Source: Bifidobacterium catenulatum subsp. kashiwanohense JCM 15439 = DSM 21854 (lineage in GTDB: Bacteria > Actinomycetota > Actinomycetes > Actinomycetales > Bifidobacteriaceae). From it: DNA of 64,000 nucleotides. Both the position numbers and the translations under genes were made by a program. The stretch spans positions 2,046,001 through 2,110,000 of the forward strand of contig NZ_AP012327.1 of the NCBI RefSeq assembly GCF_001042615.1, in the 5' to 3' direction. Numbering within the stretch: position 1 is the stretch's first letter; each line of letters opens with the position of its first letter. Positions 1 to 64,000 of this stretch are shown here, piece after piece. The notes beneath the pieces are model-generated. The model made no database searches and was not told where the DNA came from. It saw only the letters and a program-made list of their open reading frames with translations.

Positions 1-474
1 TACGCCCGTATCATCATTCCGGCCTACTCCGGCACGGGCCGCGTAATCACCTATGCATGGCCCTGCGGCAGAGCCCCATTGTTCTTGGTGAAAAACGCGA
101 TGATCTGGTCCGGCACGTTCCTCGCCACATGGGCAGGCATGTCGGCGCCCCTGATTCCCTACGCACTATTGACCGGAGACGGTTCCCGTCTCCCCGCATT
201 GGCAAGCATGATGGTCGAAGCTCTCGGCGTTGCCATACTATCCGCCAGCGTAAGCGTCATCAGCGGGCTGATTGGACTGCTGCGAGGCTCGGGCGTCACC
301 GCAATCGTAGCGGTAATCATCCTCGGCTCCATAGCCGCCAACGGCTTTGCCAACAGCGACGCCAAAGGCTGGACGGTTGTCATCGAAATCGGAACCTGCC
401 TCGTTTTTGCGATTACGGCGCTCTGCGCAACAATCAACAAAGCTCGACATATCACGAAAGAAGACGTAATTTGA
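1..474 (+). CDS. Membrane protein, C-terminal part (5' end outside window)
   Basis: The frame is open from the first base, so the gene starts upstream of the window. The visible 157 residues contain about four hydrophobic segments: roughly IWSGTFLATWAGMSAPLIP, then MMVEALGVAILSASVSVI, then GVTAIVAVIILGSIAANG, then VIEIGTCLVFAITALCA. They end in a short charged tail (HITKEDVI). This is compatible with the permease half of an ABC-2 or lantibiotic-immunity type transporter, but no diagnostic motif is visible, so the family is not assigned. A TTG at position 79 could act as an internal start but is probably not the real one. The gene is followed by an IS remnant. Confidence 0.55.
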   Translation, partial: YARIIIPAYSGTGRVITYAWPCGRAPLFLVKNAMIWSGTFLATWAGMSAPLIPYALLTGDGSRLPALASMMVEALGVAILSASVSVISGLIGLLRGSGVTAIVAVIILGSIAANGFANSDAKGWTVVIEIGTCLVFAITALCATINKARHITKEDVI

Positions 475-521
475 CCAATGCACATCCCCAGAAAAAGTAA
501 GGCTTATGCTGTTTTCGTGGG

Positions 522-800
522 TTAGATTGCGGGTTGTGGCAGTCGGATGTCGAGTCCGCCGCATCTGAGCATGACCAGGCCGATGAGGTTGGTGACGTGG
601 TGGAAGCCGTAGGCCATGCGGATGGCGACCTTGATCCCGTTGTTGAACGCCTCGAGCCCCGCGTTCGAACAGCCCGGGTGAACCGGCCGCCGGGCTCCGC
701 CCCCCCCCGGCGCCGATGCGACGACCACGCCGCACATGGGGCAGTCGACGCGCGGCATCATGGCGGCCGGCCCCACCCTCCAGCAGCCGAGATCCCGGTG
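522..800 (-). pseudogene. ISL3-family transposase remnant
   Basis: Translation of the minus strand gives a zinc-finger-like piece (VDCPMCGVVVAS) followed almost at once by the typical C-terminal block of ISL3 transposases (GLEAFNNGIKVAIRMAYGFH, then NLIGLVMLRCGG). The roughly 300 residues that belong between them, including the DDE catalytic core, are missing. This is therefore an internal-deletion relic and not a working transposase. It abuts a truncated helix-turn-helix fragment on the plus strand, which suggests that the insertion broke that gene. Confidence 0.6.
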
Positions 801-837
801 CCGCCAACGGCCCAACGGGGGATCAGAAATTCGACCG

Positions 838-1029
838 AAGAAGATGTATCTCGCCGCTAAAGAACTCGGCGTAACCATTAGCGATCTGACCGACGATACC
901 TACTATCGCCAGGATGAGGATTTCATCAGCAGAATTAAGCCGGAAAACAAAAAGACCCCGGCCGATAATCGACCGGAGCCTTCCAAACTGTGCCCCCTCA
1001 GGGATTCGAACCCTGGACACGCTGATTAA
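838..1029 (+). pseudogene. C-terminal remnant of an HTH-type regulator
   Basis: The plus-strand frame reads KMYLAAKELGVTISDLTDDT and then a charged tail. This resembles the recognition-helix end of an XRE-type DNA-binding domain. No start or N-terminal half is present, because the sequence upstream is the ISL3 remnant. The frame runs on into the antisense of tRNA-Lys before stopping. It is read as the stump of a gene disrupted by the insertion; the assignment is tentative. Confidence 0.25.
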
Positions 1030-1064
1030 GAGTCAGCTGCTCTAACCAACTGAGCTAAAGGGGC
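991..1064 (-). tRNA. tRNA-Lys (CUU)
   Basis: The minus strand folds as a full cloverleaf. The acceptor is GCCCCUU/AGGGGGC, the anticodon stem is GCUGA/UCAGC with loop CUCUUAA (anticodon CUU), and the T-loop is GGUUCGAAUCC. The discriminator is A and CCA is not encoded. Confidence 0.95.
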
Positions 1065-1081
1065 GTTGGTCTTGCGAGGTT

Positions 1082-1465
1082 TTGTTCTCGCTGAGCACGA
1101 GAAGTAAATATACTCAGAATCAAGAAGAATGCAACTCTCGGCGTGTCGCGATTGTAAAACCGCTATTTTCCAACGATTTCAGCATATTGCGAAAGTCGCA
1201 GGAAAACGCAATTCAACCATCATATTCACCACTCGAACAGCGCAGGCAAGACTTGAAATTACAATTTCTTCACAATTTTCCTAAGGCTAGCAGCGTTGCC
1301 GATCCTCAAGCTAGCAAAAACCAGCGCAAGCTGCTTTCCAACAGCGTCGCCAAAACCGATAATGCGATCATTCCGAACGCGCATATCAATGGTGTGGAAT
1401 CGTTGACGGTCAACAAGGATGGCAAGGTCACGGTCACGCTTGATGACAGTGGCTACAACTACTAA
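1082..1465 (+). CDS. Doubtful small ORF
   Basis: This 127-codon frame lies between tRNA-Lys and the terminator behind rplI. The first two thirds have unlikely composition. The end (NAHINGVESLTVNKDGKVTV, then TLDDSGYNY) looks more like real protein, such as a beta-strand-rich domain remnant. No clear ribosome-binding site precedes the first ATG and I do not recognise a family. It may be the tail of a decayed gene. Confidence 0.2.
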   Translation: MFSLSTRSKYTQNQEECNSRRVAIVKPLFSNDFSILRKSQENAIQPSYSPLEQRRQDLKLQFLHNFPKASSVADPQASKNQRKLLSNSVAKTDNAIIPNAHINGVESLTVNKDGKVTVTLDDSGYNY

Positions 1466-1474
1466 TCAAATATG

Positions 1475-1519
1475 AAAATCCCCCTGCACAACTGTTTTCA
1501 GCTGGTGCAGGGGGATTTT
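1475..1519 (-). terminator. Terminator after rplI
   Basis: A perfect inverted repeat, AAAATCCCCCTGCAC / GTGCAGGGGGATTTT, surrounds a 15-nt loop. The A/T ends make it usable in both directions. It closes the rpsF-ssb-rpsR-rplI operon on the minus strand. Confidence 0.85.
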
Positions 1520-1602
1520 CCATGCTTAAGCTCAGACGTATCTCAGTCTGAAGTCATTCATCCTGACGGCAACGAATGCAGTCTCGATGAATGGGGCCGA
1601 AA

Positions 1603-2049
1603 TCACTCAGCGACAACCTTCACGGTGAAGGAAGCGGTGATTTCCGGGTGCAGAGCGACGGTCGCAGCGAACTCGCCGGTGGTCTTGATCGGATCCACGG
1701 TGATGTTCTTCGGGTTGACGGCAGCCTTGGAAGACAGAGCGATGGCGATCTTGTCGGCGGAAATGCCACCGAACAGCTTGCCGGACTCGGAGACCTTGGC
1801 AGCGATTTCAACGACGGAGCCCTCGATCAGACCCTTGGCGGCAACAGCCTCTTCGCGGGTGGCGACGGCCTTGGCCAGACGAGCGCGCTTCATGGACTCA
1901 ATCTGAGCAGCAGCGTTCTTGGACCAAGCAAAGGCGAGGCCCTGCGGAATCAGGTAGTTACGAGCGTAACCGGCCTTGACGGTCACGACGTCACCCGGGT
2001 GACCCAGATGATTGACGGACTTGGTAAGAATAACCTTAGCTTCAGCCAT
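1603..2049 (-). CDS. rplI: 50S ribosomal protein L9
   Basis: This 148-residue protein has normal length for L9. The N-terminal rRNA-binding domain carries the family signature ([19 protein letters not shown], about residues 19-37). A long connecting helix (about 40-75) leads to the C-terminal domain with GKLFGGIS. L9 binds domain V of 23S rRNA at the base of the L1 stalk and helps keep the reading frame. It is the last gene of the rpsF-ssb-rpsR-rplI operon, 19 bp after rpsR. A GAGAGG ribosome-binding site lies 8 bp before the ATG, and the operon terminator lies about 85 bp downstream. Confidence 0.97.
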
Positions 2050-2068
2050 TGTTCAAACCTCTCTCAGA

Positions 2069-2317
2069 TCAGCGACCGGAAGTGGCGTACGGCAGCAGAG
2101 CCATCTCGCGGGCGTTCTTGATAGCCTTGGCGAGCTCGCGCTGTTCCTGTACGGAAACACCGGTGATACGACGGGAACGAATCTTGCCGCGATCGGAGAT
2201 GAACTTGCGCAGCAGGGCAACGTCCTTGTAATCGATCTCGGTGACCTTAGCGGCCTTCAGTGGATTCGGCTTCTTCTTAAACGGCTTGACCGGCGGCTGC
2301 GGCCTCTTGCGTGACAT
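2069..2317 (-). CDS. rpsR: 30S ribosomal protein S18
   Basis: This 82-residue protein carries the S18 core: [19 protein letters not shown] followed by RSRRITGVS. The lysine/proline-rich N-terminus is typical. It lacks the cysteines of zinc-binding (C+) S18 paralogues, so it is the zinc-independent type. S18 forms a heterodimer with S6 on the 30S platform. The two genes sit in one operon with ssb between them. AAGGAG lies 8 nt upstream of the ATG. In many bacteria the S6:S18 complex represses this operon through its leader, and a candidate leader is present before rpsF. Confidence 0.97.
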
Positions 2318-2377
2318 CTTGATGTTCTCCTTAAAATCTGGAAATTGCTTTTCTTTTAAGCTGCGATCCGGGTCGGA

Positions 2378-3037
2378 TCAGAATTCCGGTTCGTCGCTGC
2401 TTCCACCAAATTCGGAGGAGCCAAAGGAACCGAACGATGAGGAACCGGAATTATCCGAATTGCCCCACGGATCCGATGCCGGAGCAGGCTGCACGGCGGG
2501 CGCGGCATTGGCCGGAGCGGCAGCCCCACCCTGATAGCCAGCGCCACCGGAATACCCGGCACCGCCCTGATATCCACCGGCATTGCCGGCGAAGCCACCA
2601 TTGTTGAACCCGCCGTTGCCGCCAGCGAAAGCATTGCCGCCACGATTGCCGGCAAAATTACCACCGTTGGCACTGGAGGTTCGTGTGACCTGGGCGGTCG
2701 CATAGCGCAGGGACGGACCGATCTCATCGACCTGAAGCTCGACAACCGTGCGCTGGGAACCATCGTTCGCCTGATAGGAACGCTGCTGCAAACGACCCTG
2801 TGCGATTACACGCATGCCCTTGCTCAGGCTCTGCGCGCAATGTTCGGCCATGTCGCGCCACGCGGAGCAGCGCATGAACAAAGCCTGACCATCTTCAAAC
2901 TGGCCCGTATTACGGTTCCAGGTGCGCGGAGTGGAGGCAATCGTGAAGCTGGCCACGGACGAGCCGTTGCCAACCGTACGGATTTCGGGATCAGCCGTGA
3001 GGTTACCCACCACAGTGATAATCGTTTCGCCTGCCAT
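2378..3037 (-). CDS. ssb: Single-stranded DNA-binding protein
   Basis: The 219-residue protein has an OB-fold domain in the first ~115 residues (TIITVVGNLTADPEIRTVGN; later FMRCSAWRDMAEH and GMRVIAQGRLQQRSY). A glycine/asparagine/phenylalanine-rich linker follows (about 125-175). The acidic C-terminal tip ends SSDEPEF. The canonical tip that recruits repair and replication partners ends in DDIPF, so the final Pro-Phe is replaced by Glu-Phe here. The protein coats single-stranded DNA in replication, repair and recombination. It lies between rpsF and rpsR, the usual actinobacterial order. Confidence 0.96.
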   Translation of the reverse strand: MAGETIITVVGNLTADPEIRTVGNGSSVASFTIASTPRTWNRNTGQFEDGQALFMRCSAWRDMAEHCAQSLSKGMRVIAQGRLQQRSYQANDGSQRTVVELQVDEIGPSLRYATAQVTRTSSANGGNFAGNRGGNAFAGGNGGFNNGGFAGNAGGYQGGAGYSGGAGYQGGAAAPANAAPAVQPAPASDPWGNSDNSGSSSFGSFGSSEFGGSSDEPEF

Positions 3038-3093
3038 CGTTACCTACTTACTTTGCAGCTTATTGTTTTGCAGCTTGAAAAGCTTAGAATTAC

Positions 3094-3381
3094 TTACTTG
3101 CGAAGAATCTTCGTGCGGATGACGGATTCGTTCAGGTTCAGCAGACGATCGAGTTCGTCGCTGGTGGCCGGCTCAGCGGAGTAGTTGACCACAACGTAGT
3201 TACCTTCGGTCTTGCCAGCGATCTCGTAGGCAAGCTTGCGACGGCCCCAGATGTCGATGTTCTCGACAGCACCGCCTTCCTTGGTGACAGTTTCCAGATA
3301 CTGCTCGGTCAGCTTCTTCAGACCGCGCTCATCCAGCTCAGGATCGGCAATGAACATCAGTTCGTACTTATGCGCAGACAT
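3094..3381 (-). CDS. rpsF: 30S ribosomal protein S6
   Basis: The start at 3381 is chosen because a strong AAGGAGGTGGG ribosome-binding site directly precedes it; a longer frame upstream has no such site. The 95 residues fit the S6 family: HKYELMFIADPELDERGLK near the N-terminus, then WGRRKLAYEIAGKTEGNY (about 45-62), ending in RTKILRK. S6 binds 16S rRNA with S18. It is the first gene of the rpsF-ssb-rpsR-rplI operon and is divergent from prs. Confidence 0.96.
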   Translation of the reverse strand: MSAHKYELMFIADPELDERGLKKLTEQYLETVTKEGGAVENIDIWGRRKLAYEIAGKTEGNYVVVNYSAEPATSDELDRLLNLNESVIRTKILRK

Positions 3382-3386
3382 CACCC

Positions 3387-3429
3387 ACCTCCTTCGGACT
3401 ATCGGCCATGGACCTTCCATGGCAGGAGT
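3387..3429 (-). promoter_or_regulatory. Candidate S6:S18-binding leader of rpsF
   Basis: The rpsF leader RNA contains a hairpin, GCCAUGGA-AGG-UCCAUGGC (3405-3423), immediately followed by CGAUAG-UCCG. The hairpin is enclosed by CUCCU pairing with the AGGAGG of the ribosome-binding site. A hairpin with a CCG element next to a sequestered start region is the known shape of S6:S18 autoregulatory leaders. The structure is seen in the sequence; the binding is inferred. Confidence 0.5.
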
Positions 3430-3595
3430 GTGTATGCGTACTGCCTTCGCGCATCCATATATAAAGGTATAAAGATACGGTTCAGACAACCTGTTCAGCA
3501 TAGCCCTTCTGCTGGACGAGCGGCAATTGCGCACGTTCCGCAAAACAGGCGCGTCATGGGCACCCGCATTGTTATATTGAATACGGCTATTTTTG

Positions 3596-3611
3596 TACGG
3601 TTGGTACCGTA
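3596..3611 (+). promoter_or_regulatory. Inverted repeat upstream of prs
   Basis: TACGGT-TGGT-ACCGTA lies 34 bp before the prs ATG, in the 263-bp divergent region between rpsF and prs. It could be an operator or a leader hairpin. No clear -35/-10 pair is visible around it. Confidence 0.3.
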
Positions 3612-3644
3612 TTTACGCGACTCTAGATTTGTGGAAGGCGAAGC

Positions 3645-4658
3645 ATGTCGGCGATTCTCGAAGGCACTCCGGATAAGAAATTGGCTTTGGTGACGGGTCG
3701 TGCATACCCTGAGCAGGCCCATGAAACCGCGAAATACCTGGGAATCGACGTGCTTGAGACCACAGCTTACGATTTCGCCAACGGCGAGATGTATGTGCGT
3801 TACACCGAGCCGGTGCGTGGTGCCGACGCATTCGTGATGCAGGCGCATACCGAGCCGATCAACAAGTGGATCATGGAGCAGCTCATCATGGTTGACGCCA
3901 TGAAGCGCGCTTCCGCCCGTTCCATCACCGTGGTCGCGCCATTCCTCGGCTATTCGCGCCAGGATAAGAAGCATCAGGGCCGCGAGCCCATCACCGCCCG
4001 CCTGATTTTCGACCTGTTCCGCGCAGCCGGCGCCGACCGTATTATGACGGTTGACCTGCATGCCGCTCAGGAGCAGGGTTTCTTCGATGGCCCGGTCGAT
4101 CATCTCACCGCTACTCCGGTGCTGCTTGACTATGTACGCAACAACATGCCGCTTGAGAACACCACCATCGTGTCTCCGGATGCCGGCCGCATCAAGGTTT
4201 CCGAGCAGTGGGCCGCGAAGCTGGGCAATCTGCCGCTCGCCTTCATTCACAAGACTCGTGACACCACTCGCCCGAACCATGCCGAGGCGCATGGCATTAT
4301 CGGCGAGGTCGAAGGCCGCGACTGCGTGGTGGTTGACGACATGATCGACACCGCAGGCACCATCTGCGAGGCTGTGCGCACACTGAACAACTCCGGCGCG
4401 AAGTCCGTGACGCTGGTTGCCACGCATGGCCTGCTGTCTGGTCCCGCCGTGGAACGCCTGAGGAATTGCGGTGCCAAGGAAATCGTGCTTACCGACACCG
4501 TGCCTGTTCCGGAAGAGAAGCGCCTTCCGAATATGACCGTGCTGTCTGTGGCCCCATTGCTGGCCGCTGGCATCCGCTCCGTATTCGAATCCGGCTCCGT
4601 TTCCACGCTGCTCAACGGCCTGCCCGAAGACATGCGTCCGCGCAACATCTACGCCTGA
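3645..4658 (+). CDS. prs: Ribose-phosphate pyrophosphokinase (PRPP synthase)
   Basis: The enzyme makes 5-phosphoribosyl-1-diphosphate from ribose-5-phosphate and ATP for nucleotide, histidine and tryptophan synthesis. The 337-residue sequence has the flexible-loop region GYSRQDKKHQGREPITA (about 105-121) and the metal/ATP motif TVDLHAAQEQGFF (about 139-151). The PRPP-binding loop is CVVVDDMIDTAGT (about 227-239). GGAAGGCG precedes the ATG. A strong terminator follows 32 bp after the stop. It stands alone on the plus strand, divergent from the S6 operon. Confidence 0.97.
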   Translation: MSAILEGTPDKKLALVTGRAYPEQAHETAKYLGIDVLETTAYDFANGEMYVRYTEPVRGADAFVMQAHTEPINKWIMEQLIMVDAMKRASARSITVVAPFLGYSRQDKKHQGREPITARLIFDLFRAAGADRIMTVDLHAAQEQGFFDGPVDHLTATPVLLDYVRNNMPLENTTIVSPDAGRIKVSEQWAAKLGNLPLAFIHKTRDTTRPNHAEAHGIIGEVEGRDCVVVDDMIDTAGTICEAVRTLNNSGAKSVTLVATHGLLSGPAVERLRNCGAKEIVLTDTVPVPEEKRLPNMTVLSVAPLLAAGIRSVFESGSVSTLLNGLPEDMRPRNIYA

Positions 4659-4689
4659 TTCGCTCATCTCATATTATTCTTAAACAAAA

Positions 4690-4719
4690 ACTCGCCGCCA
4701 CCCAGTCGGCGAGTTTTTT
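4690..4719 (+). terminator. Terminator after prs
   Basis: ACTCGCCG / CGGCGAGT hairpin followed by TTTTTT. Confidence 0.9.
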
Positions 4720-4784
4720 GTACATGCTTTACTCATTATTTGACAGCAAATATCATCTAAGTTTTTATCTACCGCAACTACCGT

Positions 4785-6131
4785 TCAATTAGTCTCCTCT
4801 TTAGCCCAAGAATCATCAAATATTAATTGAGAAACCATGTATATAGGAAGATAATCAATGTTTTTCATGCATTCAACATTGGACTCCGCAAAAACAATTC
4901 CTCGTTCCATACCATAGTTAGGTGTGGCAAGTGCCTTGTCGATGGCATGATGGCGTCTATAGCCCTTACCAGATTTCACTTCGACAGGAACCACCCTGCC
5001 GGCTGCACTTTCAACAACAAAATCAAGCTCACCAATCGTATTATTTTTGAAATAGTACAGCGGGAATCCATGCGCACGAAGTTCCTGAGCCACCACATTT
5101 TCGTACAATGCACCGAAATTAATGTCAGTACGATCGTTCAATAAATCGCGTACAACGTTCATGCCACACATGCACGTCAATAGTCCAACATCATTCATGA
5201 ACAGCTTGAACAATCTAGATTGCATCGACAACATCAACGGATACCGCGGCTCCTCAACGTTGTATGAGGGCAATGCGACGCCCGCATCAGCCAGCCATAG
5301 GAAGTTGTTTTCATTACGTTCCATTCTGGCATGCTTATCAAGGCTGGTCACACGGAATCGTTTGTTCTGCTGATTTAATTCACTGGGAATCAAATCGAAA
5401 ATACGGCGGATATTCCGCGCTTGTGTGAGATTCTCTGCATACTGCGAAATATCCTCACGATACCGATTGACGATTGCCTGCTGACGCGCACGCAATGATT
5501 GAATATTGTGCTGCTCCAAAAAAACGGAAACTGCATCCGGCATACCTCCCACCAAAAGATAGTCGTGGAAAAGATCCGTCATTCTTCGATGGACCGCCTC
5601 ATTGACAGACCTTTTCTCCTTGTGGGCCAAACGAACTTCATTCCACACATTTCCCGGAACTTTATTCGCCCAACAATATTCCTCGAAATCCATGGGATAC
5701 ATGGTGATCGAATCCAAAAATCCCACCGGAACTGATTCCACAGATTTTGCTTCAACGCCAAGCAGCGAGCCTGATAGCACAAAATCGTAATCGTCATACC
5801 GAGAAACAAGAAATTTAATCATGGTGACCACGTCACGGCATGTCTGAATTTCATCTAAGAAAATAAGGGTTTTCCCGGGAATTATTTCATCTTGTGCATA
5901 TGCGGAAATGGCAAGAAACAGATCGTCTGCGTTCTGCGCATTGTCCGCCGCTCTCCTCGCGTCAGGCATGTCGATGAAGTTGATTTCCACCATATGCTCG
6001 TAGTTGGTTCTACCAAATTCTTCAACAAGACTGGTCTTTCCCACTTGGCGAGCACCATCGACCAACATGGCCTGCTTGTTTTTATGTTCCTTCCAAAACA
6101 CCAGTTTTTCCATGGCTTTTCGCTTGAACAC
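4785..6131 (-). CDS. AAA_14/DUF4143 family ATPase (first of three)
   Basis: The start is placed at the GTG at 6131. AAGGGGG precedes it, and it gives FKRKAMEKLVFWK, the usual opening of this family. The ATG at 6182 overlaps a TATAAT box and has no ribosome-binding site. The ~448-residue protein has Walker A (GARQVGKT, about 26-33) and Walker B (TLIFLDEIQ, about 88-96). The C-terminal DUF4143 region carries a PD-(D/E)XK-like strand pair, GELDFVVES ... VPVEVKSG (about 368-389). The biochemical role of this family is not established. The D...E-x-K residues look intact here. Four 33-bp-spaced repeats lie directly upstream. Confidence 0.85.
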   Translation of the reverse strand: MFKRKAMEKLVFWKEHKNKQAMLVDGARQVGKTSLVEEFGRTNYEHMVEINFIDMPDARRAADNAQNADDLFLAISAYAQDEIIPGKTLIFLDEIQTCRDVVTMIKFLVSRYDDYDFVLSGSLLGVEAKSVESVPVGFLDSITMYPMDFEEYCWANKVPGNVWNEVRLAHKEKRSVNEAVHRRMTDLFHDYLLVGGMPDAVSVFLEQHNIQSLRARQQAIVNRYREDISQYAENLTQARNIRRIFDLIPSELNQQNKRFRVTSLDKHARMERNENNFLWLADAGVALPSYNVEEPRYPLMLSMQSRLFKLFMNDVGLLTCMCGMNVVRDLLNDRTDINFGALYENVVAQELRAHGFPLYYFKNNTIGELDFVVESAAGRVVPVEVKSGKGYRRHHAIDKALATPNYGMERGIVFAESNVECMKNIDYLPIYMVSQLIFDDSWAKEETN

Positions 6132-6142
6132 AAAACCCCCTT

Positions 6143-6256
6143 GTAACGCAATGAGACGGTTTTTAATCTCGTTTTGTAACATTATAGAACGGTTTTAATG
6201 GGTGATTCGTAACGAAATAGAACCCTCTACAATGATGGTTTAACGAAATGAGATTT
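6143..6256 (-). repeat. Four direct repeats, about 33-bp period, upstream of the first ATPase
   Basis: On the plus strand the units start at 6143, 6176, 6209 and about 6241. They share GTAACGNAATRGAACGGTTTTAAT; units 1 and 2 match best, while units 3 and 4 keep mainly GTAACGAAATAGA. The spacing is three helical turns. Unit 2 contains the only TATAAT on the minus strand, so a bound protein would cover the promoter. An autoregulatory operator is the likely reading. Confidence 0.6.
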
Positions 6257-6294
6257 CGGGGCAATACGATTATCGAAGGCAATACAAGACAAAA

Positions 6295-6333
6295 CGGGTG
6301 CCGCATCCTTTGTTGAGCAGGATGCGGCACCCG
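6295..6333 (-). terminator. Terminator after ribokinase gene
   Basis: CGGGTGCCGCATCC / GGATGCGGCACCCG forms a 14-bp stem with an 11-nt loop. TTTTGTCTTG follows on the minus strand. Confidence 0.88.
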
Positions 6334-6359
6334 TGTATCAAGAGAGAAAAGAGAGAAAT

Positions 6360-7343
6360 CTAGCTATCGTCTGATAATGCTTCGCGGATTTGTGCGGCAT
6401 TGCCGTAGGAGGCTTGCGCGCCGTAACCAGTGGCGGCATATGCAGACACGTACGAGGCGAGTTCGGCAGCTTCGGAAAGTGCCATACCTGAGGCAAGACC
6501 GGCAAGCACCGTGCCCATGAACGAGTCGCCGCAACCGGTGGTATCCACCGCATTGACCCGCACGGGGGCTATCCGCTGAATCGGCGTTGCCGAAGTGGAA
6601 TCCAATACCACCGAACCGTCACCGCCGAGCGTCACAATCGCCTGTTCGAAACCGAATCCGCGCATCGCTTCCAGCGCATGACCCCAGTCGAAACCATCCC
6701 AATCGTCGTTTTCCGGCTCGTCAATGCCAAGCAACTGCACCATTTCGTGCTCGTTGACCAACAGAATGTCGGACGCTTCAACCAGTTCAGCCGGCAGCGA
6801 CAGCGTGAACGGCGAATCGTTGAGTAGCACCTTCACACCCGCTTCGTGGCACATGCGTGCGGCGGCCGTCACCGTTTCGATCGGGCTTTCCAAGCATAGG
6901 CCAAGCACGGAAGACCGTACCAGCACCTCCCGCACGGATTCCACATAATCCACAGTGACCTGCGCGTTCGATCCCGGAGAGTAGACGATGGTGTTTTCGC
7001 CAGTTGCGTCCACGGTGATCACGGTTGTGCCGGATGGCCCAGGCACGCGGCGAACATGCGTGGTATTCACACCAGCTTCACCTAGGGCGCCCAGCAGGAA
7101 GTCGGCGTTGGAATCGGAGCCTACCGCGCCGAACATCTGCACGGTTGCGCCGATGCGCGCTGCGGCGGCAGCCTGGTTGCCGGATTTGCCGCCTGGCAGC
7201 AGCTGCAACGGACCGCCGGTGATGGTTTCCCCCGGCCTTGGCAGACGCTGCGCGGTGACGGTGTAATCCGCATTCATCGAGCCGATTACGGACACCGTGC
7301 CGTGGATGCGATCCAATGCAGAGAGAACTTCAGTCGCGCTCAT
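6360..7343 (-). CDS. rbsK: Ribokinase (PfkB family)
   Basis: The start at 7343 is chosen because AAGGAAG lies 6 nt upstream; the frame runs 25 codons further up without a site. The 327-residue protein opens with VSVIGSMNADYTV and has the PfkB glycine motif (PGGKSGNQAAAAARIGA, about 50-66). Signature 2 is NAVDTTGCGDSFMGTVLAG near residue 265, with the catalytic Asp in TGCGDSF. It phosphorylates ribose at O5 with ATP. It lies 120 bp downstream of a nucleoside hydrolase gene on the same strand. The pair can convert a ribonucleoside into base plus ribose-5-phosphate. Another PfkB sugar substrate is possible. Confidence 0.88.
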   Translation of the reverse strand: MSATEVLSALDRIHGTVSVIGSMNADYTVTAQRLPRPGETITGGPLQLLPGGKSGNQAAAAARIGATVQMFGAVGSDSNADFLLGALGEAGVNTTHVRRVPGPSGTTVITVDATGENTIVYSPGSNAQVTVDYVESVREVLVRSSVLGLCLESPIETVTAAARMCHEAGVKVLLNDSPFTLSLPAELVEASDILLVNEHEMVQLLGIDEPENDDWDGFDWGHALEAMRGFGFEQAIVTLGGDGSVVLDSTSATPIQRIAPVRVNAVDTTGCGDSFMGTVLAGLASGMALSEAAELASYVSAYAATGYGAQASYGNAAQIREALSDDS

Positions 7344-7365
7344 CTTTGTCTTCCTTAAATGAAAA

Positions 7366-7416
7366 GGAGATTTGCGAAAATATTGTTTTTCAGTAATCGC
7401 AATTTCACAAATCTCC
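7366..7416 (-). terminator. Hairpin between nucleoside hydrolase and ribokinase genes
   Basis: Arms GGAGATTTG / CAAATCTCC enclose a long A/T-rich loop and are followed by TTTTCATTT on the minus strand. It could attenuate transcription into rbsK or protect the upstream message. Confidence 0.45.
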
Positions 7417-7463
7417 ATTGTTTATATTGAGGATGTTTTATGCGATTATTTGGCCGGTTACGC

Positions 7464-8420
7464 TTATTCGGCTTTGGTTGCGAGTCCGGAGATGCGGGTC
7501 ATGAATTCGTTCAGGAAGCGCGGCACGTCAACGCCTACTGCCACCTTCATGGTCTTGACCGGATCGTTCAGACGGGTTTCGTCGCCGATGGTACGTCCGC
7601 GGGTCGGGCCTTCCACGTCGACCTTCATATTGATGTCGAGGGTGGTGACGAGGGTCGGGTCCACTGCCACGCCGACGGCGAGCGGATCGTGCAGTCCGCA
7701 GCCACCCAAGTGCGGGGACGTGGTTTCGTAGGCCTTGATGTAGAAGTCGGTCATGTCGGCCAGGAACCTGCCGGACTTGGTGCCGAGGTCACGCCACTGC
7801 TGGGTTTCCTTGTAGGTGAGCAGGGTTTGCAGGGTTACGTCGAGGCCGATCATGGTGGTCGGAGCGCCGGAACGGAACAGGTAGTCGGCGGCTTCCGGAT
7901 CCTGCGAAATATTGGCTTCCATGCAGGCGTTGCAGTTGCCGGGTACGGTCAGCGCGCCGCCCATAAGCACGATTTGGCCGATTTCGTCTTTGATTTCCGG
8001 TGCTTTCTTCAGTGCGGCTTCGATGTTGGTCATCGGGCCAGTCGGCACGTAGACGAGATCCTTGCCGTAGGTCTTCACCGCATCGATGATGAAGTCGACC
8101 GCGGATTCGGTTTCGACGGAACGGTTGGAATCAGGGATGTCCACGTCACCGATTCCGTTGTTGCCGTGGATGAATGCGGAGATCGGCAGCACTTCGAAGT
8201 GGTCGGTGGTGCTGGAGTGCGGCAGGCCTTGATATACCTTGACTTCCGGGTGGCCGAGCAGGTCGGTCACGGCCAATGCGTTGCGCACACCTTGCTCGAC
8301 GAGCACGTTGCCATAGGCACCGGTGATGCCGATCAGCTCGACTTCCGGGCTTCCCAGGGCATACGAAATGGCAAGTGCGTCATCAACACCGGTATCAAGA
8401 TCAAGAATCATCTTCTTCAT
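7464..8420 (-). CDS. Inosine-uridine preferring nucleoside hydrolase
   Basis: The ATG at 8420 follows AAGGAGGAAGG, whereas the frame upstream of it has no ribosome-binding site. The 318-residue protein begins with the calcium/ribose-binding motif of the family (LDLDTGVDDALA, about 5-16). It also has YVPTGPMTNIEAAL (about 118-131), LMGGALTVPGN with EANISQDPEAA, and a C-terminal LHDPLAVGVAVDP that supplies the last metal/base ligands. It cleaves the N-glycosidic bond of ribonucleosides to free base and ribose. It is encoded between a LacI regulator and ribokinase. Pyrimidine versus purine preference cannot be read from the sequence. Confidence 0.9.
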   Translation of the reverse strand: MKKMILDLDTGVDDALAISYALGSPEVELIGITGAYGNVLVEQGVRNALAVTDLLGHPEVKVYQGLPHSSTTDHFEVLPISAFIHGNNGIGDVDIPDSNRSVETESAVDFIIDAVKTYGKDLVYVPTGPMTNIEAALKKAPEIKDEIGQIVLMGGALTVPGNCNACMEANISQDPEAADYLFRSGAPTTMIGLDVTLQTLLTYKETQQWRDLGTKSGRFLADMTDFYIKAYETTSPHLGGCGLHDPLAVGVAVDPTLVTTLDINMKVDVEGPTRGRTIGDETRLNDPVKTMKVAVGVDVPRFLNEFMTRISGLATKAE

Positions 8421-8531
8421 GTGTGTGCCTTCCTCCTTGACGAGCCTGACGACGGTCCGCCACCATACGGGTACGCCGTCAGTTATACATCGAACACATT
8501 CTTCGGTTGTGTTGTGCGTTGACAAGATTTA

Positions 8532-8549
8532 TGATAAAGCGTTTTATCA
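8532..8549. promoter_or_regulatory. LacI-type operator before the nucleoside hydrolase gene
   Basis: TGATAAAG-CG-TTTTATCA is an almost perfect palindrome with the central CG typical of LacI-family operators. It lies 112 bp upstream of the nucleoside hydrolase start. A related site lies before the lacI-like gene itself. Confidence 0.65.
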
Positions 8550-8694
8550 ATAACGCAAATTCGACACCACACGCACGGCGTGTTGCCTTTATTTCCAACA
8601 TTTACAGAATATTGGATATACTGATGTCACTGCATATCGATATTGATCTACGCCACCCGTTTTTCACCGGTCTGCAGCACCTAAAAACGGCGGT

Positions 8695-9753
8695 TTACGA
8701 GCAGGCCGCCTGCACCAATTTCGGCGTAAGCACCTCAACCTGCGGCTCGGAAAGCCACGGACGAGCAGCCACCGAATCCACACCGGACTTGGCATGAACC
8801 GCAACATTAATCCGCCCACGCAACATATCCCAACAAGCGGCAGCCAGATCAGTCACGCTCTGCTCAACGGTGGTCATACGCCAACCAAGCCCGAATCGCT
8901 TGAGAATATTGTCGTAACCAATCACCTGCATATCCTCGGTAACGCGCAACCCGCGCTCCGCCATACGCTGACGAAAACCAAGCGCCATCACATCATTGCA
9001 GCAGAACACGGCAGTCGCACCGCCATCAATAATCTGATCAGCAGCCCGATAGCCACTACCAAAACGGTAATCCCCCTCAACACACAGCGCAGGATCAAAA
9101 TGCTTTCCCGACTGCTCGATAGCATCCACAAAACCACGACGACGCTCCGCGGCACTCGACTCCGCAATATCGCCGGCGACAATGCCAATACGAGTATGAC
9201 CGCCCTCCAACAGATACTGGGCAGCCAAACGGCCACCAAGATAATTATCAAAACCAACCGCATCACACCAACCACACTGCGTCAAACGGTCGATCAACAC
9301 CACAGGGCACGATACAAGCGCCACATCCTCACGCAACCGCCCAGCAGCATCGCCAACACAGGACTCGCGCGCCGGAATCAGCATTACACCGTCCACTCCA
9401 CGAGCCGGAAGACGCTGCAACAACTCATGCTCAGTAACACGCGAATCATCGGAATTGGCCACAATCAGCGAATACCCCTGCGCGGCGCATTCATCCTCCA
9501 CACACTTGGCAAGCGCCGCGAAGAACAGGTTCTCAATATCAGGCACAATCAACGCCACCAACTGGGATTGCTTGGTCACCAAGCTTCGCGCGCTCTGATT
9601 CGGCACATAATTCAGTTTCTTCGCCGCATCGGCAATGACCTTGCGCTTCCCCTCAGACACGCGAGCAGGACGATTATTCAACACCAGCGAAACCGTCGTC
9701 ACAGACACCCCCGCGGCAGCAGCCACATCCTTCAGCGTCGCACGATACGCCAT
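8695..9753 (-). CDS. LacI-family transcriptional regulator
   Basis: The start at 9753 (MAYRATLKDVAAAAG) gives the classic LacI helix-turn-helix and has AAGGGGG before it; the longer frame is out of family. The 352-residue protein has the HTH at 6-26 (TLKDVAAAAGVSVTTVSLVL) and the hinge helix at about 45-60 (KLNYVPNQSARSLVTK). A periplasmic-binding-protein-like effector domain starts at QLVALIVPDIENLFFA. It most likely senses ribose, ribonucleosides or a phosphate ester, and represses the downstream nucleoside hydrolase-ribokinase genes and itself. The matching palindromes at 8532 and 9764 support both targets. Confidence 0.9.
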   Translation of the reverse strand: MAYRATLKDVAAAAGVSVTTVSLVLNNRPARVSEGKRKVIADAAKKLNYVPNQSARSLVTKQSQLVALIVPDIENLFFAALAKCVEDECAAQGYSLIVANSDDSRVTEHELLQRLPARGVDGVMLIPARESCVGDAAGRLREDVALVSCPVVLIDRLTQCGWCDAVGFDNYLGGRLAAQYLLEGGHTRIGIVAGDIAESSAAERRRGFVDAIEQSGKHFDPALCVEGDYRFGSGYRAADQIIDGGATAVFCCNDVMALGFRQRMAERGLRVTEDMQVIGYDNILKRFGLGWRMTTVEQSVTDLAAACWDMLRGRINVAVHAKSGVDSVAARPWLSEPQVEVLTPKLVQAACS

Positions 9754-9763
9754 CCAAACCCCC

Positions 9764-9776
9764 TTAAAACGTTTAT
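9764..9776. promoter_or_regulatory. Operator-like palindrome before the lacI-type gene
   Basis: TTAAAACGTTTAT is centred on CG and is related to the palindrome at 8532. It lies 11 bp upstream of the regulator start and would overlap its ribosome-binding site, consistent with autorepression. Confidence 0.5.
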
Positions 9777-9954
9777 CCCTCCAGCATAAATACCATGAAA
9801 TCCTGACGCGCCCAGCATCGCAATCACAAACAAATTCCATTCATAGCAAAATAATCCGCACTATTTCCACCGGTAAATCGTTTCTCAGAAGTGTTTTTGT
9901 ATACCCGCAACGTTTGTCCAAAATGAGAGGCGCACAAGAAGAAAGGAACCAGCA

Positions 9955-10242
9955 ATGCGGCCAACCACGCAGAAAAACAATGCGAGACCATGCAAAACCA
10001 TCGCCATCGTCGCAGTGATCGCAGTGGTCGCCATCGCGCTCGCAAAACGCTATGAGAGGTCGAGATCTCCGTCCGTGCGTAGAAACTCCATCAGGTTGAG
10101 ATGCCTTACGCCGTCGCGTTGCATTGGCAGCGGGTCCAAACTGAACAGGTATTTCGGATACCCGTCAGCCAGCTTCGTGAACGGACGGAATTCACGCTCC
10201 TCAACATTAGGATCCTGCACACTCATCGACACCTGCACATAG
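9955..10242 (+). pseudogene. N-terminal stump of a membrane or exported protein
   Basis: AGAAAGGAA precedes an ATG. About 31 plausible residues follow, with a basic start and one hydrophobic segment (TIAIVAVIAVVAIALAKR). After that the frame becomes arginine-rich nonsense antisense to the second ATPase gene, whose stop lies at 10050. The good start and sudden loss of protein-like sequence suggest a gene truncated by a rearrangement that brought in the ATPase gene. Confidence 0.3.
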
Positions 10243-11285
10243 GCGTACCGTTCCCGCTTACGCACAATGAAGTCGCACTCCAGCTTACCAATAATGCCCA
10301 CGCTTACCTCGTAGCCTTTCGACCTCAAATGCACGTACAGCGCATTTTCCAAGGCTGGTCCGTAACTCATTCGCGTATCAGTGTTACGCGCGAATCGTAT
10401 GCCAGGATCCGCAAGATAATACTTCTCCCCGCCTCTCAACGACCTGCGCGAACGCAAATCGAATCGCGGGCATTTGTAGAGGACCTTCGCACTCTCCAAC
10501 AGCCGGACATAGTTCGCGAGAGTCTCACGTTTGACCGTCACGCCTTCGCCATGTTTCAGATAGTCGACGATCCCCGACAGATTCGTGGGAGCGGCATAGT
10601 TGTTGATGAGATAGTCCTGCACACGCTGGAAGGTATCGCGGTGACGCACCACTTTGCGTGCGGCTATGTCTTTGTTGAAGATCTGCCCTATGACATCTTG
10701 GATATACATGGCTTTCGCATCAAGATCCTCATATTCCAGCGCTTTCGGAAACCCTCCATAGGTGAGATACTCTTGGAAAATCTGCGACTCCGGCTTTTGG
10801 GGAAGTCCAAGATACTCACGCATGCCGAGATATTCGCTGAACGATAGGGTGAACATTTCCAGCTCAATGTAGCGGCCTGTCAATTTGGTGGCAAGCTCGC
10901 CGGATAGCAGGTATGAATTGGATCCGGTGATGAAAATCGAGCAGTCGCCTTCTTCACGCCATCCGTTAACGATGGCCTCATACCCCTTCACGTTCTGTAT
11001 TTCGTCGATGAACAGGTAACGCGTTGAAGCTGACTTGCCCAGGCTATGTTCAATGACCGCATCAAGCTTTTCCGGAGTGTTCACGCCTTGATATTCTCGA
11101 CGGTCAAGATTGATGTAGCAGATATTGCCTTCCGCAACGCCACGTTCCCGCAGCTCATCCATGACACTGCACAGCAGACTCGATTTTCCGCAACGGCGAA
11201 TGCCTGTGACCACCTTAATGAGTCCCGCATCGTCATAGAACGGACGAAGCTTGGCCAGATAATGCTCTCGACGATACATTTGCAT
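10050..11285 (-). CDS. AAA_14/DUF4143 family ATPase (second of three)
   Basis: The 411-residue protein has Walker A (GIRRCGKS, about 28-35) and Walker B (YLFIDEIQNV, about 90-99). Sensor-like FITGSNSYLLSGELATKLTG comes next, then the winged-helix and DUF4143 regions (from about 200). The C-terminal strand pair reads KLECDFIVRKRERYAYVQVS. The Glu-x-Lys of the PD-(D/E)XK-like motif seen in the other two paralogues is replaced by Gln-x-Ser, so nuclease-like chemistry is unlikely here. GGAG lies 7 nt before the first ATG. Two pairs of inverted repeats lie 20-200 bp upstream. Confidence 0.87.
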   Translation of the reverse strand: MQMYRREHYLAKLRPFYDDAGLIKVVTGIRRCGKSSLLCSVMDELRERGVAEGNICYINLDRREYQGVNTPEKLDAVIEHSLGKSASTRYLFIDEIQNVKGYEAIVNGWREEGDCSIFITGSNSYLLSGELATKLTGRYIELEMFTLSFSEYLGMREYLGLPQKPESQIFQEYLTYGGFPKALEYEDLDAKAMYIQDVIGQIFNKDIAARKVVRHRDTFQRVQDYLINNYAAPTNLSGIVDYLKHGEGVTVKRETLANYVRLLESAKVLYKCPRFDLRSRRSLRGGEKYYLADPGIRFARNTDTRMSYGPALENALYVHLRSKGYEVSVGIIGKLECDFIVRKRERYAYVQVSMSVQDPNVEEREFRPFTKLADGYPKYLFSLDPLPMQRDGVRHLNLMEFLRTDGDLDLS

Positions 11286-11304
11286 GTTTTACTCCATCAT
11301 CACA

Positions 11305-11354
11305 GTTTTAACGGTGATAAAATTACCCAAAAGAACAACTTTGCCCCGTTAAAA
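11305..11354. repeat. Inverted repeat pair nearest the second ATPase gene
   Basis: Arms GTTTTAACGG (11305-11314) and CCCCGTTAAAA (11344-11354) face each other 20-70 bp upstream of the ATPase start. They share the TTTAACGG core with the stronger pair at 11432-11481, with the same ~39-bp centre-to-centre distance. Confidence 0.5.
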
Positions 11355-11431
11355 GCTTATTTTACATGCTCAACAACAGATTTTACACCCCCGTCATCAC
11401 CTTTAAGTTCTCTTATTACCTGTTTACAGCA

Positions 11432-11481
11432 ATTTAACGGGGTCAAAGTCGTTCAAAGATACAACTTTGACCCCGTTAAAT
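11432..11481. repeat. Perfect 17-bp inverted repeat upstream of the second ATPase gene
   Basis: ATTTAACGGGGTCAAAG (11432-11448) and its exact reverse complement (11465-11481) flank a 16-nt spacer. No T-run follows on the minus strand, so a terminator is less likely than a binding site. Together with 11305-11354 it forms two operator-like pairs about 127 bp apart. Confidence 0.6.
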
Positions 11482-11500
11482 ATACTTTCGCACCGTATTT

Positions 11501-11600
11501 GGCTTATATACAGCAGATTCGGGAGACTTGGATTCACAGCTGGTCATTAGGCCAGAATGTGCATCCGGCTCTCGCAGCCATTTCCTGACGAAACCGGCTA
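11501..11600 (+). repeat. Dispersed repeat, copy 1 (downstream of rmlB)
   Basis: The unit begins GGCTTATATACAGCAGATTC and continues with sequence matching copy 2, including GGTCATTAGGCCAGAATG and CCGGCTCTCGCAGCCATTTC. It lies immediately 3' of rmlB. Copies 2 and 3 start at 12778 and 14512. No coding role is visible. Confidence 0.55.
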
Positions 11601-11703
11601 CTTGCAGCACGTTATTTCCCAATCGCCACTTACCGAGCCCAATTGCCAGGCTGCGTCGCATCCACCATGACGCACCGTCACAAACGCTCCCGTCTGACGC
11701 GCT

Positions 11704-12925
<1,222 letters not shown>

Positions 12926-12958
12926 CCAAACGAAGCCGCACCACAGACTCACTCACAC

Positions 12959-13330
12959 CTACACAAGGTTTTCGATGCGCATGGTGGGCTGCATAAGACA
13001 AACAAGGACCAAGTCCGTGATTTTATCCAGAGTCTCTCCATCCAGTTCTCCAACGACGCTGCCGTATCGCGCCTCGAGGTCAAGCGATTTAAGCTGTTCG
13101 ATTTCCGCCCACCCATAAATTTCCGAACCATCTTCAGTCGGAATCACACCAACATTGACATGCAAAGGATATTCCCTACTGCTGGTTATCGGCACGACCA
13201 TGGTGAGATTATTGAAACGGTTGTAAGCATCGTTACTAACAACCACCACAGGCCGACGTTTCCCCTGTTCATGGCCAGCCGACGAATCCAAATTCACCCA
13301 CACCACGTCACCATAGCGATAGTCCTTCAT
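12959..13330 (-). CDS. MazF/PemK-family toxin (probable mRNA interferase)
   Basis: The 123-residue protein starts YRYGDVVWVNLDSSAGHEQG and continues KRRPVVVVSNDAYNRF, the conserved first half of MazF/PemK toxins. Arg-Arg-Pro lies in the loop that binds RNA. VVPITSS and the later GWAEIEQLKSLDL fit the beta-barrel. Such toxins cut mRNA at short sequences when the antitoxin is lost. Its ATG overlaps the antitoxin stop by 4 bp (ATGA), giving translational coupling. It sits between rmlB and a second toxin-antitoxin pair. Confidence 0.88.
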   Translation of the reverse strand: MKDYRYGDVVWVNLDSSAGHEQGKRRPVVVVSNDAYNRFNNLTMVVPITSSREYPLHVNVGVIPTEDGSEIYGWAEIEQLKSLDLEARYGSVVGELDGETLDKITDLVLVCLMQPTMRIENLV

Positions 13331-13578
13331 AGAAGTTCCTTTCCGACTTGGCCAGCGAATCCGTCCTCCTGCGTCCGAGGCCCCTCGTATCCCGCAAACA
13401 TCGCCTCAAAATCCGGAACCGAAATGACCCTCATACGCTTAGGGGTTAGAATAATACGCCCCTCCCGTACCTGCACGTCAAGCTGGTCGCCCACTTTGAT
13501 TCCGGCATCCTCCACAACGTCGCGATTCAGCCGAACGCCTTGGCCGTTTCCCCATCTCACCAGTGTCGCAGCGCTCAT
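13327..13578 (-). CDS. MazE/AbrB-type antitoxin
   Basis: The 83-residue protein begins ATLVRWGNGQGVRLNRDVVE, the swapped-hairpin DNA-binding domain of the MazE/AbrB fold. It continues with VGDQLDVQVREGRIILTPKR. The C-terminal half (about 50-83) is acidic and aromatic, as expected for the segment that wraps the toxin. AAGGAGG lies before the ATG. It is followed by the toxin with a 4-bp overlap. A GTATAC direct/inverted element 30 bp upstream is the probable autoregulatory site. Confidence 0.88.
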   Translation of the reverse strand: MSAATLVRWGNGQGVRLNRDVVEDAGIKVGDQLDVQVREGRIILTPKRMRVISVPDFEAMFAGYEGPRTQEDGFAGQVGKELL

Positions 13579-13608
13579 TTCGATGCCTCCTTAACGCAAA
13601 ATGAGTTT

Positions 13609-13623
13609 GTATACATTGTATAC
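13609..13623. promoter_or_regulatory. Operator-like palindrome before mazEF
   Basis: GTATAC-ATT-GTATAC lies 31 bp upstream of the antitoxin ATG. Antitoxin-toxin complexes of this type normally bind palindromes at this place. Confidence 0.55.
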
Positions 13624-13755
13624 ACAAAGTCCGTTGTAGACAAACGCATAGAGCAAGACCCCATACGCGCGTAAGCGAGATAATCGATCGCCTCCGCACA
13701 AACCCCAAAATCTGCCATACATAAGCGAGACACCACTTACCAACTTTCTCTATCT

Positions 13756-13784
13756 TTGCAACATGCGTGCATTTGACATAAAAT
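13756..13784 (+). promoter_or_regulatory. Promoter of relBE-type operon
   Basis: TTGCAA (13756-13761) and TAAAAT (13779-13784) are separated by 17 bp, 40 bp before the antitoxin ATG. Confidence 0.6.
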
Positions 13785-13823
13785 ACACATTAATTGCACG
13801 CAAGATTAGGGCAGGTGATTCAG

Positions 13824-14114
13824 ATGGGCAATATTACCATTCGCATGAACGACGATCTGAAAGCTCGAGTCAACCAGACACTCGACGCCATAGGCATGAA
13901 TTTCAACACTTACGTAACCATGGCAAGCATCCAGCTCGTGAACCAGCAGCGCCTGCCTTTCGACACCTCCGTGCGCACCGCGGAACCAAACGAGCAGACC
14001 AAGCGAGCCATGCTCGAAGCCGAAGCCAAGGAACGCGGTATCCTCCCAGACGACGCGGCCACCTTCAACAGCGCGCAAGACGCCATCGCCTGGCTGCACA
14101 ACAATCACGGCTGA
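13824..14114 (+). CDS. RelB/DinJ-family antitoxin
   Basis: The start at 13824 gives MGNITIRMNDDLKARVNQTL, the ribbon-helix-helix opening of the RelB/DinJ family, with GGCAGGTG upstream. The next segment (AIGMNFNTYVTMASIQLVNQ) completes the ribbon-helix-helix dimer that binds DNA. The alanine/glutamate-rich C-terminal half (about 50-96) would bind the toxin. The protein has 96 residues, normal for the family. The toxin gene starts 14 bp downstream. The operon is divergent from mazEF, so two unrelated toxin-antitoxin pairs share one 245-bp control region. Confidence 0.88.
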   Translation: MGNITIRMNDDLKARVNQTLDAIGMNFNTYVTMASIQLVNQQRLPFDTSVRTAEPNEQTKRAMLEAEAKERGILPDDAATFNSAQDAIAWLHNNHG

Positions 14115-14128
14115 ACAGGCAAAACGCC

Positions 14129-14437
14129 ATGATTACCATCAAATTCGACCAACAATTTCAGACCGACTTCAAACGCATCTCACGACGAAAACCTCAAATC
14201 GTCACGGAACTCGAATATGTAATCGAAGCCATTGAGGAGTACGGACACGTTCCGGAATCATATAATCCTCACATGCTTGATCGCCCACGAGGAATCTACT
14301 CAGGATATGCGGAATTCCATCTTGCCGAAGGAAAAATGGATGTGTTGGTGATCTACTCGGAGCGGCCGGAAGCGTCGACAATCCGATTCATTCGCATGGG
14401 ATCCCACGACGAACTGTTTGACGGTCCGTTGCTTTAG
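14129..14437 (+). CDS. YafQ/RelE-family toxin
   Basis: The 102-residue protein begins MITIKFDQQFQTDFKRISRR. It contains LEYVIEAI, YNPHMLDRPRGIYSGYAEFHLA and DVLVIYSERP...STIRFIRMGSHDELF. The HxL, GYxExHL and RxGSHxELF pattern matches YafQ-type ribosome-dependent mRNases. The His and Asp expected at the active site are present near the C-terminus (GSHDELF). Its partner is the RelB/DinJ antitoxin 14 bp upstream. No own ribosome-binding site is clear, so translation is probably coupled. Confidence 0.87.
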   Translation: MITIKFDQQFQTDFKRISRRKPQIVTELEYVIEAIEEYGHVPESYNPHMLDRPRGIYSGYAEFHLAEGKMDVLVIYSERPEASTIRFIRMGSHDELFDGPLL

Positions 14438-14511
14438 ATGAGACCATCTTAGGCCCCAACGAGATTCAGCCATCGATTTCCGCACAACAAAAACTTTTTC
14501 TCACCATATCG

Positions 14512-14533
14512 GGCTTATATATGGCAGATTCGG
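14512..14533 (+). repeat. Dispersed repeat, copy 3 (short)
   Basis: GGCTTATATATGGCAGATTC followed by GG is nearly identical to the start of copies 1 and 2. The ~80-bp body is not conserved here. It lies between the second toxin-antitoxin pair and the LtaS-like gene. Confidence 0.55.
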
Positions 14534-14654
14534 AAGGTCGACCGGAAATATATACGAGACACTCGTTCGTCCACAGCTGAACACTAAAATGTACCCGGTT
14601 TAATTGTACAGAGCCTCCAATTATAGGGGGGCTATCTTTTTGAAGGATGCGACG

Positions 14655-17258
14655 ATGCCTATTTTTTCGCCCGACCGTCACGCTTGTGCACCTTCATACG
14701 TAAAACTCACTAAGCAGCCGATTACGGGCGGAGCGTATCGCCCTCTTGCGAATGACAAAGACAGCAACGCTTGCGCTCCATCCGCCCTTTCAGGCCACCA
14801 CGGTTCAAAACTGTATACGCAGAAATCAGCAATTCACGCCATCTCCGATAACGCAAGCGTTTTCATTTCCAAAGTCGATGCGCCCCATCTGCCAAAAACG
14901 ACTGACGACAAGTCCATTGACGAAGCCATTAACGAAGCCGCGAACGACAGTACCCATTCAGCCCCCCCGTCTGCTGAAATTCAACTCGCGCAAGCTAACG
15001 AGCATCCTCTGATGCGGGCTGTCGAGGTCTGCAAACAATCCGTACACACTACGGCAAAAGCACTCTCCACCGCAGGACATGCAATTGCAAAAGCTGCCAA
15101 AACCACCGGCCACGCCATCCATACCGCCGCTACAGCGGTAAAGACCGCATGGCAAACTTTCACCAATTTCAAAGCTATTCAACTCATCATCAAATTCTTT
15201 CAGAAGGCGCACGGCCTGTGGAAGAAACGTCACCGTTTCTCGTTCTCGTTCTACGCCATTGTTCTGGTATTAGTTACCGCTTTTGAGGTCGTTTTTCTTC
15301 AGTGGGGAATGTACAGCGAGCCGGAATATCCTGAAGGCTCGGAAATTGATGATACGACCAGGGTTTTGCAAAGCGTTATTGGACGTACAACCAAGTTTGT
15401 AAGTCAAACATGGATTGACAATCAATATCAGGCATTACTGAATTTCATAGTTTTGGGTGCCATTTACCTCACCTTGGTGCTGATTCTCAATCGTTTCTGG
15501 GTTGCTTCAGCCATCTTCGGCACTGTTATGACGGTGTTTGCCGTTGCCAATCACATTAAGATTGAGTCTCGCAACGAACCTGTTATTCCTGCCGATTTAA
15601 ACTTCATAACTGGTGGCAATGCGGGAGAACTCACTTCTTTTATTCCAAAATCCAGTCAGACTCTAGTTGATGGTGCGGTAACTGGCGTTATTTACTTTGT
15701 GGCCATCTGCATCATTATGCAATTCCTTGATGGCAGGAATGCAATCATCCCTTGCCACTGGCTACATCCATTTGCCAGCGTTAAGAATTTTGCAGGCACG
15801 CTGACCCGTGTCCTTGCCGCAGCTTTAAGCGCTACGCTCGTCGTGTCTTTCATCTGGGAACTGGGAACAGCGAATTCATGGGCTACGGAATTTGCGCACA
15901 ACCTTTCTGACAATCCACAACCTTGGAATCCTCTAGCGGATGCAGCCAATAACGGACCCGCCATCAACTTCCTTCAACTCGCACACACCAAGATCATGGA
16001 TGAACCCGAAGATTATTCCAAAGAGGCCATGACCAAGATCGCAAAGAAATATTCCAAGGAAGCCGACTCCATCAATCAGTCTAGAACAACTAATCTGACT
16101 GATAGCACTGTAATCATGGTACTTTCGGAAACCTTCTCGGATCCCACACGAATCCCGGGCGTAAGTTTCGCTGAAGATCCGATCCCAAATATTCGTCAAA
16201 TTAAGGACGAAACAACTTCCGGACTCATGCTTTCCCCCGGTTACGGTGGCGGCACCGCCAACATCGAATACCAGGCTCTTACGGGTCTTTCCATGGCTAA
16301 CTACAGCGATACCCTATCTATCGCTTACCAGCAATTGGTTCCTGGACAAAAGTGGGATCAGTCCCTCAATCAGCTATGGAATGAAAAGAACGGCGAAGAT
16401 TCTTCCGTGGCCTTCCATGCATACAACCGCGGCATGTATTTTCGTGATATCAACTATAAGAAGTTTGGGTTCTCTAAGTTCTATGCCACAGATGGGACAC
16501 CTGAACTCACAGACCTTCGCCTTATAGATTCGGCTTGGTATGTTTCCGATGAATCATTCTACAGCCAAGTGCTCAAGAAAGTGCAGTCCTCTGATGGCAA
16601 CAAGTTTTATCAAGTCGTAACCATGCAGAATCACATGCCCTATGAGGATATCTACACAGATAATCAGTTCAAAGAACTTGACACTTCCGAAAATCTTCAG
16701 GAGAATGAACGACTCAATATTGAGACGTACACGAAAGGTCTTAATTACACAGATCAAGCAACACAAGATTTCCTAAATACTTTAAACAATATCGATCGTC
16801 CTATTACCGTCGTTTTCTATGGAGATCACTTGCCTGGCATCTACAGTACCGCATACTCCGATTCAGACAATATTCTTGGTCTTCATGAAACAGATTACTT
16901 TATTTGGTCCAACAATGCTTCCTCCGCTGCTGGAACTAAACTTGATGATGCTTCCTCCGCATACACCTCGTCCAACTATTTCTCTGCACAACTGGCTTCA
17001 CATCTCAACGCTAAGGTGAGCCCATATCTGGCTTTTCTCACTGAGATGCATCAGGCCATACCTGCCATGTCGGTTCCTTCAGCGGCCGGAGGTAGTTCCG
17101 ACAAACCGGTATATCTCAATGCCGCTGGTGCATGTATGAATGAGAAGGATCTTTCCGAGGAGGCTAAAACACTACTTCATGATTACAAACTCATTCAATA
17201 CGATATGAGTGCCGGTAGGAACTACCTCAAGGATACTGATTTCGTAGAGCTTCAGTAG
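14655..17258 (+). CDS. LtaS-like membrane sulfatase-fold phosphotransferase
   Basis: The start at 14655 (MPIFSPDRHA) follows GAAGGATG; the frame is open 17 codons further up without a site. The 867-residue protein has an unusual ~190-residue cytoplasmic N-terminal extension with alanine/lysine-rich helices (HAIAKAAKTTGHAIHTAATA). Five membrane segments follow (about 198-400), then the extracellular sulfatase-fold domain. Metal and nucleophile motifs are VIMVLSETFSD (about 495), GGGTANIEYQALTG (about 532, with the nucleophile Thr) and VVFYGDHLPG (about 720). Family members move glycerol-phosphate or other phospho-groups from lipids to glycans. In this locus the acceptor is probably the surface polysaccharide or a teichoic-acid-like polymer. 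Confidence 0.85.
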   Translation: MPIFSPDRHACAPSYVKLTKQPITGGAYRPLANDKDSNACAPSALSGHHGSKLYTQKSAIHAISDNASVFISKVDAPHLPKTTDDKSIDEAINEAANDSTHSAPPSAEIQLAQANEHPLMRAVEVCKQSVHTTAKALSTAGHAIAKAAKTTGHAIHTAATAVKTAWQTFTNFKAIQLIIKFFQKAHGLWKKRHRFSFSFYAIVLVLVTAFEVVFLQWGMYSEPEYPEGSEIDDTTRVLQSVIGRTTKFVSQTWIDNQYQALLNFIVLGAIYLTLVLILNRFWVASAIFGTVMTVFAVANHIKIESRNEPVIPADLNFITGGNAGELTSFIPKSSQTLVDGAVTGVIYFVAICIIMQFLDGRNAIIPCHWLHPFASVKNFAGTLTRVLAAALSATLVVSFIWELGTANSWATEFAHNLSDNPQPWNPLADAANNGPAINFLQLAHTKIMDEPEDYSKEAMTKIAKKYSKEADSINQSRTTNLTDSTVIMVLSETFSDPTRIPGVSFAEDPIPNIRQIKDETTSGLMLSPGYGGGTANIEYQALTGLSMANYSDTLSIAYQQLVPGQKWDQSLNQLWNEKNGEDSSVAFHAYNRGMYFRDINYKKFGFSKFYATDGTPELTDLRLIDSAWYVSDESFYSQVLKKVQSSDGNKFYQVVTMQNHMPYEDIYTDNQFKELDTSENLQENERLNIETYTKGLNYTDQATQDFLNTLNNIDRPITVVFYGDHLPGIYSTAYSDSDNILGLHETDYFIWSNNASSAAGTKLDDASSAYTSSNYFSAQLASHLNAKVSPYLAFLTEMHQAIPAMSVPSAAGGSSDKPVYLNAAGACMNEKDLSEEAKTLLHDYKLIQYDMSAGRNYLKDTDFVELQ

Positions 17259-17329
17259 ATTCGCGTTCCACATCACCGCCTGTTTCTACAATAGTGCTAG
17301 TTTGTCAGGAATAACGAAAGCCGGTAACT

Positions 17330-18574
17330 ATGAAGATTGCAGTTGCTGGAACTGGATATGTAGGTCTTTCTGTCGCTTTGCTGCTTGCTTAACATAACGA
17401 GGTTCATGCTTTGGCATATTGTTCCGAAGAAAGTTGAGCTTCTGAACAACGGTAAAAGCCCTATTGTGGATGCTACGATCACTGATTTTCTGGAGAAGAA
17501 CACTTCCGGAGAACGTCCTCTTGACTTCCATGCAACCGTTGATCCGGGAGAAGCGTATTCCAATGCTGATTTCGCAGTGATTGCAACGCCTACGAACTAT
17601 GACGAGAAGAAGAATTATTTCGATACTTCCAGCGTGGAAGCGGCGATTTCCGCAGTGCGAAGGTACGCGCCGGAAGCGTGGATTGTTATTAAGTCGACTA
17701 TTCCCGTTGGCTGCACTCAGCAGTTGCGCGATCGGCTGAACGATGACCATATTCTGTTTTCTCCGGAATTCCTTCGTGAAGGTCATGCTCTGTTTGACAA
17801 CTTGCATCCCAGCCGTATTGTTGTTGGAGCTCCGCAGGATGATGCACGTTCCGTAGAGTCCGCACATACTTTTGTGGATCTTCTGGCTCAGGGAGCGGCT
17901 TCTGAGGAACGTTCTCGGGTCAATCATGATGGCAGCACGGGCATTCCGGAACTGGTAGTGGACACTACCGAGGCCGAGGCCATCAAATTGTTTGCTAACA
18001 CATATCTTGCACTGCGCGTGGCCTATTTCAATGAGCTCGACACTTATGCCGAAAGCCGTGGACTGAACACTCACGAAATCTTTGACGGCGTTTGCTTGGA
18101 TCCGCGCATCGGCGACGGTTACAACAATCCAAGCTTCGTATATGGCGGCTACTGCCTGCCAAAGGACACCAAGCAACTGCTCGCCAATTACGATCAGGCT
18201 CCGCAGAATTTAATCGAGGCGATTGTGAATGCTAACCGTACTCGCAAAGACTTTATCGCCGACGAGATTCTTGACAGGGTCAAGGACGTTGACGAGCCTG
18301 TTGCCGGTATTTACCATTTGACCATGAAATCCGGTTCCGACAACTTCCGCCAGTCCGTGATTCAGGGTGTCATGAGCAGTTCAAGGCAAACGACATCCCC
18401 GTGTTGATTTATGAGCCGACACTAGACGCTACCGACTTCTTTGGCAACGAAATGACGCACGATTTTGACTCATTCACAAAACGGTCTACCGTCATCGTTG
18501 CCAATCGTTAGAATGATGACCTTAACAAGGTATCGGACAAGGTTTTCACACGCGATTTGTTCAAACGAGATTAA
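17330..18574 (+). pseudogene. ugd: UDP-glucose 6-dehydrogenase, decayed
   Basis: The gene opens with [19 protein letters not shown] and then a TAA where the family has Gln (CAA). One extra base a few codons later moves the reading frame (17385-18407), which keeps [31 protein letters not shown] and [13 protein letters not shown] with the catalytic Cys. Near 18373 one base is missing; the original frame then continues [17 protein letters not shown] and meets a TAG at about 18508 before the natural stop at 18574. At least four lesions are present, so the enzyme making UDP-glucuronate is lost. Confidence 0.9.
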
Positions 18575-18680
18575 TAAAAGTCTCTGCCTCCTCACAAATG
18601 AACCGCACTTCCAATCATCGAATCGGAATTTCTTCAGTCCATCAATCGGGGCGCGGTTCACGTATCAACTTCACACTTGC

Positions 18681-20567
18681 TTACTTCTTGCCTTGCACTT
18701 TGCGTGCCACGATCTTCATGAGCTCGCGCTGCTTGGAACCGGTTGGTGCCAAAACGTCCACGTATTTACGGATTGGACTGTCTTCAGCAATGGCTCGATC
18801 ATGATGCTCCGGAGGTTCCGGCTTCTGCACTCCAGACATGGCGGCGTACATTTGCGCAACAAACGGGGTTTCCTGCGCGTACTGCCAATACAGGGGAGCA
18901 AAATCGCACCAAGGATTCTTCCAGGGCTTGTCGAAACCGGCATAATGCACGACTTTTGGTACCTTACGCGATTCCATATATGCCTTATACACGTCTGCAG
19001 GTGCGAAATCAAACACTCCCGCCACACGTCCGGCACAGTTATGCATCACGTTCCACGAATAGTCGAGGTACGTAACAAGTCCCTCGCACTCAGTGTTGAG
19101 AATATCCTGATCGTTGTAGATGTATCCCGGTTTTGCGGCAATCTGCAGCCATTCATGGACCGTATGAATTTTACGCATGCAATCCAAATTCATAACCAGC
19201 ACGCCAGCTTGGAAATATCCGTAGGCATCACGCATATGCAGTTGCTTGTGCACATATTCGGCGCGAATACCATCTTTCATATTGAGATTGCCGATGAAGT
19301 CGATGTCTGGTACTGCGGCGATGGCGCTATCGCCCATTTCTGTATCAAACAGTTCGGCAACATCACCATTCACTACAAGATCGCAATCCAGATACAGCAG
19401 CTTTGAGTAGAAAGGCAACGCTTCCTGAATGATGAAACGGTAATACGTTTCCACACTGATATGTGCATTGCTGGTAGTGAGATTGAACCCCGCAAGATAG
19501 CGACTCACATCATAGAAACGCACGGTGGCATTCGAGAATTGCGCAAGGAATTTCGCGATAATCTGCTTGTTCTCATCAGAGATATTTCGTTCCAATACGA
19601 TCACATCGTAAAAACGATCTGTGGAAGCGTTCTTCAGCATCGAATATATCGTGGTAGTAAGCATTGGAACGTAATTATCATCCGCTGCGAAAACTACGGG
19701 CATAATGCTTTCGGGATTCTCCTGCAGAGGCTCAAGCTTGGTGAACGGTTCCGGATGCAGAAAATGTACGCACTGCAGTCGTTTGATTTTCCAATTGGCT
19801 CCAGTGCGTTGTTTGTGCGCAAGGAAAATGTTAAGCAAACGTTCGGAAAGATGCCCGACAGTGCGGGTGGTCTGCACATCCATCTTGCTGAAATCAGTAT
19901 GTTCGGCGAACTCATCCAGCAGGGGGAACAGCCATTCGTTGTACTCGAAGAAAATGTTCTTCTTCATGATAAACATGTTGCAGAAAGCTGCAGTATGCCC
20001 ATTCAGCACCGCATCGGCATCCGCTTTGTAATCAGGATGACGCGCGCACAGAATGTCATACATGTGACGCAAATCCTTGAGACGAAGATGCCTATCCGCA
20101 CCCCAATGCTGCTTGAGATTCGTAAACCCGCCGATACGACGGGTGTCGTTAAGCGGCGTGGTGATAACGTCCCAGCCATCTACCGCTTTGGCGATATCCA
20201 CATCGTTGATACCGTATTCTTTAATGGTTTGACTATCGATATAGGAGTCGATGATCTCGCCATAGTCATTTTCCTTATGCGGAGTGTCGGCGAAATCGAA
20301 GTAGCGTCGGTAGTGGCAGAAACCGTAGTAGTCGGCGTCCTCATTTTTCCAAGCCCAGTATTGCGCTGTCAATTCGCAGTAGCGAGGATTTTTGTCGGAA
20401 ATATTCTCACCCTCATCATCGTGTAGCGTGCTGTCGAATCGCTTTGCAGCCTTGGCTGCTCCAACCTGTACGGGGAGGATACTGTTTCCTTCGGGGAAAA
20501 CAGCAGGCTTGTGCGCCGACACGAAGATTTTGATATCCAGATGCTGATGTTCTCCTGTGAGAGCCAT
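18681..20567 (-). CDS. DUF4422-GT8 glycosyltransferase
   Basis: This 628-residue protein fuses two putative glycosyltransferase domains. Residues ~10-270 are DUF4422 (KIFVSAHKPAVFPEGN, SDKNPRYCELTAQYWAWKN, DYYGFCHYRRYFDF). Residues ~290-580 are GT8 (PVVFAADDNYVPMLTTTIYS), with the DxD metal/nucleotide-sugar site in LYLDCDLVVNGDVAELF (about 392). The C-terminal PIRKYVDVLAPTGSKQRELM resembles the end of the 1008-residue fusion enzyme in the same locus, so the two are paralogues. It probably acts in the cytoplasm, adding one or two sugars to the lipid-linked glycan. Donor and linkage cannot be read. Confidence 0.85.
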   Translation of the reverse strand: MALTGEHQHLDIKIFVSAHKPAVFPEGNSILPVQVGAAKAAKRFDSTLHDDEGENISDKNPRYCELTAQYWAWKNEDADYYGFCHYRRYFDFADTPHKENDYGEIIDSYIDSQTIKEYGINDVDIAKAVDGWDVITTPLNDTRRIGGFTNLKQHWGADRHLRLKDLRHMYDILCARHPDYKADADAVLNGHTAAFCNMFIMKKNIFFEYNEWLFPLLDEFAEHTDFSKMDVQTTRTVGHLSERLLNIFLAHKQRTGANWKIKRLQCVHFLHPEPFTKLEPLQENPESIMPVVFAADDNYVPMLTTTIYSMLKNASTDRFYDVIVLERNISDENKQIIAKFLAQFSNATVRFYDVSRYLAGFNLTTSNAHISVETYYRFIIQEALPFYSKLLYLDCDLVVNGDVAELFDTEMGDSAIAAVPDIDFIGNLNMKDGIRAEYVHKQLHMRDAYGYFQAGVLVMNLDCMRKIHTVHEWLQIAAKPGYIYNDQDILNTECEGLVTYLDYSWNVMHNCAGRVAGVFDFAPADVYKAYMESRKVPKVVHYAGFDKPWKNPWCDFAPLYWQYAQETPFVAQMYAAMSGVQKPEPPEHHDRAIAEDSPIRKYVDVLAPTGSKQRELMKIVARKVQGKK

Positions 20568-20692
20568 GTGAGATATTCCGCCTTACTGAAACAAACGTCC
20601 TTTCCACAATAGAATATATGAGAGTACTGCTGAAGGAGGGCACACTACACGTTTTGTGCTCAAATGCTTCGCACTAGTAGGATAGGACGCTT

Positions 20693-21526
20693 GTGAAGAA
20701 CTTTTTTGACAGCCTCAAAAAGAGGTACCACTACGCAATGGTGGTATTCAAGGAACTGGTGAAAACCGATTTCCAGTTGCGTTACCAAGGATCGTTCCTC
20801 GGTATGGTGTGGTCCGTATTGAAGCCACTTATGCTGTTCGCTGTGATGTACGTAGTGTTCGTGAAGTTCTTGAAGTTCTCCGATGGCACTCCGACCTTCC
20901 CGATTTCATTGCTGTGCGGTACCTGCTTGTGGAGCTTCTTCTCCGAATCCACCAGCATGGGTATGCAGTCTATTGTTGGCCGCGGTGATTTGCTGCGTAA
21001 GGTTCATTTCCCGAATTATATTATTGTGGCTTCCACCACGATGGGTTCCATGATTTCCCTTGGCATCAACTTGCTAGTGGTAATTTGCTTCGGCTCCTTC
21101 GCCCACGCGCACTACACATGGCGCATATTGCTTGTACCGCTTAGCATCATCCAGTTGTACTGTCTTGGTCTTGGCGTGGCTCTGCTGCTCGCATCACTGT
21201 TCGTGTACTTCCGTGATGTGGCCCATATTTGGGAAGTCATATTGCAGGCCATGTTCTACGCGACGCCTATCATCTACCCGATTACCATGGTCGCGAATAA
21301 CCCGGAATTCTCTTGGGCTGCCAAAATCCTGATGTTGAATCCTTCCACCCAAGTGATCATGGATATTCGTCATAATCTGCTTTCTCCGGAATACGTGCCG
21401 ACTGTATGGAGCATGGTTGATAACAAACTGCTTTGCCTGCTGCCATATGCATTGTCTGTTTTCATTCTGTGGCTGGGCATTCACGTATTTCGTAAGTACA
21501 GCTCCAAGTTCGCGGAGGTGCTCTAA
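20693..21526 (+). CDS. ABC-2 polysaccharide export permease (Wzm/TagG type)
   Basis: The GTG start follows AGGATAGG. The 277-residue protein begins with a cytoplasmic segment (ELVKTDFQLRYQGSFLGMVW) and six membrane spans, including PLMLFAVMYVVFVKF, SMISLGINLLVVICFG and LLPYALSVFILWLGIHVF. The conserved YRGSFLGxxWxxLxP motif of this family appears as YQGSFLGMVWSVLKP. It forms the channel that exports finished undecaprenyl-linked glycan. Its ATPase partner begins 3 bp downstream. GTs encoded on both sides support a surface-polysaccharide role. Confidence 0.9.
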   Translation: MKNFFDSLKKRYHYAMVVFKELVKTDFQLRYQGSFLGMVWSVLKPLMLFAVMYVVFVKFLKFSDGTPTFPISLLCGTCLWSFFSESTSMGMQSIVGRGDLLRKVHFPNYIIVASTTMGSMISLGINLLVVICFGSFAHAHYTWRILLVPLSIIQLYCLGLGVALLLASLFVYFRDVAHIWEVILQAMFYATPIIYPITMVANNPEFSWAAKILMLNPSTQVIMDIRHNLLSPEYVPTVWSMVDNKLLCLLPYALSVFILWLGIHVFRKYSSKFAEVL

Positions 21527-21529
21527 ATC

Positions 21530-22777
21530 ATGGCTGAGGTTGCAATGGCTGAGGAAAAGAACGTTGACGAGCGCCCGGTAGTGCTCAAAGTTGATCATGT
21601 TGCCAAAATGTTCCGACTACCCACGGAACAGGCGACCGGTCTAAAGATGGCTTTCCTGAATTGGACAAAAGGCATCAAGGGCTACACCGAGCAGCATGTT
21701 TTACGTGACATTAGTTTCGAAGTGCATCAAGGTGATTTCTTCGGCATCGTCGGACGTAATGGTTCCGGTAAGTCCACGCTGTTGAAGATCATTTCACAAA
21801 TCTATACTCCGGAACAAGGTTCTGTAACAGTTGAAGGCAAGCTGGTGCCATTCATCGAGCTTGGCGTTGGCTTCAATCCGGAATTGACCGGCCGTGAGAA
21901 TGTGTATCTGAACGGTGCTCTACTGGGCTTCACTCGCGCTGAAATCGACGCGATGTACGATGACATCGTTGAGTTCGCCGAGCTTGAAGAGTTCATGGAT
22001 CAGAAGCTCAAGAACTATTCTTCCGGTATGCAGGTGCGTCTTGCCTTCTCCGTTGCCATCAAGGCCCAAGGCGATATTCTGGTGCTTGATGAAGTCCTGG
22101 CCGTCGGCGACGAAGCGTTCCAGCGTAAGTGTGATAACTTCTTTGCTGAAATCAAGAAGGATCCGACGAAGACCGTTATTCTTGTCACCCATTCCATGGA
22201 TTCCGTTAAAAAATACTGCAACAAGGCCATCCTGATCAAGAACGGCGAAATTATCGCCAGTGGTGACAAGAATGATGTTGCCGATCGTTATACTCTCGAA
22301 AACTTCAAGCAGAAAAATTCCGAGGAACATAATCACGTCGAAGAAGACAATGGTAATAAACCGTGGCTCAAAGTCATTCCAGCTTCAAACCCAGTTTGCA
22401 AGAAAGATGACTCATTCGACTTCGATATTGAATATTACTTTGATCAAGATACTGATTTTTACTTTACAATGACCTTACTCGACGCAAAAAGAGGCGGACT
22501 AACTTTTGATCCAGGTCCCAAGTTGTATAAGTTCCACAACCCTGGTCATCATAAAGTAAGGTTCTCACTACCGGTCAATATATTTAATAATGGTGACTTC
22601 CAGATCGTCGCTTCTTTACGTATTGACGACCCCGAAAATCCACAGACGCCTAAAGCAATTGCATTTGCAAATGGTGAGGACTCTTGCCGTTTCGCAATTC
22701 GCGATTCACGAAATGGAGACTATGCTTTGCTGAATAACGATATTTTGGCTATCGAATGTAAGGGAACTATCGAATAA
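21530..22777 (+). CDS. ABC polysaccharide export ATPase with C-terminal Wzt-like domain
   Basis: The first ~250 residues are an ABC ATPase: Walker A (GRNGSGKST, about 75-83), signature NYSSGMQVRLAFS (about 162-174), Walker B ILVLDEVLAVGD (about 184-195) and the H-loop VTHSMD. The remaining ~150 residues form a beta-rich domain (about 275-415; FDFDIEYYFDQDTDFYFTMT), as in Wzt proteins that recognise the modified end of the glycan before export. It pairs with the permease encoded immediately upstream. The carbohydrate-binding tail suggests that export depends on a terminal modification. Confidence 0.9.
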   Translation: MAEVAMAEEKNVDERPVVLKVDHVAKMFRLPTEQATGLKMAFLNWTKGIKGYTEQHVLRDISFEVHQGDFFGIVGRNGSGKSTLLKIISQIYTPEQGSVTVEGKLVPFIELGVGFNPELTGRENVYLNGALLGFTRAEIDAMYDDIVEFAELEEFMDQKLKNYSSGMQVRLAFSVAIKAQGDILVLDEVLAVGDEAFQRKCDNFFAEIKKDPTKTVILVTHSMDSVKKYCNKAILIKNGEIIASGDKNDVADRYTLENFKQKNSEEHNHVEEDNGNKPWLKVIPASNPVCKKDDSFDFDIEYYFDQDTDFYFTMTLLDAKRGGLTFDPGPKLYKFHNPGHHKVRFSLPVNIFNNGDFQIVASLRIDDPENPQTPKAIAFANGEDSCRFAIRDSRNGDYALLNNDILAIECKGTIE

Positions 22778-22801
22778 ATAGTTTTACAGCAAAATCCGTG
22801 A

Positions 22802-22853
22802 AGCTGGTTCAGACGCTAGGAAGTCGAAGATGCCAGTAGTGCCCGAACCAGCT
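22802..22853 (+). repeat. Long-range inverted repeat after the exporter genes
   Basis: AGCTGGTTC and GAACCAGCT are 34 bp apart in the 141-bp gap between the ABC ATPase gene and the next GT. No T-run follows, so it is only weakly terminator-like. Confidence 0.3.
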
Positions 22854-22918
22854 GACGATAAACCATAAGACCGATGACAGCGCCACAATTTCACCTACTG
22901 TACAAGTGAGAGAAAACA

Positions 22919-24130
22919 ATGCCTAATTCGATGCCTTTAGAAATGAGAACAGCCTCACAACCTTTTTTCTCAATTATTGTTCCAACCTACAACAATGCCG
23001 ATTATCTGCGGAAGTGTATTCATTCCATACAAAATCAAGTCTTTCGTGACTGGGAAGCCATTATTGTCATCGATGGCAGCCCAGATGATGCATTTCTTGT
23101 AGCCAACAGAATGTCTGACGAAGATGAACGAATCCGCATTATTAACAAGATACGCAATGAGGGAACCCATCTCGCACGAAAGAGCGGAGTTGAACTCGCT
23201 CAAGGCAAATATTCGATGTTTGTAGACGCAGACGATGAGCTGGCTCCTAACGCTTTATTCGCACTGTCCAAACTTGCTCACGAGCAGAGTTTCGATGTTC
23301 TTCATTTTGGTACGGAACTTTTTGGGACAGATATGCCCGATCCCGTCTGCGCTGACATTCTACGACTCAGCAATCGAACTCTTCCTACGTTGCAAGGATC
23401 GGACATTGTTGCTTCCTCTTTCTCCGCTCAAGATGAGTTCCGTCAAGATTGGAGAGTTCTGCAACGACTATATAGGACGAATTTATTAAAGTCAGCCTTT
23501 AAGGTAATGTCCAGCGACCGTTTAGTCCGTGGCGAGGACAGTTATGAATGGCTCGTTATAGCAAGTCTTGCCAGCACTGAACTCTTTTACAACAACGTTA
23601 TAGCTTATCGTTACTATCTAGGCAGAGGAATTACCACGTTCCATCCCATGTCTAAAGATAAATTCGCTTCTTTATGCACCAACTATGGAATGCTAGTACA
23701 AAGAGCCTCGGCATACGCGGATCAATTCACTGTTTTTGATTTGTCGCCCTGCGTAAGAGGACTCAGACATCGTCTAATAGAAATGTTGTTCGGTGACTGG
23801 TACGTTCGTCTATCCGACAAGGACAAGATAGAAACTATTGATACAGCCACAAAGTCTTTTACCCCTTTAGAAGTCGCAACTGAGCTGATGCGACTCTCCC
23901 GTGATGATGCGTATTCCCACTGGGACGCAGGAGATTCCTTCGATCCCCAAGCACGCTATGTTCAATGGAAAGAAATTGCTGAAAAACTAGCAGGCACTAA
24001 CGTCACCCCGCAATATACCGATTACCGAAATCAAGCAATCCGTCATTTTTTAGATTTGAAAACACGGAATTCTAAGTCAGAAAATAAGATGTCTTTTTTC
24101 AAAAAGCACCTTACTTTTTTAAAGAAATAA
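22919..24130 (+). CDS. GT2-family glycosyltransferase
   Basis: The 403-residue protein has a GT-A domain in its first ~230 residues. FSIIVPTYNNADYLRKCIHS starts the nucleotide-binding fold and SMFVDADDELAPNA (about 100) carries the DxD. Its C-terminal ~170 residues are helical and not recognised. The sequence parallels the N-terminal third of the next gene's product (both have NKxxNEGxHLARxSGV), so this looks like a single-domain paralogue of that fusion. Base composition is lower in G+C than the ribosomal operon, in line with a transferred glycan region. Confidence 0.87.
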   Translation: MPNSMPLEMRTASQPFFSIIVPTYNNADYLRKCIHSIQNQVFRDWEAIIVIDGSPDDAFLVANRMSDEDERIRIINKIRNEGTHLARKSGVELAQGKYSMFVDADDELAPNALFALSKLAHEQSFDVLHFGTELFGTDMPDPVCADILRLSNRTLPTLQGSDIVASSFSAQDEFRQDWRVLQRLYRTNLLKSAFKVMSSDRLVRGEDSYEWLVIASLASTELFYNNVIAYRYYLGRGITTFHPMSKDKFASLCTNYGMLVQRASAYADQFTVFDLSPCVRGLRHRLIEMLFGDWYVRLSDKDKIETIDTATKSFTPLEVATELMRLSRDDAYSHWDAGDSFDPQARYVQWKEIAEKLAGTNVTPQYTDYRNQAIRHFLDLKTRNSKSENKMSFFKKHLTFLKK

Positions 24131-24156
24131 ACATTTTTCACCAGAAAGCTTGTAAG

Positions 24157-27100
24157 ATGAGGGAAAAAAATCCTTTTTTCAGTATTATTATTCCATGCTA
24201 CAACAGCGCTAGTTATATTCAAGAATGCCTAGACAGCCTGACTAAACAAAGTTTCACGGACTGGGAAGCCATTGTGGTCAATGACGCCAGTTCTGACGAA
24301 GCCAGTGAAATCATCGAACAATACACTTCTCGTGATCAGCGGATTCATCTTCTAGACAAACAAATAAACGAAGGATTACATCTCGCAAGAAGAAGTGGGG
24401 TTTCCATCAGCTCCGGCAAATATGTCTTATTTCTAGATTCAGATGACGCCTTAGCTGAAGAGACCCTTTCTAAAGTTCGTTTCGCCATCAATCAGAATAA
24501 TCCAGATATTTTCCGGTTCGGCCTCACCTGTGTAGAACAAAACGGCATGAACAGCCACTCTGCGCGAGAATTTGAGGCTTGGGCGAATTCGCCATCCTCT
24601 GTCTCCGGTGGAAATCAACTATTAGAAGATACCTTCATTTCCCCGAGCGAATACGGAAGAGACTGGCATGTCACGCATAAAGCCTTCCGTGGAGACATTT
24701 GCCGTCGGGCATTCTCGGTAATGTCCGACACTCGCCTCGAACGAGCCGAAGACAGCTATGAGTTTCTCGTTCTTGCAAGTATGTCCGATTTAGAAATCTC
24801 TGATACAACTATCCGAGGATATATCTACAACATAGGCAGAGGCGTCACAACGGATAAATCCCTCTCAATTCAACAGTTTTTAACTGCCGCAAATCAGATG
24901 AAACTGTGTTGGGTGGCGGCAAACGCATTCGCCGAGGACAATCAATCAGCACTTATCCTTAAATCCTCTGCACGTCTCAAAGAACGGCTTATTTTTTCGC
25001 TGATGAATGACTGGAAAGATAGAATTCCTGAAAAAGACAAGCTTGAAGCGGCAAAACAAGTCTCTCAGGTTATTGGAAATACCGAGACATCTGTAGAACT
25101 GATGCGTTTTGTCAGAGATGAAGCTTATACCTCTCTTGGATATACAAATTCTTCTAAGGCTTTCGTCACCTGGTTCAAACTAGCCAAAAGCCTTGTCCAA
25201 GATGAACCAAACATACCAGCCCGATATTTACAACTGGAAAAAGCTGCCAGCAGGCACGTCAAAGAATACAACGCGGCACAAGAGCTTTACTTCCGACAAG
25301 AAAACCATCGAGTAAAAATCTTTGCATCCACTCATAAAGACGTCAATCGTTTCCCCTGCGATACCATCCAAATGATTCAAGTAGGTTCATCCGGAAACTC
25401 AATGCGTCTATTTTATTGCCACCGCGATGATGAAGGCGAGAATATCTCCGACCGTAATCCGCGCTATTGCGAATTGACCGCCCAGTACTGGGCCTGGAAG
25501 AATGTGGATGCCGATTATTACGGTTTCTGCCATTATCGCCGATATTTTGATTTCTCCGACACTCCCCACAAAGAGAACCCATATGGCGAGATCATAGATG
25601 ATTACATCGATGCCAAAGCCGCGAAAGAGTATGGACTTGACGATACAAACATTGAGCGAGTAGTTCACCAATACGACGTCATCACCACTCCATTCGGTGA
25701 TCTCACGGAGATTATTGACGAGCACGGCACTCCGCGCGCACTGTGGGAGGCCGCTCCCCTGCTACATGATGATGATCTGCTTCACTGCTATCGAATTCTG
25801 TGCAAGATGTATCCGGACTACAAGGAGGATGCCGACGCCTTCTTCAAGGGCAACAAAGCCTGCTTCTGCAACATGTTCATCATGAAGAAGGAGATCTTCT
25901 TCGACTATTGCTCTTGGATGTTCCCGATTCTTGAGGAATTCGACAGGAACACCGATTACAGCATGTATAGCAAGGAGGCGCTGCGCACTCCGGGGCACCT
26001 TTCCGAACGCCTGTTGAACATCTATTTGATGCACCATAAGCGCATCGGCTCCAATTGGAAGTTCAAGGAGCTGCAGTGCGTGCACTTCACCAATCCGGAA
26101 CCAGCCGAGCAGCTCAAGCCGCTTGACGTCACTGATAAGCCGATCATTCCAGTGGTGTTCGCAGCGGATGACAATTACGTGCCACAGCTGACCACTACCG
26201 TGTACTCAGCCATGAAGAACGCTGATCCGAGCTATTTCTACGATGTCACCGTACTGCAGCGCAACATCTCTTGGGATAAGCAGGAGCGTATGCGCGGGTT
26301 CTTCAAGCAGTTCCCGAACATGAATCTGCGATTCACCAACGTGGACCGCGAACTTGCCGGATATGAGCTTTCCACCAACAACGCGCATATCAGCGTGGAG
26401 ACGTACTACCGTTTCCTGATTCAGAAAGTCCTGCCATTCTATGACAAGGTGCTGTATCTCGATTCCGACATCATCATCAACGGTGATATCGCAAAGCTCT
26501 ACAACATCGATTTGCAGGGCAAGCTGCTTGGCGCAGTGCGCGATATCGATTTCCTTGGCAATTTGAACGTAAAGCATGGTAAGCGTATGAATTATGCGAA
26601 GACCGTGCTGAAGATGAAGAATCCATACGATTACTTCCAGGCTGGCGTGCTGGTGCTCAACACCAAGGCCATGCGCGAGCGCTACACCATCAGGCAGTGG
26701 CTTACGTATGCGTCCAATCCTGCGTTCATCTATAACGATCAGGACGTGCTTAACGCACATTGCGAGAGCGAAGTGTTGTATCTGCCATGGGAGTGGAATG
26801 TGGTTCACGATTGCGGCGGACGTGTCGGCAATCTGTTTGTGCAGGCACCAAACGACATTTATGACGCCTACATGAGGTCACGTAACAACCCGCAGATCAT
26901 CCACTATGCCGGTTTCCAGAAGCCGTGGACTGATCCAGATTGCGATTTCGCTTCCATTTACTGGCGTTATGCACGTGAAACACCATTCTATGAGCGTTTG
27001 TTGAAGCGTGTAGTAAAAGCTACGGCACCGAAAGCTCCTGTCATTGTCACGCCAGCCAAGCCACCTCGCGCGGTGGGTGAGGATAACCCAATTCGTAAAA

Positions 27101-27183
27101 TCATCGACCCAATCATGCCGATTGGGTCGCGCCGGAGGGAACTCCTCAAGTCAATCGGACGAACAGCACGAGGCCGACGCTAA
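24157..27183 (+). CDS. Three-domain glycosyltransferase (GT2-DUF4422-GT8)
   Basis: The 1008-residue protein joins three putative glycosyltransferase domains. GT2 covers about 5-230 (FSIIIPCYNSASYIQECLDS; DxD in VLFLDSDDALAEE). DUF4422 covers about 385-640 (KIFASTHKDVNRFPCDTIQM; DYYGFCHYRRYFDFSD). GT8 covers about 660-965 (PVVFAADDNYVPQLTTTVYS; DxD in LDSDIIINGDIAKLY, about 767). The C-terminus (NPIRKIIDPIMPIGSRRREL) matches the end of the DUF4422-GT8 enzyme at 18.7-20.6 kb. One polypeptide could add two or three successive sugars. G+C rises visibly from the GT2 part to the DUF4422-GT8 part, suggesting a recent joining. Confidence 0.87.
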   Translation: MREKNPFFSIIIPCYNSASYIQECLDSLTKQSFTDWEAIVVNDASSDEASEIIEQYTSRDQRIHLLDKQINEGLHLARRSGVSISSGKYVLFLDSDDALAEETLSKVRFAINQNNPDIFRFGLTCVEQNGMNSHSAREFEAWANSPSSVSGGNQLLEDTFISPSEYGRDWHVTHKAFRGDICRRAFSVMSDTRLERAEDSYEFLVLASMSDLEISDTTIRGYIYNIGRGVTTDKSLSIQQFLTAANQMKLCWVAANAFAEDNQSALILKSSARLKERLIFSLMNDWKDRIPEKDKLEAAKQVSQVIGNTETSVELMRFVRDEAYTSLGYTNSSKAFVTWFKLAKSLVQDEPNIPARYLQLEKAASRHVKEYNAAQELYFRQENHRVKIFASTHKDVNRFPCDTIQMIQVGSSGNSMRLFYCHRDDEGENISDRNPRYCELTAQYWAWKNVDADYYGFCHYRRYFDFSDTPHKENPYGEIIDDYIDAKAAKEYGLDDTNIERVVHQYDVITTPFGDLTEIIDEHGTPRALWEAAPLLHDDDLLHCYRILCKMYPDYKEDADAFFKGNKACFCNMFIMKKEIFFDYCSWMFPILEEFDRNTDYSMYSKEALRTPGHLSERLLNIYLMHHKRIGSNWKFKELQCVHFTNPEPAEQLKPLDVTDKPIIPVVFAADDNYVPQLTTTVYSAMKNADPSYFYDVTVLQRNISWDKQERMRGFFKQFPNMNLRFTNVDRELAGYELSTNNAHISVETYYRFLIQKVLPFYDKVLYLDSDIIINGDIAKLYNIDLQGKLLGAVRDIDFLGNLNVKHGKRMNYAKTVLKMKNPYDYFQAGVLVLNTKAMRERYTIRQWLTYASNPAFIYNDQDVLNAHCESEVLYLPWEWNVVHDCGGRVGNLFVQAPNDIYDAYMRSRNNPQIIHYAGFQKPWTDPDCDFASIYWRYARETPFYERLLKRVVKATAPKAPVIVTPAKPPRAVGEDNPIRKIIDPIMPIGSRRRELLKSIGRTARGRR

Positions 27184-27197
27184 TTAACACCAAATAT

Positions 27198-27238
27198 AAA
27201 GCCGGTGAAAAGCATTAATACTGCCTTTCACCGGCTTT
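27198..27238. terminator. Bidirectional terminator between convergent genes
   Basis: AAAGCCGGTGAAA / TTTCACCGGCTTT with a 15-nt loop, between the fusion glycosyltransferase gene and the first DUF6020 gene. Confidence 0.85.
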
Positions 27239-27253
27239 GAATTTATTCTCGCT

Positions 27254-28960
27254 TTACCGCTCATCCTCAGCTGCCTGCGCGCTGTTTGTTTGCTCACCAG
27301 ACCCGAGCATTCCAAGCATGAGCGGCGCAATCATAACCATTGGTATGAGATATCTCATGCCTTCTATGGTCACGGTAGCCGGTGAAATCCATAGAAACAG
27401 GAATGTGACAACATAAGGTGCCAGCCACGAGCAATGTCGCTGTTTACGACGTATACACTCGTAGAGAACAAACACGAATATCCATGTCGACCACACCGCA
27501 CGCGAGCACAATAGATTCACTATTGGAGCTCGCGCTATGTGATCATTAATCGTCTCCTGAAGTTTCTGCACTGCATTTTTGAAGCCACCAAAGCATAGCC
27601 CTAATTTCACCGAATCAGGTAACGCATAATGATCGCTTCCTAAAGCGTACGTCTGCATTACTAAATCACCAGCATTCGAATCAGTAGGTGAAGGAATGCC
27701 CAGCCAAGCCTCCTGCAAAGCGACATACGCTTCAACATATGTTTCCGGATGAGATGCCAGCCCATGGATCCAAGCAATCGCATATTGACCTAAATATTGA
27801 TCATTCTGAGAATCCCAAGAATAACCTTTCACATTGTCCGATGCCCACCATTGGTACCGGTCGGCTACATCATCACCCAGAATTTTGTAGATAACTTCTA
27901 GATCCTGTCTCGAAACATCATTTTCATGCCGCTTCACCAGTAACGCGGATTGCTGCAACGGAACGGCAAGCATCTCTTGTTTTCCACCTTCCTGTATACG
28001 GAGTACAGGGAAAACGATTTTCGGCATCAGTATCATAAATACCGATATAACGACAGTAAAAACACCAACAGCACGCTTACGTATAATTGAAGATACTGCA
28101 AAAAATAAGATGATACAGCATATAAGCACGATGTAGACGCCAGTTTTTTTCGTAAGCCCCATCAAAAGCGCAGTCAGTAAAAACGCCGTAAAAAATTGAG
28201 GCTGTTTGAGTAATACTCCCTGAGTTCTTACCGCTTCAACAAATATCATGGCAAACCAGATAAAAAACGGCATGAACAACGAATCTTTGACCATCGTCAT
28301 GGAAAACAGCGCCGTAAAGGGGAATACCGCAAAGAAAATCATTTCAGCAAAACAGAATCGCCATCCAGCGCCAATATGACGACAGTAAAGAATCATTGAC
28401 GCAAGAGATGCAATGGTGACCAGTTCGATAACTATGCACCCTAGGTACAACCCTCGATCAGCCGAGCCGAAAAACGCTCCTAATCGCAGAAAAGTACCAA
28501 ATATCATAGTGTCGAAAACAGGATGGTGATCAGAGAGATAACTACCATTAGTAAAAGTATTCGGCTGGCCATTCCATTGGAGCAGTTGCTGCTCAGTGTC
28601 ATACCAGATGACACCCGGATAAGTAACAATCAGATACGGAAGCCAGCACAGCACCAACACAACCGCAATTAACGCAAACTGTTTCTTCGATGTCTTAAAA
28701 GAGAAGATCTCCCGCAACTTACACGAAACGTTTCGATACGTTTCAGGCTCCCGATTCAACCAAGCCAGCACGCACTCTAAAAGCAACACAAAAAGGAAGA
28801 AGAGGATTGCGATTATGAGCGTATACCAAAGCATGCGCGGAGCCAGAACCAACTGATCATTCTGACGAATGGAGTCAACCAGCGACGCTAGAAAACCACA
28901 GATCATCGCCAAAACAACAAGTGGCACACGCCGCTTCATGCCCTTTTGAACCACAGTCAT
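27254..28960 (-). CDS. DUF6020 polytopic membrane protein (first copy)
   Basis: The 568-residue protein has about a dozen hydrophobic segments and one large non-membrane loop in the second half. An outward-facing loop after an early membrane span reads TYPGVIWYDTEQQLLQWNGQ, then SDHHPVFDTMIFG. A similar acid-plus-HHP arrangement is typical of first loops in GT-C glycosyltransferases. GGAGG precedes the ATG. It is paralogous to the product of the next gene on the same strand. A role in transferring sugars from a polyprenyl carrier on the outer face is plausible but unproven. Confidence 0.75.
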   Translation of the reverse strand: MTVVQKGMKRRVPLVVLAMICGFLASLVDSIRQNDQLVLAPRMLWYTLIIAILFFLFVLLLECVLAWLNREPETYRNVSCKLREIFSFKTSKKQFALIAVVLVLCWLPYLIVTYPGVIWYDTEQQLLQWNGQPNTFTNGSYLSDHHPVFDTMIFGTFLRLGAFFGSADRGLYLGCIVIELVTIASLASMILYCRHIGAGWRFCFAEMIFFAVFPFTALFSMTMVKDSLFMPFFIWFAMIFVEAVRTQGVLLKQPQFFTAFLLTALLMGLTKKTGVYIVLICCIILFFAVSSIIRKRAVGVFTVVISVFMILMPKIVFPVLRIQEGGKQEMLAVPLQQSALLVKRHENDVSRQDLEVIYKILGDDVADRYQWWASDNVKGYSWDSQNDQYLGQYAIAWIHGLASHPETYVEAYVALQEAWLGIPSPTDSNAGDLVMQTYALGSDHYALPDSVKLGLCFGGFKNAVQKLQETINDHIARAPIVNLLCSRAVWSTWIFVFVLYECIRRKQRHCSWLAPYVVTFLFLWISPATVTIEGMRYLIPMVMIAPLMLGMLGSGEQTNSAQAAEDER

Positions 28961-29066
28961 CCTTGTGTCCTCCAGCGTTCTCCAATATCGTCCAACGCAA
29001 ATAAATCAACTTATTAGAAGCACACTGCTGGTGGCATAGATTTCTCTACGTCACCAGCAACGCCCA

Positions 29067-30722
29067 CTATTCTTCTACGTTCTCTTGACTTCGGCTCTTA
29101 GCTATTAAAGTCAAGAAAAGTGGCGCAACACAAATCATCTGCAGAACGTATCTGGTAGGTTCACCTCCCATGCCAGATACCGGCACCAACAACAAATACA
29201 CAAAGGACATATCTACCGGCATCATGGACGCCACACGACCTAGCTTGCCCTTCTCTGGCCTCAGCGCAAAGAAAAGCATCAAGCATGGAAGAATAGAAGC
29301 CCACAAAGATCTGGAAAAAAGTACGTTGACAACAGGCACACTCTGTTCCATGTTGTATATGGAGCGTGCCATATCGCTCTTTGAAGCTTTAACAGGCCAT
29401 TGCGGAACATACTTCATTATTGGATCGTAATACCAAGCAGATTCTGTGCAAACTACCATATAGTTAGGAGAGCCATCATTGTTTTGGAATCCAAACCAAC
29501 CCTTAACAAGGCCAATCCATGATTCGAAATGCCCAAGCGGGTGTTCCACAGTTTTTTTGATCCACAGCTTGATAAAGTCGCCAAAAAGGCTTTCATCCTT
29601 AAGCTTTGTTCCCTTCACTGGATCAACAATTTGAGGATCATAGCTATCAGCTATTTTCGAATAATCGATGGTCAGGAAATCAGACACCAACCCCTTCTCA
29701 TCTTCGGTCATATCATCACCGTTGTATTTGATATCGTGTGCGACCTGCTGAATAGCGAAAGGAATGCTTTCTTGCTTTCCGCCAGGCTCAACACCAAGTG
29801 CAGGCATGATACATTTAGGAATTAAGATCAGCATGATAACAGCTACCGCCATCCCTACTGAAATCAAGATTGCCTTCGCTTTTTTTGAAAGAACCATCAA
29901 GAAAGCAAGAACAAGCGAAGGAACGACAACATACACCCCCGCCTTCTTCGTTAAGCACGTAAGCAATCCACAAAGAAACAGCCCACTAATGACCCAAGGA
30001 TTAGTCGCAATATCGCCTTTTGTCCTAATTACTTCGACAAAAAGAAGACAAAAAGCCATAAGAAACAGAACCGAAATCGTGTCTTTCGCAAGAGAGCAAA
30101 ACATTACAGGGAACACAGGGAACAGCGCAAAAAAAGCAAGTTCCACATGACATGCTCTTCTGCTAAGCCCCATCTTATGCGTATACAGCACAGTCACAGA
30201 GAGAAGCATAATCGCAGTAATCAGTTGTAATACGATTAGGCAGTACAGTCCCAATATTGGATTTCCGAAAGTTTGTTCTCCAAAATCTGCAAAAGCCCCA
30301 AACAGGTATGTCAAGGCAAACGGATGATGATCAGTAAACTCTTCTACACCATAATGAATCAACAATTGCTTAGAAGTATCAGACCAATACACTCCAGGGA
30401 AAAGAAAAAAGATATAAGGGAACCAGCAGATAAAAATAATTACCGCATTCTTCAGAACACTTCTGATTGTCCACTCATACCTCAGAAACCTCGCTTCGCG
30501 ATTCTCCTCAAGAGCGTTCCATTTCATCTTTTCCACTGCTGAGTCAACAGCAATAAAAAGAAACACAAAAAGCAGGCAGAAAAGTAAAGCTTTGTAAAAG
30601 AAGGCGGTTTTTAAAGTCAGAATCTTCCCTTCGGAGTTGGACGCATCATCCCCGAAGGCAAACATGATGCCCAGTATCACAGGAATAACGATTCGAAGAC
30701 CTATACGATTGTTTTTAATCAT
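29067..30722 (-). CDS. DUF6020 polytopic membrane protein (second copy)
   Basis: The start at 30722 (MIKNNRIGLRIVIPV) follows GGGAG; the frame upstream is unlikely. The 551-residue protein has the same plan as its neighbour, with multiple membrane spans. The conserved loop is LFPGVYWSDTSKQLLIHYGV, then TDHHPFALTYLFG. A large loop carries GVEPGGKQESIPFAIQQVAH, matching IQEGGKQEMLAVPLQQSALL of the first copy. The pair is likely a duplication with divergence for two acceptors or donors. G+C is clearly lower than in the housekeeping genes. Confidence 0.75.
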   Translation of the reverse strand: MIKNNRIGLRIVIPVILGIMFAFGDDASNSEGKILTLKTAFFYKALLFCLLFVFLFIAVDSAVEKMKWNALEENREARFLRYEWTIRSVLKNAVIIFICWFPYIFFLFPGVYWSDTSKQLLIHYGVEEFTDHHPFALTYLFGAFADFGEQTFGNPILGLYCLIVLQLITAIMLLSVTVLYTHKMGLSRRACHVELAFFALFPVFPVMFCSLAKDTISVLFLMAFCLLFVEVIRTKGDIATNPWVISGLFLCGLLTCLTKKAGVYVVVPSLVLAFLMVLSKKAKAILISVGMAVAVIMLILIPKCIMPALGVEPGGKQESIPFAIQQVAHDIKYNGDDMTEDEKGLVSDFLTIDYSKIADSYDPQIVDPVKGTKLKDESLFGDFIKLWIKKTVEHPLGHFESWIGLVKGWFGFQNNDGSPNYMVVCTESAWYYDPIMKYVPQWPVKASKSDMARSIYNMEQSVPVVNVLFSRSLWASILPCLMLFFALRPEKGKLGRVASMMPVDMSFVYLLLVPVSGMGGEPTRYVLQMICVAPLFLTLIAKSRSQENVEE

Positions 30723-30744
30723 GAGACTCCCATTCAATTTTTTT

Positions 30745-31854
30745 TTATAGAGAAAAGAGACGTCCAACGACAGGTATCCGCCTCAATAACACGGAAACAA
30801 TAAGACACCCGAGAAAAACAAACAGCGCCATGACAATATTCATCAGCGTCACAAGGATGGAATTCATATTGCCCAAACACGAGAAAACAGGCAAAACTTG
30901 CAGTCGACTCATCAGAACTAGTCCAATCATATGAAGCATATAAATACCAAAAGTATTCGCACCTACAACTTTCGATACAGCTGCTACACCACCCTCCATT
31001 TTCACATTGACAAGCAATTGCAGCACTAAGATAGTGGCGAGAAACGTTGGGAAAAGCCAATAACCATGATCCACCGTTAAATTCGTTCCTTGTACAGCAT
31101 GCTGATATCTCTGAATAGCAAAAGTTACAATATAACACAGAAGAACAGCTAACAATGCAACCGTTGGCTGCAACCTAAACCTATCAAGACAATGTCCCCC
31201 AGAACGACTTACAGATGCGCCTATAAGACCACCAATTACGAAATACATAAGCACATATCCATAATCGCCGAAAATATAAAATTGACCCACACCATCAAGG
31301 ACTGACGCAAAATCATGATGACTGACTGAACCTAACATCTGCAATATAACTCGTACGGTATCTTTCCCGACAGAAAAAACAAAAATAACCGCCAATAGGC
31401 AACCCATAGCAGATTTATCATTCGAATCGAAAGCTATTTTAATCAGTGGATATATCAGATAGACCGCAATCAAAGCGTTCATAAACCAAAAATACCCAAC
31501 TGGGTATTCCCCAAACCCTCCACCAAATAGAAAAACGACTAAATTCTTTACTCCAACAGAATGAGAGCCATCCACATAAACAAAGAAAGCTGCAATAAGC
31601 AGTTTCCATATGCTCACAATCGCAACAACGGTGCATGTTTTTTTATAATGTTTTTTAACATCAAAAGTCCTCGGCAACAAAAGTGCGCCATTGACAGCGA
31701 AGAAAAGTGGCACACAGATTACGCACAGTGTGGTTACTGCAGTGCCCGCAAGTCCGCCAGAATAGTATCTGGTATAAAAAGCGAAATGTAACAAAACCAC
31801 AAAAAACATCGCAATGCTCTTCGCAACATCATACCCAACTATACGTTTTCCCAT
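30745..31854 (-). CDS. Acyltransferase family 3 membrane protein (O-acyltransferase)
   Basis: The 369-residue protein opens GYDVAKSIAMFFVVLLHFAF, the catalytic-histidine helix of acyltransferase-3 (OafA/WecH) enzymes. About ten membrane spans follow. Members move acetyl or other acyl groups onto surface sugars. It ends 22 bp before the second DUF6020 gene on the same strand and probably shares its message. Its position suggests O-acylation of the exported polysaccharide. There is no SGNH domain, so it is the single-domain form. The ribosome-binding site is weak. Confidence 0.85.
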   Translation of the reverse strand: MGKRIVGYDVAKSIAMFFVVLLHFAFYTRYYSGGLAGTAVTTLCVICVPLFFAVNGALLLPRTFDVKKHYKKTCTVVAIVSIWKLLIAAFFVYVDGSHSVGVKNLVVFLFGGGFGEYPVGYFWFMNALIAVYLIYPLIKIAFDSNDKSAMGCLLAVIFVFSVGKDTVRVILQMLGSVSHHDFASVLDGVGQFYIFGDYGYVLMYFVIGGLIGASVSRSGGHCLDRFRLQPTVALLAVLLCYIVTFAIQRYQHAVQGTNLTVDHGYWLFPTFLATILVLQLLVNVKMEGGVAAVSKVVGANTFGIYMLHMIGLVLMSRLQVLPVFSCLGNMNSILVTLMNIVMALFVFLGCLIVSVLLRRIPVVGRLFSL

Positions 31855-32030
31855 ATAGAATCATTTCTTAGTACCGATCAATCCACTATTGCAAAAACAA
31901 AATTTAGACTACACACATGACTCTCTGAATAAAGAATCCCCGTACTGGGCTTCATCTCCAAAAAGACAATCAGTGTTTAAACCGCCATTTAGCAGAGTCC
32001 TACCTTTCTCCGACCATAGCAGAGGCTATA

Positions 32031-32990
32031 GTGTCTTACATGCTCGAAAAGAATCCAAACCCCTCCGTTGCTGTGCTGCTTCCTTGCTATAACGAGGAAG
32101 TGACCATCGGCAAGGTCGTTCGTGATTTCAAAGCGTCTTTGCCACAAGCAGACATCTACGTTTACGACAATAATTCCACTGATCGCACTGCAGAGATCGC
32201 TGCCGCAGAAGGTGCTGTCGTACGTAGGGAGCCACGTCAGGGCAAGGGCAATGTCATTCGAGCCATGTTCGAAGATATCGATGCTGACGTGTACATCATG
32301 TCTGACGGCGACGATACGTACCCAGCTGACGCAGCACCTGCTATGGTCGACAAGATTCTTGAAGGCTACGACATGGTGATTGGAGATCGTCTGAGCTCCA
32401 CGTACTTCCAAGAAAACAAACGCCCATTCCACAACTTCGGCAATAGGCTCGTGCGCGGATCCATCAATGGACTGTTCGGAGCTCACGTAACCGATATCAT
32501 GACTGGCTACCGAGCGTTCTCCTTCACTTTTGCAAAGACCTACCCAGTGTTGTCCCGTGGTTTTGAGGTCGAAACCGAAATGACTATTCATTCGCTGAAC
32601 AACAATCTCCGTCTTTATGAGATGCCGATTCAGTACCGCGATCGCCCTGAAGGTTCCGTCAGCAAACTTGATACCGTCGGAGACGGCATCAAAGTGATGA
32701 GCACCATCTTCCGCATGATCCGCGAATACAAGCCACTGCCGTTCTTTGGCGGTCTCGGCCTAATCGTCGGCATCGTCGGTCTAATTCTTTGCGGCAGCGT
32801 AGGCATCGACTTCATGCGCACCGGCATGGTCGCACGCTTCCCCACACTCATCGGTGCGGTAATGCTCGTTATTGCAGGCCTGCTCTTGATTGTCGCAGGA
32901 ATTATTCTCGACGTCATAGCCAAAAACGATCGCAAAGCCTTCATCGTTGACGCCAATCATTTTGCGTTGATGAAGCGTCGGGGAAAGTGA
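32031..32990 (+). CDS. GtrB/DPM1-like GT2 polyprenyl-phosphate glycosyltransferase
   Basis: The GTG start follows AGAGG. The 319-residue protein has a GT2 domain (VAVLLPCYNEEVTIGKVV; IYVYDNNSTDRT; DxD in IMSDGDDTYPAD, about 88-99). It ends in two membrane spans (about 237-258 and 265-292). This plan is that of GtrB-type enzymes, which load a sugar onto undecaprenyl phosphate for use outside the membrane. The nearby DUF6020 proteins could be the users. A GtrA-like flippase is not seen in the window. A strong terminator follows. Confidence 0.87.
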   Translation: MSYMLEKNPNPSVAVLLPCYNEEVTIGKVVRDFKASLPQADIYVYDNNSTDRTAEIAAAEGAVVRREPRQGKGNVIRAMFEDIDADVYIMSDGDDTYPADAAPAMVDKILEGYDMVIGDRLSSTYFQENKRPFHNFGNRLVRGSINGLFGAHVTDIMTGYRAFSFTFAKTYPVLSRGFEVETEMTIHSLNNNLRLYEMPIQYRDRPEGSVSKLDTVGDGIKVMSTIFRMIREYKPLPFFGGLGLIVGIVGLILCGSVGIDFMRTGMVARFPTLIGAVMLVIAGLLLIVAGIILDVIAKNDRKAFIVDANHFALMKRRGK

Positions 32991-33008
32991 TCTCTCAACG
33001 TCATTAAG

Positions 33009-33053
33009 AAGGCTTGATTCCAGCAGAATATGCGGAATCAAGCCTTCGTTTTA
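33009..33053. terminator. Terminator between GtrB-like and GH25 genes
   Basis: AAGGCTTGATTCC / GGAATCAAGCCTT with a 12-nt loop and CGTTTTATT after it; it serves the convergent genes on both sides. Confidence 0.85.
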
Positions 33054-33058
33054 TTCTG

Positions 33059-35662
33059 CTATTTCACCCACTTTTGGGCATTTGTTCCGTTGGAAGTATA
33101 CAACTGCACGTTAGTGCCGTTTGCGCTGGAACCACCATTCACATCCAGCACCACGTTTTCCGCGAGCGCCGACTGGAACGTGTATGAGCCATCGGAGTTT
33201 TTGACAGCTATCCACTTCTGAGCGTATGTTCCATTGGAATCGTACTGTTGCACGTTGGTTCCGTTGGCAGATACGCCGCCATTCACATCCAAAACTTTGC
33301 CGGAGTTCACACTGGTCAACGTCACATACCCGCTGGAATCATGCGTCACTTTCCATTTCTGAGCATTGGTACCATTATTGGCCCAAATCTGCACGTTTCC
33401 ATAATTTGAACGGGAAGCGCCGCTTACATCCACCTTCATAGACGTATTAAGCTTCGATCCGAACGTGTAGGTTCCATCCGGCAGATCTTGCCTATGCTTG
33501 GCTGCGGTTTCGTTCAAACGTTCGCGCAACGTCAACGGCGCCTTTGCGACCAACCACTGCTGAGCAACAGTGCCATTCGGCGAATAAAGCTGCAGCTGAG
33601 CCTGCTGCACAGCATTGCCACCTGGAATATCGACAGCTTTGTTGGCGTTTACCGACACCAAAGCAATCTTGCCACTGCCGTAATTCCGCACCGTCCACTG
33701 CTGAGCAACAGTATTGTTACTCGTATATTGCTGCAATGCCGCTCCATTAGCAGTGGATCCGCCAGCCACATCCAGCATCTTGCCAGAATTAATATTGACA
33801 ATCTTATAAGTTCCATTGCCAATTGATTCAAATCGATATTTCTGGGCGTTTGTATTATTACTTGAATAAAGTTGAACTCGTGCCCCGTTCGTCGTCGATG
33901 CACTCGTCACATCCGTGACAAGTTTTTTATTCGCAACCGAAGTGATAATCATCGACACTCTAGTAGCTATATTGACATCGCTTGACGAAACAACAAACAA
34001 CTGTGAAGCAGTGCCATTTGGCGTATACAGCCGAATCGCAGCACCATCCGCAGTATTTCCACCGCTCAAATCCAGAACCCAATTACCGAGAGCGGACTGC
34101 AAATAATATCCTGCTCCGGAATCACGAATAAACCATCGCTGAGCTTGAGAATTATTTCGAGAATACTGTTGCACTACAGCATTGCTTTCGGCAACACCAT
34201 TACGCACGTCCAAAGCCTTACCGGAATTCACATTGACGATCTCATAGCTTCCATCGGACTGCCTGGTGAAGGTGAATTGCTGCGCCTTGGAATTATTGCC
34301 GGAATACAGCTGAATGGCGGTGGAATCTGCGGCACTTCCACTAGGAATATCAACGCTGGACGCGACTTTGGAACGAACATTGATGTAATAATTGCCATTC
34401 GGAATGGCAACTGCAGTCATTTTGCGTACATCAATGGCCGCTTGTAAATCATTGCCACTCCCGCCATTCGCATACTCCTTATTCCCAAACGCATTCATGT
34501 CCACATTGCCGCTGATGCCGTCCACTTTGCCGGAGCTGGTGTATTGCCATCCGCGACTGTTGGTCGGGAACGAGTCGAATCCCATGCGAGCGCCGTACTG
34601 CGCCACCCACGCGGTTTTGGCGTAAATGTCGGCATGTTTCAGCGGGCCTTGCAGGTAGCTGGTGTACGAGTAGACGCCCAGATTCTTGTATCCGGCGGAC
34701 TGCAGTGCGCTGTACCAATTGTTGACGATATCGTTGTACACGTTCGGGTCGGTGGGCGGCTGATGCCCCTCCCACGTCCACCTTTCCAAGTCGTAGTACA
34801 CGGGGTACGCCAAGTCGCTCGGACTCACACCGAATTGCTTGAGTTTGGCGACCACGTCGGCACCTTCTTCTTTGGCAAGCGACGGCGTATCCGCGTAGGA
34901 ATACCAGTAGATGCCGAACGGGATGCCGAGTCGCTTGCATTCAGAAATGTTGCGTTGCGCTTTCTTGTCGGCATTGTTGCCCCAACCATAGCCAAGGCGA
35001 ATGATCACGCCTTCCACGCCGTCGGCTTTCGCTTTGGCCCAGTCGATATCGCCTTGCCATTCGGAAACGTCGATCACGCCTTTGGCTTGCTGCACGAACA
35101 GGTTGTTCTGATAGTCGAAGAAGGCTTTCGAATTGTTGTAGGTGCCCCAGTGCGCGCCGTATTCATTGCTTTCGAATTTGGAGAGCTGTACGTTCGCGTC
35201 GGCTACAGCATTTTTGACATCTTCCGCACTTACCGGAATGAAGGATTCGCCATTGGTTTTAGCGAGCGGATCCGGCTGCTGATCCTGCGTACCGACCAGT
35301 GTCGCATCGGTCACGGTTTCGCCGGTTTCGATGTTCTTGACCTCACCTTCGGGGGTGACAGCTAGGTCTTCCGAAACCACGGTGGCATCGTCGGAAATCT
35401 CGTCACTGACGGCATCCGGAAGTTTCGCATTCGGATTGTCAGGCATGCTGTCTTGCGATTGTTGGTCGCCCGTTTGATCATCCGACTGATCGTCAGACTG
35501 CACAACAACGCCATTATCTGCAGTAACGGCACCTCTCTGCGTAACAGCATCCTCAATCGCAATATCCTGCAATGCGTAAGCCGGCGTAACCGCAACGGAA
35601 ACCGTCAACGCAACCGCAGACAGCGCAGTCGCAATCTTCAAAACATGATGTGGCGAAACCAT
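33059..35662 (-). CDS. Secreted GH25 lysozyme with ricin-type repeats
   Basis: The 867-residue protein starts with a signal peptide (about 1-30, cut after AYA) and an acidic linker. The GH25 muramidase domain (about 188-410) has GVIDVSEWQGDIDWAKAK with the catalytic Asp, and YPVYYDLERW with the Glu. The remaining ~440 residues are ricin B-like repeats with many Q-x-W or A-Q-K-W units (AQRWFI, AQQWTV, AQQWLV, AQKWKV, AQKWIA, AQKWVK). They make about three beta-trefoil lectin modules. It should hydrolyse peptidoglycan while bound to wall or host glycans. AGAGAGG precedes the ATG. No sortase motif is present. Confidence 0.92.
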   Translation of the reverse strand: MVSPHHVLKIATALSAVALTVSVAVTPAYALQDIAIEDAVTQRGAVTADNGVVVQSDDQSDDQTGDQQSQDSMPDNPNAKLPDAVSDEISDDATVVSEDLAVTPEGEVKNIETGETVTDATLVGTQDQQPDPLAKTNGESFIPVSAEDVKNAVADANVQLSKFESNEYGAHWGTYNNSKAFFDYQNNLFVQQAKGVIDVSEWQGDIDWAKAKADGVEGVIIRLGYGWGNNADKKAQRNISECKRLGIPFGIYWYSYADTPSLAKEEGADVVAKLKQFGVSPSDLAYPVYYDLERWTWEGHQPPTDPNVYNDIVNNWYSALQSAGYKNLGVYSYTSYLQGPLKHADIYAKTAWVAQYGARMGFDSFPTNSRGWQYTSSGKVDGISGNVDMNAFGNKEYANGGSGNDLQAAIDVRKMTAVAIPNGNYYINVRSKVASSVDIPSGSAADSTAIQLYSGNNSKAQQFTFTRQSDGSYEIVNVNSGKALDVRNGVAESNAVVQQYSRNNSQAQRWFIRDSGAGYYLQSALGNWVLDLSGGNTADGAAIRLYTPNGTASQLFVVSSSDVNIATRVSMIITSVANKKLVTDVTSASTTNGARVQLYSSNNTNAQKYRFESIGNGTYKIVNINSGKMLDVAGGSTANGAALQQYTSNNTVAQQWTVRNYGSGKIALVSVNANKAVDIPGGNAVQQAQLQLYSPNGTVAQQWLVAKAPLTLRERLNETAAKHRQDLPDGTYTFGSKLNTSMKVDVSGASRSNYGNVQIWANNGTNAQKWKVTHDSSGYVTLTSVNSGKVLDVNGGVSANGTNVQQYDSNGTYAQKWIAVKNSDGSYTFQSALAENVVLDVNGGSSANGTNVQLYTSNGTNAQKWVK

Positions 35663-35931
35663 TCGTCAGCCTCTCTTGAATAAAGTCATCAGCCCCAAAT
35701 ATTCGGCGCGAACGCCCTAATCGCCAACTCTAACCGCACCCCGCAACCCTGCATATCCCAAATCCCCAAAATCATCCTGGTCCCCATACATATTGCATAA
35801 GCTCCCACGCCGTGTTCCACCAACTTAAACAACCGCAAATCTAAATAGCCGCCACTTTCCACTTGTCATTCATCAATGATTCCCCTATACTGAAATGTTC
35901 ATTTACCCAATCCAATCAGAAAGAGGTGGTC

Positions 35932-36486
35932 ATGCTGAACGTTATGGACGTTGCCGATTTCTTCATCGCAACCGCCAACGAAGGCGATCCGGAAGAAGAT
36001 GACGGCATGACCAATATGAAACTCAACAAGCTCCTGTTTTTTGCACAGGCAGCAAGCCTGCAACGATTCGGCAAACCCTTGTTCGACGCACCCCTCGAAG
36101 CTTGGAAATATGGCCCTGTCGTCAAAAGCGTATATCGGACGTTTAAGGAATGTCAGCGCGATTCCATCGCGAAAGTCGCCCAACCGTTCGACTGGCAGAC
36201 GATTCCACCGGAAACTTTGGATCTGCTGTGCGACGTATACCGCACATACGCACGGGATTATTCCGCAATGGGACTCATGCGCAAAACACACCAGCCTGAC
36301 ACCCCTTGGTCGGAAACTTATGTCCCTAATGAGAACAAAGTCATCCCAGTTGAAAGCATCCAAAAATGGGTCCAAAAACAGCCTTTGCCTATCGACATGC
36401 AGCCCGAACCCGATAAAAACATCATCGTTGCCGAGCTTGACTCGCAAGGGCGTCCGTTCCTCCCCGAGGGTTGGGAGGATGACTGA
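35932..36486 (+). CDS. Panacea-domain (DUF4065/SocA-like) protein, probable antitoxin
   Basis: The start at 35932 follows AAAGAGGTGG. The 184-residue protein carries the Panacea core: TNMKLNKLLFFAQAASLQRF (about 27-46) and PLEAWKYGPVVKSVYRTFK (about 54-72). Panacea proteins are known as antitoxins that pair with many unrelated toxins. The C-terminal third (about 130-184; IQKWVQKQPLPIDMQP, IIVAELDSQGRPFLPEGW) lies outside the core and may contact the partner. Its stop overlaps the next start by one base (TGATG), so the two are translated together. Confidence 0.82.
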   Translation: MLNVMDVADFFIATANEGDPEEDDGMTNMKLNKLLFFAQAASLQRFGKPLFDAPLEAWKYGPVVKSVYRTFKECQRDSIAKVAQPFDWQTIPPETLDLLCDVYRTYARDYSAMGLMRKTHQPDTPWSETYVPNENKVIPVESIQKWVQKQPLPIDMQPEPDKNIIVAELDSQGRPFLPEGWEDD

Positions 36487-36803
36487 TGCAGCCGCGTCCT
36501 TGGCAAATTTGGAAAGTTTGGTTCCCATTCAGAGAAAACCCTTCCACAGGAAAATATCGGCCCGTTGTTATCAAAGAAGTCACCGAAGATAATTGCGTAG
36601 TAATCTACGTTACGTCCCAAGTTGAAAAAACGCATTTTCCAGACTTCATGCTTATCCACAATTGGGATGAAGCAGGTCTCACAAAGGCTTCAGCCATCCG
36701 CTATAGAAAGATGTTGAAAATCCCAATCGATCAGTTGGAAAACTACATGGGAACACTTTCGCCATACGATCGTATCGAACTCCAAATGAAATATCTGAAG
36801 TAA
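36486..36803 (+). CDS. PemK/MazF-like small toxin candidate
   Basis: The 105-residue protein reads RPWQIWKVWFPFRENPSTGK and YRPVVIKEV, then CVVIYVTSQVEKTHFPDF. This is the beta-barrel order of PemK/MazF-like proteins, with the conserved (R)P-V-V strand. The rest is shorter than in classic members and ends helical (SPYDRIELQMKYLK). It is translationally coupled to the Panacea-domain gene, which indicates a toxin-antitoxin pair. Activity as an RNase is inferred from the fold only. Confidence 0.7.
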   Translation: MQPRPWQIWKVWFPFRENPSTGKYRPVVIKEVTEDNCVVIYVTSQVEKTHFPDFMLIHNWDEAGLTKASAIRYRKMLKIPIDQLENYMGTLSPYDRIELQMKYLK

Positions 36804-37080
36804 TTTACCCATTCACCGCTTAACAACCCCCATAATTAGAGCGATGCGTTCGTCAAATCCCAGAGATCAATCTCCGCATCTCATTTCGTCAACAGCGCGC
36901 AACGTTTCCGCAAGACCGAATACATTAACCTCTGCAACACGGAAGCGATACATCGGGGACGAACGGGTATCGTACGCTGTATATTGGCATTTCAGGTGGG
37001 CACTCGGCACGGTCAGCATTGACCGGGACCGGAAGCCGGCACCAGGGATCACAGAATAGCAGGCAGATTCTGGAGGGGTT

Positions 37081-38007
37081 ATGGCACGGCACGGCAAGAA
37101 GCCAAGCGAGGAAAACACCTCGTCACGCGCACCGAGAACACTTGCCGGAAGCGCAACAACCGACACTTCTGCCGACGGTACTGACGCCGCTACCAGCAGC
37201 AGCACAGCCGACAGCTCGACCGTCAACGACACATCTGCCAGCAATGCCGATAACAACACCGCCAGTAATATCGACAGCAGTACCGACAGCAGTACCGGAA
37301 ATGCGCATACAAACAGCGCTTCCAATGAAGCTGACGCAACCGAAGCCGGCACCAACGCGATCGACACCAACACAACCGGAACACGCACAATCGTCAGTGG
37401 AGACACGGCTGAGACCAGCAATCGGCAATCGCTCGAAGCAGACACAGCCGTTAAATCCAACGAATCCCGTCGACCGCAAGACCCGTTCGACGCGGCCATA
37501 GCGCAAGGCATCAGCGATGGCGACGCTTGGACGAACCAGCATGTAAAGCGCTTCTATCGCCAGATCATTATCACCGTAGTCGTCGTGGTGGTCGTTTTGG
37601 GTGCGATCTTCGGATTCACAGGCATACGCGCATCGCAGCAAATGCGTGGCCTGGCTGCGCTGAATGACTGTAAGGAAGCCGTCACGGCCATGAACACCTC
37701 CTATTCGAAGGCGTTCCAGCTGAAGGCAAAAATCTCCGAAGCGTTCACCAGTTTTGACAAATCTTACGATCTCGACAAGCTTGCCGAACTTCATCAGACG
37801 GAAGTCACCGCTCCGAAAACACTGAGCTGTGCCACCGACGCCTCCGCCACTATCAGCAAAGCCAACGCCGCAAAAGCCGAGTATGACAAGCAGGCCAAGC
37901 AGTTCAAGCAGGCTCTGCAGAAGGCCGACGAGTCCGCGGCCACCGATGGTGGTGACGGAACTGATGGAACGACCAGTGGCGATAACAGCACCACTGGAAC
38001 GGACTGA
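37081..38007 (+). CDS. Single-pass membrane protein, unknown; C-terminus cut by UGA
   Basis: GGAGGGG precedes the ATG. The 308-residue protein has a ~155-residue Ser/Thr/Asn/Ala-rich low-complexity N-terminus, one membrane span (about 161-183, IIITVVVVVVVLGAIFGF) and a helical outer part (KAFQLKAKISEAFTSFDKSY; AAKAEYDKQAKQFKQALQKA). No family is recognised. After the TGA at 38005 the same frame stays open for 36 codons and ends in a TGA at 38116, one base before the start of the next gene. The present stop is therefore probably a nonsense mutation, or a readthrough site. It forms an operon with the SASA esterase gene. Confidence 0.65.
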   Translation: MARHGKKPSEENTSSRAPRTLAGSATTDTSADGTDAATSSSTADSSTVNDTSASNADNNTASNIDSSTDSSTGNAHTNSASNEADATEAGTNAIDTNTTGTRTIVSGDTAETSNRQSLEADTAVKSNESRRPQDPFDAAIAQGISDGDAWTNQHVKRFYRQIIITVVVVVVVLGAIFGFTGIRASQQMRGLAALNDCKEAVTAMNTSYSKAFQLKAKISEAFTSFDKSYDLDKLAELHQTEVTAPKTLSCATDASATISKANAAKAEYDKQAKQFKQALQKADESAATDGGDGTDGTTSGDNSTTGTD

Positions 38008-38119
38008 GCTGCAGCCGTAGAAGGCGATGCTGGAGTTGTCGGCGTCGTGCCCGTCACAGACGGCACTGTCGACCAATCCGGCGCAGCCGTCGTGACCGAC
38101 GCGACCGAAAGGGGCTGAT

Positions 38120-39793
38120 TTGAATAAGAAACGACTGGCACGCGTGATTATTGCCGCTGTAGTGACCATGGCGATACTTGTGGCGATTATTGTTGGCTGC
38201 GGGCCGAAATGGGGCGACGGTTCGGCGAATGTCAACGCCAGTAACGCCAGCAGCTCCTCCGGCACAAGCGACGATTCATCCGCAAACTATGCGACCCGCG
38301 CATCGGTACAACTCCCCTCCTACTACATGGAGAACATGGTTTTCCAACGTGGCAAAACGCTGGCAGTCAAGGGAACCGTCACTACTTCGCAGCGTGGAAA
38401 AACCATTGACCCAACACAACTGGTTACAACGATTTCCCAAGGTAAGAAATCATCATCAGCGCAAGCAAAAATTTCCAAGAACGGTGATTTCACTTGCACT
38501 TTACCTAAGCAGAAAGCAAGTCTTAAGCCATATTCATTAACGATTTCGTACAACGAAGCCACTTTGTTGACTCTGAAAAACGTGTATGTCGGCGACGTTT
38601 TTATTGCTGCCGGACAGTCGAATATGGAATTGAATTATTCGCAATACTACGAGGGCCCCGGCAATGACTATAATTTCGGCGGAGGTCTAGTAACAACCAA
38701 CGATCTACCGAAACAGCTTTCCGACAAGAACGTGCATTTCGTTGCGAGCGCCAACACCACGGAAGGTGCTGATTTCCCGCTACGCGACGTGAACGAGCAG
38801 GCCGATTCCTGGCTTGATGCGACCGCCGAAAATTCGCAGCATTTCAGCTATTTGGCACAGCAGTTCGCCATGCAGCTTCGCGCCGCGCATCCGAATGTGC
38901 CCGTCGGTATTGTTCAGACCGCGTGGGGCGGCACGCCGATTCGAAACCATGTGAAGGGTGGCTCCATTTATGCGAACCATATCGCGCCATTGGAGGGTTT
39001 CCATGTGGCGGGCGTGCTGTGGTACCAAGGGTGCAATGATTCCGCGAACGAGGCGACTGCATTGGCATACGAGTCTCAGATGACGTCGCTGATCAACCAG
39101 TATCGTGCAGTGTTTGACCAGGATGATCTGCCGTTCCTGTATGTGCAGTTGGCGCGTTGGCCTGGCTATCAGTACACTCAGAACGTGCGATTCGCACAGT
39201 TGAGCACGTTGAACAACGTCGGATTGCACAATGCCTCCAACGTTGCAATGACCGTGTCGCTTGATACGGACAAGGGCACTTCAACGTTGATACATCCGCT
39301 TGGCAAAGATATTCTTGGCGCACGCATGGCCGCGCAATATCTGGCAATGTCGGAAGGCAAGGCCGTTCCCAACGGACCGCTTATCGCACATGCGAAGCAT
39401 GCTTCCGATGGCACGATCGTATTGTCATTCCAAAAGGGCACCGCAACTGGTTTGCAGGCAGAAAACCCCAATTATTCCAAAACCGCTAGTGCGACCGTAC
39501 CTAATTACACGGCCAATTCGGACGCGACTCCTTTGGATGGTATTGCTAATGTCGCAACGCCGACTTCCGCATCATTGCAAGGTTTTGAAATTGCCAACGA
39601 TTCCGGAAAATGGGTTCCGGCAACGGCTGTAATCAAAGGTAAGCAGATTGTGCTGAGTGCCGCTGATGGAAGTTCGAATCTTAACGCGGTAACTCAAGTG
39701 CGTTATTGGTGGAGCGGAAATCCGGCTATTTCCAGTTTGCTCTATAACGATCTTGGATTGCCAGCAAGTCCGTTTATTGCGGTTGTTGAGTAG
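38120..39793 (+). CDS. SASA-domain esterase (sialate O-acetylesterase-like) lipoprotein
   Basis: The TTG start follows AAAGGGG. The 557-residue protein has an N-terminal export segment with a lipobox-like VAIIVGC (Cys27), so it is probably lipid-anchored. The SGNH/SASA domain shows VFIAAGQSNMELNYSQY (about 161-177, nucleophile Ser), then VQTAWGGTPIRNH and VLWYQGCNDSAN. The later catalytic His lies near LIHPLGKDILGARMAAQYL. Family members remove O-acetyl groups from sialic acids or other glycans. In bifidobacteria this could deacetylate host mucin glycans, or edit the acylated surface polymer made next door. Confidence 0.86.
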   Translation: MNKKRLARVIIAAVVTMAILVAIIVGCGPKWGDGSANVNASNASSSSGTSDDSSANYATRASVQLPSYYMENMVFQRGKTLAVKGTVTTSQRGKTIDPTQLVTTISQGKKSSSAQAKISKNGDFTCTLPKQKASLKPYSLTISYNEATLLTLKNVYVGDVFIAAGQSNMELNYSQYYEGPGNDYNFGGGLVTTNDLPKQLSDKNVHFVASANTTEGADFPLRDVNEQADSWLDATAENSQHFSYLAQQFAMQLRAAHPNVPVGIVQTAWGGTPIRNHVKGGSIYANHIAPLEGFHVAGVLWYQGCNDSANEATALAYESQMTSLINQYRAVFDQDDLPFLYVQLARWPGYQYTQNVRFAQLSTLNNVGLHNASNVAMTVSLDTDKGTSTLIHPLGKDILGARMAAQYLAMSEGKAVPNGPLIAHAKHASDGTIVLSFQKGTATGLQAENPNYSKTASATVPNYTANSDATPLDGIANVATPTSASLQGFEIANDSGKWVPATAVIKGKQIVLSAADGSSNLNAVTQVRYWWSGNPAISSLLYNDLGLPASPFIAVVE

Positions 39794-39915
39794 GCCGGCC
39801 AACTGATAATCGGAATATTATTCGTCGGCAGCGAAGGACACGACAAAGCGAGATAGGGATTATCCTGAAAATCAGGCATGTTTTTCTCGAATTTAAGTCG
39901 AAGCAATGTTGACTG

Positions 39916-40278
39916 TCAGTCGACGTAGTGCGGGGCGCTGGACGCCATGCGGGGTGTAACACCGTTATTGTCATTGTCATCGTCATTACCGTCCGCAGTG
40001 GAATCTTGCGATTTACGAAGCGATCCCGCAGCCAATGAACGTATGGATCGAACGGAACGGCCAAGCTGCGACTGCTTTTCCTGCTCATTCGACTGAATTG
40101 CGGGAAACGCACCGGTCACAGGGCGAACACGACCGGTCGCAGTGGGAATGAAGCTTGGCGGCAGCACTTGCGTGGTAATGGCGCTCGGCGATGATGCATG
40201 ATAGCGGGCCATCGAAGCCAGGGAGTCGCGGGTATCGAGCTCACGCTGAATATCTAGCTCATCGTCGGATTCAGCCAT
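39916..40278 (-). CDS. Hypothetical hydrophilic protein
   Basis: The start at 40278 follows AAGGAGG with 6-nt spacing. The 120-residue product (MAESDDELDIQRELDTRDSL ...) is polar, rich in Ser/Asp/Arg and lacks membrane spans or known motifs. The C-terminal third is an Asp/Asn stretch (ADGNDDDNDNNG). It is the last chromosomal gene before the island boundary. It is probably real because of the excellent ribosome-binding site. Confidence 0.6.
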   Translation of the reverse strand: MAESDDELDIQRELDTRDSLASMARYHASSPSAITTQVLPPSFIPTATGRVRPVTGAFPAIQSNEQEKQSQLGRSVRSIRSLAAGSLRKSQDSTADGNDDDNDNNGVTPRMASSAPHYVD

Positions 40279-40484
40279 CGCCGTCCTCCTTCTTTTCCGG
40301 CAATTTCCGCCGGTAATCTCTCTCCGCTGGTAACGGTCACCGTTCCGAGCGTAATGCAAGGCAGCAGGCCGCTGCGAACGAAATCATCGATATGCGCAAC
40401 TCCCCCACTGTTTCGCAACTTTTTCGTCGAACATCTATCTACGCAACAGGCCATTGTAAAATCGCCGTTTTGGTATGAAAATGA

Positions 40485-40538
40485 AAAAAGGGCTTCCGGA
40501 ATCATCTGAAAACCCTGCTGGCGGAGAATACGAGATTC
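40485..40538. repeat. Left attachment site of the island (displaced tRNA-Ser 3' end)
   Basis: This 54-bp segment matches 52170-52223 at 51 positions. It covers the last 20 bases of tRNA-Ser(GGA) with CCA, plus the tRNA's terminator. The match ends inside the T-loop. It marks the far end of an 11.7-kb element integrated into the tRNA 3' end. Confidence 0.85.
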
Positions 40539-40652
40539 CGGCAGCGACTTGCTGTTTTCGGCGTAATTACAACGTTTCTGGGCTGCTGATTAAGTGTTTC
40601 GCCGCTTAACTCGCCGCCCCTACGGCGTGTCGCAATGGGGCGAAACGGGTGG

Positions 40653-41156
40653 TTATGAACGGGTGCTTTTTGGATTGCGCGAAACAGGGGAGAGTATTGA
40701 GGATGCTTTTTCCATGAAGAGCGTGTAGTTTAACCAGTATATAGAACGGCCTCCCTTTGCCAACAGCAGCGATGTGCTAAAGATTACGATTCCGAATGAG
40801 GTAATGCGATCTATTCCCCATAGGCAAAGTGAAAATAAAGGTAAAATGGCCGTCGTTAAAGTCCAGATGATAATACTTAGCCAGTTTCTTGATAATTCTT
40901 CGGGGAATCTCTTTCGTGCTTCTATCATCAAAGGTGAATTTGACTGGTATAGCATCGTACATATAAATGTTGCTGTAGCCATGACTAATCCGGAGAGGGT
41001 CGATAGCCCGATGAATAAATCATTGGGACTGCCATCTCCAGGTAGTTGAGGTACTGGATTGCTGAGAAGCCACCAAGTAGCGGTTATTATGGTTGCGCCT
41101 AGGATGTCAGTGGCGGGATGCGCCATAATTCCATTTATTAATGTTAAATGTGGCAT
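40653..41156 (-). CDS. Four-span membrane protein, third gene of an unrecognised cassette
   Basis: The 167-residue protein has hydrophobic segments at about 17-32 (DILGATIITATWWLLS), 46-66 (FIGLSTLSGLVMATATFICT), 90-113 (LSIIIWTLTTAILPLFSLCLW) and 118-135 (SFGIVIFSTSLLLAKG). A basic tail follows. Its ATG overlaps the stop of the upstream gene (TAATG), so translation is coupled. No family is recognised. A small multi-span protein encoded last in a cassette of a defence-type island resembles the membrane effectors of abortive-infection systems. That role is inferred from context only. Confidence 0.65.
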   Translation of the reverse strand: MPHLTLINGIMAHPATDILGATIITATWWLLSNPVPQLPGDGSPNDLFIGLSTLSGLVMATATFICTMLYQSNSPLMIEARKRFPEELSRNWLSIIIWTLTTAILPLFSLCLWGIDRITSFGIVIFSTSLLLAKGGRSIYWLNYTLFMEKASSILSPVSRNPKSTRS

Positions 41157-41476
41157 TAATTACTCTTTGAAATATCGTATAAATAAGTCTCTTTATCGAC
41201 TGAAACAGCAATTAAATGATTGATTAGTCCAGTAAATAATCGGGGTTCGTCATTGGATATTGTAATCTCGCTTTGTTCTACTACAGGATGGGATACTAAA
41301 TTTAATTCCAACAGTTTGTCTGCGAAATCAGGTCCACTTACTTGAACTTTTTTGTTCTGATTTACTGCAGATATGATGAAATCTTGCATTATATCTTTAA
41401 AAACGCGACGAGCTTTTCCATATGCTGTATCGTCTGTCAGGCTAATCCTAATGTCGATATCAAGATCGGCTCCCAC
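41156..41476 (-). CDS. Small protein, second gene of the cassette
   Basis: The GTG start lies 3 bp after the stop of the upstream gene. The 106-residue product begins GADLDIDIRISLTDDTAYGK. It contains VFKDIMQDFIISAVNQNKKV and ends SVDKETYLYDISKSN. It is soluble, mixed alpha/beta, without cysteines or known motifs. The one-base overlap with the membrane protein gene downstream and 3-bp gap upstream imply an obligate partnership. A linker or sensor between the other two products is possible. Not recognised. Confidence 0.6.
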   Translation of the reverse strand: MGADLDIDIRISLTDDTAYGKARRVFKDIMQDFIISAVNQNKKVQVSGPDFADKLLELNLVSHPVVEQSEITISNDEPRLFTGLINHLIAVSVDKETYLYDISKSN

Positions 41477-41479
41477 TTT

Positions 41480-42082
41480 TTATGCAATTTCTTGATAAAA
41501 TTCTCCTGCGTTACCTTTTATTTCATAAGCTTTATCAATAAAATTTTTTGTTGTGAATGATGCTGTGAGGGAATCTATTCCGCGAAGTTCTTTTTTGAAA
41601 CGCTCGATGCTATCTGCTGTGATGACGGGAATAACATCCCATTCATAATCTTCTTCAGGCCAGTAATAGTTTAGTGCTTTTTTGAGGGGGTCTACGCTTT
41701 TACCAGCATTGCCACTTACTCTGCTGACAAGAGAATATTTTGGGAAGAAGGCGAACGCTGACGATTTTGCTAAATTGTTTGTGTTGCTATATGCCTCGCT
41801 GTCCATGAAATCAGTGACTCTCTTGTGTTCCTGATCAATGAGCTGCATAAAATTTGGCTGGAATTGTTCAAAAACTGTAAGTACTGGATAATGCTTGTCT
41901 GTTGCAGAATCAAAAATAATATTATCGAGTATTTTATTTTCCCAAGGGAATTCACGAAATTCACTGAGACGCTTCATCCAATTGATATGTCCCGTGGTTC
42001 CATTGCTGATACCATCACGAGACCTCAGCCGGAGCCAGTAGAACTGCACTGTTCTTTGAATCACGCTTGTCAAGTCGTTCAC
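41480..42082 (-). CDS. Unknown soluble protein, first gene of the cassette
   Basis: The frame starts with GTG at 42082 without a clear ribosome-binding site; an ATG 35 codons in is an alternative. The 200-residue protein reads VQFYWLRLRSRDGISNGTTG, later LTVFEQFQPNFMQLIDQEHK and DYEWDVIPVITADSIERFKK. It is soluble and mainly helical, and it looks like a binding or sensing component more than an enzyme. G+C is far below the neighbouring restriction genes, pointing to a separate origin of this cassette. Not recognised. Confidence 0.6.
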   Translation of the reverse strand: MNDLTSVIQRTVQFYWLRLRSRDGISNGTTGHINWMKRLSEFREFPWENKILDNIIFDSATDKHYPVLTVFEQFQPNFMQLIDQEHKRVTDFMDSEAYSNTNNLAKSSAFAFFPKYSLVSRVSGNAGKSVDPLKKALNYYWPEEDYEWDVIPVITADSIERFKKELRGIDSLTASFTTKNFIDKAYEIKGNAGEFYQEIA

Positions 42083-42302
42083 CTGCTTAGTAGGTCATAT
42101 CTACCTAATGCCAATCATTGTACTTCATTTTTCGGGTGCGACGATTGGGATGAAGGACTCTACGGCCCTTCCTAAAGAAAGTGTTTGTGGCAACCGCCGT
42201 AGTTATGTTGAGTACATGCTTTATGTGTGAAAAATAACGGGGAGAAATCTGCCTAATACTCTGGGGTAGCGTGGGATGGTTGGGGGGTCCTCACCGGTGT
42301 TG

Positions 42303-43151
42303 TTATGCGGCGTCGGCGAGAAATACGTGTTTGTGGTGGTATTCGATGAATTCATGTGAAGGCTGACTGATTGCCGGTAATGAGATTTCGCGCCCTTCGA
42401 AGTCATAGAGCCATTTGTCGTTGATGTCAGAGTGCTTCACCTTGTCGTGGTTGACCATGATGCAATAGTCGTTATCGATGGAGATGAGGCCTTGATCGAA
42501 GGCGCGGTCGTGGAAGGCGTTGAGCAGCAGGCCATTCGATGCCGCGGTCTTCTCAGTGGGGGTCGATGCCTTCCAGGGTTTGATGTGGCTGGCGATCAGC
42601 AGTGTGGGAAGCTGCAGACCGGTAATGCAACAGGTGCTGTGGTAGTTCTGCAATAGTGAGTTGCGGAAATAGGATTGGTTGACCCGCTGAAGCGTGGTTG
42701 TCGGTCGTTCCTCTCCGGCGGGTGCGCGTTCGGCGATGAGCAGGAACGTTGCGGTTTCGAGAGAAGAATAACGGTCGGAAGCCAGTGGCACCGGGCTGAA
42801 GTCGTTCGCGTCCGCTTGCAGGAGCGCGTGCCGAAGCAGATCCAGGCATTGCTCCATGAAAGCATCGGGGTCTTCGGCGTACCATTGCCAGACTTGGGAA
42901 TCGAGTTTGCTTCCATGCTTCATGCCTACGCGCCCGCGGGCCTTGCGGTTGTCGTCGTAAGCTGCGATGTTCCAGATTTTCAATGCCACTGAGCTGGGAG
43001 TGCGGTGCAGGAACGATGCAAGACGTTGCACGTCAAGCCCTTTGTCGTCGCATTCACGTGGCTCGAGCACGATGTACAAGGCGAACGCCATCATTGTTTC
43101 CTCGCGTGACCAATTACGGCGAGGTGCTGATGCATTGACATTTACTGCCAT
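42303..43151 (-). CDS. HNH-endonuclease domain protein
   Basis: The 282-residue protein has an N-terminal helical region (about 13-70; NWSREETMMAFALYIVLEPR, then RTPSSVALKIWNI), like DNA-recognition parts of restriction enzymes. A C-terminal HNH nuclease follows: CCITGLQLPTLLIASHIKPW (about 170-190), then NGLLLNAFHDRAFDQGLISI (about 207-226). The Cys, His and Asn/His metal ligands are present. It lies on the same strand as the methyltransferase pair, 660 bp downstream. It may be the restriction nuclease of that set or an independent solitary enzyme. Confidence 0.82.
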   Translation of the reverse strand: MAVNVNASAPRRNWSREETMMAFALYIVLEPRECDDKGLDVQRLASFLHRTPSSVALKIWNIAAYDDNRKARGRVGMKHGSKLDSQVWQWYAEDPDAFMEQCLDLLRHALLQADANDFSPVPLASDRYSSLETATFLLIAERAPAGEERPTTTLQRVNQSYFRNSLLQNYHSTCCITGLQLPTLLIASHIKPWKASTPTEKTAASNGLLLNAFHDRAFDQGLISIDNDYCIMVNHDKVKHSDINDKWLYDFEGREISLPAISQPSHEFIEYHHKHVFLADAA

Positions 43152-43371
43152 AAATCCAGGATATTGCGGAATGATACATGCCTGTGCTTTGTATGCGGTA
43201 TGTCTTGTGAGTCTTAGCTTGTATTCGATGCTTCGTGTCTGAAATCTTGTGGGAAGGAGTGGAAGCTTAGCGATAAGCGGACAGATTGTTCTTGAAGTTG
43301 TTGTAAGGACTTTCCTTCACTGTTTTTTGGGTTTGCCTTGCGTGTTGGTTGTGTGCTCTACAGCGACAAGA

Positions 43372-43513
43372 GGGAATCTAGTGGGAAGTGGATGGTCGGA
43401 GGGGGGCAAGAGTGCTGAAATCCTAGTGTTTTCAAGGACTATTAACCCATCGGAAGAGCTTGATTAGCTTTGATCCTTCGTGTATACAGCGTCTACTGGG
43501 AATCTAGTGGGAA
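43372..43513 (+). repeat. Two direct repeats GGGAATCTAGTGGGAA
   Basis: The 16-bp core occurs at 43372-43387 and 43498-43513, each preceded by a similar TACAGCG segment. They lie in the 664-bp stretch between the HNH gene and the DUF4928 gene, where I see no convincing gene. Plus-strand frames give only weak similarity between the copies (RGNLVGS / TGNLVGT). Confidence 0.5.
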
Positions 43514-43625
43514 CTAGAGTGAACCTAATGAGCCAACATGGAAATTCAGTGGCAGGCGAAGATGTATGTCGGAATCTCAATGATTTCAACGTTTCCAAGG
43601 ACGCCGGTTGGCACCATCCTGCGGC

Positions 43626-43668
43626 AACATGGAACCTACATGGAAATTTACAGTGCCTACATGGAAAT
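43626..43668 (+). repeat. Short tandem repeats with ACATGGAAAT core
   Basis: CCTACATGGAAATTTACAGTG and the next unit are spaced 21 bp (cores at 43638 and 43659). A related ACATGGAAC lies just before and another core at 43536. They share the non-coding gap with the GGGAATCTAG repeats. Confidence 0.45.
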
Positions 43669-43815
43669 CAGTTTGCATCAGTCAGTGGGCGCATGATGCG
43701 TGCGCTCAGCCCTTGGCTGACTGATACTAGCAAGCTTTTGCCTGACTGAACGCATGCATTATAAAGAGCGATTGGGTATCGAGCTGGTTGCGGGATGCAG
43801 GGCGGATAAAACTAA

Positions 43816-44733
43816 TCAGCCGTTATATTCGATATGTAGGCTGGGGTCGCTTTCGTGTTCGTCAATGATTTGGTTGTAAGCCTTGACCAGACGCGAAAGG
43901 GTTTCGTGACGTGCTGCGTTGGTGAAGTGGCCATGCTCGTGCACATTGCTGGAAAGGAACGATTGCAGGTCCCAAACTTCAAGGCGGTTTTCGAAGCCCA
44001 TGTCGGAGGCTAAGTCCCATGCGGTTTTGACGCGGTCGCGTACAGTGATGATGATTGGATGCAGCCCGGCCTTGATGTTGCGCTGGCATTTATTCATGAG
44101 TAGGGATGCTGGGGCAGTGATGCAGTGTATGGCTGTGTCGCCGACATTGAAATCGCCTCCCCGCCCAGTCGGATCGTCAGCAACGGACGCGCCGTTGATT
44201 TCTACTTCTGGGGCAACGATGGTGAGCTTCGCTGCGACAAGATGTTGCAGAACGGTACCGACGTACATAGTGCCCGGATTTTCCTTTTGTCGCTGCGCTG
44301 CCTGCTGCAGCAGATGTTCCACAGCCGCATCGACGGAAAGCGAGTTGTCGGATTCCAATTTGAATGGTTTGCTGGTGAAGAATGCCTGAATTCGTTTGAC
44401 CCAGTATTGCTCGATCTCGGTGAATTGCTCCGCTGTTGGACGTAATTCGTTAATGAGCTCGGCATAGTCGTGCATCAATGCCATGGTGCCGCGGCTGGTT
44501 CGTCCGCCCTCTGCTGCGAGGAGTCGTGTGATGCCATATTCGGCAAGGATTTTCTGGCAGTTGTCTTTGCTGATTCCCTTGACTTGACCTTCCTTGTTCG
44601 TGTGATAGTCGCTGGCGTCAATGGGAAGCGTGTCTGCGGAAAAGAAGCGATTGAGCTGGATGGCGGCAGCCAAAGCGCCCTTGGTGTTTACCTGATGGGA
44701 CTTTCGGAAATCATCGATGGGAGTCAGATCCAT
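43816..44733 (-). CDS. DUF4928 protein, probable restriction endonuclease
   Basis: The 305-residue protein begins DLTPIDDFRKSHQVNTKGAL. It contains GITRLLAAEGGRTSRGTMAL (about 69-88) and, in the second half, TGRGGDFNVGDTAIHCIT with PIIITVRDRVKTAWDLA. This is the pattern of DUF4928 proteins, which are found next to C5 DNA methyltransferases. The Asp and beta-strands around RGGDFNVGD...IHC could hold a nuclease metal site; that is inference. It starts 12 bp after the methyltransferase gene ends, so the two form an operon. Confidence 0.82.
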   Translation of the reverse strand: MDLTPIDDFRKSHQVNTKGALAAAIQLNRFFSADTLPIDASDYHTNKEGQVKGISKDNCQKILAEYGITRLLAAEGGRTSRGTMALMHDYAELINELRPTAEQFTEIEQYWVKRIQAFFTSKPFKLESDNSLSVDAAVEHLLQQAAQRQKENPGTMYVGTVLQHLVAAKLTIVAPEVEINGASVADDPTGRGGDFNVGDTAIHCITAPASLLMNKCQRNIKAGLHPIIITVRDRVKTAWDLASDMGFENRLEVWDLQSFLSSNVHEHGHFTNAARHETLSRLVKAYNQIIDEHESDPSLHIEYNG

Positions 44734-44745
44734 TGTTTGCCTCGC

Positions 44746-45924
44746 TTATGCAGTGTGATTCGAGAGCAGAGTTTGCTCCACGTACAGGTCTTTGCCAAGG
44801 GTGTTGTTCAGAGCAGGCATGAAGTAATGCTTGCCGAGCCATTCCACGACAGGGACGGAGACAGCGTCGCCGAATCCGAACATCACTTGATTGGAGCGCA
44901 GGCCCGTAATGTTGTAGTGGGCCGCACCCATAAGAGCAGCGTATTCGCGTGGCGTCATCCAACGGACAGCGGCTTGACCATTGCCCATGCGAATGATTGC
45001 CTGGCGAGATGAGCCGCCTCGTGCAGTGCGCAGGCAGCCGGAGATGTCGTCTGCGCGAACTTCCCATACGGCTTTACCGTTGCGGGTGCGGCGATAAGCG
45101 GTCCGGTAGGAAACGGTTGTTTCGTTACGCAACGTTTCCACGCGGGCAGTCTGAACCGGCGACAGCGAATCAAGGAATTTGGCGGTTCTTTCGGCGTCCC
45201 ACCAGCGTTCGTCGTCATCAGCCATGTTCTCGACGTACATATTGAGGCCGGACATCAGAGGAGACGGCGGCTCAGGCAGCGGTGCGCGATGCGTGCGGAG
45301 AGAGGTGTCCGCAAAGACCTGCTGCAGCCAGTCAGGGCGCAACGAAGAATCGAATTGTTCGGCGGACGGCGGGTTCTGCAGGCCAACCAAAAAGAGTCGC
45401 GGTCGGGACTGAGGGATAAATCGACGGGTATCGATGGACAATACGTCTACGGAGTAGCCCAGTACATTGAAAGCATGCACCGCTGCGGCGAGATCCTCCC
45501 CAGAGTGAGAAGTGGCCAATCCGTTCACATTTTCGAGAATGGCAATCGGAGGACGGCTGTCCCCAAGTTCTTCGAGCAGTCGCACGTATTGCCAGAAAGC
45601 GCCGGATTGTTTGCCGTTCAGGCCCGTACGAGTGCCCGCAAGGGAGAGATCCGTGCAAGGAGAGGATCCCCAAGCGATGGAAGCATCATGGGGCAGGTCG
45701 TCGCCGGAGAGCTCGCTCATATCCCCCTCGACAAGGGTGTGGCCCGGCGTATCCGTGAAGTTATTGCGATACATTTCGCACTTGGCGGAGTCGATGTCAT
45801 TCGACCATTCGACTTGGAAGCCGGATTCTTCGAGCCCAAGGCGTGCGAGGCCTATTCCGGCAAAGAATTCGAGGGCTTGTGGGCATGCCTTGCCGGTAGC
45901 CGCGTGCGTGTGATTGTCGTTCAT
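44746..45924 (-). CDS. DNA (cytosine-5)-methyltransferase
   Basis: The 392-residue protein shows the C5-methyltransferase motifs in order. Motif I is ALEFFAGIGLARLGLE (about 17-32) and motif IV is WGSSPCTDLSLAG with the catalytic Cys (about 85-97). Motif VI is AILENVNGLATS, motif VIII is PQSRPRLFLVGL (about 171-182), and motifs IX-X lie near the end (DAVSVPVVEWLGKHY). The region between VIII and IX (about 200-300) would read the DNA target. It protects host DNA from the DUF4928 protein encoded downstream. A regulator gene is divergent. Confidence 0.95.
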   Translation of the reverse strand: MNDNHTHAATGKACPQALEFFAGIGLARLGLEESGFQVEWSNDIDSAKCEMYRNNFTDTPGHTLVEGDMSELSGDDLPHDASIAWGSSPCTDLSLAGTRTGLNGKQSGAFWQYVRLLEELGDSRPPIAILENVNGLATSHSGEDLAAAVHAFNVLGYSVDVLSIDTRRFIPQSRPRLFLVGLQNPPSAEQFDSSLRPDWLQQVFADTSLRTHRAPLPEPPSPLMSGLNMYVENMADDDERWWDAERTAKFLDSLSPVQTARVETLRNETTVSYRTAYRRTRNGKAVWEVRADDISGCLRTARGGSSRQAIIRMGNGQAAVRWMTPREYAALMGAAHYNITGLRSNQVMFGFGDAVSVPVVEWLGKHYFMPALNNTLGKDLYVEQTLLSNHTA

Positions 45925-45979
45925 GCTCCCACCTTACCTCGTGCCTGACTGTCGTCCTAACCATGATACTCTATATATA

Positions 45980-45991
45980 GAACAAGTGTTC
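45980..45991. promoter_or_regulatory. GAACAAGTGTTC palindrome in the methyltransferase/regulator promoter region
   Basis: GAAC-AAGT-GTTC lies between the divergent methyltransferase and HTH genes, next to CTATATATAG. It fits the actinobacterial/Bacillus LexA box (CGAAC-N4-GTTCG) except for the first base. It could equally be the site of the HTH regulator. Confidence 0.5.
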
Positions 45992-46021
45992 GAATAAGTG
46001 TCGTGAAGGAAAGAGGATCGT

Positions 46022-46783
46022 ATGACGAAGCTTAGTGATGCTGTTAACGCGTCGAACTTGGATTTTCATGAATTAGCCCGGAGATCCAACGTGAGTGAGA
46101 AAAGACTAAATGGATATCTGTCGGGTCGACATTCGTTTAGCCGGGCACCTCTAGAAGACGCCGTAGCTATTGCTAATGCTCTCGGAGGCCGTATTGAAGA
46201 TTACATGGAAGATGCGGCGGAGGACGGCGAGGCGGAAAAGCTGGATGACCGACTTCGTCTCCAATTATTTCTGGATAGCGTTGACGAATACGAGCTAATT
46301 ATGAAGAATGTCGGTCGCCCTCAGGCAGTGACGATTGGCGGCTCTGGAGAAAAAACTGAGAAAAGGTATAGTCAGCTGATTGTTGAAGGGATGCTATTGC
46401 GCAAATATTATTCCTCGGATGAAGTTCAATTGGCGAAAGTGATTGATTCGTTTAGGCGTCTTATCCCAGACGACGCGTCTCCAGATGTGCTGCATACAGT
46501 AGATCCGCTGGAAAAAGATACGCCTAGCCAGGGGAATAAGAGCCAGATTGTGTTTTCTAATGCTGATGGTAGTTACTCCAGCGGTGTGGATTTACTTTTT
46601 GATGTTCTCTATGGAATTACCCTGCATGGAGATCCTGATAGGATCCAGAGACTTGCTAGATGGCCAATTACGGCACAGTGCCTTGCCTTATATGAGTCTA
46701 ACGTTGAGAGACGCAAGGGTGTGGTGACTGTTCGACAGTATATAGATCTTGCAATCAAAGATGGTCTTTTTGCACTGGATTAA
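46022..46783 (+). CDS. XRE-type HTH regulator with long unknown C-terminus
   Basis: The 253-residue protein has a helix-turn-helix at about 10-50 (FHELARRSNVSEKRLNGYLS, then PLEDAVAIANALGG). About 200 residues of unrecognised, mostly helical sequence follow (LQLFLDSVDEYELIMKNVGR; YSSDEVQLAKVIDSFRRLIP). GGAAAGAGG precedes the ATG. It is divergent from the methyltransferase gene and shares a palindrome with it, as controller proteins of restriction systems do. The long C-terminus is unusual for a plain controller and may sense a signal. Confidence 0.75.
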   Translation: MTKLSDAVNASNLDFHELARRSNVSEKRLNGYLSGRHSFSRAPLEDAVAIANALGGRIEDYMEDAAEDGEAEKLDDRLRLQLFLDSVDEYELIMKNVGRPQAVTIGGSGEKTEKRYSQLIVEGMLLRKYYSSDEVQLAKVIDSFRRLIPDDASPDVLHTVDPLEKDTPSQGNKSQIVFSNADGSYSSGVDLLFDVLYGITLHGDPDRIQRLARWPITAQCLALYESNVERRKGVVTVRQYIDLAIKDGLFALD

Positions 46784-46880
46784 TGAGCGTATTTGAGAAG
46801 GCGCGGGGCAGTTCGCTGTGGATTGAATTGCCTCACGCCTTGCTGAGTGAACTCGCTGCAGCAGTTTCTAGGATCAGCTG

Positions 46881-49673
46881 CTATTCGCACTCTCGCCGGG
46901 CTATCTCGCGACGGGCTTTGCTGGCCCACAGGCCCCCCTTACCGATGAGCTCATTCAATTGCGTGGCGTTGAGCTGTTGGTAGTGCAGGTCTGTTGCGTA
47001 GGGAGGGAGACTCGCCTTCCATCCGGCAATGTCTGTGACGGAACCGTCGGCTTCGCCTGTTGCGGGATGATGAGTGGCGTTCTCGCTCGCGCCATCTTGC
47101 CGTCTTACCAGTTCAGATGTCGGTTCGTTTGCCGTAAGGCATTGCAAATCTTGCGTTTTCTCCGGATCGCCCACGGATCGGCATCGTCGGACAAGGTGGG
47201 AAACACCGTCTTGTCTGGTTCGTGCGGAACGTTGCAATAGCTTGGTTTTGACGAAGGCGGCAAGATGGCAGCAGCTCTTGTGACAGCGACCGGATCCGGC
47301 ACAGTTGCTTCTGAAGTCTCAGTTTGTTCACCGCTGAGGGTGTCCGTGGCTTCCGCACTCAAATCTTCAGAGCTTTCCTGATTCGGATGATCCGCATAAT
47401 CCGGCGACAGTCACCACCACATGTTGCCGTACTTCTTGCTTGCCAGCAGTGGCTTTGGGCGTCGTCTGCCGTCCAGAACTTGCTGCTTGCTGAACTCGCC
47501 TTTCGCTTCGTTGATTACTCTGTACGACGGCACACCCCCATACAAGCCATCCGGTGTGAGCTCCTTGTTGTGGTCGAAGTAGTCTTGGATGAACGTACGC
47601 ACGTCACTGTCCTCGCGCTCGCTGGTGCCGTAAGCGCTCTGGTTGAGCGATTCCACCGTATCGTCCGTTTCGCCCAGCCAGCGGACATGTGCGCAGCCAA
47701 GCAGCGGATTATCCTCCAACCGGTAGGCCAGGGTTCGCGGCATCGAACCCAGATTGAACTTGACCGGTGCGAACAGCCGCTGCCCCCCCCCATTCTCCGG
47801 ATCCTTTGCCATCAGAAAAGCGGCTCACGCTGCGCCGACGATGCCGATACTGCCGCCTCTGCGATATATCGCCGCTCCTTGGCCCTTATTGAGATGTCGC
47901 AGCGCGATAACCGTGCAGCCGGTTTCCTCACACAGCCTTTTGAGCGGAGCCATCACCTGCGCGCGGATATCCTGACCCTTGTAGCTGTTGGTGTCGCTGC
48001 CCAAAAACGATATCAACACATCCACGACAATCAGGCCGATATGCTGCTCACGCACAGCCTGTGCTATCTCTGTGGCAGTGCGTCGGTGAGCGTAATCGCT
48101 ACCTCCTTGCCATCCTTGAAAACTTCCGATAGGGCGAACATCTTGGATGCGTCGCCTTGTGCGGCGCGAATGCGTGGGCTCACGGTGTCCGCCAGTCCAT
48201 CTTCCGCAGTCAGCAGCAGCACGTTTGCGGGGTCGCATCCAGCAGACCCATCCGGCCATACTTGTTCCCGTGGTGACGTGAGCTGCGATATCTAAGGCCA
48301 AGGTACTTTTGCCAGTCGCCGGATCGCCGTCAATCAGTACGATCTTTCCTTTGGGAATATGGCCCGGCCGCAACCACAACGGTCGCTCCGGTTTCACATC
48401 AGCTAAACGGGTCAGCAAATAGGTGCGGGGCATCAGTTCAGTCTTAAGCTCAGACTCAGGCTGGCTGCTTTCGCTTGGCAAAATCTCAAACTCCAAGCCG
48501 CTCATCGCCGCGTTGGAAGCGTTGTGAGCCTCACCCAGCCGCCTGGATAAACGTCAACGACCGCACGAACGGTGTCAGCGTCTGCGCCACTTACTCCTTC
48601 CAGCGAGTGCCGGTGTCGTCCTTATCCACAATGGCAACCACATCAGCCCCACTAAGGGCTAAGCGCGCTGAATCAAGATCCAGTTTCGCGGCGAAGTTGC
48701 CGCCACCTCCCGCTGCGGTTACAGCGGCATAGCCGAGCGCTCGCAATGTGCCGGCATCTTTTTCTCCCTCTATCAGATACACTGGCTCGCCCGATGCCAT
48801 GGCACGTTTCGCGTCGGCGGCCATCCACAACGGGTGCTTGTCGGCGGTGTTGCCGCTTTGCGAGATTCGCTTGGTGGGAGAGCGACGAACAATCAGACCG
48901 TCCGCATATTCATATGCCGTGCCGCGCTCGCTGTCGTAGATCATTGCTTCATAGCCATTGGAACGAGCCAGCGTAGCGGGAGCGTTCAGCGCGTTGAGCA
49001 CATCGTCGGCTTGGCAAGTGCTGCAGCGGAGCAATGTGGCGCTTTCCAGTGGGGAATACAACACAGTGAGCGAGTCAGCTGCGCCGCAGTTTGGGCAAGT
49101 GCCGTGCAGCAGGCCGGTGTTTGGCTGAACTGCAATAGCTGCGCAGACGGCGGCGAACATAGGGGATCGGCCTAGGGCCAATGGTTCCAAGTATGGTTCG
49201 GGCATCTCGTACCGCTGTCTGATTTCCGCAGAATTTTCCGTGTGTGCAGGTGTAATCGTCGTTGTCTCATTTCTGCTGAGAAGCGGAGCGTTCGTGACAT
49301 TCGCATGCCGTATGGCCGCCAAATCGGCGGCAGTGAGCCGGCTATCGCAGCTGTAACTGTTGTAGCCGCTGTAATCGGCATGGCCTTGAGGTCCGCTTTG
49401 TTGATCGAACAGGTCGATGATTTTCAATCCAAGTGCACCGGCAATGGAAGCGGTATCGCAGTGCTCCGCTCCGAAGCAGTGCAGCATGGTTTTGCCGTTG
49501 GACTGGTCGTAGGTGATGTGCAGTGAAGTGCCGCTGTCTCCGTCATGGGCGGAGCAGCTGCACTGAGCGTGTTGTCTTCCGGAGGTGTCGCGCGGAAGCT
49601 CTTGGAGCCTGAGATCTCGAGGATAGCGTCTCGCGGCTTCGAGCACTCGCTCGTATGAGGTTGCCATGCTCAC
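46881..49673 (-). pseudogene. Primase-helicase replication protein, broken into fragments
   Basis: One original gene is now in at least five pieces. Fragment 49673-48591 (360 codons) has a zinc-finger-like CPNCGAADSLTVL...CSTCQADD and a Toprim-like PVYLIEGEKDAGTLRALGYA with VVAIVDKDDTG; it stops at an in-frame TAA. Next comes a RecA-type ATPase (GKIVLIDGDPATGKSTLAL; LIVVDVLISFLG) with an out-of-frame stretch of ~50 codons in the middle. An in-frame TGA follows, then MAKDPENGGGQRLFAPVKF, another in-frame TGA, and a tail in two frames. It was probably the replication initiator of the mobile element. Confidence 0.8.
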
Positions 49674-49864
49674 TCCTCACCTGCGAATTCGCGCACGCTG
49701 GTGAGATTCACCAGAAACGTGTTGCCTACCTTGCGAGCGCGAATCTTTCCGGTTCTGATCAATCTGTAAACGCTTTTCACGTCCTCGTAGCCCAGCATCT
49801 CTGCCACTTGCGCTGGCTTGGCGGTGAGGCGCGGGTAGTCATTCTTCGTTGGAATTGCAGCCAT
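49670..49864 (-). CDS. Excisionase-type HTH protein
   Basis: The start at 49864 (MAAIPTKNDYPRLTAKPAQV) follows AAGGAAAC; the longer upstream frame lacks a site. The 64-residue product is a winged HTH_17-type domain: AEMLGYEDVKSVYRLIRTGK then IRARKVGNTFLVN. Such proteins direct integrase toward excision or act as DNA-binding accessory factors. It overlaps the primase gene start by 4 bp (ATGA). It is the only mobility gene of the island that still looks intact. Confidence 0.75.
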   Translation of the reverse strand: MAAIPTKNDYPRLTAKPAQVAEMLGYEDVKSVYRLIRTGKIRARKVGNTFLVNLTSVREFAGEE

Positions 49865-50313
49865 ATGTTTCCTTGCTCTCGTGCGGAACAGAGCCTGAGG
49901 AGCGAAGCGCTTCCGTCGAATTCGGACGCACTTCGCCCTAGATGATTCTGTTGTGGTTGTTGGCTGCACCGGTGCATGTTCCCCAGGTTTTTGCCGGCCC
50001 CCGGGAAGCTGGAATTCAGAATATGACGTTATTCCAAGGAGCGCAAAGGCTGAAAACGGCTGAAACTTGAACTAGATGTGTGGTCGTGAAATCGTTGGAA
50101 TTTCAACGAAAACAAGTGATTCTGCGGTGAAATAAGATGTTCAGAATAAGACGAATAGGCTTTGTTGGTTGCAATGAGATTGGCTTATGGCATGTTGCCT
50201 TTGATGAGACCGTTTGTCTTGGTTGAGTCCAGTGGCCTTGGAGTTTGTTGGCTTCTGGTAGAAGTTGGTTGAATTTGTTAAGTGGATTTCTCCGTGCTTA
50301 TTGAGTGCGCCAT
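49865..50313. other. Gene-free stretch in the island
   Basis: About 450 bp between the excisionase-type gene and the small gene behind the integrase. No convincing ORF, RNA gene or strong inverted repeat is seen. It should hold the promoter for the excisionase-primase message on the minus strand. Confidence 0.4.
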
Positions 50314-50709
50314 TCAGGCGAGCGCCTGAATAAGTCGCTGAACCGTATCCACCTGCACATCCAGAGGTAACAGCTTGAGGATTTTCACGCGTTGACTGTC
50401 GTCCAAGGCCTTCAGCACGCTCAGCCGGGCATCGGAAGGCATGACGGCAATGGTGTTCGCCAATACTTGAAGAGCGGAGTTCTTGGCGTCAGAAGGAATG
50501 GTGTCTGGTGAAGCAGCCTTCTGAGTGCTTGACGTATTGGCTGAACTTTGTGCGCTCTCTTCGGACGTCGTGGCATTCGGTGTTACGGCGTTCTTAGCAA
50601 GCGCTGCAGTCTCAGGATCGGCGCTCGCAGGTGTTTGGGATGCTGAAGCGGCGGCTGCGTTGACAGTAGACGTTGCATCTGCCGTATCGAGCGTATTGGC
50701 ATCTGTCAT
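50314..50709 (-). CDS. Small Ala/Ser/Thr-rich protein behind the integrase
   Basis: The 131-residue product has a low-complexity first half (TVNAAAASASQTPASADPET) and a structured end (LSVLKALDDSQRVKILKLLP, then LDVQVDTVQRLIQALA). Its ATG overlaps the integrase stop by 4 bp, suggesting coupled translation. Function unknown; possibly an accessory factor for recombination. Confidence 0.5.
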   Translation of the reverse strand: MTDANTLDTADATSTVNAAAASASQTPASADPETAALAKNAVTPNATTSEESAQSSANTSSTQKAASPDTIPSDAKNSALQVLANTIAVMPSDARLSVLKALDDSQRVKILKLLPLDVQVDTVQRLIQALA

Positions 50710-51993
50710 CTCGCAGGATAATCCTGCTGAGGCATTGATGTTCGACTCGATCTTCGAGCGCAGCTTGGCCTCCGCTTCGGCGCTGGACTGTGTTGATATA
50801 CGGCAACGGTTTTGATGTTCGTGTGTCCGCCGCGCTGCATCAGCTGGCCGACGGTAGCGCCGGCTTCGGCCATCAGTGTCAAACCGGAATGCCGCAATTC
50901 GTGGAAATCCATACCCTGCAAGTCAGGGTCGCCAACGGCTTTGACCGCGCGGACGAACGTACTGCGCAACGATTGGCCGCGAACGATACCGTGCGTGCGG
51001 GTTCCGGTAAACACCAAGGCGGTCGGCTTGTCGTCCACATAGATCTCCAGATGCCGCTTGATAACCGGCACTAGGGGAGCGGGGATCTCGCGATATCGCG
51101 CACGCTGCTGGGCTTCGTGGAGCCGAGTATTTGCTCCTTGTGCCCGTTGTGCAGAATCTCCTTGGCGGCTCGGTGAATATGCACAATCGGCGGTTGCTCG
51201 TCTAGCTCAAACGCATGGCGTTGTAGGCCCAATGCTTCGCCTTGGCACAGTCCCAGAAAGCCAGATAGCGTCACGGCCAATGCCAAGCTCGGCAGCATCT
51301 GATCGGCGATGGCCTGTACCTGTGCATAAGTCGCAATCTTGTGCACATGCTTCGTGGCAGGGCGCGGAACCTTGAACTGGACTGCGCTTGATCAACGTGG
51401 TGCCGGAATCGTCCAGCGGCGCATTGGCCGCGTGCGACATGATGCCGTCCAGCAGTTCGAACACATGCCGGCGAATGCTTTCGCCGCGGCCATCCTTGGT
51501 GACGTGCATGCTGTCGTACCGCTGGCGAATATCCGCAGGCCTGATGGCAGCCATGGGCTTGTTGCCCAGAACCGGGTTCAGATAGTCGCGCAGATACTGC
51601 TGGTACTTTTCCTTGGTGGTCTGCTGAATCGGCTCGTTGTTCGCCTTGCGACGCTTTTCCACATAGTCGGCTGCGAACACGCTGGAACAGTACCTTGCTG
51701 CCGGCATCAGCATTGTCCGTGACTTCCGCCGGAGCCCATGCGTTCAGGTCAATCAACCGCTTTGCCTCGTTGAGCCATGCCTCCGCCTAGGTCTCATAGC
51801 CTTCGTCGAATCGCTTGTGAATGCGCGCAGGAAGATGCGGATACTGGGATCGGGCTTCGACGGGCGGGATGTATGAGGCGTCGTAGGAGATCTGCCCGTT
51901 GGCACCGACTTTTCTCTCAATCTTGCCGAACCGGCGTCGTCGACTGGCTGGCCGTGTGCTTTGTGAAGTGCGTGCCATGATAATCAATTTCAA
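50706..51993 (-). pseudogene. int: Tyrosine integrase, decayed
   Basis: The N-terminal piece (ARTSQSTRPASRRRRFGKIE) ends at an in-frame TAG near 51788. Further pieces in shifted frames carry the core-binding domain (TTKEKYQQYLRDYLNPVLGN). The catalytic domain is GFLGLCQGEALGLQ, then FHELRHSGLTLMAEAGATVG and GHTNIKTVAVYQHS. His-x-x-Arg and the Tyr are kept. The first catalytic Arg (normally GLRxGE) is Cys in GLCQGE. With one nonsense codon, at least three frameshifts and this change, it cannot work. It lies next to tRNA-Ser, the expected place for the integrase of this island. Confidence 0.88.
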
Positions 51994-52169
51994 CCGACAT
52001 AAAAGCTGCCAAGCGGGCGACTCTGAAGTCTGCCGCTCAAGTGCTTAAGCGGCACCGCTTATCTTGCCGCCTATCTTACTGTAAAAGACAAGTCGAAAAG
52101 GATGATGAAGGAGAGGGGTAATCGTTGAAAAACCGCCAAAAACGTTGAAATTCCGCCGTTCTGGGTATG

Positions 52170-52201
52170 AAAAAGGGCTTCCGGAATCATCCGAAAGCCC
52201 T
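52170..52201 (-). terminator. Terminator of tRNA-Ser
   Basis: AGGGCTTTCGG / CCGGAAGCCCT with loop ATGATT and TTTTT on the minus strand, 2 bp after the CCA end. Confidence 0.85.
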
Positions 52202-52223
52202 ACTGGCGGAGAATACGAGATTC
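52170..52223. repeat. Right attachment site of the island (inside intact tRNA-Ser)
   Basis: This is the 54-bp partner of 40485-40538, with 3 mismatches. It spans the T-loop-to-CCA end of tRNA-Ser and its terminator. The tRNA stays intact because the element brought its own copy of this end. Confidence 0.85.
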
Positions 52224-52291
52224 GAACTCGTGAGGCTGTTACACCAACACGCTTTCCAAGCGTGCGCCATAGACCACTAGGCGAATTCTCC
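52204..52291 (-). tRNA. tRNA-Ser (GGA)
   Basis: The 88-nt type II tRNA has acceptor GGAGAAU/AUUCUCC, anticodon stem-loop with UUGGAAA (anticodon GGA), a long variable arm and T-loop GUUCGAAUC. The discriminator is G and CCA is encoded. It is the integration target of the island. Confidence 0.96.
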
Positions 52292-52390
52292 AATTCTGCA
52301 ACGTCTCACAGTATCTATCCGCGAAACGCAACTCGATTAGGATACAACAGTTTCTCCTAAAACCCAAATCGGCGTGTCGCAACGTCTCAA

Positions 52391-52571
52391 ATCTCCTACT
52401 CACTGGAGGAATCTGCCTGTCACCAAGCTTCTCACAGACCAAATTCCTCCAGCCACTGGAACAATCAGTACACCCACAGGCCTTCTACGGTCCGAAAACC
52501 TCCACTCACTGGAGGAAGACCCCCACTAACGGGCCTCCCAGCATCCAAATTCCTCCACCCACTGGAGGATT
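52391..52571 (-). repeat. Four 53-bp-period repeats with CCTCCA-TGGAGG palindrome
   Basis: Copies of CCTCCACYCACTGGAGGA begin at about 52393, 52446, 52499 and 52552, each exactly 53 bp apart. Copies 3 and 4 are perfect hairpins (CCTCCA-CYCAC-TGGAGG); copies 1 and 2 each have one damaged arm. Parts of the intervening sequence also repeat. They fill the gap between the rRNA operon end and tRNA-Ser. Confidence 0.65.
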
Positions 52572-52675
52572 CTTTCGTGTGTTGTGGGGAGGCGCACGCC
52601 AACAGACCAACGACAGACCAACACGCGACGGGACCACCGCAACGCCACGCCCAGGAACACCCCACGGAAACAAAC

Positions 52676-52713
52676 AAAAAAAGGCTCCCGGAGCGTTGCG
52701 CCCGGCGGGAACC
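52676..52713 (-). terminator. Second rRNA operon terminator
   Basis: GGTTCCCG / CGGGAGCC hairpin followed by TTTTTTT on the minus strand. Confidence 0.8.
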
Positions 52714-52727
52714 CCCACGCGAATACG

Positions 52728-52779
52728 AAAAAGAAAGGACCCTCCGGGAATCCCATCAGGGACTCGACCGGAAGGTCCT
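52728..52779 (-). terminator. First rRNA operon terminator
   Basis: GGACCTTCCGG / CCGGAGGGTCC with a 19-nt loop and TTTCTTTTTC, 14 bp after 5S on the minus strand. Confidence 0.8.
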
Positions 52780-52792
52780 CCAAACAGTCGAA

Positions 52793-52910
52793 TGCGGCGG
52801 CGCGCTACTCTCCCACACCCTCTCGAGTGCAGTACCATCGCCGCAGCCAGGCCTTAGCTTCCGGGTTCGGAAAGGGACCGGGCGTCTCACCTGGGCCATG
52901 ACCACCGCAA
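52793..52910 (-). rRNA. rrf: 5S ribosomal RNA
   Basis: The minus strand starts UUGCGGUGGUCAUGGCCCAG, contains CCCGGUCCCUUUCCGAACCC and ends with CGCCGCCGCA pairing to the 5' end. Length about 118 nt; ends approximate. Confidence 0.93.
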
Positions 52911-53121
52911 AACCACTCTGAACGGCCGACCACACGGATCGGCCGGGAACGGAACCGACCACGATTCCGATCGTGGCGGTCCGGGAACCGGACAACGGAC
53001 GCGAAGCAAATCAAACGCCTTACCGATCATCGTCATTGTGACCACAGGAAACAGCATTCCCCGCCATCCAACGAGAAGAACCACCACAGGACGAGACCCA
53101 ACCCACCAGACATGGATCGGA

Positions 53122-56203
<3,082 letters not shown>

Positions 56204-56370
56204 CCCGAAAAAACCTGATGATAAGCTTCTCCACGCCAGACGACAGATCATCACACTGTAAACAATGATCACAAAACGATCGATCTCGAAACCAGACTCC
56301 AAAAAGAAGAGCCTGGCGAAATCGCGATAAAGCAAACGACGGCAAGAAACATGCCATCGCATTGCTCGCG

Positions 56371-56393
56371 TCCACTATCCAGTTCTCAAACCA
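56371..56393 (-). promoter_or_regulatory. boxA-like antitermination motif in the 16S-23S spacer
   Basis: TTTGAGAACTGGATAGTGG on the minus strand, about 180 bp before 23S. It is related to the motif before 16S. The ~456-bp spacer holds no tRNA gene. Confidence 0.6.
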
Positions 56394-56657
56394 CCACGCA
56401 CCCAAGAAACGATCCGGACACGGCACACCGGCCGGCCGACCGCCCCAAGGGGACACCCGGAAAACCGCGCGCGACCAAGTCGCGGGTGGCGGTCCGGGAA
56501 CCCAAAAGCATATCCGCACCACTCCCCGGACCCACAAAAGGAACCCGCGAAGCCAACGATCTCTTCCACACCAGCACGCCCACGCGAAACCGGGAACCGT
56601 TCCCGACGCATGGGCCGCACGACGGACGCCAAGCCGGCGTCCTGAAAAAAAACTCCG

Positions 56658-58189
<1,532 letters not shown>

Positions 58190-58370
58190 ACCTTTCATGA
58201 AGAGAACCAACATGTGACTCTCAAATAAGAAAATTGACATCCGTTTATAAGGAAAACGGACTGTCCGCAAAAACCCCGTCCCGTTTGACCGGCCTCCCGG
58301 CACCCACACGCGAACAACACGCGCGGGCCGTAAGACGGACTGGCAATCATTGACTATAAAGAAGTAGTAC

Positions 58371-58394
58371 AAATACGCTCTTGAGTTCTCAAAC
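58371..58394 (-). promoter_or_regulatory. rRNA leader antitermination motif
   Basis: TTTGAGAACTCAAGAGCGTA on the minus strand, about 180 bp before 16S, is the conserved actinobacterial rRNA leader element. The rRNA promoter should lie further up. Confidence 0.65.
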
Positions 58395-58762
58395 CACCAC
58401 CACTCACCCACCTCACGGAACCCCAACCAGGGAACCACTCGCCGAGCGGCAGCGAAGAGTCAATTTACACGAAACCGGCCACCCACGCAACCCGGGCATG
58501 CGGAAACCGCCGGGAAACGTTGGAAACACAACAATCCCTCGGCGTGTCGAAAACGGCCTCCGAACGGCCGCACGGCCAGTCTAGAACACGAAAACAACGA
58601 CCACGTGAACCAAAAACAAACACCACACGACGCGTCACCAACCGACAAACGCAATGCAAATTGCATAGCCAACTCCATCACCGCCCAAAAAACGTCCGAA
58701 AAAGCTGTCAAAGCCGTGTCGGCAATCAACATAGACGGAATGAACCGTGGTATGCCTAATAC
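58395..58762. other. Upstream region of the rRNA operon and cobB
   Basis: No gene is seen in these ~370 bp. It must contain the minus-strand rRNA promoter, but I could not pick a convincing -35/-10 pair, and the start signals of the divergent sirtuin gene. Confidence 0.4.
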
Positions 58763-59518
58763 ATGAGCAAAAAGATCGCAGTATTGACGGGGGCGGGGAT
58801 TTCCACGTCCGCAGGTATTCCCGACTTCCGCGGACCGGACGGTGTCTGGACCAAGCACCCTGAACAAACGAAAGTGTATGACATCGACGCATTCCTCGCC
58901 AATGAAGAAGACCGCGTGTATTCCTGGCGTTGGCAGAAGGAATCGCCTGTATGGAACGCGCAGCCGGGCACCGCGCACAAGGCGCTCGTCAAACTGGAAC
59001 AGGCTGGACTGCTCACACTGCTCGCCACACAGAATTTCGACGCGCTGCACGAAAAAGCAGGCAATAGCAGCGACGTCATCGTCAATCTGCATGGCACCAT
59101 CGGCACTTCGCACTGCATGAAATGCCATGCAAAATACGACACCGCCGACATCATGGCGAATCTCGACAACGAACCAGACCCACACTGTCATCGCAGACTG
59201 CCATATAGCGGCAATATGCCATGCAACGGACTCATCAAAACCGACGTGGTCTATTTCGGCGAGGCACTGCCGGACGGCGCGCTCGAAAAATCGTATCGCC
59301 TCGCGACGCAAGCCGATGAACTGTGGGTCATCGGATCCACACTGGAAGTCATGCCCGCGGCAAGCATTGTGCCTATGGCCGCACAGTCGGGAGTGCCGAT
59401 CACCATTATGAACATGGGACGCACGCAATATGACCGATTGGCCGACCGGCTGATCCACGACGATATCGCCGTCGCCCTGCCCCAACTCGTCGACGAAACC
59501 ATCGCCGCCGCACAATAA
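58763..59518 (+). CDS. cobB: NAD-dependent protein deacylase (sirtuin)
   Basis: The 251-residue protein has the SIR2 motifs VLTGAGISTSAGIPDFRGPD (about 7-26), ATQNFDALHEKAG (about 88-100) and NLHGT with the catalytic His. It has zinc pairs CMKC and CHRRLPYSGNMPC, and IKTDVVYFGEALP. NFD replaces the common NID, and the second zinc knuckle is longer than usual. It removes acyl groups from lysines using NAD+. No Shine-Dalgarno is visible; TATGCCT lies a few bases before the ATG, so the mRNA may be leaderless. It is divergent from the rRNA operon. Confidence 0.93.
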   Translation: MSKKIAVLTGAGISTSAGIPDFRGPDGVWTKHPEQTKVYDIDAFLANEEDRVYSWRWQKESPVWNAQPGTAHKALVKLEQAGLLTLLATQNFDALHEKAGNSSDVIVNLHGTIGTSHCMKCHAKYDTADIMANLDNEPDPHCHRRLPYSGNMPCNGLIKTDVVYFGEALPDGALEKSYRLATQADELWVIGSTLEVMPAASIVPMAAQSGVPITIMNMGRTQYDRLADRLIHDDIAVALPQLVDETIAAAQ

Positions 59519-59529
59519 ATATGAAAAAT

Positions 59530-59571
59530 GGGATTCTGGATTCTGTAAATAGTAGCGAAATCCAGAATCCC
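59530..59571 (-). terminator. Terminator between cobB and the third ATPase gene
   Basis: GGGATTCTGGATT / AATCCAGAATCCC with a 16-nt loop; ATTTTTCAT follows on the minus strand. A second small hairpin GAATGTAGAA-ATC-TTCTACATTC lies at 59635-59657. Confidence 0.75.
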
Positions 59572-59663
59572 ACAATTTGCGCATCTTCAGTTCTTTGATA
59601 TTTCGCAGGACTGCCGAAGATCTCCATAATTTCTGAATGTAGAAATCTTCTACATTCAAAGAT

Positions 59664-61034
59664 TCATGCACCCAACGCAGTAATGGGAATCACGTAGATG
59701 CCATCTTCGCGTTGGTAGGCGAAATCTCCCACACCAACAAGCACTGCCAAAAATTCCGGAGCACGCACTCGAGACTGCGGATTCTTCAGCAACTTCTCAC
59801 GCAAACGAAGCAGATTCTTCGCAGCATCGTCAACTTTGCTTTGACTGGACTTGATTTCAATGCCAGCCCAACGACCATCAGTCAACTCAATAATGGCATC
59901 GCATTCCAAACCGGAATCATCGTGATAATACCGGACCGGCTCATCACCAATATCAGGCAGCGCACGGGCATACACCAGCAGGTCACGCACGCACAAGTTT
60001 TCAAAAAGGAAACCGAACGTCTGCCAATCCTCAAGCAAAGCACGCGGATTCACGCCAAGCACGGCGGCCGCGATGGAAGGATCGGCGAAATAACGGCGAG
60101 GCTTAGTCTGCAAACGCTTCGGAGAACGTGACGGAGGCACCCAACCGGGCACGCCATCAATCACAAACATGCGCTCGAACATGGCCACATATTCGCTGAT
60201 CGTTCTTGGAGAAATGAAATCTTCAAGGTCTTTCTGAAGGTCTTTCTTCTGGGAATCATTCTGTTTGTCCGCGACATCGGAATCCAAATCCAACTCGGCA
60301 CCATACATATCCAAACCAAGCGTTTTGAACGTGACGGACTGACTCACATTGCGAGACAAAGAACGCAAAAGACGGCGAGCAACTTCAGGATCGCGCCTCT
60401 GCCTAGACACCCCTTCGTTCAGCGTTAGGTGCACATATTCACGAATGAGGATCTGCGCATCGGAAACCGGCAGATTCTGCGCTTCCGGCCATCCCCCTCT
60501 GCACACAAAATCGAACAGACGCTCCGTTGGCGTCTCCACTTTCGCAGGGTTGAAATCGCCTTCAAACAAGGATGACAAACTCACTTCGCCCGTGGAATCG
60601 CCACTTTCAAAAAGCGACATCGGACTCATGCGAACATGCCCGATACGCCCAGCGCCCGTATGCTTCGGGCGCTTGTCATGCATGGGCGTGGAAGAACCGG
60701 TCAGCAGCCACTGCCCCTTCTCCCCCGGCTCGTCGTCAACCTTGTGGCGCACCTCGTCCCAAATGGGCGGAACCAGCTGCCACTCGTCAATAACATGCGG
60801 ACGTTCACCCAACAGCATTAGCGACGGATCGGATTGCGCGGCCATAAGATTGTTACCGCGGTCAACATAAGTGATACTTGCCGCATGCTGACGTGCGGAC
60901 CACGTTTTGCCGCACCATTTCGTTCCTGCGATTTCGACGGCACCGAAAATGCGCATGTAGCGTTCGATCTGCTGATCGACAATACGCGGGCGATAACCTT
61001 GCGGCTTGACCTGCTGATTGCTATTTTTCGTCAT
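59664..61034 (-). CDS. AAA_14/DUF4143 family ATPase (third of three)
   Basis: The ATG at 61034 is preferred over a GTG nine codons earlier. The ~456-residue protein has Walker A (GTKWCGKT, about 37-44) and a Walker B-like PHVIDEWQLV. LLTGSSTPMHDKRPKHTGAG follows in the usual sensor place. The DUF4143 part carries LECDAIIELTDGRWAGIEIK (about 370-389), a D...E-x-K pair like PD-(D/E)XK nucleases. An Asp/Lys-rich insert (about 250-275) is unusual. Five exact 23-bp-spaced repeats lie 170-285 bp upstream. The cellular role is unknown for the family. Confidence 0.85.
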   Translation of the reverse strand: MTKNSNQQVKPQGYRPRIVDQQIERYMRIFGAVEIAGTKWCGKTWSARQHAASITYVDRGNNLMAAQSDPSLMLLGERPHVIDEWQLVPPIWDEVRHKVDDEPGEKGQWLLTGSSTPMHDKRPKHTGAGRIGHVRMSPMSLFESGDSTGEVSLSSLFEGDFNPAKVETPTERLFDFVCRGGWPEAQNLPVSDAQILIREYVHLTLNEGVSRQRRDPEVARRLLRSLSRNVSQSVTFKTLGLDMYGAELDLDSDVADKQNDSQKKDLQKDLEDFISPRTISEYVAMFERMFVIDGVPGWVPPSRSPKRLQTKPRRYFADPSIAAAVLGVNPRALLEDWQTFGFLFENLCVRDLLVYARALPDIGDEPVRYYHDDSGLECDAIIELTDGRWAGIEIKSSQSKVDDAAKNLLRLREKLLKNPQSRVRAPEFLAVLVGVGDFAYQREDGIYVIPITALGA

Positions 61035-61204
61035 ATCGCATCTCGCTTCCATTCTCCGCACTCGTTACGCAACACCTGTTGCATGACTTCCGTACTTCTG
61101 CATAGTTTCCGTACAGTTTCCGTACAGATCCTCGCAGATCCGCACACTTCACAACACTGGCTCAGTTTCGTTGGCATTGCGTCGGTTTTGCTTGGGTGTT
61201 ACCA

Positions 61205-61319
61205 AAATCCGAATTTTTGGATGACAAAAATCCGAATACTTCAACAACAATAATCCGAATTTTCCAACTACCAAAATCCGAATGTTCGGACAACGGAAAT
61301 CCGAATGACGGAACAGCTG
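61205..61319 (-). repeat. Five tandem 23-bp repeats upstream of the third ATPase gene
   Basis: Units begin at 61205, 61228, 61251, 61274 and 61297 on the plus strand, exactly 23 bp apart. Each starts AAATCCGAAT (TAATCCGAAT in unit 3) and continues with a looser TTNNAACNAC part. The array has no spacers, so it is not CRISPR. Iteron-like or operator-like. Confidence 0.75.
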
Positions 61320-61346
61320 GCCGCGCAACAAAGCAACAAAGCAACA

Positions 61347-61407
61347 AAAAGGGTCTTGGAGGGCTTCGCGACAATCAACAATCATCGCAAGGCTTTCCAA
61401 GACCCTT
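61347..61407 (-). terminator. Terminator after ilvA
   Basis: A long hairpin: AAGGGTCTTGGA / TCCAAGACCCTT extended by GCCTTGCGA / TCGCGAAGC, then TTTTTGTTGC on the minus strand. Confidence 0.88.
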
Positions 61408-61440
61408 ATTTGTTAAAGCTGGTACTGAAATCAGAAGAAA

Positions 61441-62706
61441 TCAGTAAATACGCTTAGGCTGGAAACCGGCTTCGCGCATCGCGTCAAGAATGCGGTCGAT
61501 ATGCTCGGGACCGTTGGTCTCGACGGTGACGCCCAAGGAAACCGAATCGGTGTAATGGCTGGAAGCCTTGAACTGGTCATGGTCAAGCGCAATGACATTG
61601 GCACGCTGCTCGGCCAGAATCGTAGCCACCTTGACAAGCTGGCCCGGGGTATCCGGAAGCTCGACCTCAAAGTTCATGATGCGACCGCGGGCGATCATGC
61701 CCTTCTGAATCACCGCACTGATGGAGACGGTGTCCTCATTGCCGCCGGAAAGAATCGGCACCACCACATGCGGGCCCTTCGCCTCGGCGAACTTGCGTGA
61801 GCGCAGGTTGAGATGCTCAAGCGCAGCCAGAGACACGGCGCCAGCAGCCTCGACAACCAGCTTGTGCTTTTCGAGCATGAGCAGGATCATCTCGTTGATA
61901 TCACGCTCGGTCACGGTGACGATGTCATCAAGGAATTCGTTGAGCAGCGCGAACGTGAGATCGCCCGGACGCTTCACGGCAACGCCCTCGGCGGACGTAC
62001 GCACCTGGTCGGCGGCAACCACATGCCCAGCGGCCAGCGAGTTCTTCCACGCGGGACTGCCTTCCGGAATCGCACCAATCACGCGCACTTCCGGCTTGAA
62101 CGTCTTGATGGCAAGTGCCACGCCGGCGCCGAGGCCGCCACCACCCAGCGGTACGACCACATCAGTGACGTTCGGCACGTCTTCGAGAATCTCGAGGCCA
62201 ATAGTACCTTGACCACACAGTACCTCGTAATCGTCAAACGGCGGCACGTAAATCATGCCTTCCTTGTCGCTCAATTCCTGGGCGCGAGCTGCGGATTCGT
62301 CGAATACCTCGCCGTACAGCACCACATCTGCGCCGTACGCCTTGGTGGCGTCAACCTTCAGCGGCGGGGTGATCTGCGGCATGCAGATCGTTGCTTTTGC
62401 GCCGCGTTCGCGAGCCGCATATGCCACACCCTGCGCATGATTTCCTGCGGAAGCGGTGACAATGCCGCGAGCAAGCTGCTCATCGCTCAAGGATGCGATC
62501 TTGTTGTACGCACCGCGAATCTTGAATGATCCGGTAACCTGGAGATTCTCAGGCTTGAGCAGAATCTCATGTCCAGTCATCTCGGACAGCACCTTGGACG
62601 GAATGATTTCCGTATGGCGTGCAGTGCCCTCGAGCCGTTCGGCGGCTAGTTTCAGTTCAGCTGCGTGATTGCGCTGCAATGCTTTGAGAACCTCGTTTTG
62701 TTCCAT
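61441..62706 (-). CDS. ilvA: Threonine dehydratase (deaminase)
   Basis: The PLP enzyme converts threonine to 2-oxobutanoate, the first step toward isoleucine. The 421-residue protein has the PLP-lysine motif VTGSFKIRGAYNK (about 58-70), TASAGNHAQGVAYAA (about 84-98) and the glycine loop VVPLGGGGLGAGVALA. The C-terminal ~75 residues form one ACT domain (FEVELPDTPGQLVKVATILA), so this is the short form related to the catabolic/biosynthetic YgkP-like group. No Shine-Dalgarno is seen. TACAAT lies 7 nt before the ATG, indicating a leaderless mRNA. Confidence 0.95.
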   Translation of the reverse strand: MEQNEVLKALQRNHAAELKLAAERLEGTARHTEIIPSKVLSEMTGHEILLKPENLQVTGSFKIRGAYNKIASLSDEQLARGIVTASAGNHAQGVAYAARERGAKATICMPQITPPLKVDATKAYGADVVLYGEVFDESAARAQELSDKEGMIYVPPFDDYEVLCGQGTIGLEILEDVPNVTDVVVPLGGGGLGAGVALAIKTFKPEVRVIGAIPEGSPAWKNSLAAGHVVAADQVRTSAEGVAVKRPGDLTFALLNEFLDDIVTVTERDINEMILLMLEKHKLVVEAAGAVSLAALEHLNLRSRKFAEAKGPHVVVPILSGGNEDTVSISAVIQKGMIARGRIMNFEVELPDTPGQLVKVATILAEQRANVIALDHDQFKASSHYTDSVSLGVTVETNGPEHIDRILDAMREAGFQPKRIY

Positions 62707-62863
62707 GAGCGTTATTGTAAGCGCACGTCTGCCGAAACTGCCTGATCATGCGGATTTTGCCATCAAAAGTGAGATTATCTGCGCAAATACTTGCAAAATT
62801 GAGATTGCTCATAAACGCAATCGGAGGCAATCAGAAATAATCGCAGTACAACAATCGCAATAA

Positions 62864-62905
62864 AAAGCGTTCGCACGATTCCGTGATGAATCGTGCGAAC
62901 GCTTT
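62864..62905 (-). terminator. Terminator after the GH13 gene
   Basis: AAAGCGTTCGCACGATTC / GAATCGTGCGAACGCTTT, an 18-bp perfect stem with a 6-nt loop and TTATTG beyond. Confidence 0.9.
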
Positions 62906-62931
62906 GCAGAGAGTTTATAGGGAAAGATCGA

Positions 62932-64000
62932 TTAGAGCTGAATCACGACTCCCTCCCAACGAGCAAGCTCGCCACGAGCGATCGATTTCACGCCATGCAC
63001 GGCATCATAGGTGCTGAGCAGTATTTGCGATTCCGCGACGCCATCGCCGAGCAGCTCCGCCACTTCTCCCGGCAGGCCGGCGGATTTATCGGTGAGGTTG
63101 ACGACAACAAGAATCGTATCGTCACCGTTGGTGCGAGTGAAGGCATATACCTGCTCGTCATCGGCAGCAAGCAGATTCCACTCGCCCGTCGCGACGGTCG
63201 CGTTGTTGTGGCGCATGGCGATGAGCTTCTTGTAGAAGCCGTACACGGAATCAGGATCGTCGAACTCCTCGGCGGCGTTGATCTCCACATGGTTCGGATT
63301 CACGCCGATCCACGGTTCCGCCGCCGCATCGGGCGCGGTGAAGCCGGCGTACCTGGAGGCGTCCCACTGCATCGGCGTGCGCGCATTGTCGCGTCCGATG
63401 AGCGCGAGGGCCGCCATCATGGATTCCGGCGACTGGCACCTGGCCTCCTCCACACGCTGGCGGTAGGCGTTGATGGCCTCCAAGTCGCGGTACTGGTCGA
63501 GGCTGGTGAAGTGGGCGTTGGTCATGCCCAGCTCCTCGCCCTCGTAGATGTACGGGGTGCCGCGGTGCATGTGCAGCAGCATGCCGAACGCCTTGGCGCC
63601 CAACTCGCGCGACTCACGGTCAGAGTCGTCGCCCCAACGGGACACGACACGCGGCTGGTCATGGTTGCAGAAGAACAGGCTGGCCCAACCGGCATCCTTC
63701 ACGGCCTCCTGCTGCGCGGCTAGGCGAGTGCGCAGGTTCCTGACTTCGAACGGCACGGTGTTCCACTTGGAACCTTCCTGGTCGATGCCCACATGGTCGA
63801 AGAGGAACAGCATATCAAGCTCACCGTTCTTCGGATCGGTGATGAACTCGTTGCGGTCCGGAGTGATGCCCGGCGCCTCGCCGACGTTCATGTAGCCCTC
63901 GCGTCCCTCGAACACCTCGCGACGCATTTCAGCAAGAAACTCGTCGATGCGCGGACCGTCGGAACACCATGAGAACGGGCTGGAATAGCCTTCCTCACCA
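62932..64000 (-). CDS. GH13 alpha-glucosidase (oligo-1,6-glucosidase type), 3' part
   Basis: The frame is open to the window edge, so the N-terminal part is outside. The visible ~355 residues include YSSPFSWCSDGPRIDEFLAE and EGYMNVGEAPGITPD with the catalytic Glu (VGEA). FFCNHDQPRVVSRWGDD carries the conserved NHD transition-state Asp. GTPYIYEGEELGMTN and DNARTPMQWDAS are typical of bacterial alpha-glucosidases and oligo-1,6-glucosidases. A C-terminal beta domain ends in WEGVVIQL. It cuts alpha-glucosidic bonds in malto- or isomalto-oligosaccharides in the cytoplasm, a common bifidobacterial function. A strong terminator follows. Confidence 0.93.
   Translation of the reverse strand, partial: GEEGYSSPFSWCSDGPRIDEFLAEMRREVFEGREGYMNVGEAPGITPDRNEFITDPKNGELDMLFLFDHVGIDQEGSKWNTVPFEVRNLRTRLAAQQEAVKDAGWASLFFCNHDQPRVVSRWGDDSDRESRELGAKAFGMLLHMHRGTPYIYEGEELGMTNAHFTSLDQYRDLEAINAYRQRVEEARCQSPESMMAALALIGRDNARTPMQWDASRYAGFTAPDAAAEPWIGVNPNHVEINAAEEFDDPDSVYGFYKKLIAMRHNNATVATGEWNLLAADDEQVYAFTRTNGDDTILVVVNLTDKSAGLPGEVAELLGDGVAESQILLSTYDAVHGVKSIARGELARWEGVVIQL

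What the first reader, a model, noticed from the sequence alone, without database searches (positions are those of the whole stretch)
61205..61319. Five exact 23-bp-period repeats before the third ATPase gene
AAATCCGAAT recurs at exactly 23-bp steps five times with a looser second half. The regular step places copies a little over two helical turns apart, as in iterons. It lies between ilvA's terminator and the ATPase gene, so the ATPase is the only obvious target.
Basis: seen in the sequence. Interest (0 to 1): 0.6.

Follow-up and report, generated by a model that had tools for sequence, protein, structure and literature searches.

The report
ATPase gene's helix-phased self-binding repeats
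The repeats are probably docking sites that a suspected virus-defence protein uses at its own gene's control region; many relatives carry arrays with different sequences but a fixed spacing of about two (or, in a sister group, three) turns of DNA.

Summary
The array is real: five units at exact 23-bp steps (61205-61319), the strongest 15-60-bp period in the window and the only such array in its genome. The gene beside it (59664-61061, minus strand) encodes an AAA_14 + DUF4143 protein matching PADLOC's defence candidate PDC-S01. Array and gene form a segment absent from four relatives. In 76 non-identical homologue loci the best upstream period was 22/23 bp or two units (44-46) in 75; 56 passed the threshold at 22/23, against 0 of 174 other genes in those loci. 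The motif changes with the protein, not the host. A paralogous subfamily, including the first ATPase of this window, uses 32/33 bp, one helical turn more, in Bifidobacterium and on some plasmids of other phyla. Best explanation: each unit binds one protomer of the ATPase itself, probably by its winged helix, at its own promoter (autoregulation). Binding and autoregulation are inferred. Limits: orphan arrays without ATPase, two loci with a second array behind the gene, several distant members without arrays, a third subfamily without a consistent direct repeat, no promoter recognised here. The papers searched describe nothing like it. New variant of a known kind.

The parts
61205..61319 (-). 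Array of five 23-bp units, starts 61205, 61228, 61251, 61274, 61297; read with the gene the core is ATTCGGATTT
59664..61061 (-). ATPase gene: AAA_14 + DUF4143, PDC-S01-like; possible starts GTG 61061, ATG 61052, ATG 61034
61062..61138 (.). About 77 bp between array and gene, absent from the locus of the 99%-identical homologue in G040; holds TTTCCGTAC repeats
61346..61410 (.). Inverted repeat (26-nt arms, 13 nt between) on the ilvA side, possible ilvA terminator
   Evidence: not accepted by the scan
59519..61438 (.). Segment with ATPase gene and array; absent from G019 (same species), G027, G029, G043, where the sirtuin gene and ilvA are near neighbours
6141..6251 (-). Four-copy direct repeat (steps 31, 33, 33 bp, counted by eye) before the first ATPase gene (subfamily B)
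4824..6128 (-). First ATPase gene, AAA_14 + DUF4143, PDC-S01-like, subfamily B
11433..11480 (.). Inverted repeat (TTTAACGGGGTCAAAGT and its complement, by eye) before the second ATPase gene (10053-11285, minus strand, subfamily C); a partial second copy at about 11306-11354

Best explanation
The array is a binding platform for the ATPase encoded next to it. Each 23-bp unit holds one recognition core, so that several protomers (mostly 3-5 units) sit side by side on nearly the same face of the DNA and contact each other. The winged-helix part probably reads the core. The array lies at the promoter end of the gene, so occupancy sets the ATPase's own expression (autoregulation), as would suit a potentially harmful ATPase-nuclease of a candidate defence family. 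Shown here by sequence: the array, its recurrence in front of homologous genes, a motif that tracks the protein, two rulers one helical turn apart. Inferred: binding by the ATPase, an oligomer on DNA, promoter control, any defence role.
For: Recurrence: best period (15-60 tried) 22/23 or 44-46 in 75 of 76 non-identical homologue loci, 56 of 76 at 22/23 with score >=12, versus 0 of 174 other genes in the same loci; with one representative per 90% identity, 65 of 65 and 47 of 65. The locus's own core in 21-24-bp phase: upstream in 83 of 88 loci, within 400 bp downstream in 2, inside the gene or farther downstream in 0. Position: last core starts a median 54 bp before the start codon; 3-5 copies in 88 of 101 loci. 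Motif tracks protein: Mantel r 0.59 (97 loci), 0 of 2000 permutations; for same-genome paralogues the nearest protein relative elsewhere had the more similar motif in 22 of 22 ordered comparisons from 9 genomes that I picked by contig name. Ruler tracks subfamily: 32/33 best in 28 of 29 subfamily-B loci; 23 or 46 in 29 of 30 subfamily-D loci, 24 in one; 32/33 in plasmid B members from Vibrio, Acinetobacter, Criblamydia, Prevotella. Present or absent together with the gene in five genomes. Model pLDDT 92.7; its helices 260-288 and strands 292-316 fit a winged helix (my reading). Motif distance is predicted by the winged-helix (0 of 1000 permutations as high) and helical (0 of 1000) parts, not the nuclease part (883 of 1000).
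Against: No binding or expression data. No sigma-70-type promoter was found near this array (0 found, 0.7 expected by chance), and in this genome about 77 extra bp separate array and gene. Orphan arrays without ATPase exist. Two loci (L112, L116) have a second array with the same core behind the gene, L123 probably too (by eye). Distant members without a clear array: Thermus (2), Runella, Treponema succinifaciens, Acidithiobacillus, Emticicia, Aliarcobacter, and Segatella, Ruminococcus, Bacteroides cellulosilyticus in subfamily B. The sliding-window correlation also peaked outside the winged helix (17-31, 181-207, 362-385), and the AAA part had a weak effect (14 of 1000).
Confidence: 0.62

Rival explanations
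1. The ATPase binds the array, but the main purpose is not expression control: the array is an assembly or holding site for a STAND-like ATPase-nuclease that is released or armed on infection.
For: Fold neighbours include CED-4 and NLR structures (Z 11.0-12.7); PDC-S01 match; D379, E393, K395 invariant in 65 homologues; several units where one operator might do.
Against: A plain operator would give the same position; no phage data; the closest folds are archaeal ATPases 2qen and 2fna.
Confidence: 0.17
2. A different, host-encoded regulator binds the array.
For: No direct proof that the ATPase is the binder; orphan arrays exist.
Against: Paralogues in one genome carry different motifs that match those of their protein relatives elsewhere (22 of 22); ruler depends on the ATPase subfamily; only array of its kind in this genome.
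Confidence: 0.07
3. The array marks the end of a mobile element, like the repeated transposase sites at Tn7 ends (comparison recalled).
For: Gene and array form a presence/absence segment; orphan arrays could be left ends; two loci have arrays with the same core on both sides of the gene.
Against: In 88 loci tested only 2 have a second phased array within 400 bp behind the gene; only AAA_14 and DUF4143 above cut-off. A target-site duplication was not searched for.
Confidence: 0.06
4. The array works as RNA or is a CRISPR-like array.
For: Regular units next to a nuclease-like gene.
Against: Only 13 bp between ten-base cores; no Rfam match in 59000-63000; 22/23 or 32/33 steps fit DNA helix phase.
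Confidence: 0.03
5. Neutral tandem duplication by slippage.
For: Copy number differs between close Collinsella loci (five in L058 and L060, four in L062, counted by eye).
Against: Cores are kept while the second halves differ; fixed ruler across phyla; 0 of 174 control genes.
Confidence: 0.03

Closest known systems
RptR, autorepressor of a phage-defence island (PMC12255303; abstract and passages seen)
   Same: Three direct repeats in its own promoter, two of them overlapping the -10 box, bound by the regulator; controls a defence locus
   Different: RptR is a separate 9-kDa repressor with 9-bp repeats around a 6-bp palindrome; here the putative effector ATPase would be the binder and units are 22/23 or 32/33 bp apart
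PDC-S01, PADLOC defence candidate (PMC12988326; passages seen)
   Same: The window ATPase matches PDC-S01 models; the paper gives an ATPase fused to the PD-(D/E)-X-K superfamily
   Different: No upstream repeats in the passages seen; 'promoter', 'direct repeat' and 'autoregul' do not occur in its main text
Iterons of Rep-type replication initiators (recalled)
   Same: Direct repeats of about 22 bp bound by the protein of the adjacent gene
   Different: Chromosomal here, no replication gene beside it; two rulers by subfamily; AAA_14 protein rather than a Rep
PABY2304 (2qen) and SSO1545 (2fna), archaeal AAA+ ATPases
   Same: Closest solved folds: Z 15.1 (rmsd 4.4, 255 aligned) and 13.4 (4.8, 252), model residues 8-327 and 9-326
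   Different: 13-14% identity; the DUF4143 nuclease-like end is not covered by these matches

Membership tests
PDC-S01 (PADLOC) | Match to a PDC-S01 profile | tested here: met
   PDLC04790 E 2.4e-58, best stretch residues 22-251
PDC-S01 (PADLOC) | Anti-phage activity | not testable with these tools
   Validation pending for most PDCs according to PMC12988326
AAA_14 / DUF4143 proteins | Both Pfam domains over their cut-offs | tested here: met
   DUF4143 97 bits (cut-off 28.1), AAA_14 44.5 (27)
PD-(D/E)XK nucleases | Conserved D and ExK residues | tested here: met
   D379, E393, K395 invariant in 65 sequences; the motif shape is recalled; activity and the fold of this part were not tested
STAND NTPases | NB-ARC-like fold with winged helix | tested here: inconclusive
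   CED-4 and NLR matches Z 11.0-12.7, below the archaeal ATPases
Autorepressors with direct-repeat operators (RptR-like in working) | Repeats overlap the promoter of the regulator's own gene | tested here: inconclusive
   Median 54 bp from last core to start codon; promoter not located in the window
Autorepressors with direct-repeat operators (RptR-like in working) | Protein binds the repeats | not testable with these tools
   Needs gel shift or footprint
Iteron-controlled replicons | Replication initiator encoded beside the repeats | tested here: not met
   Adjacent gene has only AAA_14 and DUF4143 above cut-off
CRISPR arrays | Repeats separated by unique spacers of about 30 bp (recalled) | tested here: not met
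   23-bp units, 13 bp between ten-base cores

The most novel reading that the evidence does not exclude
A very large family of candidate defence ATPase-nucleases carries its own helix-phased DNA platform, with a subfamily-specific ruler of two or three turns; the protein assembles on it as an ordered oligomer that both limits its own synthesis and keeps the nuclease in check, and infection releases it. Each gene with its array is a self-contained unit with private recognition, so that many paralogues can coexist in one genome without cross-talk.
Probability: 0.25. Interest if true: 0.9.

Novelty: new variant of a known kind. Interest (0 to 1): 0.72.

Why it matters
A passage of PMC12988326 calls PDC-S01 the fourth most common defence across all prokaryotes, with validation pending for most such candidates. 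A predicted DNA ligand for many of these genes, readable from sequence, makes the family testable: what it binds, how it oligomerises, how it is controlled. The one-turn step between the two rulers is a strong structural constraint on any protein-DNA complex.

Tried and rejected
RNA reading: no Rfam match. Promoter and terminator scan: nothing at the window array. Naive -10 search over 101 loci: 59 had a hexamer with at least 5 of 6 matches, but positions scatter and at least 8 are the repeat core itself; not used as proof. The sliding-window search for specificity residues gave several peaks; the domain regression leans to winged helix and helical part, but its permutations do not correct for ancestry. 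ATPase remnants near orphan arrays: only short weak hits, best E 6e-4 over 28 residues in G060. Viral contigs: 6 homologues, 5 scored, all 23 (L246 has the same match and range as L243 and was not scored). Viral scan with the subfamily-B protein: nothing. PDB and NCBIfam sequence searches: nothing. Literature: DUF4143 in 1 paper (one passage seen, a table of expression changes in Thermus, PMC4406477); PDC-S01 in 3 (passages of two seen); COG1373 (recalled as this family's COG) in 7 (passages of two seen); searches for upstream repeats of such ATPases listed nothing relevant. One search was useless because AAA_14 was read as AAA14. Preprints are not held.

Rows dropped before counts: L076 (no upstream DNA); L076, L124, L011; arrays under score 15 (85 kept) or 11 (97 kept); L011, L124, cores with too many N and contig ends (88 kept of 103); L163 and L184 not entered, L173, L176, L185, L189 unusable; L256; L290, L298, L304 not entered, L292 unusable (26 subfamily-C loci scored). 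One search keeps the window gene twice (L011, L095). One search holds three near-copies of earlier loci (L161, L162, L164) and one fragment with a stop (L188). L247/L248 and L257/L258 are near-copies. In one search only periods 22 and 23 were offered, so its period counts prove nothing. Plasmid loci were picked by me for spread: 11 of 60 listed of 155 records, 10 of 60 of 389, 9 of 40 of 60. One search had minus-strand loci unturned and is superseded.

Full report
Observation. The window holds five units at exact 23-bp steps, 61205-61319. The core AATCCGAAT is identical in all five; the longer AAATCCGAAT in four. It is the best-scoring 15-60-bp period of the 64 kb and the only such array in the 2,337,234-bp genome.

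Neighbourhood. The gene on the minus strand (59664-61061) has AAA_14 and DUF4143 and matches PADLOC PDC-S01. The AlphaFold2 model from a 65-sequence alignment has mean pLDDT 92.7. Best solved neighbours are the archaeal ATPases 2qen and 2fna, then plant NLR and CED-4 structures; the nuclease-like end was not tested by that search. D379, E393 and K395 are invariant in the alignment, as expected for a PD-(D/E)XK site (motif recalled).

Presence and absence. In G019 (same species), G027, G029 and G043 the sirtuin gene and ilvA lie close together without ATPase or array; G040 has both, with the 120 bp around the array identical. Whether the segment was gained or lost was not tested. Between G000 and G040 the gene differs at 9 codons synonymously and 5 non-synonymously. 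G040 lacks about 77 bp found in the window between array and gene.

Recurrence. Homologues came from genome contigs (80 loci) and Bifidobacterium genomes (30 loci; 76 of 112 genomes have a match). With orientation corrected, the best period among 15-35 was 22 or 23 in 76 of 79 and 29 of 30 loci; score 13 or more in 65 of 79 (64 of them at 22/23) and 28 of 30 (27 at 23), against 0 of 2380 shuffles. Downstream regions reached it in 3 of 78 and 5 of 30; three of the latter had period 23, and two of these three (L112, L116) proved to be arrays with the gene's own core, the third (L123) probably too. With periods 15-60 open, 76 non-identical loci gave 22/23 or 44-46 in 75; 56 had score 12 or more at 22/23. 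Of 174 other genes in the same loci, 0 did (3 if 44-46 are allowed). With one representative per 90% identity: 65 of 65 and 47 of 65. The locus's own core occurs in phase upstream in 83 of 88 loci, within 400 bp downstream in 2, inside the gene or farther downstream in 0. Arrays mostly have 3-5 copies (88 of 101) and the last core starts a median 54 bp before the start codon.

Own genome. Of its 10 DUF4143 genes, 4 have a 23-bp repeat upstream (two copies only in L005) and 2 a 33-bp repeat at score 13 or more; the first ATPase of the window has a weaker 33-bp array.

Motif follows protein. Sorted by the protein tree, cores include TTCGGATTT (Bifidobacterium), TTCGGAAAAT, CGCGGAAAGTGACAAC, CCTCGAAAAT, CCTCTATTTT and GGCGTAAAAT. 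Motif and protein distances correlate (r 0.59, 0 of 2000 permutations). For paralogues in one genome, the nearest protein relative in another genome had the closer motif in 22 of 22 ordered comparisons from 9 genomes, which are not independent. More distant Actinomycetota members keep the period with unrelated motifs: 20 of 24 scored loci at 22/23, 14 with score 12 or more, three of them near-copies of earlier loci and one a fragment. Of 11 plasmid homologues, four had clear 23-bp arrays (Bacteroides ovatus and uniformis, Collinsella, Prosthecochloris), six weak ones at 22-23 or 44-46 (in Mycobacterium riyadhense another period, 43, scores higher when more upstream DNA is used), one (Aliarcobacter) none. 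Five of five scored viral-contig homologues had 23.

Two rulers. A paralogous subfamily (B) in Bifidobacterium has 32/33 bp as best period in 28 of 29 loci; 23 had score 12 or more, all at 32/33. On plasmids, 5 of 9 B members had 32/33 as best period (Prevotella, Vibrio, Acinetobacter, Criblamydia; Parabacteroides weakly); Vescimonas had 42 with 33 second; Segatella, Ruminococcus and Bacteroides cellulosilyticus were unclear. Subfamily D has 23 or 46 in 29 of 30, 24 in one. Of 10 plasmid hits to the D protein, Tateyamaria and Novosphingobium showed 22, B. finegoldii 33, Marinobacter a weak 22, six none. Subfamily C has no consistent period (26 scored); 6 have a best period of 39-41, some of these with palindromes. 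In a 77-protein tree B, C and D have support 0.99-1.0 and A 0.80; B includes Prevotella and A includes two Bacteroides proteins. At 10.5 bp per turn the rulers are 2.1-2.2 and 3.05-3.15 turns: one turn apart. The first ATPase of this window belongs to B and has a four-copy array of about 33 bp; the second belongs to C and has inverted repeats.

Mechanism. A unit whose sequence changes with the adjacent protein while its helical spacing stays fixed within a subfamily is best explained as a row of sites for that protein. The position suggests control of its own promoter. The domain regression puts the signal in the winged-helix and helical parts rather than the nuclease part, with the caution that ancestry is not removed. 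RptR offers a tested precedent for direct repeats in the promoter of a defence locus (PMC12255303, abstract and passages seen).

Results against. TCGGATT-N16-TCGGATT occurs in 24 of 112 Bifidobacterium genomes (reversed control 0 of 112). All 13 genomes with an ATPase of at least 70% identity have it beside the gene. Others have arrays with no ATPase in the 8-12 kb read around them, less on a side where a contig ended (G001, G004, G043, G065 and shorter ones); some single hits (G021, G023, G078, one in G060) look like chance in coding DNA. The orphans may be relics or sites acted on in trans. No promoter was recognised at the window array.

Novelty. The library searches found no description; preprints and most subscription journals were not covered.

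Noticed in passing
61062-61138: About 77 bp with TTTCCGTACAG repeats between array and gene, absent in G040 and flanked by a 14-bp near-repeat (61055-61068 and 61139-61152).
   Followed up: partly
L231, L232, L233, L234 (G043, G065, G004, G001): Orphan 23-bp arrays of about three to four copies and no ATPase nearby; in G001 and G043 upstream of metabolic-looking genes (by eye).
   Followed up: partly
L112 and L116, first 130 bp behind the gene's stop codon: A second three-copy array with the gene's own core behind the gene, same orientation; L123 similar by eye.
   Followed up: partly
L158 4104-4245 (G027): Inverted repeat with arms of about 31-34 bp, MITE-like, in the same sirtuin-ilvA gap where the window has the ATPase segment.
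   Followed up: no
L299, L300, L302: Subfamily C members with palindromes such as AATCAGTTATAACTGATT at about 40-bp steps before the gene.
   Followed up: partly
L049, L050, L067: Arrays alternating CGGAAAAT- and CGGATTTT-type cores in 23-bp phase, hinting at shape rather than base reading of the A/T tract.
   Followed up: no
52434-52569: A 53-bp-period repeat, the strongest in the window after the array.
   Followed up: no
L202 1806-2388 and L218 1792-2735: Repetitive, nonsense-like reading frames downstream of two orphan arrays (G004, G065), perhaps another repeat family.
   Followed up: no
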